NCBI GenBank assembly: GCA_022562155.1
Contig: JADFPV010000017.1
Coordinates: 1 to 41,891, forward strand
DNA length: 41,891 nucleotides
From: Chloroflexota bacterium
GTDB taxonomy: Bacteria > Chloroflexota > Dehalococcoidia > DSTF01 > RBG-16-68-14
Direction of reading: 5' to 3'
The translations under genes and the position numbers were made by a program. Positions 1 to 41,891 of the stretch are shown in pieces. Position 1 is the first letter of the stretch, and every line of letters begins with the position of its first letter. The notes under the pieces are model-generated. The model made no database searches, was not told the origin of the DNA, and saw nothing but the letters and a program-made list of their open reading frames with translations.

Positions 1-285
1 CGTTGTGCCGAACGGTTTGAGGCTCTTGCCGGCCTGAAAGTCTGGGAACACGACCCTGGCGCTGCAGTCGCTATTCTCCTGGCGGTCGAACACCAGCCGG
101 AGTGGAACCCCCTGCCTTACGCGAATAATGTCCGGTGAGTATCCGCCCTTGACGGTGATCTTGATCTCCTGGACCCCAGCTCTTACCTCCGCCGTTCGTG
201 CTGTCTTCGGACCGAAAAAGAACCAGGCCAGGAGAGCAATAGAAACCAGGCCCCCAGCCGTTACTGCAATCTCTGCCCCAGACAT
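1..285 (-). CDS. Membrane-anchored cupredoxin-domain protein (3' end outside window)
   Basis: Ninety-five codons are readable without a stop, from ATG at 285 to the window edge; the C-terminus is missing. The protein starts MSGAEIAVTAGGLVSIALLA, a short N-terminal membrane anchor (about residues 6-23), followed by a cupredoxin-like beta domain with the conserved pattern GYSPDIIRVRQGVPLRL, then DRQENSDCSARVVFPDF. Cys and Phe-Pro-Asp at these places are typical of the small plastocyanin-like domains (COG4633 type) often found beside copper P-type ATPases. An AGAGGTG Shine-Dalgarno lies just before the ATG. By family analogy it would bind copper outside the membrane; the remaining ligands would lie in the missing part. 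It follows rpoD in the same direction with a 146-bp gap, in which GTGCAG/CTGCAC (347-364) can form a small hairpin without a U tract. Confidence 0.72.
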   Translation of the reverse strand, partial: MSGAEIAVTAGGLVSIALLAWFFFGPKTARTAEVRAGVQEIKITVKGGYSPDIIRVRQGVPLRLVFDRQENSDCSARVVFPDFQAGKSLKPFGTT

Positions 286-431
286 GATCACCTCTTAGCT
301 AATGGGAGGGCGGCTTCATTCCTAGGGCCCGTCCGTCTATAGGAACGTGCAGTTAGGCCTGCACGTCGTGCCAGCTAGCGTCCTGCTATTTAGTACCCAA
401 TGGATACGATTACCCCCATTCGAGGGTTCTG

Positions 432-1922
432 CTACTCCAGATAGTCTTTGAGCTTCTTGCTGCGCGAAGGGTGGCGGAGCTTGCGGAGCGCCTTGGCCTC
501 AATCTGGCGGATGCGCTCGCGCGTGACCTGAAACTCGCGACCGACCTCCTCGAGCGTCCGGCTCCGGCCGTCCTCCAGCCCGAAGCGCAACCCGAGCACC
601 TTGCGCTCGCGGTGGCTCAGGCTGTCCAGGACATCGACCACCTGCTCCTTGAGCAGCTGATGTGAGGCGGCATCCGCAGGCGCAAGCGCCTCGGGGTCCT
701 CCAGGAAATCGCCCAGGTGGCTGTCGTCTTCTTCGCCGATGGGCGTCTCGAGCGAGACCGGCTCCTGCGAGACCTTGATGATCTCGCGCACCCGCTCTGG
801 CGCGATCTCCATGCCCCTGCCGATCTCCTCGCTCGTCGGCTCGCGGCCGTACTCCTGGATCAGCTTGCGGCTGACGCGCACGAGCTTGTTGATCGTCTCG
901 ACCATGTGAACCGGGATGCGAATGGTTCGCGCCTGATCCGCGATGGCTCGCGTAATGGCCTGGCGGATCCACCAGGTGGCATAGGTGCTGAACTTGTACC
1001 CCTTGCGGTAGTCGAACTTCTCGACAGCGCGAATAAGGCCGATATTGCCTTCCTGAATTAGATCGAGCAGCGACATCCCGCGCCCGATGTACTTCTTTGC
1101 GACGCTCACCACCAACCGGAGGTTCGCCTCGGTAAGTTTCTTTTCTGCGCGGAAGCCGTCTTCTTGGAGCTGGTGGAAGTGGAGCAGAAGCTGGACATTG
1201 TGCTTCTCGACTTCGCCAACGCGGTTCCAATCTGGAGGACGGAGCGTCTTTTCGCCTCCGAGCGTCTCGACGACGGGCGCGATCAGCTCTGGGGTAAGGA
1301 TGTGTGTGATGGTTGAAATCCGCACGATGCCAAGTGCGGCGACGTCCTGCTCACACCTGAGGCTCTTGGCAACGCTCTGTCCGAGCTTCTCATCCGCCAC
1401 AGCATCGATCGTCGAGCGAAACACCTCATCCACGAGCAGTTGTATCAACGGGCTGCGCCTGACGCCGAGCGCCTTGGTCACAGCGTTGACCGTGCGCCGC
1501 TCTTCGTGGAGCTGGTCTAGGAGTGTCAAGAGGATATCGGCGCCGTTCGGCGGCTCGCCGTGTCCGTCTACCCAGGATTGTTCGATCTCCTCGACATGGT
1601 TGCCCTCCTCCATCTGGCGTGCGAGTCGCTTCTCGTCGGCTCCAGAGAGAAGAAAGACCTTTCCAATCTCGCGCAAGTACATGCGAACGGGATCGTCGAC
1701 GGCTTCCTGGGAGTCAGCTTTTGTCGCGTCTGCAGTGCTCTTGTCTGGCGCCCACGTTTCGTCCTCTGTCACCGTCTTGGACGCGAGCTTGGTGGAACTG
1801 ATGGCGGCCACGCTATCCGCGAGCTGCGCGTAAATCTCCTCGAGTTCGCCTTCCTTGCTCTTATCGGCAGGTGCAACAGGTTTGCGGTTCGTCGTGGTCT
1901 GTCTGCCGTCTGTCTTGGCCAT
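432..1922 (-). CDS. rpoD: RNA polymerase primary sigma factor (sigma-70, RpoD)
   Basis: A 496-residue protein that directs core RNA polymerase to housekeeping promoters. Region 1.2 is visible near residues 76-108 ([14 protein letters not shown]). Regions 2.1-2.4 begin near residue 264 ([20 protein letters not shown], then the [10 protein letters not shown] and [15 protein letters not shown] motifs for core binding and -10 recognition/melting). Region 3 follows, and region 4 ends with the helix-turn-helix [19 protein letters not shown] and [14 protein letters not shown]. An insert of about 150 residues lies between regions 1.2 and 2, as in many primary sigmas. The start is ATG at 1922, which overlaps the dnaG stop as TGATG, so translation is probably coupled; a GTG three bases earlier is also in frame. 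Its place after dnaG matches the conserved macromolecular-synthesis arrangement. Confidence 0.97.
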
Positions 1923-3916
1923 CACGCGCTCTCGCTCTCTGGAGCCGGATCTGGTTGCTGGGAAGCATTCATGCCGGCGGCGTTGTGGAGCCGCCGGCCC
2001 ATCTCTTGATCTTCCACCAGGCTGGCGGCTAGCTCCAACGTCTTCGCGTCGCCTGTCGAAGGCGCGGGATGTTGCGTGGTGATGTCGGTGTCTTGCAGCG
2101 TTATCGCCTCTTCCACGGCTGCGCTCATGTAGGGTTGAACCGTTGGCTCCGTGAGGGCTGCTGTACTGGCTCGTTTAGCCGCCGACAGTCTACGCCATTC
2201 GATCCGGCGGACGCAATCTTCAAGGGCAGCTCGCAGTTCCGGGCCTTCCAGCGTGGGGAGGTCTCGAGCGAGGAGTCGGTCTAGCTGGGGCTCGATATCC
2301 TCCGTGATGGCAGCCCGGATCGACTCAAGCTCGGACGCTTCCAGCCAGGCGTTGTAGACCGCCCTGTGTTCGCTTAGCAGAAAGACATTGGGCGAGATCT
2401 CCTGTCCCTGCGGCCGAAGCTCGGGGTGTCGGAGCAGCAGCGCTAGGAGAAACTCCTCGGCCGGCTCGCGACGCGCAGGTGACGCTGGAGCGGACCGGCC
2501 TTGGTCTGCTGGCCGGGCTCGTCGCGCTGGCGGGCGTCGCAGTTCGGCGCGCACCACGTCTTCGTCCACCTGGGCGAGGCGCGCTAGGCGCTGCTCGTAG
2601 TGGGCGCGAAAGACCGGCTCCTCGATCAGGCGCACGACCGGCAAGAGTTCCTTCATCAGTTCCGATCGCTCGTCCGGCTTGCTAAGGTCTTTGCGCTCAG
2701 CGACTGTATCGAAGATGTGGTCCGTGAAAGGCTTTGCGGACGCGACGGCGGCGTCCCATGCTTCGCGGTCGGCCCTGATCATCTCATCCGGGTCCTTACC
2801 CAGGAGCGGGATGACGAAGAAGTTCACGGACGCTCGCTTCAGCGCGTCCCGCGTCCATTCAACCGCCTTCGCCGAGAACTCTTCGTCGCCGAGTTCGGCT
2901 GGGTGCACGCTCGTCGAACTCGCCCGGATCGCGCCGGCGCTGCCTGCTTCTTGCAGGGCGCGCAGCGTGGCCTCAATGCCGGCCGAGTCGGAGTCCATCG
3001 CGAGCAGGATCTTCGAACGAAAGCGCTCTAACTGCCGGATCTGACGTTCCGTGAGCGCGGTTCCCATGGACGCGATGACGTTCGTGATGCCGTGCTGATG
3101 CGCCGCTATCACATCCATGTAGCCTTCGACGACAATGACGGTCTTCTCTCTCCGGATCGCATCTTTGGCTAAATCGAGGGCGTAGAGGATGCCGCTCTTA
3201 TCGAAGAGGGGGGTCTGGGGTGTGTTGATGTACTTGGCGCCGGGCGCGTCTGTCGTCTCCTGGCCCTCCGTCGCCATAGCGCGCGCCCCGAAGCCGACGA
3301 CGCGGCCTCGCTGGTCACGGATTGGGAACATCAGCCGCCCGCGGAAGCGATCGTATCCACCGCGCTCGCTTTCGACGAGCAGCCCGGCCGCAAGCAGTTC
3401 ATCAGGCGTGAAGCCTCGCTCCACGAGGTGCGTTCGCAGTGTGTCCCAGCTGTCGGGGCTCATGCCTAGCTGGAAGGCTTCGATCGTCGCGCCGTCGAGG
3501 CCGCGTTCGTTCAGGTACTCGCGGGCGGCGCCACCTCCGTCCGAGTGGACGAGGGCATTGTGGAAGAACGCCGCGGCGCCCTCATTGGCCTGGAGCAGCC
3601 GGTCATCTCGCTCGCTGGCTCTGGCGTCGCGGCGGTCGGGCAGCGTCACGCCGCCGCGGTCCGCGAGCAGGCGAAGCGCCTCGCCGAACTCGATCTCCTG
3701 CTGCTTCATGACGAAGGAGAAGATGTCGCCGCCGGTCCCGCAGGCGCCGAAGCAGTGCCACGTCTGGCGTTCCGGTGAGACGTGGAACGATGGGGTCTTT
3801 TCGTTATGGAAAGGGCAGAGAGCCTTGAAATTCCGCCCCGCCTTCTGCAGGCTGACGGACTCGCCGATCAGGTCGACGATGTCCACGCGGCTCTTGACTT
3901 CGTCGATGGCGCTCAT
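1922..3916 (-). CDS. dnaG: DNA primase DnaG
   Basis: A 664-residue primase that makes RNA primers at the replication fork. The N-terminal zinc-binding domain shows [18 protein letters not shown] and [12 protein letters not shown]; the probable ligands are C34, H37, C55 and C59, the last pair spaced CxxxC rather than CxxC. The catalytic core follows, with TOPRIM motifs [11 protein letters not shown] (acidic Glu) and [13 protein letters not shown] (DxD-type metal ligands). The C-terminal part (from about residue 470) matches a DnaB-interaction helical region in position and length. The start ATG 3916 ([20 protein letters not shown]) fits the family and has GGGAG upstream. It is transcribed after dgt and the SH3b gene and overlaps rpoD by one base. 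Confidence 0.97.
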
Positions 3917-4022
3917 ATCGCTCGCTCCCTATAGCGGCGTGCCAACCAGGCGGTTATGCCGCTGGGGTACATCGACTGACGGCGGCTCTGAGTCAGTGTA
4001 CCAGGCCTTGTCAAGGCGCCCA

Positions 4023-4823
4023 TCATGGGCTTTCTTCAGTCTCTGTTTCCGTCGGCTCGGTCGTGATCGGCGGCGGCTCGGTTTTGACCTCGGAAGTTTC
4101 GGTCGGGTCAGGGGCACTCTCCGTTCCCGTCGGCTCCGGAGTCTCGGTGGGTTCCCGCGTCTCCGTCACGAACGGGGTATCGGTTGGCTCGTCGATGGGT
4201 ACTGGCGTGTCCGTAGGGTCTTCGAGGACGGACGTTGGAATGCTCGTTGGCACCACGATCGACGGGCCGGAGCCGGGACCGGCGATCTCCACATCTTGCA
4301 GCTCTCCGGTGACTTCGAAGAAGTCGATATCGACCCAGCCCCTGAGCGGCGAACCCGGGGGGTAGGTGACCTGTAGCCATGTGTCGTCTTCGTTACGCCC
4401 TACGACAGGCACGCGCGCCCCTCGTGGTACCGTGCCGAGCGGCGCGAAGCTTCTGTCCGGGCCGTTGCGAAGCGTGGTCGTTGCGAGAGCCTCTGCTGTT
4501 AGCGCGAATTCTAATGTAGGGGTCTCCTCGTCATTGTCCCTGCCTATCACACTGATTCCAGGGGCGGACCCCGGGCCACCGTCTCCACGGCTGAACACAA
4601 ACAGCACGATTGCGGTGAGCGCTAGGACTCCCAGCAGTGAGATGCCGGCGATGATGAGGCGGTTCTCAAACGGCGCCAGCCAATCGATCGTTGGCTCAGG
4701 CGGCGCCCCTCCACTGCTGGGTTTGGCCAGCTCCTCGAGAACCGGCGGTGCTTTCCGCGATGTTGGGATGACGGTTGGCTGCGAGGGCTGTTCTGGTTGG
4801 TCTGGGCTGTCGCTCTGGTCCAA
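4023..4823 (-). CDS. Single-pass membrane protein with extracytoplasmic SH3b domain and Thr/Pro/Glu tail
   Basis: A 266-residue protein of unknown specific role. In order: a Pro-rich cytosolic N-terminus (1-52), one transmembrane helix (about 56-78, LIIAGISLLGVLALTAIVLF), a bacterial SH3-like domain (about 113-178, with LRNGPDRSFAPLGTVPRGA and WLQVTYPPGSPLRGWVD), and a low-complexity tail rich in Thr, Pro and Glu. SH3b domains often bind cell-wall or other surface ligands; here that is only inference. The start is taken as TTG 4823, because an in-frame TGA lies six bases before it and no ATG/GTG precedes the membrane helix. It begins 11 bp after the dgt stop and precedes dnaG by about 100 bp, so it is probably cotranscribed with replication genes. 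Start codon confidence is moderate. Confidence 0.8.
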   Translation of the reverse strand: MDQSDSPDQPEQPSQPTVIPTSRKAPPVLEELAKPSSGGAPPEPTIDWLAPFENRLIIAGISLLGVLALTAIVLFVFSRGDGGPGSAPGISVIGRDNDEETPTLEFALTAEALATTTLRNGPDRSFAPLGTVPRGARVPVVGRNEDDTWLQVTYPPGSPLRGWVDIDFFEVTGELQDVEIAGPGSGPSIVVPTSIPTSVLEDPTDTPVPIDEPTDTPFVTETREPTETPEPTGTESAPDPTETSEVKTEPPPITTEPTETETEESP

Positions 4824-4834
4824 GGCTCACTCGT

Positions 4835-5917
4835 CTAGGCTTGAAGGCCCAATTCTTGTGCCGTCCGCATGGCGAAGAGATCCGTCATGCCCGCGATATA
4901 GTCAGCAGTCCGACGCACTAGCGGGTCTTCAGGCCGTGTAAAGTCGGACGTGATGGCCCCTGGATTCGCCATGTAGTGTTCAAACAGGAATTGTATGACA
5001 CGCCGCGCTCGGGCTGCCTCCGCAAGCTGTCCTTCCCATTCATAGACGTTCGCGAACATGAAGTCACGCAGCTCGTTTGTCGCCTCCTCCGTTCCAGCGC
5101 TCATGGAGATTCGCGGTGCTTCACTTGGAGTTTGTTCCGCCTCGCCGGTAGCGGCCCAAGAGGCGTCCACAATGTCGAGCACCAGTGTGCTGATGCGCTG
5201 CGAATGAGTGGTGCCGAGAACTTCCTTCGAGATGGCGGGGAGATCCTCCTCCGAGAGCAGGCCGGCCCTGATGGCGTCCTGGATGTCGTGGTTGAGGTAG
5301 GCGACAGAGTCGGCGAGCTTGACGATCTGGCCCTCCAATGTGCTGGCTGTACCCCAGCCTTCCGCCATGATGTCGCCTTTCACCTTGGAGTGCTTGAGGA
5401 TGCCTTCGCGCACCTCCCAGGTGAGATTGAGCCCTTCGCCGCCGCGCTCCAGCTTCTCGACAACGCGGAGACTCTGCTCGTTGTGGCGAAATCCTTCTGG
5501 CAGGAGTTCGGCCAGGGCGTCCTCACCGGCGTGGCCGAATGGCGTGTGGCCGAGGTCGTGCCCGAGCGCCATAGCTTCGGTGAGGTCTTCGTTGAGGTTG
5601 AGCGCTCGGGCGATCGTCCGCGCTATTTGCGCCGTCTCGAGCGTATGCGTCAGTCGTGTGACGAAGTGGTCACCGGTTGGCGCGATGAAGACCTGCGTTT
5701 TGTGTTTCAGACGCCGGAACGACTTGCAATGAATGATACGGTCGCGATCGCGCTGGAACGCGGTCCGCGCGAGCGAAGGCTCTTCAGGACGTTCGCGCCC
5801 GCGGCTCTCGAAGCTCTTGGCGGCGAACGGCGAGAGGAGCCGCTCGCGCTCTTCGAGGCGGTCGCGAATCGAATCGATCGGGTTGCGATACGTGATGGAG
5901 GATGGCTGTTGGGCCAT
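4835..5917 (-). CDS. dgt: dGTPase-like HD-domain dNTP triphosphohydrolase
   Basis: A 360-residue member of the dGTP triphosphohydrolase family, which splits dNTPs into deoxynucleoside and triphosphate and controls the DNA precursor pool. The N-terminus has the family signature RDRDRIIHCKSFRRLKHKTQ. The HD metal site is built from H91 (RLTHTLE), H120-D121 (MALGHDLGHTPFGHAGEDAL) and an Asp in YLNHDIQDA. The length fits the shorter Dgt-like branch rather than the roughly 500-residue E. coli enzyme, so the exact nucleotide preference is open. ATG 5917 opens the minus-strand cluster dgt - SH3b - dnaG - rpoD; dgt upstream of dnaG is a repeated arrangement in several phyla. Confidence 0.93.
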   Translation of the reverse strand: MAQQPSSITYRNPIDSIRDRLEERERLLSPFAAKSFESRGRERPEEPSLARTAFQRDRDRIIHCKSFRRLKHKTQVFIAPTGDHFVTRLTHTLETAQIARTIARALNLNEDLTEAMALGHDLGHTPFGHAGEDALAELLPEGFRHNEQSLRVVEKLERGGEGLNLTWEVREGILKHSKVKGDIMAEGWGTASTLEGQIVKLADSVAYLNHDIQDAIRAGLLSEEDLPAISKEVLGTTHSQRISTLVLDIVDASWAATGEAEQTPSEAPRISMSAGTEEATNELRDFMFANVYEWEGQLAEAARARRVIQFLFEHYMANPGAITSDFTRPEDPLVRRTADYIAGMTDLFAMRTAQELGLQA

Positions 5918-5972
5918 GCTAAGCGCATTGTAGCGAGGCAGTAGTCTGCTCGGAAGTGTTCGGGTGTCGAAG

Positions 5973-6002
5973 TTGTCCGAATTCTGAACGAACGGCTAGA
6001 AT
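5973..6002 (+). promoter_or_regulatory. Sigma-70-type promoter of the tRNA-Leu/tRNA-Gln unit
   Basis: TTGTCC (5973-5978) and TAGAAT (5997-6002) are separated by 18 bp and lie about 30 bp before the tRNA-Leu gene. Spacing and distance fit a vegetative promoter that reads both tRNAs. No sequence experiment backs it; it is a motif call. Confidence 0.6.
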
Positions 6003-6033
6003 GGATCGCGGGCGCGATCAGAGCGTTTCTGGG

Positions 6034-6121
6034 GCCGAAGTGGCGAAACTGGTAGACGCGACGGTCTCAAACACCGTTGCCCTTAACGGGCGTGCCGGTT
6101 CGAGTCCGGCCTTCGGCACCA
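6034..6121 (+). tRNA. tRNA-Leu (anticodon CAA)
   Basis: A class II tRNA. Acceptor arms GCCGAAG (6034-6040) and CTTCGGC (6111-6117) pair perfectly. Anticodon stem ACGGT/ACCGT closes the loop CTCAAAC, giving anticodon CAA for UUG codons. A long variable arm (GCCC/GGGC) and the T loop GTTCGAGTC are present. Discriminator A is followed by an encoded CCA (6119-6121). Confidence 0.97.
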
Positions 6122-6152
6122 ACAAACAGGAACGTCCGCCCCTCTAACGCGC

Positions 6153-6226
6153 TGCCGAGTGGTGTAAGGGTAGCACAGGGGCCTTTGGAGCCTCTAGTCT
6201 AGGTTCGAATCCTAGCTCGGCAACCA
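6153..6226 (+). tRNA. tRNA-Gln (anticodon UUG)
   Basis: Acceptor arms TGCCGAG (6153-6159) and CTCGGCA (6216-6222) pair perfectly. The anticodon stem GGGGC/GCCTC (one G-U pair) closes the loop CTTTGGA, anticodon TTG. The T loop GTTCGAATC and an encoded CCA (6224-6226) are present. It lies 31 bp after tRNA-Leu and is probably on the same transcript. Confidence 0.97.
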
Positions 6227-6316
6227 GTTCGCCCAACCCGATCCAACCCTACATCACGGGACAGAGTCTGTTGACTCTGTCATAGTCCGCGACGGTCGTC
6301 GCAGGTAATCTGAGCA

Positions 6317-7684
6317 ATGGCCCAAGAAGAACAGCCGCCGCCGGCCACCGAGGACGGCGAACAGCTCCCGTTCACTGTCTTTAAGCTCGCCGGTCCCGTC
6401 CTGGTCGAGCGGCTCTCTGTCTCGGTGCTCTCTGCCGTCGATGCCTTCCTCGTCGGCCACTACGTCGGCGCGGACGGCGTAGCGGCGGTCGGCATCAGCG
6501 CGCTGCTGTTCTGGGTACCGTTGGCGGGCGCGTTCGGGCTGGACATCGCGACGACGGCCGTCATCGCGCGCGACTATGGCGCAGGCCGAACCGATTCGCT
6601 GGAACGCACGTTGCGGGCGTCGCTCTTGGCGGCATTCCTCTGGGGAGCCGTTGGCACCGCCGTCCTCTGGACGCTGGCGGGGCCGCTGCTATCGATGATG
6701 GACGCCGAGCCGGAGGTACGCGCGTTTGGCATCGAATACATCAGAGCGGCGTCGCTGTCGTTCCCGCTGCTGCTCCTAATGTACGCCGCCAGCGGCGCGA
6801 TGCGCGGACTCGGCAACACCTGGATCCCGATGTTGATGGCGATCATCCTCAACGTCGTCAACGCGATCGTTGCGTTTCTGCTCATCAGCGGCGTCATCGG
6901 CATCGAGCTAGAGGTGCTGGCGTCCGGTATCGGGACGGCTGTTGGCGGCGCCGTCGGTGGTGGACTCGCCATTATCTTCTTAGTCCGCGGCATCGGGCCT
7001 GTGCGGTATCGGCTGAAGAGCGCGCTCGTGACGGGATGGACAGAGATCAGGCGCCTCTCTAACGTCGGTGTGCCCGCCGGCCTCGAGGAAGTGCAGTTCA
7101 TGCTCGCGTTTCTCGTGTACACACGCCTCGTGAGCGGCCTCGGCACCGCGGCGATCGCGGCTCACATCATCGCGCTGCGTACGTTGGAGCTGGCGATCGC
7201 GCCCGGATTCGCGTTCGGCGCCGCCGCGACGACACTTGTGAGCCGCTTTCTCGGGGCGCGCCAACCGGCGATCGCGGAGCGGGCGGCGATCATCACGCAG
7301 ATCTGGGCGATCGGCACCATGGTTGTGCTGGGCGGCCTGCTGGCGATCTTCGCGCCGCAGTTCGTCGGCATATTCGTCGACGACCAGGAGGTGATCGACA
7401 TCGGCGCGAAGCTCCTGCGCATCTTTGCGATCGCGTTCCCGTTCATGGGGCTGCACGCATCGCTTGGTGGGGCGCTGCGCGGCGCAGGCGACGTCCGTTA
7501 CGTCCTCGGCGTCATCACCGTGACGGCGTGGCTGGTGCGCATCCCGGTCGCCGTCGTTCTCGTGATCGTTTTCGGCATGGGCGCGCCCGGAGCCTGGATC
7601 GGCGCCACGACCGAGAACATCGTGCGCGGCGGGCTGATCTGGCAGCGTTTCCGGGCGGGCGCCTGGAAGGAGAAGGTGGTCTAG
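6317..7684 (+). CDS. MATE family multidrug/metabolite efflux transporter
   Basis: A 455-residue membrane protein with about twelve hydrophobic segments in two homologous halves, the layout of MATE exporters that extrude drugs or metabolites in exchange for Na+ or H+. Recognisable family stretches include FKLAGPVLVERLSVSVLSAV with an Asp in the first helix region (VDAFLVGHYVG), the half-repeat ASGAMRGLGNTWIPMLM, and GLHASLGGALRGAGDVRYVL in the second half. The substrate cannot be read from sequence. The start ATG 6317 has only a weak AGGT upstream. The C-terminus is QRFRAGAWKEKVV; a second, slightly different copy of exactly this tail (QRFRAGSSKKKLV) lies 2.1 kb downstream after the FG-GAP gene, so this gene's present 3' end may have been exchanged by recombination. 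Confidence 0.92.
   Translation: MAQEEQPPPATEDGEQLPFTVFKLAGPVLVERLSVSVLSAVDAFLVGHYVGADGVAAVGISALLFWVPLAGAFGLDIATTAVIARDYGAGRTDSLERTLRASLLAAFLWGAVGTAVLWTLAGPLLSMMDAEPEVRAFGIEYIRAASLSFPLLLLMYAASGAMRGLGNTWIPMLMAIILNVVNAIVAFLLISGVIGIELEVLASGIGTAVGGAVGGGLAIIFLVRGIGPVRYRLKSALVTGWTEIRRLSNVGVPAGLEEVQFMLAFLVYTRLVSGLGTAAIAAHIIALRTLELAIAPGFAFGAAATTLVSRFLGARQPAIAERAAIITQIWAIGTMVVLGGLLAIFAPQFVGIFVDDQEVIDIGAKLLRIFAIAFPFMGLHASLGGALRGAGDVRYVLGVITVTAWLVRIPVAVVLVIVFGMGAPGAWIGATTENIVRGGLIWQRFRAGAWKEKVV
7641..7660 (+). repeat. 20-bp direct repeat, left copy (inside MATE 3' end)
   Basis: GGCAGCGTTTCCGGGCGGGC occurs here within the last codons of the MATE gene and again, identical, at 9719-9738 just at the stop codon of the FG-GAP gene. 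The 24 bases that follow each copy are related but diverged (16 of 24 match) and both end in a stop codon. The pair brackets about 2.08 kb. Confidence 0.85.
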
Positions 7685-7744
7685 GCGCCTAGCTGCGCTA
7701 GACGGCGCCTAACTGCGGTTAGGCTGCGCCTGGCTGCGTTGGCC
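7685..7744 (+). repeat. Three tandem 20-21 bp hairpin units
   Basis: GCGCCTAGCTGCG (7685-7697), GCGCCTAACTGCG (7705-7717) and GCGCCTGGCTGCG (7726-7738) follow one another at 20- and 21-bp spacing directly after the MATE stop codon. Each can fold back on the bases just after it: CTAGC-TGC-GCTAG, CCTAAC-TGCG-GTTAGG, and a third kept only through G-U pairs. Changes on one side are matched by changes on the other in the first two units. They could act as transcript 3' ends; no U tract is present. Confidence 0.7.
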
Positions 7745-7767
7745 GCCCCAGCGTGAGCATCGTCACG

Positions 7768-7796
7768 TTGACAACCTGAGGTTCTAACGTCATACT
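7768..7796 (+). promoter_or_regulatory. Promoter of the FG-GAP gene
   Basis: TTGACA (7768-7773), 17-bp spacer, CATACT (7791-7796). The predicted transcript start near 7803 leaves about 85 bases of leader before the ATG at 7890 that has a good ribosome site, but only about 15 bases before the earlier in-frame ATG at 7818. Confidence 0.6.
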
Positions 7797-7889
7797 TCTC
7801 GCGACTGGTGGCTGTCGATGGCGACGGCCACACACAACGCTCAGGTGTTATCCCGCCGGCTCCTGGCAATACGAGGGGGAGCAGTAGCT

Positions 7890-9719
7890 ATGTCGGTCTT
7901 GATTGTGGCCCGCGTATTTCGTATTTCATTGGCACTGGGGTTCGTGTTTCTTGCTGCGCTAGCGTTGCCGGACACTACCGAGGCAGCATCCTTCAACGAA
8001 GTCAAAAAACTGCTCGCCTCTGACGCCGAGGCCCAGGACCGCTTCGGCCTTAGTGTGGCGGTCAGCGGAGACATCGCCATCGCGGGAGCATTCACGGAGG
8101 ATGCAGGTGGTGACAGCGCCGGGGCAGCCTACATATTTCAGAGTGACAAGGGTGGCGCGGATAACTGGGGAGAGGTGAAGAAGCTCACGGCCTCTGACGC
8201 TGAGGCTCTTGACCGATTTGGCAACACTGTGGCGGTTAGCGGTGACACCGCCATCGTCGGGGCGGCCTTCGAAGGGGATCTCGAGACAGGGGCAGCCTAT
8301 ATATTCCAGCGTGACCAGGGAGGCGTGGATAACTGGGGCGAGGTGAAGAAGCTCACCGCCTCCGACCCCGAAGCGTTCGACAACTTCGGCAACGATGTGG
8401 CAATCAGCGGCGATATCGTTATCGCGGGCGCTTCTAGGGAGGATGCTGGGGGCGGTGGTGCCGGCGCAGCCTACGTTTTCCACCGCGATCAGGGCGGCGC
8501 GAACAACTGGGGTCAGGTGACGAAGCTCACCGCCTCCGATGCCCAGGCCGGCGACAACTTCGGACGAACCGTTGCGATCGCTGGCGGCAGCGCCGTCGTA
8601 GCCGCAAATTTTGAGGATGAAGGAGGCGCTAGTGCCGGTGCCGCGTACGTCTTCGAGCGCGACCAGGGCGGGCCGAACAACTGGGGCGAGGTGACCAAGC
8701 TCATCGCCTCCGACTCACAGGCCAACGCCATACTCGGCCATGTCGCGATTAGCGGCGATACGATCATGATAGGCTCGCCGGGCAGGGTAGGCTCGCTCGG
8801 CAGCGCGGGCGCCGTCTACGTCTTCGAACGCGACGAAGGTGGTCTGGGCAACTGGGGAGAGGTGAAGAAGCTCACCGCCTCCGATGCTCAGCTCGACGAC
8901 TCGCTCGGCTATGAGACGGCGATCGACGGCGACACAGCGATCGTCGGCGCGCGCCGCGAGGACGCCGCAGGGAACGGGGCCGGTGCCGCCTATGTCTTTG
9001 AGCGCGATCAAGGCGGGCCGAACAACTGGGGTCAGGTGAAAAAGCTCACCGCCTCCGATGCCCAGGCCCTCGACACCTTCGGCATTGGCGTAGCGGTCAG
9101 CGGGCAAACAGCTATCGTGGGCGCGCATCTCGAGAGCGAGGCGGGCGCCAACGCCGGCGCAGCGTACGTGTTTGAAGCGCAAAACACCCCCACAGGAACC
9201 GACGTTGAGGTGGCAGTGGGAAGCGGCGTTACGGTCACATTCCCGACGGTGACTACTGCGGGCGACACGACGGTGACCACAAGTACCGCCGGCCCGCCAC
9301 CGCCCACAGGGTTCAGGATTGTGGGGACCGGACAGCCGGTGTACTACGACATTAATACCAGCGCTAGCTTTACCGGCACCGCGACGGTGTGCATAGAGTA
9401 CGAAGAGCCGCCGGGGAATCAGGGAAACTTGAAACTGCAGAAGTTCAACCCCCCCTTCAAGGACATTACGCAGTCTGTCGATACCGACAACAACATCATC
9501 TGCGGCAAGACGACATCATTTTCGATCTTCGCTATTACGGAACCGCTGCCACCAGATCCTGTCGGTGGCTTTGCGCTGGACGCGGACGCTGGGCTGCGGC
9601 CGCTGGAGTCGCCTGCGTCGTCCAGCCACAGCTTCGGTGTGCTGGCATGGGCCTTCGCGGTAGCGAGCCTCGTCACCTTAGGTTGCGCGGCGTGGTACAC
9701 GCGGAGACGGTTGGCCTAG
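7890..9719 (+). CDS. Secreted, membrane-anchored FG-GAP/integrin-alpha-type seven-repeat propeller protein
   Basis: The protein has 609 residues from ATG 7890, chosen because GAGGGGGAG (7873-7881) precedes it; ATG 7818 is in frame but poorly placed. In order: signal/anchor (about 1-30), seven repeats of about 57 residues with the consensus KLTASDAQA.D.FG..VA.SGDTAIVGA and AGAAYVFERDQGG..NWG, a beta-rich domain with PVYYDINTSASFTGTATVCI, and a C-terminal helix (about 583-605, VLAWAFAVASLVTLGCAAWY) followed by TRRRLA, which looks like a membrane stop. Seven FG-GAP-type repeats predict one closed seven-bladed beta-propeller outside the cell; such domains usually bind ligands or partners. It lies between two copies of a MATE gene end, which suggests it arrived by recombination. 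Confidence 0.85.
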   Translation: MSVLIVARVFRISLALGFVFLAALALPDTTEAASFNEVKKLLASDAEAQDRFGLSVAVSGDIAIAGAFTEDAGGDSAGAAYIFQSDKGGADNWGEVKKLTASDAEALDRFGNTVAVSGDTAIVGAAFEGDLETGAAYIFQRDQGGVDNWGEVKKLTASDPEAFDNFGNDVAISGDIVIAGASREDAGGGGAGAAYVFHRDQGGANNWGQVTKLTASDAQAGDNFGRTVAIAGGSAVVAANFEDEGGASAGAAYVFERDQGGPNNWGEVTKLIASDSQANAILGHVAISGDTIMIGSPGRVGSLGSAGAVYVFERDEGGLGNWGEVKKLTASDAQLDDSLGYETAIDGDTAIVGARREDAAGNGAGAAYVFERDQGGPNNWGQVKKLTASDAQALDTFGIGVAVSGQTAIVGAHLESEAGANAGAAYVFEAQNTPTGTDVEVAVGSGVTVTFPTVTTAGDTTVTTSTAGPPPPTGFRIVGTGQPVYYDINTSASFTGTATVCIEYEEPPGNQGNLKLQKFNPPFKDITQSVDTDNNIICGKTTSFSIFAITEPLPPDPVGGFALDADAGLRPLESPASSSHSFGVLAWAFAVASLVTLGCAAWYTRRRLA

Positions 9720-9738
9720 GCAGCGTTTCCGGGCGGGC
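9719..9738 (+). repeat. 20-bp direct repeat, right copy
   Basis: Identical to 7641-7660. It begins at the last base of the FG-GAP stop codon. Confidence 0.85.
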
Positions 9739-9762
9739 AGCTCCAAGAAGAAGTTAGTCTAA
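9720..9762 (+). pseudogene. Orphan 3' end of a MATE transporter gene
   Basis: From 9721 the frame reads QRFRAGSSKKKLV followed by TAA, against QRFRAGAWKEKVV and TAG at the end of the intact MATE gene. The homology starts abruptly at the FG-GAP stop codon. It is either the original MATE 3' end displaced by an inserted segment, or the last trace of a second tandem MATE gene. Confidence 0.8.
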
Positions 9763-9787
9763 CCCAGGTACTGCTTGTGCTTCCCGA

Positions 9788-10117
9788 CTAGGTTTGGGCC
9801 GGAGCTTCCTTCTGCTCCCCTATCGCGATCTTGTGGCCGTCCGGATCGGCGATAACGAAGTTCAGCAGACCCCAAGGTTCCAGCGTTAGCGGATAGGTGA
9901 CCGTCGCGCCTTGCTCGACGCAGCGGTCGTGAAGCGCCTCGACGCCGGTCACGTAAATGTAACAGCCGTTTACCTGCGGATCGTCGTGCAGGTTTAGCGC
10001 GATCTCGCCGCCACCGGCCGTCAGCAGCGCGAAGTTGGGTGGGTCGCCCATCATCGCTTTGGTCTCGAAGCCCAGCACGTCACGGTGAAACGCCACGCTC
10101 GCTTCGATGTCGCGCAC
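9788..10117 (-). CDS. VOC (glyoxalase/dioxygenase fold) family protein, probably frameshifted at its start
   Basis: The intact frame encodes about 109 residues from GTG 10117: MRDIEASVAFHRDVLGFE, ALLTAGGGEIALNLH and WGLLNFVIADPDGHKIAIGE are typical vicinal-oxygen-chelate repeats. The family normally has a first strand ahead of RDIEAS. That strand is present: the same frame reads FGARPNFNV before it, and MTIDEVETL lies in a frame one base off, starting from GTG 10167, which overlaps the upstream gene's stop as GTGA. A one-base loss near 10140, in a short T run (minus strand), would join them. So either the gene is damaged, or the assembly has an indel and the true CDS is 9788-10167. Metal ligands and substrate cannot be named. 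Confidence 0.8.
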   Translation of the reverse strand: MRDIEASVAFHRDVLGFETKAMMGDPPNFALLTAGGGEIALNLHDDPQVNGCYIYVTGVEALHDRCVEQGATVTYPLTLEPWGLLNFVIADPDGHKIAIGEQKEAPAQT

Positions 10118-10163
10118 GTTGAAGTTGGGCCGCGCGCCGAAAGGGTCTCGACTTCGTCGATGG

Positions 10164-10631
10164 TCACGGCCTCCAGATCTTCGGCTCGGCGCCGGTGACC
10201 AAGTCCTTGAGCGCGTACAACTCGATGCGCCACGGTGTTAGCTTGAGCAGGCCGTACTCCGGATCGTCGGGGCCGGCCTGCCAGATGATCGCCGGGTCGT
10301 AGCCGTACGGCGGCGGCGTATCTTTATAGAGGTTCCATATCCGCAGCTTCTCGACCTGATCGTCCTGCCACTCAGCCTTGGCATCGACGTAGACCTGCTG
10401 GTGCTCCTGATCCCAGTAGCTAACCGAGAGGTAAGGGTTGGCGGCCAGGTGCTTCTCTTTCAGCGAGTGCCTGCCCGTGGCGATCCAGCCCGTCGAGCCT
10501 TCCCAGATCGGATGCAGGATGCGCGTGCGCGGGCGGCCTTGCCGGTCGACCGTCGCGACCGTGCACCAGACGATGCGGGAAACACGGGCGTTGAACTCCT
10601 CTTCGATCTCAGCGAACGACGCGACGTCCAA
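10164..10631 (-). CDS. Pyridoxamine 5'-phosphate oxidase-like flavin/F420 split-barrel protein
   Basis: A 155-residue split-barrel protein of the PNPOx-like superfamily: TVATVDRQGRPRTRILHPIW is the usual first strand pair, and GWIATGRHSLKEKHLAANPY is the cofactor-phosphate region. Members bind FMN, F420 or haem; the cofactor cannot be decided here. It starts at TTG 10631, one base after the stop of the alpha/beta hydrolase, and its TGA overlaps a GTG that would start the VOC gene. This packing suggests translational coupling along a four-gene operon (FAD enzyme, hydrolase, this protein, VOC). Confidence 0.85.
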   Translation of the reverse strand: MDVASFAEIEEEFNARVSRIVWCTVATVDRQGRPRTRILHPIWEGSTGWIATGRHSLKEKHLAANPYLSVSYWDQEHQQVYVDAKAEWQDDQVEKLRIWNLYKDTPPPYGYDPAIIWQAGPDDPEYGLLKLTPWRIELYALKDLVTGAEPKIWRP

Positions 10632-10632
10632 A

Positions 10633-11481
10633 CTAGCCTCCGTACTGCTTGAGATGCTTCGTGATTGGCCCGATGACCTTGTCGAACGCCTCCTGGATGA
10701 TCCAATGGCCGGCGTCCAAGTCGATGAACTCGTACGGCCCGGTCATGTACTGCGCCGTTCCCTCCGCCGCGACACGGCCGATCGCCATGTCCTGGTTTCC
10801 CCAAATGAAGAGCGTCGGCGTCGCGACGGGGCCCCACTGGCTGCCGTCGTCCTGGTCGGGCCGGATGCCCTCGCTGCCACGGTAGTAGTTAAGCGCCGCG
10901 GTCAGCGCGCCTTCTTGCGAGATCACGGCGATCGTCTCGTCTATTTCGTCCTGTGTGTGCGTTTCGGCGAACAAACCGCGGACCGCGGCGTAGTCGTTCG
11001 CGGAAAGGGCGGTCTCGGCGGTGCCCTCCTGCCGGAAGAGGTTGATGTAACCGCTCTTCTCGCCCTGCTCCTTGTTCTCCCTGATAGCCGTGCCGAACGA
11101 ACGGATATGTGGTATCGAAAGCGACGTCCAGCTCGTGACCCGTTCCGGTGTAATACCGACGGTCGCCCAGCCGACAAGAGCACCCCAGTCATGTCCAATA
11201 AGGTGCGCCTGCTCCCAGCCCATCGCCTCCATGAAGCCGGCCGCGTCCGACGCGAGCGTTGTGTAGTTATAGGCGCTGACCTCTTTGGGTCGCGCACCCG
11301 GGCTGTAGCCGCGCTGATCAGGCGCCAGACAGTGGTATCCGTCGTCCGCTAACTTCTCCATCAGCGGCTCCCACATTCGCGACGTCTTCGGGAAGCCGTG
11401 GAGCAATAGCAGCGGCTCCCCTTCCCCATGCTCCCGTGCCTTGAACGTGAAGCCGTTCGCCTCTATCTCTCGGCTCTGCAC
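10633..11481 (-). CDS. Alpha/beta hydrolase, epoxide-hydrolase/dehalogenase-like
   Basis: A 282-residue alpha/beta hydrolase. It shows the oxyanion motif LLLLHGFPKTS, the nucleophile elbow GHDWGALVG with Asp98 in place of Ser (as in epoxide hydrolases and haloalkane dehalogenases), an acid in FIWGNQDMAIG and a late His in DAGHWIIQE. An Asp nucleophile points to an alkyl-enzyme ester mechanism; the substrate is unknown. GTG 11481 overlaps the TAG of the preceding FAD gene by one base (TAGTG). Neighbouring a flavin monooxygenase, it could open an epoxide made by that enzyme; this is inference from context. Confidence 0.88.
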   Translation of the reverse strand: MQSREIEANGFTFKAREHGEGEPLLLLHGFPKTSRMWEPLMEKLADDGYHCLAPDQRGYSPGARPKEVSAYNYTTLASDAAGFMEAMGWEQAHLIGHDWGALVGWATVGITPERVTSWTSLSIPHIRSFGTAIRENKEQGEKSGYINLFRQEGTAETALSANDYAAVRGLFAETHTQDEIDETIAVISQEGALTAALNYYRGSEGIRPDQDDGSQWGPVATPTLFIWGNQDMAIGRVAAEGTAQYMTGPYEFIDLDAGHWIIQEAFDKVIGPITKHLKQYGG

Positions 11482-12593
11482 TATACTCCCGCTCCTTCCG
11501 GCATCATCGCCTGCAGGGCCTCGCCGAAGCTCACGAACAGATCAGGCTGCGGCATTTCCTCCATTCTCGCGAGGCTGGTCGTGAACTCGTAGAGCGGCAT
11601 CGCGATCTCGTTACGCTTTGCTTCGTAGTCCGCCATCGCTTCGTCGATCGGCCGCTTGCCGGAAAAGGCCAGATCGATGGCTTCGACGAGCAGCTCCAGG
11701 TCGCGAAACGCGTCCGTGATGCCGAGGCCGGTTCCGAAGTCGCGATGGTAACCGGCGTCTCCGACGAGCGCCCAGCCGGGGCCGTACGGCTTGCGGAAAA
11801 AGTTGGGCTGGTCGGCGGTGCCGACGAACTTCGTCTCGCGCTTCCCCGCCTTCACACGCTCTCCCAAATCTCCAGCCCGCTCCAGTATCTTCATGTAGTT
11901 GCCTTCGATGTCTTTGCGGAACTCATGGAAGTCGTCGATACGGCCACCAACGGCGACACAGGACATCTCGTCGTTCGTGGGGAAGGCGAGGATGCCGTTG
12001 CCGGAAAGCATATACAGCTCTGCTCCTTCCAGCGGAACATTGCTCCAGTAGGCGTAATAGCCATAGCTGAGCGTAGGAATCGTGTTGTACTCCGGCGCCT
12101 CGACCTCCTTCGCCACAATCGACCGCATGCCGTCGGCGCCGATGACGATCTTCGCTTCTTCGGTAGCATCGCCGCCCCTGATTCCGGTCACCCGTTCGCC
12201 GTCTCTCGTCAGCTCCTTGACGGAGAAGCCTTCGCGCAGCTCCGCGCCCGCCTCGACGGCGGCGTCGACGAGCACCTTGTCGAGCACGGTGCGGCGCGGG
12301 CAGAGCGCCTTCATCGGCGGTGCGTCGGGTGGCGGCGGCGGCGCGGCGACGGGTGGTTCGCCCATAAAGCTGGTGATCTTGGTGATGAGCGGTGCGTTGG
12401 TCTCCAGCACGCTATCGAGGAGCCCCCAGCGTTCCAGGCGCGCTACGCCCGGCGGGTGGATGTAGTGCGTCGACATGATGTCGCTGGGAAACGACGACTT
12501 GTCGACCAGCAGCACGTTGTAGCCCTTGCGGGCCAGCAGCATGGCTGTCGGCGAACCGGCGCAGCGTGCGCCAACGACGATGGCATCGTACAT
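11481..12593 (-). CDS. FAD-dependent oxidoreductase / monooxygenase (geranylgeranyl-reductase-like group)
   Basis: The protein has 370 residues from ATG 12593, chosen because GGAGGT lies five bases upstream; a longer in-frame start at 12638 is less likely. The N-terminus is a Rossmann FAD site (YDAIVVGARCAGSPTAMLLA), followed by IVIGADGMRSIVA (second FAD motif) and LVGDAGYHRDFGTGLGI (GD motif binding the ribityl chain), the order seen in group A flavin monooxygenases and related reductases. It is the first gene of the four-gene operon. The reaction is not predictable beyond NAD(P)H- or electron-donor-dependent redox chemistry on a small organic molecule. Confidence 0.88.
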   Translation of the reverse strand: MYDAIVVGARCAGSPTAMLLARKGYNVLLVDKSSFPSDIMSTHYIHPPGVARLERWGLLDSVLETNAPLITKITSFMGEPPVAAPPPPPDAPPMKALCPRRTVLDKVLVDAAVEAGAELREGFSVKELTRDGERVTGIRGGDATEEAKIVIGADGMRSIVAKEVEAPEYNTIPTLSYGYYAYWSNVPLEGAELYMLSGNGILAFPTNDEMSCVAVGGRIDDFHEFRKDIEGNYMKILERAGDLGERVKAGKRETKFVGTADQPNFFRKPYGPGWALVGDAGYHRDFGTGLGITDAFRDLELLVEAIDLAFSGKRPIDEAMADYEAKRNEIAMPLYEFTTSLARMEEMPQPDLFVSFGEALQAMMPEGAGV

Positions 12594-12743
12594 GGGGACC
12601 TCCATAGGAATCGCAGCTTTGACGGGCCATGGTAACACACCTGTTGAAAGACATATGCGACCTACTTAACGCTAGGCCCTACTACCATGCTGTGGCCGCT
12701 GCTACGCTGCCAGAAAGCCCGCAAATACCTGAAAGGCACGTCT

Positions 12744-13853
12744 GTGTCCTTCGTTCTCTTCATTCTCAGCAACCTCATGCGGCAGAAAATCCGCACCGGC
12801 CTCACCGTGTTGGGCATCAGCATCGGCATCACAGCGGTCGTGGCGCTCGGCATCTTCGTGCACAGCGCAAAAGTGGCAACAGAGGGGCTGATCCAGGCTG
12901 GCGGCTCGGACTTCATCATCGGGCGGGATGGCAGCGCAGACCTGACGTTGAGTACGGTCACCGAAGATGAGATTGCCGCAGTAAGCGCGTACGAAGAGGT
13001 CGAGTACGTGACTGGGGCGCTGATCGCCATCTTCGGCGTCGGCTCCAGCCCGTTCTTTCTCCAATTCGGGATCGAGCCAGAGGCGCTGGATTTCTTTGAG
13101 GTGGAGATACTGGAAGGCACTCGCCTCTCTCCGGGCGCTACCGACGAAATGCTCCTCGGCAATTCGTCATCCGTTGGCGCGGATCTGGGCGACACGATTG
13201 AAATCCGCGACCTCGAGTTCACCGTCGTCGGGATCTACGATACGGGCGCGAGCATGCTGGATGGCGGAGCGATCCTGCCCCTCGCGGCCGTGCAGGAGTA
13301 CGAGCGAAAGCCCAACATTGTCACGATCGCCTTCGTGCGCACGCGGCCTGGCACGGACATCGAGAGCCTGAAGGCAAGGATCGAGGACGACTATCCGAAT
13401 CTGGCCGCGGCCGCGACCCTGGACGAAGTGGGCGACATCGACCAGGGCACCCAGATTCTGGACGCCGTGGAGCTGGGGATCAGCGCCATCGCGATCTTCA
13501 TCGGCGGCATTGCTGTCATGAACACCATGGTGATGGCCGTCTTCGAGCGCACTCGAGAATTCGGCATCCTGCGTGCACTCGGCTGGCGCACCCGGCGCAT
13601 CATCCAGATGGTGATCGGCGAATCGCTCCTGCTGTGCCTGATTGCAGCCGCAGCCGGCTCCCTGCTTGCCATCGGGCTCACGCAGCTCGTCATCCTGTTT
13701 CCAGCCGTCAGCTCGTTCATCGAGATCGAGTACACGTTGAACGTCTTCCTTCGCGGCTTGATCGTCGGCGTGAGCGTTGGCCTGCTAGGCGCGATCTATC
13801 CCGCCTATCGCGCCGCTCGGCTCTCGCCGGCGCAGGCCATCCGTTATGAATGA
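12744..13853 (+). CDS. ABC transporter permease, MacB/FtsX/LolE type
   Basis: About 369 residues. The N-terminal helix region (SNLMRQKIRTGLTVLGISIG), a periplasmic MacB-like domain (about 60-240), then three C-terminal helices (AIAIFIGGIAVMNTMVMAVF; ESLLLCLIAAAAGSLLAIGL; LRGLIVGVSVGLLGAIYPAY) give the four-helix mechanotransmission type. GTG 12744 with AAAGG seven bases before it is preferred over ATG 12687, which has no ribosome site and would add 19 charged residues; both are possible. It overlaps the ATPase gene by eight bases. Such pairs move lipoproteins, peptides or drugs across the envelope without using the permease as a conventional importer. Confidence 0.9.
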   Translation: MSFVLFILSNLMRQKIRTGLTVLGISIGITAVVALGIFVHSAKVATEGLIQAGGSDFIIGRDGSADLTLSTVTEDEIAAVSAYEEVEYVTGALIAIFGVGSSPFFLQFGIEPEALDFFEVEILEGTRLSPGATDEMLLGNSSSVGADLGDTIEIRDLEFTVVGIYDTGASMLDGGAILPLAAVQEYERKPNIVTIAFVRTRPGTDIESLKARIEDDYPNLAAAATLDEVGDIDQGTQILDAVELGISAIAIFIGGIAVMNTMVMAVFERTREFGILRALGWRTRRIIQMVIGESLLLCLIAAAAGSLLAIGLTQLVILFPAVSSFIEIEYTLNVFLRGLIVGVSVGLLGAIYPAYRAARLSPAQAIRYE

Positions 13854-14529
13854 CCAAGCGCCCGTCATCGATGTCCGCGATGTCGTGAAGACATTCGACA
13901 AGGGCCTTACGCGCGCGCTGGACGGCGTGACGCTGAGCATAGACAAGGGTGAGTTCGTCTCGATTACGGGCCCCTCCGGCTGCGGCAAGTCGACGCTGCT
14001 GCACGCGATCGCGGCGCTGGAGAAGCCAGACTCAGGCGAGATCTACATCAACGGCGAGGAGATCACCAGCAAGCGCGACCTTAGCCGCTACCGGGCACGG
14101 ACGATCGGGTTGGTCTTTCAGCTCCACAACCTGCTGCCCAACCTCTCGGCGTCCGAGAACGTGCAGGTCCCGATGTACGAGATCAGCATCTCGCCTCGGG
14201 AGCGCAGGAAGCGCGCCGATGAGCTGCTGGGCCTGGTGTCGCTCCAGGGCAAAGAGAAGAAGCGTCCGACGCAGCTCTCAGGTGGCGAACGCCAGCGCGT
14301 CGCGGTCGCTCGGGCGCTGAGCAACGGCCCGCCGATCATCCTCGCTGACGAACCGACGGGCAACCTGGACTCGAAAGCCAGTCTACAGGTGATCGAGTTG
14401 CTCAAGAACATCCAGCGCGAGCAGGGCGTGACACTGGTACTGGTCACGCACAATGCCAGCATCGCCGAGGCCGCGGACCGCGCCGTCCATATGCTGGACG
14501 GACGCATCGAATCTAAAGCCGAGGATTAG
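13846..14529 (+). CDS. ABC transporter ATP-binding protein, LolD/MacB type
   Basis: A 227-residue ATPase. Walker A GPSGCGKSTLLH (about 42-53), Q-loop QLHNLLPNLSASENV, signature LSGGERQRVAVARAL, Walker B IILADEPTGNLD and the switch His in LVLVTHNASIAEAAD are all present, and the wording matches the LolD/MacB subfamily. It starts inside the permease 3' end (ATG 13846), consistent with coupled expression and a permease dimer plus ATPase dimer complex. The gene ends 29 bp before tmRNA, whose promoter must overlap this end. Confidence 0.95.
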   Translation: MNDQAPVIDVRDVVKTFDKGLTRALDGVTLSIDKGEFVSITGPSGCGKSTLLHAIAALEKPDSGEIYINGEEITSKRDLSRYRARTIGLVFQLHNLLPNLSASENVQVPMYEISISPRERRKRADELLGLVSLQGKEKKRPTQLSGGERQRVAVARALSNGPPIILADEPTGNLDSKASLQVIELLKNIQREQGVTLVLVTHNASIAEAADRAVHMLDGRIESKAED

Positions 14530-14558
14530 ATTCGACCTGGTATACTGCAAGCAGCACT

Positions 14559-14909
14559 GGGGACGAAAGGCTTCGACAGTGAAGCGCGAACCTGAGGTGC
14601 AGGTCGAGGTGCCGTTTCCTCGTAAAACTGGCGGCAGCCTTTTAACAGGCGAACGTGAATTCGCCCTCGCTGCGTAACTAACGTAGTGACGTTGCCCACA
14701 GGCCTCCCTCCGACGGGCAGTGGTGCGGCGCCGATTAGCCGGAGTGCTGCGGTTTGACGCCGATACTGGCCGCCTAAGACTATCGGCTCTGTGCGGTGGA
14801 GTCGTGCCGGCGACGGCCCGCCGTACGAGAATTAATGCCGGACATGCCTGTAGTACCTCAGGCAGGCCCTTCTCTGGACGGGGAGTTCGATTCTCCCCCG
14901 TCTCCACCA
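14559..14909 (+). ncRNA. ssrA: Transfer-messenger RNA (tmRNA)
   Basis: The 5' end GGGGACGAAAGGCTTCGAC is the tmRNA signature. The acceptor arm GGGGACG (14559-14565) pairs with CGTCTCC (14899-14905), followed by A and an encoded CCA (14907-14909). The T arm GGGGAG-TTCGATT-CTCCCC is canonical. The tag frame ends GEREFALAA then TAA at 14675-14677, so the degradation tag is probably (A)GEREFALAA; the ALAA end is the usual protease signal. TATACT (14541-14546) is a -10 candidate. tmRNA rescues stalled ribosomes with SmpB. The last 18 bases recur exactly 2.8 kb downstream. Confidence 0.96.
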
Positions 14910-14910
14910 G
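14893..14910 (+). repeat. 18-bp direct repeat at tmRNA 3' end (left attachment-site-like copy)
   Basis: CTCCCCCGTCTCCACCAG covers the T-arm edge, acceptor strand and CCA of tmRNA plus one base. A perfect copy is at 17694-17711. tmRNA 3' ends are well-known integration targets of phages and islands. Confidence 0.85.
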
Positions 14911-14953
14911 TATGCACGGAGTCTTGAGGCCGTTTGGCGGCTTCGGAGGTTTC

Positions 14954-14983
14954 TTGTTCTCGCTCTCGTTTGACTGTCATACT
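14954..14983 (+). promoter_or_regulatory. Promoter candidate of the RCC1-repeat gene
   Basis: TTGTTC (14954-14959), 18-bp spacer, CATACT (14978-14983), about 28 bp before the start codon. The -10 is identical to that of the FG-GAP gene. It would let the inserted segment be expressed independently of tmRNA transcription. Confidence 0.45.
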
Positions 14984-15011
14984 CCGTCCACCACAGCAGG
15001 AGAAGGCATGC

Positions 15012-17453
15012 ATGACGTTACGCACAGCAGTACTTGCAGGGATCGCAGTCGGCCTCTTCGTAGCAGCCTGTGGAGGTGGAGGTGGAGGTGGAGGTGGAGT
15101 GCCAGAAGGCACGCAGGTACGCGCCACAGGAGGAGGCGAGTTCTCACTCGATGGTGTAACGGTCCTTATCCCGCCGAACGCCCTCTCCGAAGACACCTTC
15201 GTCTCGCTCACAACTGGAGACGGCCCGGGGCAGGCACTAGAGTTTGGCATCGTTGCAGGCGACGCCATGCGCATCGATATCGGCGAGGCGGAACTGCTGC
15301 AACCGGTGAGCGTCCAAATGACGTACGAAGCGGCAGGAATACCTGACGACTATCCCGAGGAAGCCGTCTTCCTAGCGTATTTTGACGAGGCGATCGGATC
15401 TTGGGTGCCGGTCTACGGCACAGTCGACACTGCTACGCGAACGGTGTTGGTGGAAACCGACAATCTTTCTTGGTGGCAGCCCTGGACTTGGGATCTCTCT
15501 ATGATCATAGACGAGATCGGCGACAATCTAGAGAGCATACTCGCAGCCGGTGGGCTACCATCCGCAGACATTCCCGACTGCGGCCCGCCGCCTGTCGGCA
15601 TGACCTTTGAGTTCTCTGAGACGCTGCTGCCATGCCTTGAGGCGGGCCCGGAGGAGGGCGAGGCGACTCTGAAGGTGGCCAACAATAGAGCCTACAGCGT
15701 ACTTGCGACGATGCCTGTCGGCACTGAATTGGCGGAGCCGGTCGAGGGCGGCTCGCTCTTCGACGCCGCGTGGACTTATCTCGTCGACAAGCTGTCGGAC
15801 AGAACGTCGTATATCCCTCCCGCCGCCGAAGCTCACTTCGCGCTCGAATTCGCCGAAGCCGGAACGATCCGATTCAATACGCGCCCGTCAGATGTCACGC
15901 TCGCTCTAGACATCACGATCGCGATGATCGCCTTACTGCACCCGCAGGCCAACTATGCCTTCGCGAGTGCAGAGTGCGTGTATCAAACGCTTACAGCCGG
16001 CGGCCGATCTGCGCCAACAGTTGCCGATCTATTCGAAGTCGCCAGAGAATGTGTCGCTTTCGCACTCGCCCAGCTGTCTCTCGACAACCCTAGTTTCCAG
16101 CAGGTATCGATTATCTGGTCGGCGTTCCAAAACGCACTCACCATCGGCGCGGCCACCGGGGAACTGCTGGTCGACCGCACGCTGGGCGACGGCCAGGGAT
16201 ACGTCACAGTAGCTTATAGCCCCCGAGTTCCGGGCAGCACACCGCAGGAAGGCACTGCGCCGAAAGATCCTCCAGGTCAGACGGATGAATCGGACCGGGG
16301 CGCTTCTGCTGCTACCTCCATCGACGCGGGCTCGCAACACACCTGTGCTGTCGTTGGTCAGGGCTCCGTCAAATGCTGGGGGTCAAACACCTCCGGCCAG
16401 CTTGGCGACGGCACGACGACCCAAAGCACGACACCAGTTGAACTGTTCGGCCTCGACGGCGGCATATTAGCGGTAGCCGCTGGACGTGCGCACACGTGTG
16501 CACTTAATGAAATGGGTGGAGTGAAGTGCTGGGGTGACAACAGCCGCGCTCAACTTGGTGATGGGACGACCGAAGGGAGCAACACGCCTTTTGATGTGAA
16601 CGGTCTAACGAATGGCGTCGTGGCGATCGCTTCAGGTGACACCCATACGTGTGCGCTCACGGATCGCGATGATGTCTGGTGCTGGGGCGAGGCCACTCAT
16701 GGACAGCTGGGGGATCATGGCGAAAGCCGCGAACGGACACAATGCGAAACGAGTTCAGGTCCCTTGAGCTGCAGAACCATTCCAACAAGAGTATCAGGTC
16801 TCGGCAGCGTCCGAGCCATTAGCGCAGGAGGCCAGCACACATGCGTAGTAACGGCCGAGGGCGGCGTGGAGTGCTGGGGAAACGCCTCACAGAATCGACT
16901 GGGAATCGGCGGACTACTATCTAGCGCAAAGCCTGGCGATGTAATTGTAAGGGCACCGGCAACTCTCCTCACGTCAATCAAATCTGTTACCGCCGGGAGC
17001 GATCACACCTGTGCGCTGACCTTGGAAGACAGCATCGTGTGTTGGGGGGCCTGGAAGATGGTGGCCGACGAAGGCTCAGGCTCGGCAGTGCGAACCAGCC
17101 TGGCAGAAGACGTGCCCTGGTCGATTGACGCGGTTCGCGAAATTTCGGCCGGGTCACGCCACACTTGTTTCGTCACTACGAGCGGAGTTGCGAAGTGCTG
17201 GGGAGGCGGCGCATACGGACGCCTGGGAGACGGAACTGGGATAACGTCGCCAGTACCTGTTGATGTTGTGGGTATCACTGAAGGTGCCTTCGCAATCACG
17301 GCCGGTGGAATCGGCAGAACTCAAGGACATTCATGTGCTATCACAAATGCTGGAAGGGTTAAGTGTTGGGGAAACAACAATGCAGGTCAGCTAGGTGATG
17401 GGACGACTACAGACCGCAGCACCGCAACAGATGTAATCGGGCTTGGCCGCTAG
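15012..17453 (+). CDS. Lipoprotein with ZU5-like domain and seven RCC1-type repeats
   Basis: The protein has 813 residues from ATG 15012, preceded by AGGAGAAGG. The signal peptide ends in a lipobox (LFVAAC, Cys20), followed by a glycine run. About residues 35-180 resemble a ZU5-type surface domain (FSLDGVTVLIPPNALSEDT). A middle domain of unknown type follows (about 190-420). From about residue 435 to the end there are seven repeats of the RCC1/ATS1 kind; each carries HTC..(V/L)...G.V.CWG and usually NxxGQLGDGTT, so each blade has a Cys pair about 11 residues apart. Seven repeats predict one closed propeller stabilised by disulphides, outside the cell. Binding partner unknown. The gene fills the segment between two copies of the tmRNA 3' end. 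Confidence 0.88.
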   Translation: MTLRTAVLAGIAVGLFVAACGGGGGGGGGVPEGTQVRATGGGEFSLDGVTVLIPPNALSEDTFVSLTTGDGPGQALEFGIVAGDAMRIDIGEAELLQPVSVQMTYEAAGIPDDYPEEAVFLAYFDEAIGSWVPVYGTVDTATRTVLVETDNLSWWQPWTWDLSMIIDEIGDNLESILAAGGLPSADIPDCGPPPVGMTFEFSETLLPCLEAGPEEGEATLKVANNRAYSVLATMPVGTELAEPVEGGSLFDAAWTYLVDKLSDRTSYIPPAAEAHFALEFAEAGTIRFNTRPSDVTLALDITIAMIALLHPQANYAFASAECVYQTLTAGGRSAPTVADLFEVARECVAFALAQLSLDNPSFQQVSIIWSAFQNALTIGAATGELLVDRTLGDGQGYVTVAYSPRVPGSTPQEGTAPKDPPGQTDESDRGASAATSIDAGSQHTCAVVGQGSVKCWGSNTSGQLGDGTTTQSTTPVELFGLDGGILAVAAGRAHTCALNEMGGVKCWGDNSRAQLGDGTTEGSNTPFDVNGLTNGVVAIASGDTHTCALTDRDDVWCWGEATHGQLGDHGESRERTQCETSSGPLSCRTIPTRVSGLGSVRAISAGGQHTCVVTAEGGVECWGNASQNRLGIGGLLSSAKPGDVIVRAPATLLTSIKSVTAGSDHTCALTLEDSIVCWGAWKMVADEGSGSAVRTSLAEDVPWSIDAVREISAGSRHTCFVTTSGVAKCWGGGAYGRLGDGTGITSPVPVDVVGITEGAFAITAGGIGRTQGHSCAITNAGRVKCWGNNNAGQLGDGTTTDRSTATDVIGLGR

Positions 17454-17693
17454 CGTGACAGTGAACGAGCAAACGATCGCTCAACTTCATTACAAGGCTA
17501 AGCGCGCTGGGCCAGTTCCGGTTGGCTTCTCACTCGTGAAGCACAGCGCTAAGCGCGAGATACTTGGGAAGCACATGCTCTGCCACCAACGAACCCGAAA
17601 GTGGGATGCTCGTCTAGCCTCAACCGCTGAAAACTACGGCAAACGCATTCCGCGAGAAGGCCTGATGAAGGGTGGTTACGGGCGAGGTGGGGC
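17454..17693 (+). other. Non-coding remainder of the tmRNA-flanked segment
   Basis: About 240 bp between the RCC1 gene and the right 18-bp repeat. An open frame crosses this stretch and the repeat (17443-17817) but it resembles no protein I know and has no ribosome site. GCTAAGCGCG occurs at 17499 and 17550 as a short direct repeat. No recombinase coding is visible. Confidence 0.5.
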
Positions 17694-17711
17694 CTCCCCC
17701 GTCTCCACCAG
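17694..17711 (+). repeat. 18-bp direct repeat, right copy (second tmRNA 3' end)
   Basis: CTCCCCCGTCTCCACCAG, identical to 14893-14910. The bases before it are not tmRNA-like (no T-loop GTTCGA), so only the terminal 18 bases are shared. It is followed after six bases by a terminator-like hairpin. Confidence 0.85.
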
Positions 17712-17717
17712 AATAAC

Positions 17718-17758
17718 CGCCCTCTTCAGATATGGAATCGGCCTGGAGAGGGCGTTTC
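17718..17758 (+). terminator. Intrinsic terminator, probably the original tmRNA terminator
   Basis: CGCCCTCTTCAG (17718-17729) pairs with CTGGAGAGGGCG (17743-17754; one G-U pair) over a 13-nt loop and is followed by TTTCT. It sits a few bases after the second copy of the tmRNA 3' end and just before the convergent phosphodiesterase stop, so it may serve both directions. Confidence 0.65.
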
Positions 17759-17762
17759 TATG

Positions 17763-18962
17763 TCAGGCCAAGATCAACGGCACCAACATCTCAGCCGGCG
17801 TGAGACCTGCGTGGTAGCCGAGCATCCAATCTTTCGGGGGTTCGTAGACCAACACGTCCTCTCCAAGAGGAAGAGCGAGGTAGTCGCCAACGCGCTGCCG
17901 GGTCACATCGGCATAAGGACCGGGCCCGAGAAGCTCCAACCGCTCCACCTCGGACGCCATGAGCAAGACGAACCACTCGCCAAAGCGAGCGCGGAACCGT
18001 CGCTCAAACGCTTCAGCCTTGCCGTCCTGCAGGTGGAATACCGGTACGCGCGGCTCACCTGATGGCGGGGCAACCAGCAATTCGGCGATATCATCGTCGG
18101 CCCTCACGACGTGTCGGCCACGCTCGCCGATCGTGACAAGGCCGTGATCTGCCGTAACCATGAGGCGCGCCCGGCCCTTTAGTCCATCCACGAGTCGACT
18201 CAGCTCCCGATCAACATTGACGACCTCTGCGAGCACGGAGCTATCTTCTGGTCCGTAGTCGTGAGCGAGTGCATCGACGAGAGGGTAGTAGAGATAGCTG
18301 TAGGTAGGCGCTCTCGCGGCTCCGATGCGAGCCGTGAGAACGTCGACGGCCTCCGAGAGCGTCCTGTAGCCTCTGACTTCGGTACCACCAGAAGCGTAGA
18401 CCGAATAGACGCTGGAGGCGATCGTTGCGGGTACGAAAGAGCAAGGCTCGTACCGGAATCGAGCGGGTAGCGCAGCTCTTGTGAAGACGTCGCTGGGCCT
18501 GATTCCCCATTTCCCGAGCGGGCGCTTGCTGAAGCGTTCGATGAACGGCAGCACAGTCGCAGAAATGTTGTAGTCGACCAGGTAGGTCCACCAGGTTGGG
18601 ACGCCGTGCGCGCTGGGCCAGAGGCCGGTCGCAAGGGAGGTCAATGCGGCCACCGTCGTAGATGGGAAGACCGCCTGCAAGGTCATACACATCTGAGATC
18701 GCAGGAAGGAGTCCTCAGCTAGGTGCTCGACCAGTTCCGCACCTAAACCATCGATGAGGGCTAGCACATAGTGATCCGACTGGCCCACCTGCGACACGAT
18801 GCGCTCCGCACCCTGCGTAAGATCGAGGTCACCCACACCCGCGAGCGTCGCGATCGCCCGCGACAAGTCGACGGCATTCGCCACATCGGGCGAGGGACGC
18901 ACCAGGACACCCGTCTCGAAGGATGCCAGGAGCCTCTCTGTGTCGTTCATGGTGCGTGCCAT
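17763..18962 (-). CDS. Alkaline-phosphatase-superfamily phosphodiesterase / nucleotide pyrophosphatase
   Basis: A 399-residue protein of the type I phosphodiesterase/nucleotide pyrophosphatase group. It has the metal-binding Asp in VLALIDGLGAE, the nucleophile Thr in FPSTTVAALTSLATGLWPS, a second metal site in YPLVDALAHDYGPE, MVTADHGLV, and the closing His in GYHAGLTPAEMLVPLI. No signal peptide is visible, so it is probably cytosolic. The natural substrate (a nucleotide, phosphonate or phosphodiester) cannot be read. ATG 18962 is used; ATG 18950 is nearly as good. It follows a glycosyltransferase gene by 19 bp in the same direction. Confidence 0.88.
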   Translation of the reverse strand: MARTMNDTERLLASFETGVLVRPSPDVANAVDLSRAIATLAGVGDLDLTQGAERIVSQVGQSDHYVLALIDGLGAELVEHLAEDSFLRSQMCMTLQAVFPSTTVAALTSLATGLWPSAHGVPTWWTYLVDYNISATVLPFIERFSKRPLGKWGIRPSDVFTRAALPARFRYEPCSFVPATIASSVYSVYASGGTEVRGYRTLSEAVDVLTARIGAARAPTYSYLYYPLVDALAHDYGPEDSSVLAEVVNVDRELSRLVDGLKGRARLMVTADHGLVTIGERGRHVVRADDDIAELLVAPPSGEPRVPVFHLQDGKAEAFERRFRARFGEWFVLLMASEVERLELLGPGPYADVTRQRVGDYLALPLGEDVLVYEPPKDWMLGYHAGLTPAEMLVPLILA

Positions 18963-18981
18963 CAGCCCCTGCTACCTTGTG

Positions 18982-20271
18982 CTACCTTGCGGGTCCGGCG
19001 AAGCGGCTGGGCACCGGCAGCGCCGCCAGTGCCCAGGCCGCAAGGAGACAGAACAGCGGGATCATCGGAAAGTGGTAACGCGGACTACCGAAGAACAGCA
19101 CGATATGCCCCGCGGTCAAGACGGCGATCACGAGAAGGAGTACCAGCGGCCCTTGGCCGCCCTCGCGTCGCCAGCGAACGAGGGCGAACGCCGCGATGAG
19201 AAGAACCACGTAGTAGTAGCCGTTGGCAAACGGTCGTAGCACACGATTGACTTCGGAACCGATAGATGGTCTCTCACCCCACCAGTCGTTGATGTCCAGA
19301 GCGATCCGGTCGCCATCGAGGTAGAGCGCGCGGAACCGCTTGCCAATAAGGAGCAGCTCTTCGCCCGGGTTCTCCCTCGCGAAGCGCCAGCCAAGCCGGT
19401 ACCCGGCGTCGTTGATGTCCACCTCCCCACCCTCTCTTGTGCGCGGGCCGTATGCTTCCAGAGGCGAGTCCAACGGCACGTCATCCCCTCCGTTGGCGCC
19501 TTCGTGATGGCCCGTCCAGAAGTTGAGCCCAGTACTGCTGGTAATGAGGAGGAACGAGTCCATCGTACGATAGTTCCGCACCGTCCACGGCAGGAGGACG
19601 AGAACAGTGACCGCGACGGCGACAGCGCTCCAGCTGAGGCTCGTCCGCCAGTCGCGCCACGAGAGCGCCCAATACACTGGGGCGACGATGAGCAGAGATA
19701 GTCCAGCGCCTCGTATGAGCGCGGCGACGCCCACGGCCACACCGAACGCCAAGAGCCAGTACCAACCCCCTGAGCGAGCGCGATCGCCCGCTGCCACCAT
19801 CAATACGATGGCGAGGATGAAGGCAAACGTGAACAGCGGCTCCGAAAACAGGACGGACGAGAACAGTACCTGTCCGGGGAAGACAGCCAGCAGCGTAGCT
19901 GCTATCCGGGCCGTCTTACTATCGAACAGCCGCAGCGCCAGCAGGTACAGTACGCCGACGGTTGCTGCCCCCAAAACAGCGTTCGCGACCTCCGCAACGG
20001 TGATATGGGGCCCAAAGATCCAGTACAGCCCGGCTAAAAAGAATGAATAGCCCGGCGCGAAATGCGCCGTAGGAAGCAGCGTGAACGGACTGGTGTAGCT
20101 GCCTCCCTCTGCTAGGTAAGCAGCGATAAGGTGATAGAAGACTGAGTCATTGAACCGTCCGTCAGTCGGGTCGGCTGTGGCGTATGTGATCCAGATGAGG
20201 CGCAGCGCCAGGGCAAGCGCTACCAATGCTACCAGCCACCACCCGTCGGCCCGCTTGAGACGCCATCTCAC
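18982..20271 (-). CDS. GT-C-fold glycosyltransferase, PMT/ArnT-like (GT39/GT83 type)
   Basis: About 429 residues and roughly ten hydrophobic helices. The first extracytoplasmic loop carries the acidic pair typical of lipid-linked-sugar transferases (TDGRFNDSVFYHLIAAYLAEGG), then FAPGYSFFLAGLYWIFGP. Such enzymes transfer a sugar from polyprenyl phosphate to protein or lipid on the outer membrane face. GTG 20271 is preferred, 10 bp after the preceding stop and with TAGGG before it; an ATG at 20313 is in frame but would overlap the upstream gene by 32 bases. The acceptor could be the many Thr/Pro-rich surface proteins coded nearby, but this is speculation. Confidence 0.85.
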   Translation of the reverse strand: MRWRLKRADGWWLVALVALALALRLIWITYATADPTDGRFNDSVFYHLIAAYLAEGGSYTSPFTLLPTAHFAPGYSFFLAGLYWIFGPHITVAEVANAVLGAATVGVLYLLALRLFDSKTARIAATLLAVFPGQVLFSSVLFSEPLFTFAFILAIVLMVAAGDRARSGGWYWLLAFGVAVGVAALIRGAGLSLLIVAPVYWALSWRDWRTSLSWSAVAVAVTVLVLLPWTVRNYRTMDSFLLITSSTGLNFWTGHHEGANGGDDVPLDSPLEAYGPRTREGGEVDINDAGYRLGWRFARENPGEELLLIGKRFRALYLDGDRIALDINDWWGERPSIGSEVNRVLRPFANGYYYVVLLIAAFALVRWRREGGQGPLVLLLVIAVLTAGHIVLFFGSPRYHFPMIPLFCLLAAWALAALPVPSRFAGPAR

Positions 20272-20281
20272 GGGGCAGACC

Positions 20282-21436
20282 CTACCGGCTAATCCGCATG
20301 AGCTTGCCGTCATAGGTCAGGAGGTAGAGGAAGCCGTCGGCTCCTGCCGTCACGCCTGTGTTGCAGCCGGGCGCGATAAGTCGATCTCGTAGCGCAAGTT
20401 CGTAGCCTTCCACGGGCCCCAACTCCGACCAGTGGAGGCCGCCGCCGTTATGAAACGTGCAGTAGAAGAGGTCTCCAGTGAACTCTGGGAGAGCATCGCC
20501 GTCGTAGGCGATGATGCCTGCCATACCCATGGGAAAATCGTAGATGACGTGCGCCTCGCGGATGGTGACTGGATCGCCCGGCCAGCCGTAGTCTGCTCCA
20601 GCGACCAGTTCGTAAACAGCGTCGCCCGCGGTCTGTCGATTCTCCGTGATGTACGCACGTCCCGTCAGATGGTCGACGGTTACGCCGAACGGGTTGCGCA
20701 GGCCGGAGGCGTACACGCGAGGATCGGCGTCGTCGCGGCCTACATACGGATTGTCTGGGAGGGCGGCGCCATCGCGGTCGATGCGTAGCACCTTGCCGAC
20801 CAATGAGTCGAGGCGCGGCGCTAGCTCCGGCAGATCATGATCTCCGATCCCTAACAAGATCGCATCATTCCCATCGAAGGCGATTCCCCCGGCAATATGG
20901 CGCTTGGGTGGAGCCAGATCGAGCGTCACCAGCTTCGTCAGGTCCGCTCCTTTCCCGTCGACGTCCCGCAGACGTCCGAATACGGTGCGCCGGCTGCCAT
21001 CGTCGTCCTGCTCCGTGTAGTAGATGTAGACGAAGCCATTTTCATCGAAGAGCGGGTCCACGGCGATGGTGACGAGCCCTAACTCTTGAGCAATGAAGTC
21101 CTCTTCCAAGGCCGTAAACACGGGCAGTTCGAACCATGGTTCATCGAGCAGCCGGCCGTCCCGCACGACGCGCACTCTGCCTGTCTCTTGCTCTGTGATG
21201 AGCAGTCTCCCGTCCGGCGTCGCGGCGAGCGATGTTGGCGTGGTGAGACCATCCAGAAGCACTTCCAACCGATAGCCGGTCGGCAGCGCCGCGAAGAACG
21301 ATCTGTTCGCTGAGGAGATCGCCGGTGTGGGTTCCAGCGGCTGGTCGCCGGAATCGGAGCCGCAACCTGCCGACAACAGAAGCGCCAGGACCAGCAGCGG
21401 TCCAAGCGCAAGTGTGGTAGGCCGCACGACTGCCAT
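20282..21436 (-). CDS. PQQ-dependent sugar (glucose/sorbosone) dehydrogenase-like lipoprotein
   Basis: About 384 residues from ATG 21436, which gives a textbook lipoprotein signal (MAVVRPTTLALGPLLVLALL then LSAGC). The body is a six-bladed propeller of the glucose/sorbosone dehydrogenase family: LTTPTSLAATPDGRLLITEQ, GLVTIAVDPLFDENGFVYIY, VYASGLRNPFGVTVD and YGWPGDP are family hallmarks, with R and N in SGLRNPFG near the cofactor site. By family it oxidises an aldose outside the membrane with PQQ; whether PQQ is really bound is not shown. A longer in-frame start at 21508 would spoil the signal peptide. Confidence 0.88.
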   Translation of the reverse strand: MAVVRPTTLALGPLLVLALLLSAGCGSDSGDQPLEPTPAISSANRSFFAALPTGYRLEVLLDGLTTPTSLAATPDGRLLITEQETGRVRVVRDGRLLDEPWFELPVFTALEEDFIAQELGLVTIAVDPLFDENGFVYIYYTEQDDDGSRRTVFGRLRDVDGKGADLTKLVTLDLAPPKRHIAGGIAFDGNDAILLGIGDHDLPELAPRLDSLVGKVLRIDRDGAALPDNPYVGRDDADPRVYASGLRNPFGVTVDHLTGRAYITENRQTAGDAVYELVAGADYGWPGDPVTIREAHVIYDFPMGMAGIIAYDGDALPEFTGDLFYCTFHNGGGLHWSELGPVEGYELALRDRLIAPGCNTGVTAGADGFLYLLTYDGKLMRISR

Positions 21437-21739
21437 CGACAACCGCCTATCTGATAAAGCAAGCTGTCGGAGAACATCGTTTCGTGCCATCGCTGGCGAG
21501 ACTACCACATCCCTCAGCGGCTAGGCAGACCGAGCCGCGGGTGGCACTGATCGCGGAATCTTCGTGCCACGGAGTACAGTTCTGCGAGGCTGAGCGACTT
21601 GGTTGCTTCGCTACGGACGCCGAACTGGCGGGACCGGGCATCTGTTCCGGCGAGGGCGGGATGCTGCCCGAAGAGCAGGCCGCCAACTCTCGCTACTTCT
21701 ACGAGCTTGCATTTGCGACGCCGCAACAAAGCAGGCCCG

Positions 21740-21946
21740 GGGCGCGGTTACGTGGTTGGTACATTCGACGAACCGAACCCGCCTCCCGTACGTCTGTGGC
21801 AGGAAGAAGTCCACAAGCCCGGCATCTATGACCTGGAGGTCGACACTTCCCTGCTGAGCCCTCAGGACTGTGCCGATGAAATCCGGAAGCGGCTGGCGGA
21901 AGAGCCGCCGGGCACAGCGTTCCAGCAGCTCGCCAAACAGGCCTAG
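21740..21946 (+). pseudogene. C-terminal remnant of a chloramphenicol-phosphotransferase-like P-loop kinase
   Basis: The frame ending in TAG at 21944 reads RLWQEEVHKPGIYDLEVDTS, then SPQDCADEIRKRL and AFQQLA. VH..G.YDLEVDTS..SP..CA..I..RL is the C-terminal signature I know from CPT-family small-molecule kinases. The P-loop half is absent: the 250 bases upstream give no GxxGxGKS in any plus frame. I therefore call it a decayed remnant. The rest of the stretch 21437-21740 shows nothing recognisable. Confidence 0.6.
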
Positions 21947-22060
21947 GTCACCCGTGCCACGGAGAGGCGGTCGGCAGTAGGAGGACCCCCCTTTTTTTAA
22001 CAGGTCACGTTTGCATGATCAATTTTGGGGATGGTGGGCCTCAATCCGGAGAGCTAGGCT

Positions 22061-22160
22061 GGCTCCTGCAAAGGCAACGAGGAGCACGGCTAACGGACAG
22101 GAAGCTCAGCGGGGCCGGGTTATTGACCCGGGAGCGAACCTGTTTCAGCCGTGCTCTTCG
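22061..22160 (+). other. Long nested hairpin (structured RNA or DNA element) between genes
   Basis: A 14-bp stem joins 22078-22091 with 22147-22160 (one G-U pair). Inside it nest ACAGG/CCTGT (22097-22101, 22139-22143), GCTC/GAGC (22104-22107, 22132-22135) and CCGGGT-tattg-ACCCGG (22115-22131). A competing hairpin GCTCCT (22062-22067) / AGGAGC (22080-22085) uses part of the outer 5' arm, so two folds exclude each other. The outer arm has no U tract on either strand. It lies 24 bp past the stop of the ThDP-enzyme gene (minus strand). Confidence 0.7.
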
Positions 22161-22184
22161 TCGTCTGGGCCACTGCTTCATGCC

Positions 22185-24042
22185 CTAGACCAGCTCCGGA
22201 TCCGCGTGTATCTCCACTAACGCCGGGCCGTCGTGCGAGAGGGCGTCAGCGATGGCCTCGTCTAGCTCATCAGCCTTGGAGACCTCGATTCCGAGCGCAC
22301 CACAAAGCTCGGCGTACTTCGCGAAGTTCGGGTTGTGCAGGGAAGTCTGCCAGACTTCCCAGTGGCCGGAGCGCTGCTCCTTGCTGATCTTCCCTAGTTC
22401 ATCGTTGTTGAGCAGGATGTGGGTGATGTTCATCTCATACTTCACGGCAGTCGTCAGTTCCGCCAGGTACTGGCCTAATCCCCCATCGCCTGATACCGCG
22501 ACGACCTGACGGCCCTTGAATCGCGGGTCATCCTCCTGAGTTGCCGCCCAAGCGCCCATCGCGGCAGGCAGCGCATAGCCGATCGAACCGAGATAGCCCG
22601 ACATCAGCACCGACTGGCGCGCGCACTCGAAGTAACGGCCGAAGCTGTAGGTATTGTTGCCGACGTCGACGGCGATGATGGCGTCCTCGTGGACTTGCCG
22701 CGTGAGCGCGTCGAAGATCGACGCCGAGTTGACTCCCCAGCCCCGGTCGTCGGCGCGGCGGCGCGCCTTCTCCGTGCGCCAGATCGACCAGCGCTGCTCC
22801 ATGTCCCACGCTGGTCTTCAGCGACGTTGTTGCCGTTAAGGCGTTCGGAGAAGATCCCACAAGTGACGCCGATCTCGCCCCAGACCGGCACGGTGACGGC
22901 ATGGAACTTGCCCAGCATCATCGGATCGAAGTCGACCTGGATCGTCTTGATCTTCGGCGTGATGCCCGTGTGGTCGCTGAAACTCGCACCGAAGACGAGC
23001 AGGCAGTCGGACTCGTTCATCACCCAGCTTGCCACCGGCGTGCCGCTATGGCCCAGGACGCCCGCTGCCAATGGATGGCTGTCGGAGATCTGTCCCTTCC
23101 CCTTGAAGGTCGTAATGACGGGACAACTCAGTGACTCCGCGAGTTCGATGATGCCCGGCATGGTGTAGCGCGCGCCGTGGCCAACGATTATGACGGGTCG
23201 CTTCGACTTCGACAACAACGCGATTGCCTCATCCACCGCTGCTTCCCGCCTCGGTTCAAGATCGCGCTCTTGCAGGCGAGGTTCATCAGTTCCGCGTGGT
23301 TGCTGGTGTGGAGAACTGGCTGCGTCCACTGGGCCACCTTGCCATACGCGGCCTGCAGATCGATCTCCTGAAACGCACCCGGCCCAAGCACCTGCGTATT
23401 GACCTGCCCTGTCAGCGCGAGGACCGGCGACCGATCGACGTTTGCGTCCCACAAGCCGGTAAGCAGGTTCGTCGCTCCCGGACCTGCGATCGACAAGCAG
23501 GCAGCGGGGCGGCCGGTGAGCTTGCCGTACGCAGAGCACGCGAACGAAGCCGCGCCTTCATGCCGGATGCCGTAGTACTTGAGGTTTCCGGCTTCCTCCT
23601 GTACACGCACCGCATCGGCCAGTCCCAGGTTGGAATGGCCCACCATGCCGAAGACGTGCTTGACGCCCCAATTGACCATTTTTTCGACCATGAGGTCGCC
23701 GACGGTCCTCTGATGGGCCTGCTCCTCCGGCAGAGCGACATAAACGGCATCCTCACGAACATCGACGGGGAAGGATGTGCCTTCGTCGTCGAAGCCTGGC
23801 GCTGCTCCCGTAATGGGATCGTAGTCCCACCCGTGCCAAGGACAGCGAAGCAGGCCGTTTTCGATTGACCCCTCCCCTAGCGGGCCTCCTTGATGGGGAC
23901 AACGGTTGTCGAGCGCGCCGTACTGGCCTTCGAAGTGGGTCATGCAAAGCGTCAAGTGGCCGTAGGTAGCGGTCTTGACACGCCCCTCCGGCAACTCGTC
24001 CGGCTCCAGCACCTTCTGCCACTCAGTTGATTCTTCAGTCAT
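22185..24042 (-). pseudogene. Rieske [2Fe-2S] domain fused to thiamine-diphosphate enzyme (ALS/pyruvate-oxidase type), reading frame broken twice
   Basis: ATG 24042 follows GAGGA by seven bases. Residues 1-105 form a Rieske ferredoxin domain (C48-P-H50, C67-P-W-H70, with GGPLGEGSI between). The same unbroken frame continues at about residue 110 into the PYR domain of the acetolactate-synthase/pyruvate-oxidase family (QRTVGDLMVEKMVNWGVKHV; catalytic Glu162 in GIRHEGAASFAC; SIAGPGATNLLTGLWDA). Near 23240-23265 the frame breaks and about 30 residues expected after the PYR domain seem lost. The central domain (AVDEAIALLSKSKRPVIIVG) runs to about 22805, where a second shift leads into the ThDP-binding domain (GDGGLGQYLAELTTAVKYEM, then LLNNDELGK), ending ALVEIHADPELV. 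It may be a true pseudogene or an assembly with two indels. Confidence 0.85.
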
Positions 24043-24155
24043 CGTTCGTTCCTCATCTCCACTGGGTTCGCATGCTGATGCGATTCTACCTCCCATTCGT
24101 GTTGCGGGATGTACCATCAAGTACAGTCACGATTCGGTTTCACCACTATTTGGAA

Positions 24156-24184
24156 TTGACACCGCGTTCACGCGGATGTAACGT
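24156..24184 (+). promoter_or_regulatory. Promoter of the FAD oxidase gene with a palindrome in its spacer
   Basis: TTGACA (24156-24161), 17-bp spacer, TAACGT (24179-24184). The spacer contains the inverted repeat CCGCG-ttca-CGCGG (24162-24175), which could be an operator for a dimeric regulator. The start codon is 48 bp downstream. Confidence 0.55.
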
Positions 24185-24231
24185 ACCTGCGGCGACACCC
24201 CACCGACGAAGAACTTTGAGAGGAGCATCAC

Positions 24232-25653
24232 ATGGCTGGCGCACAAATTGCAACGAGTTCAGGAGGAAGCGCGGCGTTGGACGACGCTGCAGTTAACGGA
24301 CTAGCTTCCGCGCTTAAGGGCACCCTCATCAAGCAAGACGATCCCGCGTTCGACGAGACACGAGCGATCTGGAACGCCATGATCGACAAGCGGCCCGCGC
24401 TGATCGTCCAATGCGCGACGACGGCCGACATCGTCACGACCGTGAAGTTCGCTCGCGAACACGGCCTGCTCGTCGCCGTGCGTGGAGCCGGCCACAACAT
24501 CGCCGGCAAGGCGGTCTGGGACGACGCCCTGATGATCGACCTTTCGCAGATGAAGGGCGTCCGCGTAGACGCCGACGCCAAGCGGGCCTTCGTTGAGCCA
24601 GGCGCGACCCTTGCCGATGTCGACGCCGCCACAGCAGCCCACGGACTGGCGACGCCGACGGGCATCAACTCGACAACCGGCATCGCCGGCCTGACGCTGG
24701 GCGGCGGCTTTGGCTGGCTCAGCCGCAAGTACGGCATGACGGTCGATAACCTGATCTCCGCGGAGGTCATCACTGCAAACGGAGAACAGGTCACAGCGAA
24801 CGAGAGCGAAAACGCCGACCTCTTCTGGGCGCTCCGTGGCGGCAGCGGCAATTTTGGCATCGTGACGCAGTTCGAATTCCAGCTCCACGCCGTCGGGCCG
24901 GACCTGCTGAGCGGGCTCATCGTAATGCCGCAGTCGCAGGCCAGAGACGCTCTCAAGAAATACGCCGCGTTCACGAAGACGATGCCGGATGAGCTGAACG
25001 TCTGGTCCGTCCTGCGCCAAGCGCCGCCGCTCCCATTCCTGCCGGAGGACGTCCACGGCACGGACGTGATCCTTTTCGCGCTCTGTTACGCGGGCGACCC
25101 AGCGGAGGGGGAGAAGGCTATCGCACCGATCCGTGAGTGGGGTGACCCTGTCGGCGAGCATGTCGGCGTACAGCCGTTTACGGCTTGGCAGCAAGCCTTC
25201 GACCCGCTCCTTACACCCGGCTTGCGAAACTACTGGAAGTCGCACAACTTCACCGAGATCAGCGACGGGCTAATCGACGCGGTCGTCGAGGCCGCCGGCA
25301 AGGTTCCCTCGCCACATAGTGAGGTCTTCATTGCCGCGCTCGGCGGAGCGACAACGCGCGTCGCGCCAGACGCAATGGCCTACTCACACCGCGACGCCAC
25401 CTACATCATGAACGTCCACGGCCGTTGCGAGACAGCCGGCGAAGACGCGGCGGTTATGGCTTGGGCGCGCAGCGCGTTCGACGCGGCCGCGCCATTCGCG
25501 ACGGGCGGCGTGTATGTGAACTTCATGCCCGAGGATGAGGAAGACCGCGTTCCCGCCGCCTACGGCATCAATCAGGCGCGGCTCGCCGAGATAAAGAAGA
25601 AGTACGACCCGACGAACTTCTTCAGCCTGAATCAGAACATCAAGCCGGCGTAG
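24232..25653 (+). CDS. FAD-binding (PCMH/BBE) oxidoreductase
   Basis: A 473-residue enzyme of the berberine-bridge-enzyme-like group. The PCMH FAD domain includes VAVRGAGHNIAGKAV, whose His is the usual covalent attachment site for the FAD 8-alpha carbon, and INSTTGIAGLTLGGGFGWLS. The Cys that makes bicovalent FAD in many relatives is replaced here (NSTTG), so only single covalent attachment is expected. The C-terminal BBE segment is YGINQARLAEIKKKYDPTNF. GAGAGGAG stands just before ATG 24232. Family members oxidise sugars, alkaloids or other alcohols; the substrate is unknown. It is divergent from the Rieske-ThDP gene and may share control with it. Confidence 0.92.
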   Translation: MAGAQIATSSGGSAALDDAAVNGLASALKGTLIKQDDPAFDETRAIWNAMIDKRPALIVQCATTADIVTTVKFAREHGLLVAVRGAGHNIAGKAVWDDALMIDLSQMKGVRVDADAKRAFVEPGATLADVDAATAAHGLATPTGINSTTGIAGLTLGGGFGWLSRKYGMTVDNLISAEVITANGEQVTANESENADLFWALRGGSGNFGIVTQFEFQLHAVGPDLLSGLIVMPQSQARDALKKYAAFTKTMPDELNVWSVLRQAPPLPFLPEDVHGTDVILFALCYAGDPAEGEKAIAPIREWGDPVGEHVGVQPFTAWQQAFDPLLTPGLRNYWKSHNFTEISDGLIDAVVEAAGKVPSPHSEVFIAALGGATTRVAPDAMAYSHRDATYIMNVHGRCETAGEDAAVMAWARSAFDAAAPFATGGVYVNFMPEDEEDRVPAAYGINQARLAEIKKKYDPTNFFSLNQNIKPA

Positions 25654-25742
25654 AACGCGCAGCGCTCTAGCATCGGCGCCTTGTAGCCGCGAGCGACCCC
25701 ATACCGCGCTAGACTGTATTCATCACGGAGCTAGGAGGAACC

Positions 25743-26033
25743 ATGTCTCTCTTCGTCGTCCAGCACAAGCACCCAGCGGAAACATGCCCGGCCGGCCATC
25801 CTGAGATGGGACCCATGCTCGTCAAGCATCTCTCGCCCGCGAACGCCGAGTCGTTCGGCGTGAAGGTACTCGCCGACGCCGTGTTAGACGGCAAACACAC
25901 ATTCAACCTGACGCTGGAAGCTGACTCTGAGGACAAGGTGAAAGCGTTCATGGCGCCGTTCTACCAGGCCGGCAGCGTTGAGATCTGGCCGGCCAGCTCC
26001 TGCGAGCGGGTGGTCGACCGCGGGGAGTGCTAG
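25743..26033 (+). CDS. Small conserved protein of unknown function
   Basis: A 96-residue soluble protein with an excellent ribosome site (AGGAGG just before ATG 25743). It has a beta-alpha-beta look (MSLFVVQHKHPAETCPAG; TFNLTLEADSEDKVKAFMAP; SVEIWPASSCERVV) that could be a ferredoxin-like or dimeric alpha/beta-barrel fold, and four Cys (two near the C-terminus). I recall similar uncharacterised proteins in Chloroflexota and Actinobacteria but cannot name a function. It lies 89 bp after the FAD oxidase and 26 bp before a flavin-barrel protein, in one direction. Confidence 0.8.
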   Translation: MSLFVVQHKHPAETCPAGHPEMGPMLVKHLSPANAESFGVKVLADAVLDGKHTFNLTLEADSEDKVKAFMAPFYQAGSVEIWPASSCERVVDRGEC

Positions 26034-26059
26034 TACAGCGTCCTCTGGAACAGCGCTAG

Positions 26060-26479
26060 ATGCCCACTACGCCCGACGAAGTCCGCGACGCGTTCCTCGC
26101 CGAGACGCGGATCGGCATCCTGACGACGCTCGATAATTCGGGCTGGCCAATATCAGTACCCGTCTGGTTCGAGTGGGACGGGTCGCACGCACGAGTCTTC
26201 ACGACCGCCCAGTCGCGCAAGATTGGCAGGCTGCAGAGCGACCCGCGAGCGTCGCTGCTCGTCGTCAACAACGTCGGCGAGCAGGAGTACTGGGTGGCCA
26301 TCGACGGCGAGATCGACGTTATCGAGGACGGCGCAGCCAAACTGGCAGCACGCCTCGCCGGCCGCTACTGGGACATGTCGGACGAAGAGCACCGGAAGAC
26401 TGTCGACATGTGGGTGAAGGACGGCGCTAAGCTTCGGGTGCTCGAGATTACTCCTACGAACGTCCGCACGTACAGCTAG
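26060..26479 (+). CDS. PPOX-class F420/FMN-dependent split-barrel oxidoreductase
   Basis: A 139-residue split-barrel protein: IGILTTLDNSGWPISVPVWF is the standard first hairpin, ARVFTTAQSRKIGRLQSDPR contains the cofactor-phosphate-binding Lys/Arg, and ASLLVVNNVGE the third strand. Similar small PPOX proteins use F420H2 or FMN to reduce or oxidise small molecules. The ATG at 26060 has only a weak GGA upstream. It is the second split-barrel gene in the window; the two are not close copies. Confidence 0.87.
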   Translation: MPTTPDEVRDAFLAETRIGILTTLDNSGWPISVPVWFEWDGSHARVFTTAQSRKIGRLQSDPRASLLVVNNVGEQEYWVAIDGEIDVIEDGAAKLAARLAGRYWDMSDEEHRKTVDMWVKDGAKLRVLEITPTNVRTYS

Positions 26480-26532
26480 GCCCCTTCTTGGTATGCTTCA
26501 GCCAGGCTCTCAGCCGGTTACGGAGGCGAACG

Positions 26533-28338
26533 ATGACCACAGCCGACGCTGGTAACAGCACGCCAGGCAGATCCCCCTACCAGAAAGCCGAACGCTACCA
26601 GACGGACCGTTTCCTGGGGGCCGTCGGCCTCAACTGGTTCGAGTGCGACCTCAGTCTGCAACGCACGCTCCGCTACTACAGCACACAAGAGGAGTACGAC
26701 TGGGCCGAACCGCATCTGGCCCGCATCGGCGCGCTGATGGGCGGGCCGATCGCGGAGCGGGCCGAGGAGACCGACAAGAACCCGCCTCGCCTGGTGAAAT
26801 ACGACCGCTGGGGCAACGACATCAGCCGCGTCGAGCTGCCTGAGTCGGTCGTGCTGAGCAAACGCGATTACTTCGCGAATCGGCTGGCGAACAAGACCAC
26901 GCGGGAGGAGGCGGAACGGCTCGGTGTCGGCACCGAGGCCGCGGGGATGGTGCAGTCCTACCTGCTCTGCCAGGCCGACATCGGACTGTCGTGCGTCGTC
27001 GGCACGGGCACGGCGATGATCCGCGAGCTGGTCACGCGCTTCGCTCCGAAAGACATCCAGGACCTGGTGCTCGGCAAGTTCGAGTCGGGCGAATGGCAGG
27101 GCGAGACGGCCCAGATGTTCACCGAGCGCGCGGGCGGTTCCGATTTGGGCGCGATGGAATGCTGGGCAACACCGGACGGCGACGCCTGGCGGCTGAACGG
27201 CTTCAAGTGGTTCGCATCGAACGCGAACGGCCAGGTATTCGTCGTGCTCGGCAAGCCAGAAGGCGCGCCGGACACGGTGAAGGGCGTCTGCTCCTTCCTG
27301 GTCATGCGACAACGCCGCGACGGCTCCCCGAACGGCGTCTACATCAGACAGCTCAAGGACAAGCTCGGCACGAGGACGGTCGCTTCGGCGGAGGTCGAGT
27401 TCATCGACGCGGAGGCGTTCCTCCTCTCGGGCGTGCCGGACGAGGGTTCGGCGGGCAAGGTCGGCGGGGACGGCAAGGGCCTCACGCGAATGATGGAGAT
27501 GACGAACTCGGCCCGCCTGGGCGTCGCGCTGATGGGCCTCGGCTGCGCCCGGCGCGCGCTCGCCGAATCGCTCTGCTACGCTCGCGTGCGGCCGGCGTTC
27601 GGCAAGGTGTTGATCGATCATCCACTGATGAAGCGCAAGCTCGCCGAGATGATCGTCGACGTCGAAGCGACGCAGGCGATGGTCTTCGACTCGTCCGGGC
27701 TGGCGACGCAGCACCAGGCCGGCCGCGAGCCCAACCGCCTGCGCATGACGACGGGGCTGGCCAAGCTGAAGGCCTCCCGCCTCGGCATCACGATGGCGAG
27801 CGATGCCATCGAGGTCCACGGCGGCAACGGCTACGTCGAGAGCTGGCCGGTGGCCCGCATCCTGCGCGACGCGCAGGTGAACACGCTCTGGGAGGGCGCC
27901 GACAACATCCTCTGCCTGGACGTGCGCCGGGCGATAGAACGCGAGGAGGCGGACGAACCGTTCCTGGAGCGCATTTCGCAGGCCGTGCAGCATGCGGGCG
28001 AGCAGCCGGCGGTCAGCATCGTCGCGGAGCGGCTGGACGACCTGAAGGCGGCGATCGACGGCTGGAAGCAGCTCGACCGCGAGACCGGGGAGCCGCGCCT
28101 GTTCGAGCTGGCGCAGTTCATGTCGGAGGTCTACGCGGGCGCGTTGCTCGCCGAACAGGCCCACTGGGAGCAGCGTGAGTACGGCGACGACCGCAAGTCG
28201 ATCATCGCGACGCTCTACGCCCGACGCTACCTGGGGGAGCAGTCCCCTACTCGCGGCATCGATGCCGCCGAGGACCTGGCGCTCACCAACTTCGACAAGC
28301 TGGTCGACGGCGCGTTCGTCGATCAGCGAGCGCGGTAG
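26533..28338 (+). CDS. Acyl-CoA dehydrogenase family protein, AidB-like
   Basis: The protein has 601 residues from ATG 26533 (GGAGG with seven-base spacing before it; an ATG at 26488 lacks this). The long N-terminus (YQKAERYQTDRFLGAVGLNW) and the total length match the AidB/IBR3 branch rather than 380-residue beta-oxidation enzymes. The FAD-binding middle is FTERAGGSDLGAMECWATPD with FKWFASNANGQVFVVL. The C-terminal helical domain contains FGKVLIDHPLMKRKLAEM, EVHGGNGYVESWPVARILRD and TLWEGADNILCLDV. AidB in E. coli is linked to alkylation resistance; here the reaction may simply be acyl-CoA oxidation. Codon use matches its GC-rich neighbours. Confidence 0.92.
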   Translation: MTTADAGNSTPGRSPYQKAERYQTDRFLGAVGLNWFECDLSLQRTLRYYSTQEEYDWAEPHLARIGALMGGPIAERAEETDKNPPRLVKYDRWGNDISRVELPESVVLSKRDYFANRLANKTTREEAERLGVGTEAAGMVQSYLLCQADIGLSCVVGTGTAMIRELVTRFAPKDIQDLVLGKFESGEWQGETAQMFTERAGGSDLGAMECWATPDGDAWRLNGFKWFASNANGQVFVVLGKPEGAPDTVKGVCSFLVMRQRRDGSPNGVYIRQLKDKLGTRTVASAEVEFIDAEAFLLSGVPDEGSAGKVGGDGKGLTRMMEMTNSARLGVALMGLGCARRALAESLCYARVRPAFGKVLIDHPLMKRKLAEMIVDVEATQAMVFDSSGLATQHQAGREPNRLRMTTGLAKLKASRLGITMASDAIEVHGGNGYVESWPVARILRDAQVNTLWEGADNILCLDVRRAIEREEADEPFLERISQAVQHAGEQPAVSIVAERLDDLKAAIDGWKQLDRETGEPRLFELAQFMSEVYAGALLAEQAHWEQREYGDDRKSIIATLYARRYLGEQSPTRGIDAAEDLALTNFDKLVDGAFVDQRAR

Positions 28339-28340
28339 CG

Positions 28341-28590
28341 GCTGACCTACGGTCAGCTTGGCAGTTGCTCGGCAACTGCTGGCGGATACGGTTGCTGGCC
28401 TACGAAACCGCCGACTGAAGCCGGCGGCATGGCCAGCGAAAGTTGGTTTTGCAGAATCGCCTTCTTTTCGCATCGTTATGTCTAGAGTTGAGTCCGAACG
28501 GCAGATGTTATGTCGCTTTGGCGTGGCGTTATGTCGGGTGACCTGCGGTCGGCTCGCCTACGGCGACCTTGGAAGAAGCGAAGCTTCTTC
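28341..28590 (+). repeat. Intergenic cluster of perfect hairpins with three-base loops
   Basis: Within the 479-bp gap after the AidB-like gene lie GCTGACC-tac-GGTCAGC (28341-28357), GCAGTTGC-tcg-GCAACTGC (28361-28379), GACC-tgc-GGTC (28540-28550), TCGCC-tac-GGCGA (28554-28566) and GAAGAAGC-gaa-GCTTCTTC (28572-28590). Stem sequences differ but every loop is three bases. Three copies of GTTATGTC (28475, 28507, 28528) lie between them. The first two hairpins may end the AidB-like transcript. No gene is seen in this gap. Confidence 0.75.
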
Positions 28591-28817
28591 GGCCCTCTAG
28601 GCTAGCCGATCGCGGCGAAAGCGCGGAGGGGGAGGTGGCATTAGGGGTGTGCGAACCGCTCCTGAGCAGATGGCCAACTACATAGCAGGGGAAGTTCTAC
28701 TCGAACCTTAGACTTCTGTGGAAGAACAGCCTAGACTTGCATGGGTCGGGCTCTCTTCTGCTCTCCGAGCGGAGTGAAACGAGTGGCACATTGCCGTAAA
28801 GGAAAGGGATTCGCCCC

Positions 28818-29531
28818 ATGAACGACGTTCAACCTTGGGCGCAGAGATTCCTACGAGCAGTAGTAGACAGCACGGTTGACGCCTGCTTCGACAACTGGAT
28901 CCAGAGCGTCGAGGAGCACCTCTCGTACCCCGAGATTGCGGACGGCGGGCAGGAGTCCGTGCCAGATGAGCCTGGCCTCTATCTCTGGGGTGCCGACCGC
29001 ACTGTGGATAACAAGCGGCACCTTGTACCGAGGTATGTAGGACGAGCTGCGGGCACGTTGACGCTCCGCAAGCGCTTCGTTAGCCAGACCGGTCGTTGGG
29101 GAATGCGAGTGGGTCGATACGTGCTCGCTCCGGATACGACCTCAGGAGACACTCCTCCGCAGGGTGCCATTGCATGCCTCTACCACAACGAGATTCGGGA
29201 CGCCGTGGGCGACATACGTAACAGCGAATACAGGAACACGCTGAAGCCGCTGGTCGATCCTCAGTCACCCGTGGTGCGCGGGTTAGAGGCTTTTCCAACA
29301 TCGTTAGTGGCTTCCTTCCGGAGCAACGCACAAGGCCATCCGGGATCCGACCTTCGGTTGCGGCACGCGGTCGATTGGGCTCTTCATGGTGGCCCAGATC
29401 TCGTCCACTTGTGGGTGGCTTTCCTGCCGGGGATCACAGAGGCGCAAGAAGAACTAAGGAGTGCGGCGATTCGATGGAGAAGGATGAACGAGCTGCCTCC
29501 CCTATTGAACCGCGAAGATCGCGAGGCTTGA
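28818..29531 (+). CDS. GIY-YIG nuclease-like domain protein (divergent)
   Basis: A 237-residue protein. Residues 50-90 read EPGLYLWGAD then PRYVGRAAGTLTLRKRF: a GLY (53-55) followed about 18 residues later by YVG (73-75) and an Arg-rich helix, the core pattern of GIY-YIG nucleases. A C-terminal Glu candidate occurs after the helix, but the full active site cannot be confirmed. A helical N-terminus of about 45 residues precedes it. It stands alone, in an accessory stretch with lower GC than its neighbours. Possible roles are repair, restriction or mobile-element cleavage; the family assignment itself is moderately sure. Confidence 0.6.
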   Translation: MNDVQPWAQRFLRAVVDSTVDACFDNWIQSVEEHLSYPEIADGGQESVPDEPGLYLWGADRTVDNKRHLVPRYVGRAAGTLTLRKRFVSQTGRWGMRVGRYVLAPDTTSGDTPPQGAIACLYHNEIRDAVGDIRNSEYRNTLKPLVDPQSPVVRGLEAFPTSLVASFRSNAQGHPGSDLRLRHAVDWALHGGPDLVHLWVAFLPGITEAQEELRSAAIRWRRMNELPPLLNREDREA

Positions 29532-29705
29532 TGGCAGGCGAATATAACGCTTGGACAAAGCGGGGCTTTGGTGTTGATCTCGTCGCGACTTATGCGGGGC
29601 ATTCTGCGCTCACATTGTCGAATGCGGCGCAATAGCCACGTCCTACTGTATGGGTCAGAGTGTGGCAGAGAGAGCGAGGGCGAAGACACGCTTGCCTGAG
29701 TCTTG

Positions 29706-29729
29706 TAGTACATCGACTAGTACATCGAC
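29706..29729 (+). repeat. Perfect tandem 12-bp repeat
   Basis: TAGTACATCGAC occurs twice in a row in the gap between the convergent GIY-YIG-like and protease genes. The remaining bases of this 241-bp gap show no gene. Confidence 0.7.
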
Positions 29730-29772
29730 CTGGAGCAGGGGTGTCAGAAGGTCAGCAAGCATATGTGACGAT

Positions 29773-30549
29773 TCAGGCTGGCGGGGTCGCTTTTAGGCTC
29801 GCCCTAATCGCATCAGTTGATTCTCTGTTTAACTCAAGGAAAATTTTCTTGATTATTGACGGCACAATGCCCAGGGAGATGCCCGCAGGCCAGGCCGTTG
29901 CCTCTTCTCCTTCCATGACTTTAGATGCCACCATTCCTAACACTTCTCCGTCGACCGCTGAAAAAATGGGTGCCCCACTGAAACCACCGGCAACCGCCGT
30001 GGCGATCGCAACTCGCGGGACTTCTCCATCCTGGGTCTGAAGTTCTAGACCACCGGCCAGGACGGTTCTTGAAACGAAGGGCCTGACTGTTGACCCTTGA
30101 AGTGCATTCCCCATAGGAAATCCGGCGATTCCAATGTCCTTCCCTAAGACCCATTTATCCTGAGATGGAAGGACAATGTGTGGGATGGTGAAGCCGAGAA
30201 GCCTATATACGCACACATCGTGCGCCTTCTCTGCCGCGCGAAATAGTGGCTGGTCCTCGACATTGGGCCAGACGTAAGTTCCATCTTCCTTGCGGAATCC
30301 AAAGCGGAGCTTTGCATCTACCAGCCCATGGCTCTTAAGCTCTTCGCTGCTCAATGCCTTGAATTTGTCCTGTACTTCAGCAACGTGCCAGCATGTGACA
30401 TAGAATTCGGACGCTTCGCAGGCAAATCCCGTCCCTACAATGTTGGGTTCATTCTTCTCTGTGGTACCAACCGCAACGGCAACGATAGATCTTAGAACTT
30501 CCGCCGCTACATCCGGAAACGTTGGTGGTTCCTTGCGGACTATGAACAT
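29773..30549 (-). CDS. Trypsin-like serine peptidase, apparently cytosolic
   Basis: A 258-residue protein from ATG 30549 (GAGGTG upstream; an earlier in-frame start at 30663 lacks this). The chymotrypsin-fold triad is readable: His55 (FYVTCWHVAEV), Asp111 (KAHDVCVYRLL) and Ser191 (VAGGFSGAPIFS). GTGFACEASEF and GFPMGNAL are typical of trypsin-like peptidase domains. There is no signal peptide or membrane helix and no partner domain such as PDZ. Similar lone peptidases act in regulated self-cleavage or in defence modules; nothing beside it supports a specific choice. Base composition is lower in GC than the core genes, hinting at transfer. Confidence 0.82.
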   Translation of the reverse strand: MFIVRKEPPTFPDVAAEVLRSIVAVAVGTTEKNEPNIVGTGFACEASEFYVTCWHVAEVQDKFKALSSEELKSHGLVDAKLRFGFRKEDGTYVWPNVEDQPLFRAAEKAHDVCVYRLLGFTIPHIVLPSQDKWVLGKDIGIAGFPMGNALQGSTVRPFVSRTVLAGGLELQTQDGEVPRVAIATAVAGGFSGAPIFSAVDGEVLGMVASKVMEGEEATAWPAGISLGIVPSIIKKIFLELNRESTDAIRASLKATPPA

Positions 30550-30683
30550 GGGCCACCTCACTTTCTTCGCCAGACATAGGCCATGATAATACATGCCGAA
30601 AGTACGCGCGCCCACCGCCTCCCCCTCCCCGCAAACAGTCATGTACACTCTGATCGCTGACATTCGGCGCTGAGGAGTGACAC

Positions 30684-30788
30684 ATGAATGAGCTGGGGTT
30701 CTATAGGCTCGCTGGAGCGCCGAAGACGCCCCGCGAACTGATCGCGGAGGTGCAGCGGGCGGAGGAACTCGGGCTGGGCGCGGCGCGC
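30684..30788 (+). pseudogene. N-terminal fragment of an LLM-class flavin (F420) oxidoreductase
   Basis: ATG 30684, with GAGGAG upstream of it, opens MNELGFYRLAGAPKTPRELI then AEVQRAEELGLG, the usual first strand and helix of luciferase-like monooxygenases. After about 34 codons the homology stops at a repeat element (30794 onward) and the frame continues into nonsense until 30935. The rest of the gene is not in the window. The fragment marks an insertion or deletion linked to the repeat. Confidence 0.72.
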
Positions 30789-30793
30789 CAGCT

Positions 30794-30887
30794 CCCTCAC
30801 CCCAACCCCCTGCGGGCAGGCTCTCCCGCCGGCGGGAGAGGGGCTACTACGACAAGCTCGCTATTGCCCATCATCTGGGGTGAGGGG
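30794..30887 (+). mobile_element. MITE-like inverted-repeat element, copy 1
   Basis: Ends CCCTCACCCC (30794-30803) and GGGGTGAGGG (30877-30886) are perfect inverted repeats; the inside has the palindrome CTCTCCCGCCGGCGGGAGAG and then GGGGCTACTACG and a CTATTGCCCA block. It is non-coding, about 94 bp, and interrupts the LLM-oxidoreductase fragment. Confidence 0.7.
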
Positions 30888-30942
30888 CTGTCCTCTCTAG
30901 CTACGCAGAACTGTTCAAATGCGAGGACGCATTAGCGCCTTC

Positions 30943-31087
30943 TCACCCCAACCCCCTTCGGCCCCGCCCTTCGACAGACTCAGGACGGCGCTCAGGGCAG
31001 GCTTTTTCCCGCGGGAAAAGGAGATTCGCCTGTGGCGAAGGGGCTACTACGCCCAGACCTGCTATCGCCCACGACCGGGGTGAGGGG
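30943..31087 (+). mobile_element. MITE-like inverted-repeat element, copy 2 (longer, interrupted)
   Basis: It has the same ends (TCACCCCAACCCCCT at 30943; GGGGTGAGGGG at 31077-31087) and the same inner block GGGGCTACTACG with CTATCGCCCA as copy 1, but with a longer left half holding TTTTTCCCGCGGGAAAA and the stretch CCTTCGACAGACTCAGGACG, a type of short dispersed repeat common in bacterial intergenic DNA. Confidence 0.68.
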
Positions 31088-31117
31088 CCTCGGCGGGCTG
31101 ACGGCCTCAAGCTCTAC

Positions 31118-31364
31118 CAGCACGCGTGGCGAGGTGAAAACGGGCCAAAAGCCCCAAACGGCACCTTGCCAAGCGACGTGCTGACCCCGTAAGCTTCGGG
31201 CGGCACACCCTTCCATTTTTATGGCAAGACGTGCCACCTACGTCCGGTCGGCAAAGACCGAAACCCATGCGGTCCGATGGTGTGCGCGAGGCGGCTCCCG
31301 CGACCCGGAGGGCCACGCGAGCTTACAGATGAGCGCCCAGTCCCCGTCATTTCTAACTGGGCGC
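31118..31364 (+). ncRNA. Unassigned structured RNA candidate upstream of the inositol-phosphate fusion gene
   Basis: Consecutive helices can be drawn by hand. P1: CAGCACG (31118-31124)/CGTGCTG (31177-31183), enclosing GGCGAGGTG (31128-31136)/CACCTTGCC (31162-31170) and GGGC-caaaa-GCCC (31142-31154). Then CCCG-taagctt-CGGG (31186-31200); GGCAC/GTGCC (31202-31206, 31231-31235) holding CCAT-tttt-ATGG; CGGTC-ggcaaa-GACCG (31245-31260); GCGG-ctc-CCGC (31291-31301); and GCGCCCAGT/ACTGGGCGC (31333-31341, 31356-31364). A-rich internal loops are typical of folded RNA. It ends 49 bp before the next start codon. I could not match it to RNase P, SRP, 6S or a riboswitch I know. The strand is not certain. 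Confidence 0.55.
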
Positions 31365-31413
31365 GGCGCTCAAACCTACGCGCGGTAGCGCACTAACAAC
31401 AATGGAGATGCGC

Positions 31414-33597
31414 ATGAAGTGCCTTATTCTGGCCGCCGGCAACGGCGGGCGACTCGCTGAAGTTTGCAGCGCCAAGCCGCTCGTCCGCATCGCTGGGCTG
31501 CCGCTCATCGAGCGCAGCATCGCGACCGCTCAGCAGGCCGGCGTCGATGACTTCTACGTGGTAACCGGGTACGCATCTGATCGGGTCGAAGCTCTCCTGT
31601 CGGAAATCAGCAGCCGCAGGCGGGTGAGTATCACCACGATTCACAACCCAGACTGGGAGCTGGGCAACGGACGTTCTCTGCTTGCCGGCCGCGAGCGGAT
31701 CGATGAGCCGTTCCTCCTGCTGATGGCGGACCACATCCTCGATCGAGATATCCTCAACCGGCTGCTCAGCGAGTCGCTGGACGATTGCGAGGTGGTCCTG
31801 GCTGGTGATTACGGGATAGATGAGAATCAGCTAGTCGACCTGGACGACGTGACCATGCTGGTGGCCGAAGATCGAAGGCTGGTCGCAATCGGGAAGCATC
31901 TGGAAAGCTATGACGCGTTCGACACCGGAGCGTTTCTCTGCTCGCCACACCTCTTCGCCGCCGCCGAGGAGAGCGCTGAGGCGGGAGATGCGTCCGTTTC
32001 CGGTGCCATCCGATGTCTCGCCGCAAAGGGGAAGGTGAGAGTAGTTGACGTCCAGGACCATGACTGGATTGACGTTGATACGCCCGACGACCTCAAGAAC
32101 GCGGAGAGGCTCCTGTTTCAGAACCTCTCGAAGCCTGAAGATGGCTTCATCTCCCGCACGATCAACCGAAGAATTTCGACGGCTATATTCACTCCGCTAT
32201 TGCTGAAGCTCTTCCCGCGCATCACCGCGAACGTCGTGTCGGTGCTCGCGTTCGCTGTCAGCATTGCGGCCAGCCTCGCCTTTTTTCTTGGCGCTCCGAT
32301 CGTCGGCGGGATCGTCATTCAGCTAGCCAGCATCCTGGACGGGAGTGATGGCGAAGTCGCGCGATTGAAGAAGCTGCAATCTCCCTTTGGGAACTTCTTT
32401 GACGCGGTGGTCGATCGCTACTCGGACGGCTTCATGCTGTTCGGAATGTTCTACTACATGACGACAACGTCCGCGATCGATACCCTACTGGGCCCGCCCT
32501 CCACCGTCCTCATAGTCGGCACGTCAATGCTGGCGATCCTCGGGACGCTCATGGTCAGCTATACCTCCGCGAAGTCGGTCACGGACTTCGGCTACCGGTA
32601 CGGCGGCCGATGGACCGCCGCCGGAAGGGGCAGGGATCTGAGGCTGTTCGTGCTCGCCCTCGGAGGAGTCGCGACGCTGATCCATCCAATAACTGTGTTC
32701 GTGGCCGTACTCGCGGTCGCTCTGCTGACGACGGGCATCGTCCTATGGCGGGTATGGGTCTCCTGGGGTTACGCCTTTGGTCGACGCCCACTGGTGACCA
32801 CCAGCGCAACCGCCGTAATCTTCGACTTTGATGGGACGATCGCGAATACGATGCCGTTCCTTTCCGATTTGGCAGTCGGTCTGCTGACAGATAGCTACGA
32901 GATCTCCGACGCGGAGGCGCGGCGGAGGTATCGCGAAACGACGGGAATGGACTTCGGTAGCCAGATTGAGGAGATCTTTCCCGGGCATACAAACAACCTC
33001 GCAGTAGCCGCCGCTATGGAGTCAGGTAAGAGAGAGCGCATTCTTGAGCATCCCTTGTTCGACGAGGTGATCCCCGTCCTGCGTTTTTTCGAGAAGCGAG
33101 GCGTCAAGCGGTTCATATGCAGCAGTACCCAGGAGACGCTTGTCCGGCAGCACACGAAGAGGGCGGGAATCGATGACCTGCTCACAGGGTGCTTCGGCTA
33201 CCGGCCCGGCTTCGCGAAGGGCCAACAGATCGAGCACATTCTGCAACACTACGATCTCCGCCCTGAGGAGGTCATTTTCGTTGGCGATTCGTTGAAGGAC
33301 AACGACTTCGTCAAAGACATGGGTGTCCGGTTCGTTGCGATTCGCCGCCTCTTCGAAGAGCAGGAATTCCGGGGCCGAGGCCTATTCAGCGTTCAGGATC
33401 TGACGGCGCTGACCCGCGAATGGCGGCGACCGGCTGGCGCTATCCACTTTGTCAATGGGCACCAGGCTTTCAATGGGTACCAGGCTGCCAATGGGCACCA
33501 GGCTGCCAATGGGCACCAGGCTGCCAACGGGCACCAGGCTGCCAATGAGCGTAAGACTTCAAACGGCCACCGGGCTGCCAATGGACGGCGAGCCTAG
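31414..33597 (+). CDS. Fusion: sugar/inositol-phosphate nucleotidyltransferase + CDP-alcohol phosphotransferase + HAD phosphatase
   Basis: About 727 residues from ATG 31414 (GGAG six bases before; ATG 31402 is also in frame). Domain 1 (1-230): nucleotidyltransferase with CLILAAGNGGRLAEVCSAKP and LLMADHILD, like L-myo-inositol-1-phosphate cytidylyltransferase. Domain 2 (about 235-450): membrane CDP-alcohol phosphotransferase with DG..AR........G...D...D (DGEVARLKKLQSPFGNFFDA, then VVD; near residue 309). Domain 3 (about 460-670): HAD hydrolase with IFDFDGTIANT (469), ICSSTQE and VGDSLKDNDF (623). The tail (from about 680) repeats NGHQAA. Domains 1 and 2 together match the bifunctional IPCT/DIPPS enzyme of di-myo-inositol-phosphate synthesis, whose product needs dephosphorylation; the HAD domain could supply it. 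A phospholipid-headgroup role is the main alternative. Confidence 0.85.
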   Translation: MKCLILAAGNGGRLAEVCSAKPLVRIAGLPLIERSIATAQQAGVDDFYVVTGYASDRVEALLSEISSRRRVSITTIHNPDWELGNGRSLLAGRERIDEPFLLLMADHILDRDILNRLLSESLDDCEVVLAGDYGIDENQLVDLDDVTMLVAEDRRLVAIGKHLESYDAFDTGAFLCSPHLFAAAEESAEAGDASVSGAIRCLAAKGKVRVVDVQDHDWIDVDTPDDLKNAERLLFQNLSKPEDGFISRTINRRISTAIFTPLLLKLFPRITANVVSVLAFAVSIAASLAFFLGAPIVGGIVIQLASILDGSDGEVARLKKLQSPFGNFFDAVVDRYSDGFMLFGMFYYMTTTSAIDTLLGPPSTVLIVGTSMLAILGTLMVSYTSAKSVTDFGYRYGGRWTAAGRGRDLRLFVLALGGVATLIHPITVFVAVLAVALLTTGIVLWRVWVSWGYAFGRRPLVTTSATAVIFDFDGTIANTMPFLSDLAVGLLTDSYEISDAEARRRYRETTGMDFGSQIEEIFPGHTNNLAVAAAMESGKRERILEHPLFDEVIPVLRFFEKRGVKRFICSSTQETLVRQHTKRAGIDDLLTGCFGYRPGFAKGQQIEHILQHYDLRPEEVIFVGDSLKDNDFVKDMGVRFVAIRRLFEEQEFRGRGLFSVQDLTALTREWRRPAGAIHFVNGHQAFNGYQAANGHQAANGHQAANGHQAANERKTSNGHRAANGRRA
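33451..33594 (+). repeat. 18-bp tandem repeats encoding NGHQAA at the fusion protein's C-terminus
   Basis: Units close to AATGGGCACCAGGCTGCC are repeated about eight times in frame, with the middle copies nearly identical and the outer ones diverged (NGYQAA, ERKTSN, NGHRAA, NGRRA). This suggests recent slippage expansion. The tail is hydrophilic and probably unfolded. Confidence 0.85.
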
Positions 33598-33640
33598 GAA
33601 CGCTTCTGCAGGCGGGCACCATTTATTCGCCTATCCTCGG

Positions 33641-34042
33641 CTACACCTCCACAACACGAAGCGTGCCGGCCATACCATAGGCCTCGTGTCCGGGCAGATG
33701 GCAGATGTACGCATAGTCGCCTGGCTTTGCGAATGTCACCGTTGTCTCTAGCGTGGAGAGAGGCGGGATCGTAACTTCCGTCGGCCGTTCGTCGTGGAAC
33801 GGCTCCGTGCCCACGCGATGAATATCATGGACGTCGGGCGTGCCGACGATCCACTCGTGAGCGATCGGATCGTCGTTGCGTAGCGTGAACGTCACGGGAC
33901 GGCCAACCGGCACTTCCAGCACGGCAGGGGTGAACTCCGAGTAGTGGATCGCGATCGTCGGCTCGGTAGCTGGCTCGCCACCACAACCGATCGCTAGCAG
34001 CACGACGGCGAATGCGAACGGCAATAGGCTCAAGCGAAGCAT
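33641..34042 (-). CDS. Cupredoxin-domain lipoprotein
   Basis: A 133-residue protein. The signal ends in the lipobox LLAIGC (Cys20). The mature domain is a plastocyanin/azurin-like fold: VPVGRPVTFTLRNDDPIAHE (first His ligand) and YAYICHLPGHEAYGM (Cys, His and Met), a complete type 1 copper set. It should carry electrons or hold copper at the outer membrane face. Its ATG overlaps the TAA of the DUF2330 gene (TAATG), so both are translated together. Confidence 0.9.
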   Translation of the reverse strand: MLRLSLLPFAFAVVLLAIGCGGEPATEPTIAIHYSEFTPAVLEVPVGRPVTFTLRNDDPIAHEWIVGTPDVHDIHRVGTEPFHDERPTEVTIPPLSTLETTVTFAKPGDYAYICHLPGHEAYGMAGTLRVVEV

Positions 34043-35079
34043 TAGCTCGTCGACGTGCTCGAGGATCGCCGTAGTGCAAGACTCGAGATGAGGACTAGTA
34101 GCAGTATCGCGCCGCCAGCCAGCGTAGCGGTCTCAGGGAGGCCAGCGGTGCCAAGCGGGGCTACGAGGCCGGCGGCCACCGGCGACGGGGCACTCAGCCC
34201 GCTGGCATCGATGGCGAGGTCGTAGCTGAGGTCGCCAGCTGAGCTATCGATCTGCAGCTTCGAGAGCCACGCGGACTCCGGCACCCAGCCCATACCATCA
34301 TCCGAGCGTAGGTCGTCCAGCAAGCTCTGCGTAGCCGCATCGCTGTGAACGAGCGTCAGGCCCGGCTTATACAAAGGCAGTAGCGCCGGCCGTTCGGCGG
34401 TCAGCAAGAAGACATCGGCTTCAACGCGATCGTCCGGCTGCTTACCCAGCGCGAGGATGCGCAGTGGTACCCAGGGATTCTCAGTGGGGATGGTGATGTG
34501 GACGGGCGTTCCGTCGCCGATCACCTGACCACGTTCAGCCGCCGCATCGCCATCGAACACGGCGGCGAGGAAGATCGGGCTGCGCTCCGCATAGAATTCG
34601 AGCACTTCCGGAGCGTCCGGCGACAGCCGGAAGCCGTGGTCGGTGGCCCAAGCGGCGACACTAGGCCCGCCGCCTCTAAGCACTGTGATATCGAGCGCGT
34701 CGATACGCACCGTCAGAAGCACCTCCGCGTCTGCTGTGAGGGCGGAAAAGCCTGCGGAAGCAAGCTCGAGGCGCTCCGACGAAGGGACTTCCAGCTGAAG
34801 CCGTTGTAGTGTCCAAGCCCCGCCGCGTTCGACGTTCGATGGCACGCCCGGAAGCGGTATTAGCGTTCCGAACTCGCCGCCGCCACCCTGAAACTGAAAC
34901 GCCGTGACGTAATGCTCGACGCCATCTTCATAAGCCGCAAGGGTTGTTGTGCGGCCTAGGTTGACCGCACCATTCGAGCCTATCAGCCCCGCGCAGGCGT
35001 GAGCCAAGCTGGGACCTACCTGAACTGCCATCACCAGCGCCGCCACAACACCAATGGTCGTGAATAGAAGTCGTCGCAT
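34042..35079 (-). CDS. DUF2330-type secreted, membrane-anchored protein
   Basis: About 345 residues from ATG 35079 (GGAGGG upstream; a longer frame to 35268 lacks a signal). A signal peptide ([20 protein letters not shown], cleaved near AHA-CAG) is followed by [20 protein letters not shown] and [20 protein letters not shown], which I recognise as DUF2330. Near the C-terminus a helix ([20 protein letters not shown]) and RRS form a membrane anchor. Function unknown. Coupling to a copper protein suggests a shared extracytoplasmic role. Confidence 0.82.
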
Positions 35080-35293
35080 GAGAGTACCCTCCCGTCTCAA
35101 AGGCCTTTTCAGCAAGACGCCCGCCAGGGTAGTTTTGTTCCCGTCGCGTTTCCAATCGAAAGCTCGCCGCTGCTCTAGCGACCGCACGACGGCCTTGGCA
35201 CGATTCGCCCGGCGCGATAGGATAGTGCGGCCACGCACAAACCGCCAATCAATCGACCAAAACCGCATCGCGGTTCAAGAAAGGAAGCGACCC

Positions 35294-36487
35294 ATGGCTA
35301 ACAAGGTATTCGTTGTCGGCGTCGGCATGACGAAATTCGAGAAACCATTCACGAAAGACTGGGACTACCCGGACATGGCGAAAGAGGCCGGCACGAAAGC
35401 GCTGGCCGATGCCGGAATCGCATACGAGGACGTCGAACAGGCCTGCGTTGGCTACTGCTACGGCGAATCTACGAGCGGGCAGCGTGCCATCTACGAGCTT
35501 GGGCTCACGGGCATTCCCATCTACAACGTGAACAACAACTGCGCCACCGGCTCCACCGCGCTCCACATGGCGAAGCAGTTCGTCGAAGGCGGGATTGTGG
35601 ACTGCGCGCTCGCGCTTGGCTTCGAGAAGATGGAGAAGGGCTCGCTGGGTGTGAAGTACACAGACCGCGCGAACCCCATGGAGCCGCACGTCAAGGTCAT
35701 GTTGGAGCTCCACGAATTCGCGAAGGCACCGCCGGCCCCTCAGATGTTCGGGAACGCAGGGCGCGAGCACATGGAGAAATACGGCACGACCGCCCTGCAG
35801 TTCGCGAAGATCGGCCACAAGAACCACCTGCACTCCGTGAACAACCCCTACTCACAGTTCCAGACCGAGTACTCGCTGGAAGACATCCTCGAAGCGAAGA
35901 TGGTCTACGAACCGCTCACCAAGCTCCAGTGCTGCCCCACGTCCGACGGCGCCGGCGCGGCAATCGTCGCTAGTGAGAGGTTCGTCCGCGAGCACGGGCT
36001 GGAGGACCAGGCTGTCGAGATCATCGGCATGGCCATGGCGACAGACATGCCGAGCAGCTTCGAGGACAAGAGCTGCATCAAGATGGTGGGCGCTGACCTG
36101 ACGAAGAAGGCGGCGTTGGAAGTCTACGAGCAGTCCGGACTCGGCCCGGAGGACGTAGACGTGATCGAGCTGCACGACTGCTTCTCATGCAACGAATTGA
36201 TCTCGTACGAAGGCCTGGGCCTCTGCGAAGAGGGCAAGGGAGGCGAACTGATCGATTCCGGCGCGGTGACGTACGGCGGCGACTGGGTCGTGAACCCGTC
36301 CGGCGGACTCATCTCGAAAGGCCACCCGCTCGGCGCGACGGGTCTTGCCCAGTGCAGCGAGCTGAACTGGCAACTACGGGGTCTCGCCGAGAAGCGACAG
36401 GTCCCAGACGCCAAGGTCGCGCTCCAGCACAACCTTGGACTTGGCGGTGCGGCCGTCGTGACCATGTACCGCAAGTTTGGTGGCTAG
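35294..36487 (+). CDS. Thiolase-family lipid-transfer protein (SCP2/SCPx-type)
   Basis: About 397 residues from ATG 35294, with AAGGAAG before it. The nucleophile Cys is in [15 protein letters not shown], the active-site His in [13 protein letters not shown], and the C-terminal motif is [18 protein letters not shown]; the Cys of [13 protein letters not shown] is also conserved. These features place it in the SCPx-type thiolase branch rather than the ordinary beta-ketothiolases. Relatives cleave branched or sterol-side-chain 3-ketoacyl-CoA. It precedes a lipase-like gene by 26 bp, which suggests a lipid-catabolic pair. Confidence 0.9.
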
Positions 36488-36513
36488 AAGCAACCGCTAC
36501 CTCACTCACAGCG

Positions 36514-37350
36514 ATGCGCCACGAAGAGTCCTCAACCGAGACGCCCGATGGCCTGACGCTTTACCAACAGTCCTGGCGCGGCAGCACAACGAAAGCGGCA
36601 GTCGTTCTCGTGCATGGCTACGCGGAGCACAGCGGCCGCTACGAGCACGTGGCGGAGCGGTTCACCCAGGCCGGATACGCCATCCACACCTTCGACCTGC
36701 GTGGGCATGGACGCTCTGAAGGAGAACCACGGGTGTACGTCCATTCGATCGATGAGCACACGGGCGACGTCGAGCGGTTCGTGGCCGCCATCCGCGAGCG
36801 CGAGGCCGGCCTGCCGCTCTTCCTACTGGGCCACAGCATGGGCGGCGCTATCTCGGCGCGATTCCTGGCGGACGGCCAGCGCGACCTGCGGGGCGTCATC
36901 CTGAGCGCGCCTGCCGTGCTACGCGCGGGAATCCTCGGGCGGCCCGTCGAGGCCCTGTTCCTGTTCTTTGCCCGTATGGCACCTCGCCTGCACTTTCCCA
37001 AACTGGACAACGTTAAGATCTCGCGCGATCCAGAGACCGTACGTCGCTACGACAACGACCCGCTGATCTATCGTGAAGGGATGCCTTGGGGCACGGCGGC
37101 CGCGATCGTACTTTCGGCCCGCTATCTGGATCAGCACGCAAGCCAGATCGAACTGCCGATCTTCATCGGGCACGGCACGGACGACGCACTCGTCAATTCC
37201 CTCGCGAGCGAGCGGCTGCACGAACGGGTGGGGTCGAAGGACAAGAAGCTGAAGCTGTACGAGGGCCTCTACCACGAGATACTCAACGAGCCGGAGCGCG
37301 GCCAGGTCATGCAGGACATGCTCGATTGGCTCGACGCGCGGGTATCGTAG
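36514..37350 (+). CDS. Alpha/beta hydrolase, monoacylglycerol-lipase-like
   Basis: About 278 residues. VVLVHGYAEHSGRYEHVAER is the signature start of monoglyceride-lipase relatives; the nucleophile Ser is in LLGHSMGGAISARF, the acid Asp in GHGTDDALVNS and the His in EGLYHEILNEPER. The long lid segment between strands 6 and 7 is present. It probably hydrolyses monoacylglycerols or lysophospholipids. ATG 36514 is chosen because the protein matches the family from there; the preceding bases overlap the end of the thiolase transcript. Confidence 0.9.
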   Translation: MRHEESSTETPDGLTLYQQSWRGSTTKAAVVLVHGYAEHSGRYEHVAERFTQAGYAIHTFDLRGHGRSEGEPRVYVHSIDEHTGDVERFVAAIREREAGLPLFLLGHSMGGAISARFLADGQRDLRGVILSAPAVLRAGILGRPVEALFLFFARMAPRLHFPKLDNVKISRDPETVRRYDNDPLIYREGMPWGTAAAIVLSARYLDQHASQIELPIFIGHGTDDALVNSLASERLHERVGSKDKKLKLYEGLYHEILNEPERGQVMQDMLDWLDARVS

Positions 37351-37383
37351 CCGGAGGCTACGCCTAGAGCCGAAGGTTAGGCG
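37347..37383 (+). terminator. Hairpin pair between convergent genes
   Basis: GTAGCC-gga-GGCTAC (37347-37361) overlaps the lipase stop codon, followed by GCCTA ... TTAGGC (37362-37383) across the stop of the opposite gene. No clear U tract; a bidirectional end is plausible. Confidence 0.4.
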
Positions 37384-37957
37384 GCCAGTGGAAGATCGGG
37401 CCGATCCTCGCGAGGTCAAACCAACCCAAGATGGTCCTGGCGACATCCTCAATCACGTCGACGGCCACCACGTCGTCCAGCCACTGCTGATAATGGAGGA
37501 CGTACTCCTGGACCATCTTCGGGACGAGGAGGATCGCGAGCCAGAACGCGAGCCGTCGCGGCGTGAGGTCGTAATCAGGGAAGAACTGAAGCAAAACGGC
37601 GTAGAAGAGGAAGAAGTTCTCGAATAGTGCGGGGAAGACGAAGAGGAACAGCCTGATGTTTGTCGCTTCGAACAGGACGACACCGATCAGCCGGTAGCCG
37701 AAGAGCAGGGTCGCTGTCCAGCGTGGCAGCGCCAGCCAGCGCTGCGCGACGATCGCCTCAAGGCCCAGGTAGTAGGTGTCCAGATACTTATCGAGCTGGT
37801 GGTAGTTCGACAACCCCCCCAAATCGACGAGCGACGCCAGCACAATGTCGAGCGCGTCGGCGACCAACGCGAGGATGCCTCCGACCAGCGGCCAGCGCAA
37901 GATCGTCAGCGGAAGAATGAGGCGGATGAGGACGATCAGCAGGGTTTCCGCGGTCAT
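37364..37957 (-). CDS. Integral membrane protein of unknown function
   Basis: A 197-residue, very hydrophobic protein with about five helices (LLIVLIRLILPLTILRWPLV; ATLLFGYRLIGVVLFEATNI; IRLFLFVFPALFENFFLFYA; LAFWLAILLVPKMVQEYVLH among them). Several Asp, Tyr and Arg residues at helix borders (HQLDKYLDTYY; FPDYDLTPRR) look conserved-type positions, but I do not recognise the family. It is convergent with the lipase gene and follows the aldo/keto reductase in direction but with a separate start. Confidence 0.75.
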   Translation of the reverse strand: MTAETLLIVLIRLILPLTILRWPLVGGILALVADALDIVLASLVDLGGLSNYHQLDKYLDTYYLGLEAIVAQRWLALPRWTATLLFGYRLIGVVLFEATNIRLFLFVFPALFENFFLFYAVLLQFFPDYDLTPRRLAFWLAILLVPKMVQEYVLHYQQWLDDVVAVDVIEDVARTILGWFDLARIGPIFHWPPNLRL

Positions 37958-37995
37958 GCTGCGAACCCTACGACAGGCCTCCGACGACGGTCAAG

Positions 37996-38943
37996 CTAGG
38001 ACGGACGCTGCGTGATCTCGTTGACCTTCGCCATCTCCTCGGCGTTCAGCACCCACGCACCTGCCGCGACGTTTTGCTCCACCTGCTCCGGCTTGGTCGC
38101 GCCGGAGATCACGCTGGAGACGTGCGGCTGGCTGGCGAGCCAACCGATGGCCAGATCGAGCATGGTGTGCCCGGCCGAGTCGGCGAACGACTCGAGCTTT
38201 TGCAGGGTCTCGAAGTTGCCCTCGTTGAGCACGCGGTCGGCCATGCCGCCGCCGGCTGCAAGACGCGTGCCCTCCGGCGGCGTCTCGCCCTGCTTGTACT
38301 TGCCGGTGAGGAACCCGCTGGCCAGCGGGAAGTACGGCAGCACGCCCAGGCCGTAACCGTTGGCGGCGGGCACCAACTCGCGCTCGATGCGACGGTCCAG
38401 CAGGTTGTACTGGTTCTGCGCCGAGACGAACTCTGAGAGGTGGCCGGAGCGCGCGACCCACTGCGCCTCGACGACCTGCCAACCGGTGAAGTTCGAGCAG
38501 CCGATGTAGCGCACCTTGCCGGAGCGCACGACGTCGTCGAGCGCACGCATCGTCTCGGCGATCGGCGTGTTCACGTCCGGAAAGTGGATCTGGTAGAGGT
38601 CGATATAGTCGGTGTCGAGCCGCTTCAGGCTGGCGTCGACGGCGTCGAAGATGTAGCGGCGCGAGCCGCCTGACCAGAGCGGACCATCGCCCATGGGGCC
38701 CATGAACTTCGTCGCGATGATGGCTTCCCGACGCTTATCCTTGAGCGCAACACCCAGGTATTCTTCGGACAGTCCTCGCGGGCCATAGACGTCGGCGGTG
38801 TCGAAGAGCGTTACGCCAACCTCGAGCGCCTTGTTGACAACGGCGCTCGTGGCCTCCTGGTCGCAACGCCTCCCGAAGTTATTGCAACCCAACCCAACGA
38901 CCGATACGCGCAGGCCAGAACCGCCTAGATTTTTGTACTCCAA
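37996..38943 (-). CDS. Aldo/keto reductase
   Basis: A 315-residue NADPH-dependent reductase with the family's eight-stranded barrel. Catalytic residues read as Asp and Tyr in TLFDTADVYGPRGLSEEYLG, Lys in AIIATKFMG, and His in YQIHFPDVNTP. The NADP-binding C-terminal region is VSSVISGATKPEQVEQNV. The closest type I recall is the YajO/Tas-like group acting on aldehydes. ATG 38943 is followed by MEYKNLGGSGLRVSVVGLGC, the standard start. The gap to the next plus-strand gene is 410 bp and holds an sRNA-like unit. Confidence 0.93.
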   Translation of the reverse strand: MEYKNLGGSGLRVSVVGLGCNNFGRRCDQEATSAVVNKALEVGVTLFDTADVYGPRGLSEEYLGVALKDKRREAIIATKFMGPMGDGPLWSGGSRRYIFDAVDASLKRLDTDYIDLYQIHFPDVNTPIAETMRALDDVVRSGKVRYIGCSNFTGWQVVEAQWVARSGHLSEFVSAQNQYNLLDRRIERELVPAANGYGLGVLPYFPLASGFLTGKYKQGETPPEGTRLAAGGGMADRVLNEGNFETLQKLESFADSAGHTMLDLAIGWLASQPHVSSVISGATKPEQVEQNVAAGAWVLNAEEMAKVNEITQRPS

Positions 38944-39029
38944 TGTAAGCCTCCTCAGATATGAATGTGATTCAGTGTGAGCGCCGAGCAGTATATCGCA
39001 TGCCGCACCCGCCGGCTTTGGTATCTAGC

Positions 39030-39058
39030 TTGACAGGTTCGGTAATATACTGTACATA
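39030..39058 (+). promoter_or_regulatory. Strong promoter candidate for a small RNA or leader
   Basis: TTGACA (39030-39035), a 17-bp spacer and TACATA (39053-39058). The predicted start near 39065 falls exactly at the first base of a hairpin arm. Confidence 0.6.
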
Positions 39059-39064
39059 ATCCAC

Positions 39065-39177
39065 AAGAGATACGGATTGAACGTGCTGGAGGCCAATCCG
39101 TCGAATATCTCTTAGCTAGGCTTGGACGAACGAGCAATGTGCCGCCTGGGGAGCGCGAGTACCCCGGCGGTTTTTTT
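39065..39177 (+). ncRNA. Promoter-to-terminator unit: about 113-nt small RNA or leader
   Basis: AAGAGATA (39065-39072) plus CGGATTG (39073-39079) pair with CAATCCG (39094-39100) and TATCTCTT (39106-39113), leaving a five-base bulge on the 3' side. A single-stranded stretch and an intrinsic terminator follow. There is no start codon with ribosome site inside. It resembles neither SRP, 6S nor c-di-GMP riboswitch as I know them. Confidence 0.6.
39142..39177 (+). terminator. Intrinsic terminator
   Basis: CCGCC-T-GGGG (39142-39151), loop of ten, CCCC-GGCGG (39162-39170), then seven T. This is the clearest Rho-independent terminator in the window. It ends 176 bp before the start of the large surface-protein gene, so it either ends an independent small RNA or attenuates that gene. 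Confidence 0.9.
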
Positions 39178-39353
39178 CGTCTAGGCTCCCCGCCCTAGGT
39201 GCAGCAAAGCTGCAATACGTGACATGGTTTCGCCTTATAGATATATAGGGGGCTCTGACGTGTCCCGCTCGGCAGATTCGTGGGCGTATCCGCATCGAGC
39301 ACAAGGACACAACGGAGTGCAAGCGCCACGCAGCGGGGCGCTTATCAGCAAGG

Positions 39354-41891
39354 GTGGGCTGGTTGCCACAACAGCGAGACAAGCTACAGCAGGTAGTTAG
39401 CCGGCTAGGCCGCATCAGGGCGCTCCTCAACGAGACGTGGGGGCGCACCGAGCGACCGTGGCCGTTAATCGTCGCAGGCCTCGTCGTGCCTGCGATCATC
39501 GCCATCTTCCTCTCGCTCAGCGCGGACAGCACACAGACAGCAACAGCCGACACAGCGTCGTTCGGTGCTCCAGACGACACCTACGTGAAGGAGGACAGGG
39601 CAACCGACAACTTTGGTCTCGCCGGTGACATGGCCGTCAAGGCCGACGCGACCAAGGTAAAGCGCGCGCTGGTCGCTTTCGACGTCTCTTCGATTCCAGC
39701 CGGCGCCACCGTAAACTCAGCGACCCTCACGCTCTGTCTCACCAAAGTCTCCGCCGGCCGGGTTCTCGAAGTGCGGCAGGTAACGCAGCCCTGGGCGCAG
39801 GCCGCCGTCACGTGGAACACCCAACCCACGGTCGCGGCCAGCGTAACGGATGCCATCACCATGCCGGCCACTCTTGGCTGCCTGACCTGGACGGTCACTT
39901 CCGACGTGCAAGCCTGGGTCGATGGCACCGCGAACAACGGCTGGCGTATCGGTGATCAGACGGAGGGCGACGCCACCGGCGACACGAAGTTCACTACGCG
40001 CGAAGGCGCCAGCGGGCAGCCGGCCCTGGAGGTCGAATACGTCGTCACGACGCCCACGCCCACCACAACGCCCACACCAAGCGCGACGGCTACCGTGGCC
40101 GCCACAAACACGCCTACATCCACGCCTACGCCCGCTGCTACAGCTACCAACACGCCTACCGCTACGAACACGCCCATCCCAACGCCGGTACCGAAGGTCT
40201 TCGTCGATCCGATCACGCAGACGACGTCCGCCGGCACCGCCTCGATCGACATTCGCGTGGCGGACGCGTTCGACCTAGGGAGCTACGACTTCACGCTGAC
40301 GTGGGACGCGAGCGTCCTATCCTTTATTAGCGCCACCAATGGCACGTTCCTGGGTTCCACAGGCCGTAGCGTGAGCTGCCCAGGGCCAACGACCGGGGCG
40401 AACGATGTCACGTTTGACTGTTCGACGACGGGCGCCGGCGCCGGCCCGAACGGCGACGGCATCCTGTCGACCGTGACCTTCTCGACGGTCTCAGACGGCA
40501 CGACGGCGCTCGCGCTCTCGGGCGTCTCGCTCCAAGACACCGCGAGTTCGCCACTCTCGTTCACGTTCACCAACGGCTCGCTGACATTCGTCTCGCCGAC
40601 GGCGACGAATACGCCCACGCCGCTGCCACCCACAGCAACCGCCACGGCGACCAACACACCGACGCCACTACCGCCGACCGCAACGGCTACGGCCACAGCT
40701 ACGAATACGCCAACAGCGACGCCCACGTTTACGTCGACCCCAACCAGCACGCCTACCGCGACCGCAACGGCTACGGCCACGCCCACGCCGCTGCCGCCCA
40801 CCGCCACCCCGACGGCCACAGCTACGAATACGCCGACAGCGACGCCCACGTTCACGTCGACGCCAACCAGCACGTCGACCGCAACCGCAACGGCTACGGC
40901 GACCAGCACGCCCACGCCGCTGCCACCCACAGCAACCGCAACGCCGACGCCGACCAGCACGGCGACAGCTACGAACACGCCGACACCGACGATCACCAAC
41001 ACACCTACGCCGGTACCAAACGTCTTCGTCGATCCGCTGTCGCAGTCAACATCCGCCAGCACTGTCTCCGTCGATATCCGCGTAGCGGAGGCTACCGACC
41101 TCGGGAGCTACGAATTTACGCTGACCTGGGACGCAAGCGTCCTATCCTTTATTAGCGCTACCAACGGAACCTTCCTCGGCTCCACGGGCCGTAGCGTGAG
41201 CTGCCTGCCGCCGACGACTGGCGCGAATAGCGTCACGTTCGACTGTTCGACAACGGGCGCCGGCGCCGGACCGAACGGCGCGGGCACTCTGACCACGATC
41301 CAGTTCTCGACCGTCTCCGACGGCACGTCCCCGGCTACGCTCTCAGCCGTCACGCTTGAGGACACCGCTGCCTCGCCTTCCACCCCCACGACAGCCAACG
41401 GCTCAATCACGTTCGTCTCGCCAACGGCCACGCAGACGCCAACAAGTACCAACACACCTACGTTCACGTCGACGCCGACGGCCACCGCCACCGCCACGCC
41501 GACAGCGACCAGCACGCCCACGAACACGCCTTCGCCAACACCGACCTTTACGTCCACGCCTACGAACACGCCAACAGCCACACCGACTGCCACGTCGACG
41601 CCGACGAACACACCATCGCCAACGCCGACGGCGACCAGTACGTCCACGAGCACACCGACGGCAACGCCGACCTTCACGTCGACACCCACGGCCACGCCGA
41701 CCTTCACCTCGACGCCCACCAACACGCCCACGGCCACGCCGACGTTCACCTCGACGCCCACCAACACGCCCACGGCCACGCCGACGTTCACCTCGACGCC
41801 GACCAACACGCCCACGCCAACGCCGACCTTCACGTCGACGCCGACCAACACGCCCACGGCCACGCCGACCTTCACGTCGACGCCCACCAAC
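39354..41891 (+). CDS. Large surface protein: membrane anchor, DNRLRE domain, two cohesin-like domains, Thr/Pro linkers (3' end outside window)
   Basis: A single plus-strand frame is open from a TAG at about 39247 to the window edge; GTG 39354 (or TTG 39363) is the first usable start, giving at least 846 residues. A short cytosolic N-terminus leads into a helix ([20 protein letters not shown]). Residues about 65-225 are a DNRLRE-type domain ([19 protein letters not shown] ... [18 protein letters not shown] ... SDVQAWVDG). After a Thr/Pro linker comes a cohesin-like domain ([40 protein letters not shown]), a longer linker, a second and nearly identical cohesin-like domain (from about 41020), and then repeated [14 protein letters not shown] units to the end. 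Linkers are probably glycosylated. The function is likely adhesion or assembly of surface complexes. Confidence 0.85.

Follow-up and report, generated by a model that had tools for sequence, protein, structure and literature searches.

In this study, we identified a family of proteins, called RieTPP here, in which a Rieske iron–sulfur domain is fused to a thiamine diphosphate (ThDP)-dependent enzyme; a broken copy of its gene is present in the window, namely the whole 41,891-nucleotide stretch of DNA that was analyzed. The fusion and its conservation, the ligands of the cluster and of ThDP, the operon with a second Rieske-bearing protein, and the co-occurrence of the two are established at the level of the sequences. 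The reading of these data that we prefer, with a probability close to one half, is that RieTPP would be a 2-oxo-acid (probably pyruvate) oxidase passing electrons via its own Rieske cluster to Rieske-bearing partners.

A broken RieTPP gene in the window

The earlier note on this DNA had described a single frame uniting a Rieske domain with the PYR domain of a ThDP enzyme, and this was borne out by the search against Pfam. The minus-strand open reading frame (ORF) at 24120..23188, with an ATG at 24042, contains PF00355 (Rieske; residues 7–81, E 2.7e-16) and then PF02776 (TPP_enzyme_N; residues 113–231, E 1.3e-32), and all four of the Rieske ligands claimed in that note are present in this frame. 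TPP_enzyme_M and TPP_enzyme_C were found in the remaining two minus-strand frames, and the stop codon of the gene ends at 22185. The features in the window are as follows.

23800..24024, minus strand: Rieske [2Fe-2S] domain (PF00355) with the ligands C48/H50 and C67/H70; gene start at ATG 24042
23350..23706, minus strand: PYR domain of the ThDP enzyme (PF02776) with the catalytic Glu, E162, in the HEG motif
about 23241..23247, minus strand: site of a 106-bp deletion versus the intact same-genus gene, shifting the frame
22862..23236, minus strand: central domain of the ThDP enzyme (PF00205), in the second frame
about 22803..22807, minus strand: 1-bp deletion in a G run, the second frameshift
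22209..22667, minus strand: ThDP-binding PP domain (PF02775), in the third frame, with the GDG...NN motif and the invariant Lys in place of POX Phe479
21608..21710, plus strand: 103-bp remnant of the partner gene (Rieske + Glu_synthase FMN), with 93% DNA identity

When an intact gene from the same genus (genome G002, L034:7724-9688) was used as the reference, the enzyme in the window was found to be complete but split over three frames by the two indels of 106 bp and 1 bp. Otherwise, the window copy has no stops in the frame of its sibling when aligned with G002. Third codon positions account for 284 of the 398 differences between the two genes, with dN/dS of about 0.07, and the break is therefore either recent or an error in the sequence or its consensus. 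In the former case, strong purifying selection would have acted on the gene up to very recent times. As it stands, the window copy is best regarded as a recently broken allele that is predicted to be non-functional, with its partner gene cut to a fragment. The remainder of the partner gene was absent from the assembly of the window (90.9% complete), in which only the 103-bp piece was found.

We also noticed that 21484-21946 (plus strand) of the window is a patchwork of fragments, where the 103 bp of the partner gene are followed by an out-of-frame stretch resembling, by eye, the C terminus of a CysC-type kinase. This patchwork is probably a sign of recombination or of chimeric assembly. When 22184-25653 of the window was compared with L034, furthermore, the RieTPP block was found to be flipped with respect to the neighboring gene of a berberine-type FAD oxidase.

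Distribution and conservation of RieTPP

The intact orthologue from the same genus is encoded by one ORF of 654 aa and is 86% identical to the window copy over its surviving N-terminal part. RieTPP genes are plasmid-borne in some hosts: closed plasmids of Halorubrum, Haloferax, Halorarius, and Salinirubellus have 660-aa genes with 63–65% identity to the same-genus gene, and a gene on a Mycobacteroides plasmid is 57% identical to it. In a first scan, in which one genome per species was searched with peptide patterns inside the Rieske domain, 80 loci were hit, and each of them spans nearly the whole protein at 61–76% identity. Because that search was seeded on Rieske peptides, the presence of the Rieske domain in 100% of its hits is biased, and the whole-genome searches were therefore repeated with the full protein. 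RieTPP was then detected in 16 of the 247 acidobacterial genomes, 5 of the 117 Halobacteria, 1 of the 244 cyanobacteria, and 2 of the 301 genomes in the phylum of the window. The 80 loci of the first scan belong to Acidobacteriota, Nitrospirota, Nitrospinota, Pseudomonadota, Myxococcota, Bacteroidota, Planctomycetota, Gemmatimonadota, Calditrichota, Cyanobacteriota, Haloarchaea, and others.

The earlier note had regarded several intact homologues with both domains as proof that the fusion is real, and indeed 76 full-length relatives were found in about 15 bacterial phyla and haloarchaea. Two possibilities raised against the fusion did not hold: the domains are not always encoded separately in the homologues, given that all of the intact members but one carry the Rieske domain, and intact colinear homologues crossing the joint in dozens of genomes rule out an assembly junction at 23700-23740. 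In the 76 aligned full-length rows, the Rieske ligands (C-x-H ... C-x2-H; C48, H50, C67, and H70) as well as E162 are all invariant, with PF00355 scoring above the Pfam cut-off. As for the ThDP/Mg motif GDG...N, D555 and G556 are kept in all 76, G554 in 70, and position 582 is Asn in 70 and Asp in 6. TPP_enzyme_N, M, and C are arranged in the PYR-TH3-PP order, placing RieTPP in the POX/AHAS (decarboxylase) superfamily of ThDP enzymes. Both the fusion and its conservation are real, not an artefact.

The one exception is a 539-aa ThDP enzyme of the genome G290, which is 55% identical and has no Rieske domain; the Rieske domain is thus dispensable in at least one lineage. In a tree constructed with a quick method, G290 falls among the Rieske-bearing members, and this position suggests that G290 has lost the domain, although its branch is long. 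With 99% support, the tree also separates the RieTPP family from the 19 ThDP enzymes used as outgroup, and a single gain of the fusion is sufficient to explain it. The family appears to have been dispersed by transfer.

Rieske domain

The best solved relatives of the Rieske domain are dioxygenase ferredoxins rather than bc1 Rieske proteins, and a high-potential Rieske domain of the bc1 type was rejected on this basis. RieTPP is like the Rieske ferredoxins of dioxygenases (T4moC, BphF/CarAc type) in its Rieske sequence and in the absence of the bc1-type disulfide loop, but is unlike them in that its Rieske domain is fused to a ThDP enzyme and serves no oxygenase. Dioxygenase Rieske ferredoxins have potentials near −100 to −150 mV, which would suit them as acceptors for a flavin or a ThDP carbanion.

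ThDP-dependent enzyme and its active site

Assignment of the ThDP part to the acetolactate-synthase/pyruvate-oxidase type, as in the earlier note, was supported by its nearest enzymes, POX and AHAS, with 25–28% identity. The best NCBIfam model for this part is PRK08611 pyruvate oxidase with 382 bits; the PRK08611 scores of 382–395 bits are nonetheless far under the curated cut-off of 742, and all POX models score far below their cut-offs. In the PDB, the best relatives are E. coli PoxB (3eya/3ey9) and L. plantarum POX (LpPOX). An AlphaFold model (45 rows; pLDDT 90, pTM 0.88) matches the folds of AHAS, PoxB, LpPOX, and C. glutamicum pyruvate:quinone oxidoreductase (PQO), AHAS (7u25, 6lpi) and POX being equally close to it in fold.

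When compared with the POX/PQO group (E. coli PoxB, L. plantarum POX, C. glutamicum PQO, and S. aureus CidC; NF006377/PRK08611), RieTPP has the same order of the three ThDP domains, the catalytic Glu, the FQE motif, and, after the NN-x-LG motif, the POX-type Glu (E591, corresponding to LpPOX Glu483), and its fold is similar with TM 0.8–0.9 on target. In contrast to this group, RieTPP is equipped with the N-terminal Rieske domain, has Lys for Phe479/Phe465, and remains at about 25–28% identity. Also, RieTPP ends at the PP domain, and a membrane-binding tail of the PoxB type is hence not evident.

The Lys residue, K587, is conserved in 76/76 at the position beside the reacting carbon that is occupied by Phe479 in LpPOX and Phe465 in PoxB; the position was confirmed by F479W entries, 2ez4 among others. 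In the active-site helix of RieTPP, K587 and K590 are both invariant. No Lys was found at the position of K587 among the outgroup ThDP enzymes that are alignable there; the Rieske-less relative in G290 does have this Lys. With an invariant Lys replacing Phe479/Phe465, the substrate and chemistry may differ from those of pyruvate oxidase, and this residue is the clearest sign of a chemistry or a substrate other than that of a simple POX. Given that neither the family score nor the active-site Phe agrees with POX proper, we did not assign RieTPP to it and file RieTPP as a ThDP enzyme of the POX/AHAS kind, distinct from pyruvate oxidase proper. Acetolactate synthase was also rejected as a simple identity, because the active-site Trp motif of AHAS is absent and POX models score higher, although the two are not distinguished by the fold.

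Regarding FAD, the positions of RieTPP aligned to the FAD contacts of PoxB are conserved within the family. A comparison for FAD binding with a hand-typed consensus of the central domain was weak, and FAD-binding as well as FAD-free relatives match.

Partner genes and neighborhood of RieTPP

In G002, a partner gene located 34 bp upstream of RieTPP encodes a Rieske domain together with the FMN domain of glutamate synthase. This protein has the SGEGG and C-x5-C-x4-C ([3Fe-4S]) motifs and no amidotransferase domain, and fusions of this kind are widespread. The further Rieske-bearing partners of the system had been missed in the earlier note; examples are listed below with the relatives that have CDGSH domains.

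L034:9722-11341, minus strand: Rieske–Glu_synthase fusion with the FMN/[3Fe-4S] domain, without amidotransferase
L031:15970-17679 and L116:4145-5710: Rieske–Glu_synthase fusions with the FMN/[3Fe-4S] domain, without amidotransferase
L146:6357-7925 and L147:5539-7302: relatives of the partner with tandem CDGSH where the Rieske domain would stand
L054:12782-13834, L049:3761-4819, and L038:2110-3921: Rieske–MsrQ-like fusions

In 35 of the 76 loci, no more than 4.2 kb separates the partner gene from RieTPP; 34 of these pairs share a strand, and in 21 the two genes overlap or are within 130 bp of each other. When the two genes are apart, the partner is often encoded at another site of the same genome. 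A search for the partner in RieTPP records gave matches in 32 of 50, at least one of which is weak and without the Rieske part. In Halobacteria, the partner is present in 5/5 genomes with RieTPP versus 1/112 without it (Fisher P = 3.6e-8, ignoring relatedness), and the numbers in Acidobacteriota are 8/16 versus 2/231 (P = 1.8e-9, again ignoring relatedness). The partner is thus missing from half of the acidobacterial genomes with RieTPP, and it is missing from some cyanobacteria as well. G290, the sole other sampled genome with a RieTPP relative in the phylum of the window, has the Rieske-bearing partner. A 983-aa ORF for the partner in L113 was discarded as a spurious high-GC extension.

Four relatives of the partner in Acidobacteriota have no Rieske domain, and the two inspected (G754 and G784) possess tandem CDGSH [2Fe-2S] domains instead. 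Such an exchange of one [2Fe-2S] domain for another argues for a role as an interchangeable electron port. The combination of CDGSH and Glu_synthase is recorded in a survey (PMC5859297); those proteins are homologous to the partner of RieTPP and similarly combine a [2Fe-2S] domain with the FMN domain of glutamate synthase, but they bear CDGSH and have no ThDP partner described.

A third fusion, in which a Rieske domain is joined to an MsrQ-like (Ferric_reduct) heme membrane protein, is near RieTPP in nine loci of several phyla. Small membrane proteins of no recognized family accompany these fusions. In Hellea (L099), one same-strand run contains RieTPP, the Rieske–GltS partner, the Rieske–MsrQ-like protein, a 250-aa protein, a cation/proton antiporter, and malic enzyme. 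Across the loci, a cation/proton antiporter is a neighbor in eight, acetyl-CoA synthetase in six, and malic enzyme in five. Beside RieTPP in 20 loci (e.g., L037:4010-4885 and L046:13278-14138), we also noticed a DUF5996 protein.

Proposed function of RieTPP

A role of the Rieske domain as an electron acceptor is favored by the Rieske-bearing, redox-type neighbors. Removal of electrons from the ThDP intermediate, as first proposed in the earlier note, is plausible and belongs to our leading model, which we would expect to be correct about half of the time. In this model, a low-potential Rieske domain of the ferredoxin type is attached to the N terminus of a pyruvate-oxidase-type ThDP enzyme. 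The substrate, the use of FAD, the electron path, and the product that we infer are as follows. A 2-oxo acid, probably pyruvate, would be decarboxylated to the hydroxyethyl-ThDP carbanion, which would then be oxidized by FAD and/or directly, probably via bound FAD. Electrons would exit singly through the [2Fe-2S] cluster, with acetate or a related acid being released, and would be passed to the Rieske/glutamate-synthase-type FMN-[3Fe-4S] protein of the same operon or, in some lineages, to the Rieske/MsrQ-like heme membrane protein and thereby be linked to quinones. FAD is the first electron acceptor in the relatives of POX, and a direct transfer from ThDP to the Rieske cluster without FAD is not supported over the ThDP–FAD–Rieske path. 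Malic enzyme produces pyruvate, and acetyl-CoA synthetase consumes acetate; the presence of both among the neighbors fits pyruvate in and acetate out, which is the main hint at such a reaction but no more than a hint.

In a more general form of this model, which we consider somewhat less likely than not, the ThDP oxidase, the glutamate-synthase-type FMN-[3Fe-4S] enzyme, and the MsrQ-like protein would be wired in a modular fashion: in aerobic bacteria and haloarchaea, they would exchange electrons directly via shared Rieske plugs, draining electrons of 2-oxo acids either to the membrane or to amination, with no need for NAD or ferredoxin.

The same wiring might instead serve a charged or dicarboxylic 2-oxo acid (2-oxoglutarate or oxaloacetate) tied to the glutamate-synthase-type partner, with the invariant Lys binding the second acid group. 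We consider this rather improbable but worth keeping in mind: K587 and K590 in the active-site helix at the Phe479 region of POX would fit such a substrate, as would the Glu_synthase domain retained in the partner with its SGEGG and C-x5-C-x4-C motifs, though without amidotransferase, whereas the closest characterized enzymes are specific to pyruvate, and malic enzyme and acetyl-CoA synthetase in the neighborhood indicate pyruvate and acetate. We regard it as unlikely that the Rieske domain is a sensor of redox or oxygen, or a structural addition, by which a ThDP enzyme of the acetolactate-synthase or decarboxylase type, itself not a redox enzyme, is regulated. Non-catalytic FAD and regulatory add-ons are frequent in AHAS, to which the fold (7u25, 6lpi) is as near as to POX, and a relative without the Rieske domain exists in G290; however, the partners in the same operon are also Rieske-bearing redox proteins, which are hard to explain by sensing alone, and the AHAS Trp motif is missing while the POX-type Glu, E591, is present. 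A chimeric assembly or misannotation joining two unrelated genes, as might be suspected from the two frame-breaking indels of the window copy in its rearranged and decayed locus, is refuted practically beyond doubt by intact homologues with an unbroken joint in isolates and closed plasmids (Halorubrum, Haloferax, Halorarius, and Mycobacteroides) and in dozens of genomes.

The oxidase that we propose would be like pyruvate:ferredoxin oxidoreductase (PFOR) in the idea that iron–sulfur clusters take single electrons from the ThDP intermediate, whereas PFOR has another domain layout, [4Fe-4S] ferredoxin clusters, and CoA chemistry. Indeed, a PFOR-like architecture was rejected, since only TPP_N/M/C and Rieske were found with Pfam; RieTPP would be similar to PFOR in its working at most and is not a member. 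If true, a Rieske cluster in a ThDP oxidase would be a new route of 2-oxo-acid oxidation, standing between the oxygen-tolerant FAD pyruvate oxidases and the oxygen-sensitive PFORs, and a role for RieTPP could also give one to the linked Rieske–glutamate-synthase family, so that two families would be understood together. In the open-access literature, subscription papers being outside this coverage, we found no description of the Rieske–ThDP fusion or of its pairing with the Rieske–glutamate-synthase protein, in agreement with the earlier note, which knew of no described example. RieTPP sequences are carried in public records, where they are labeled only “thiamine pyrophosphate-binding protein.”
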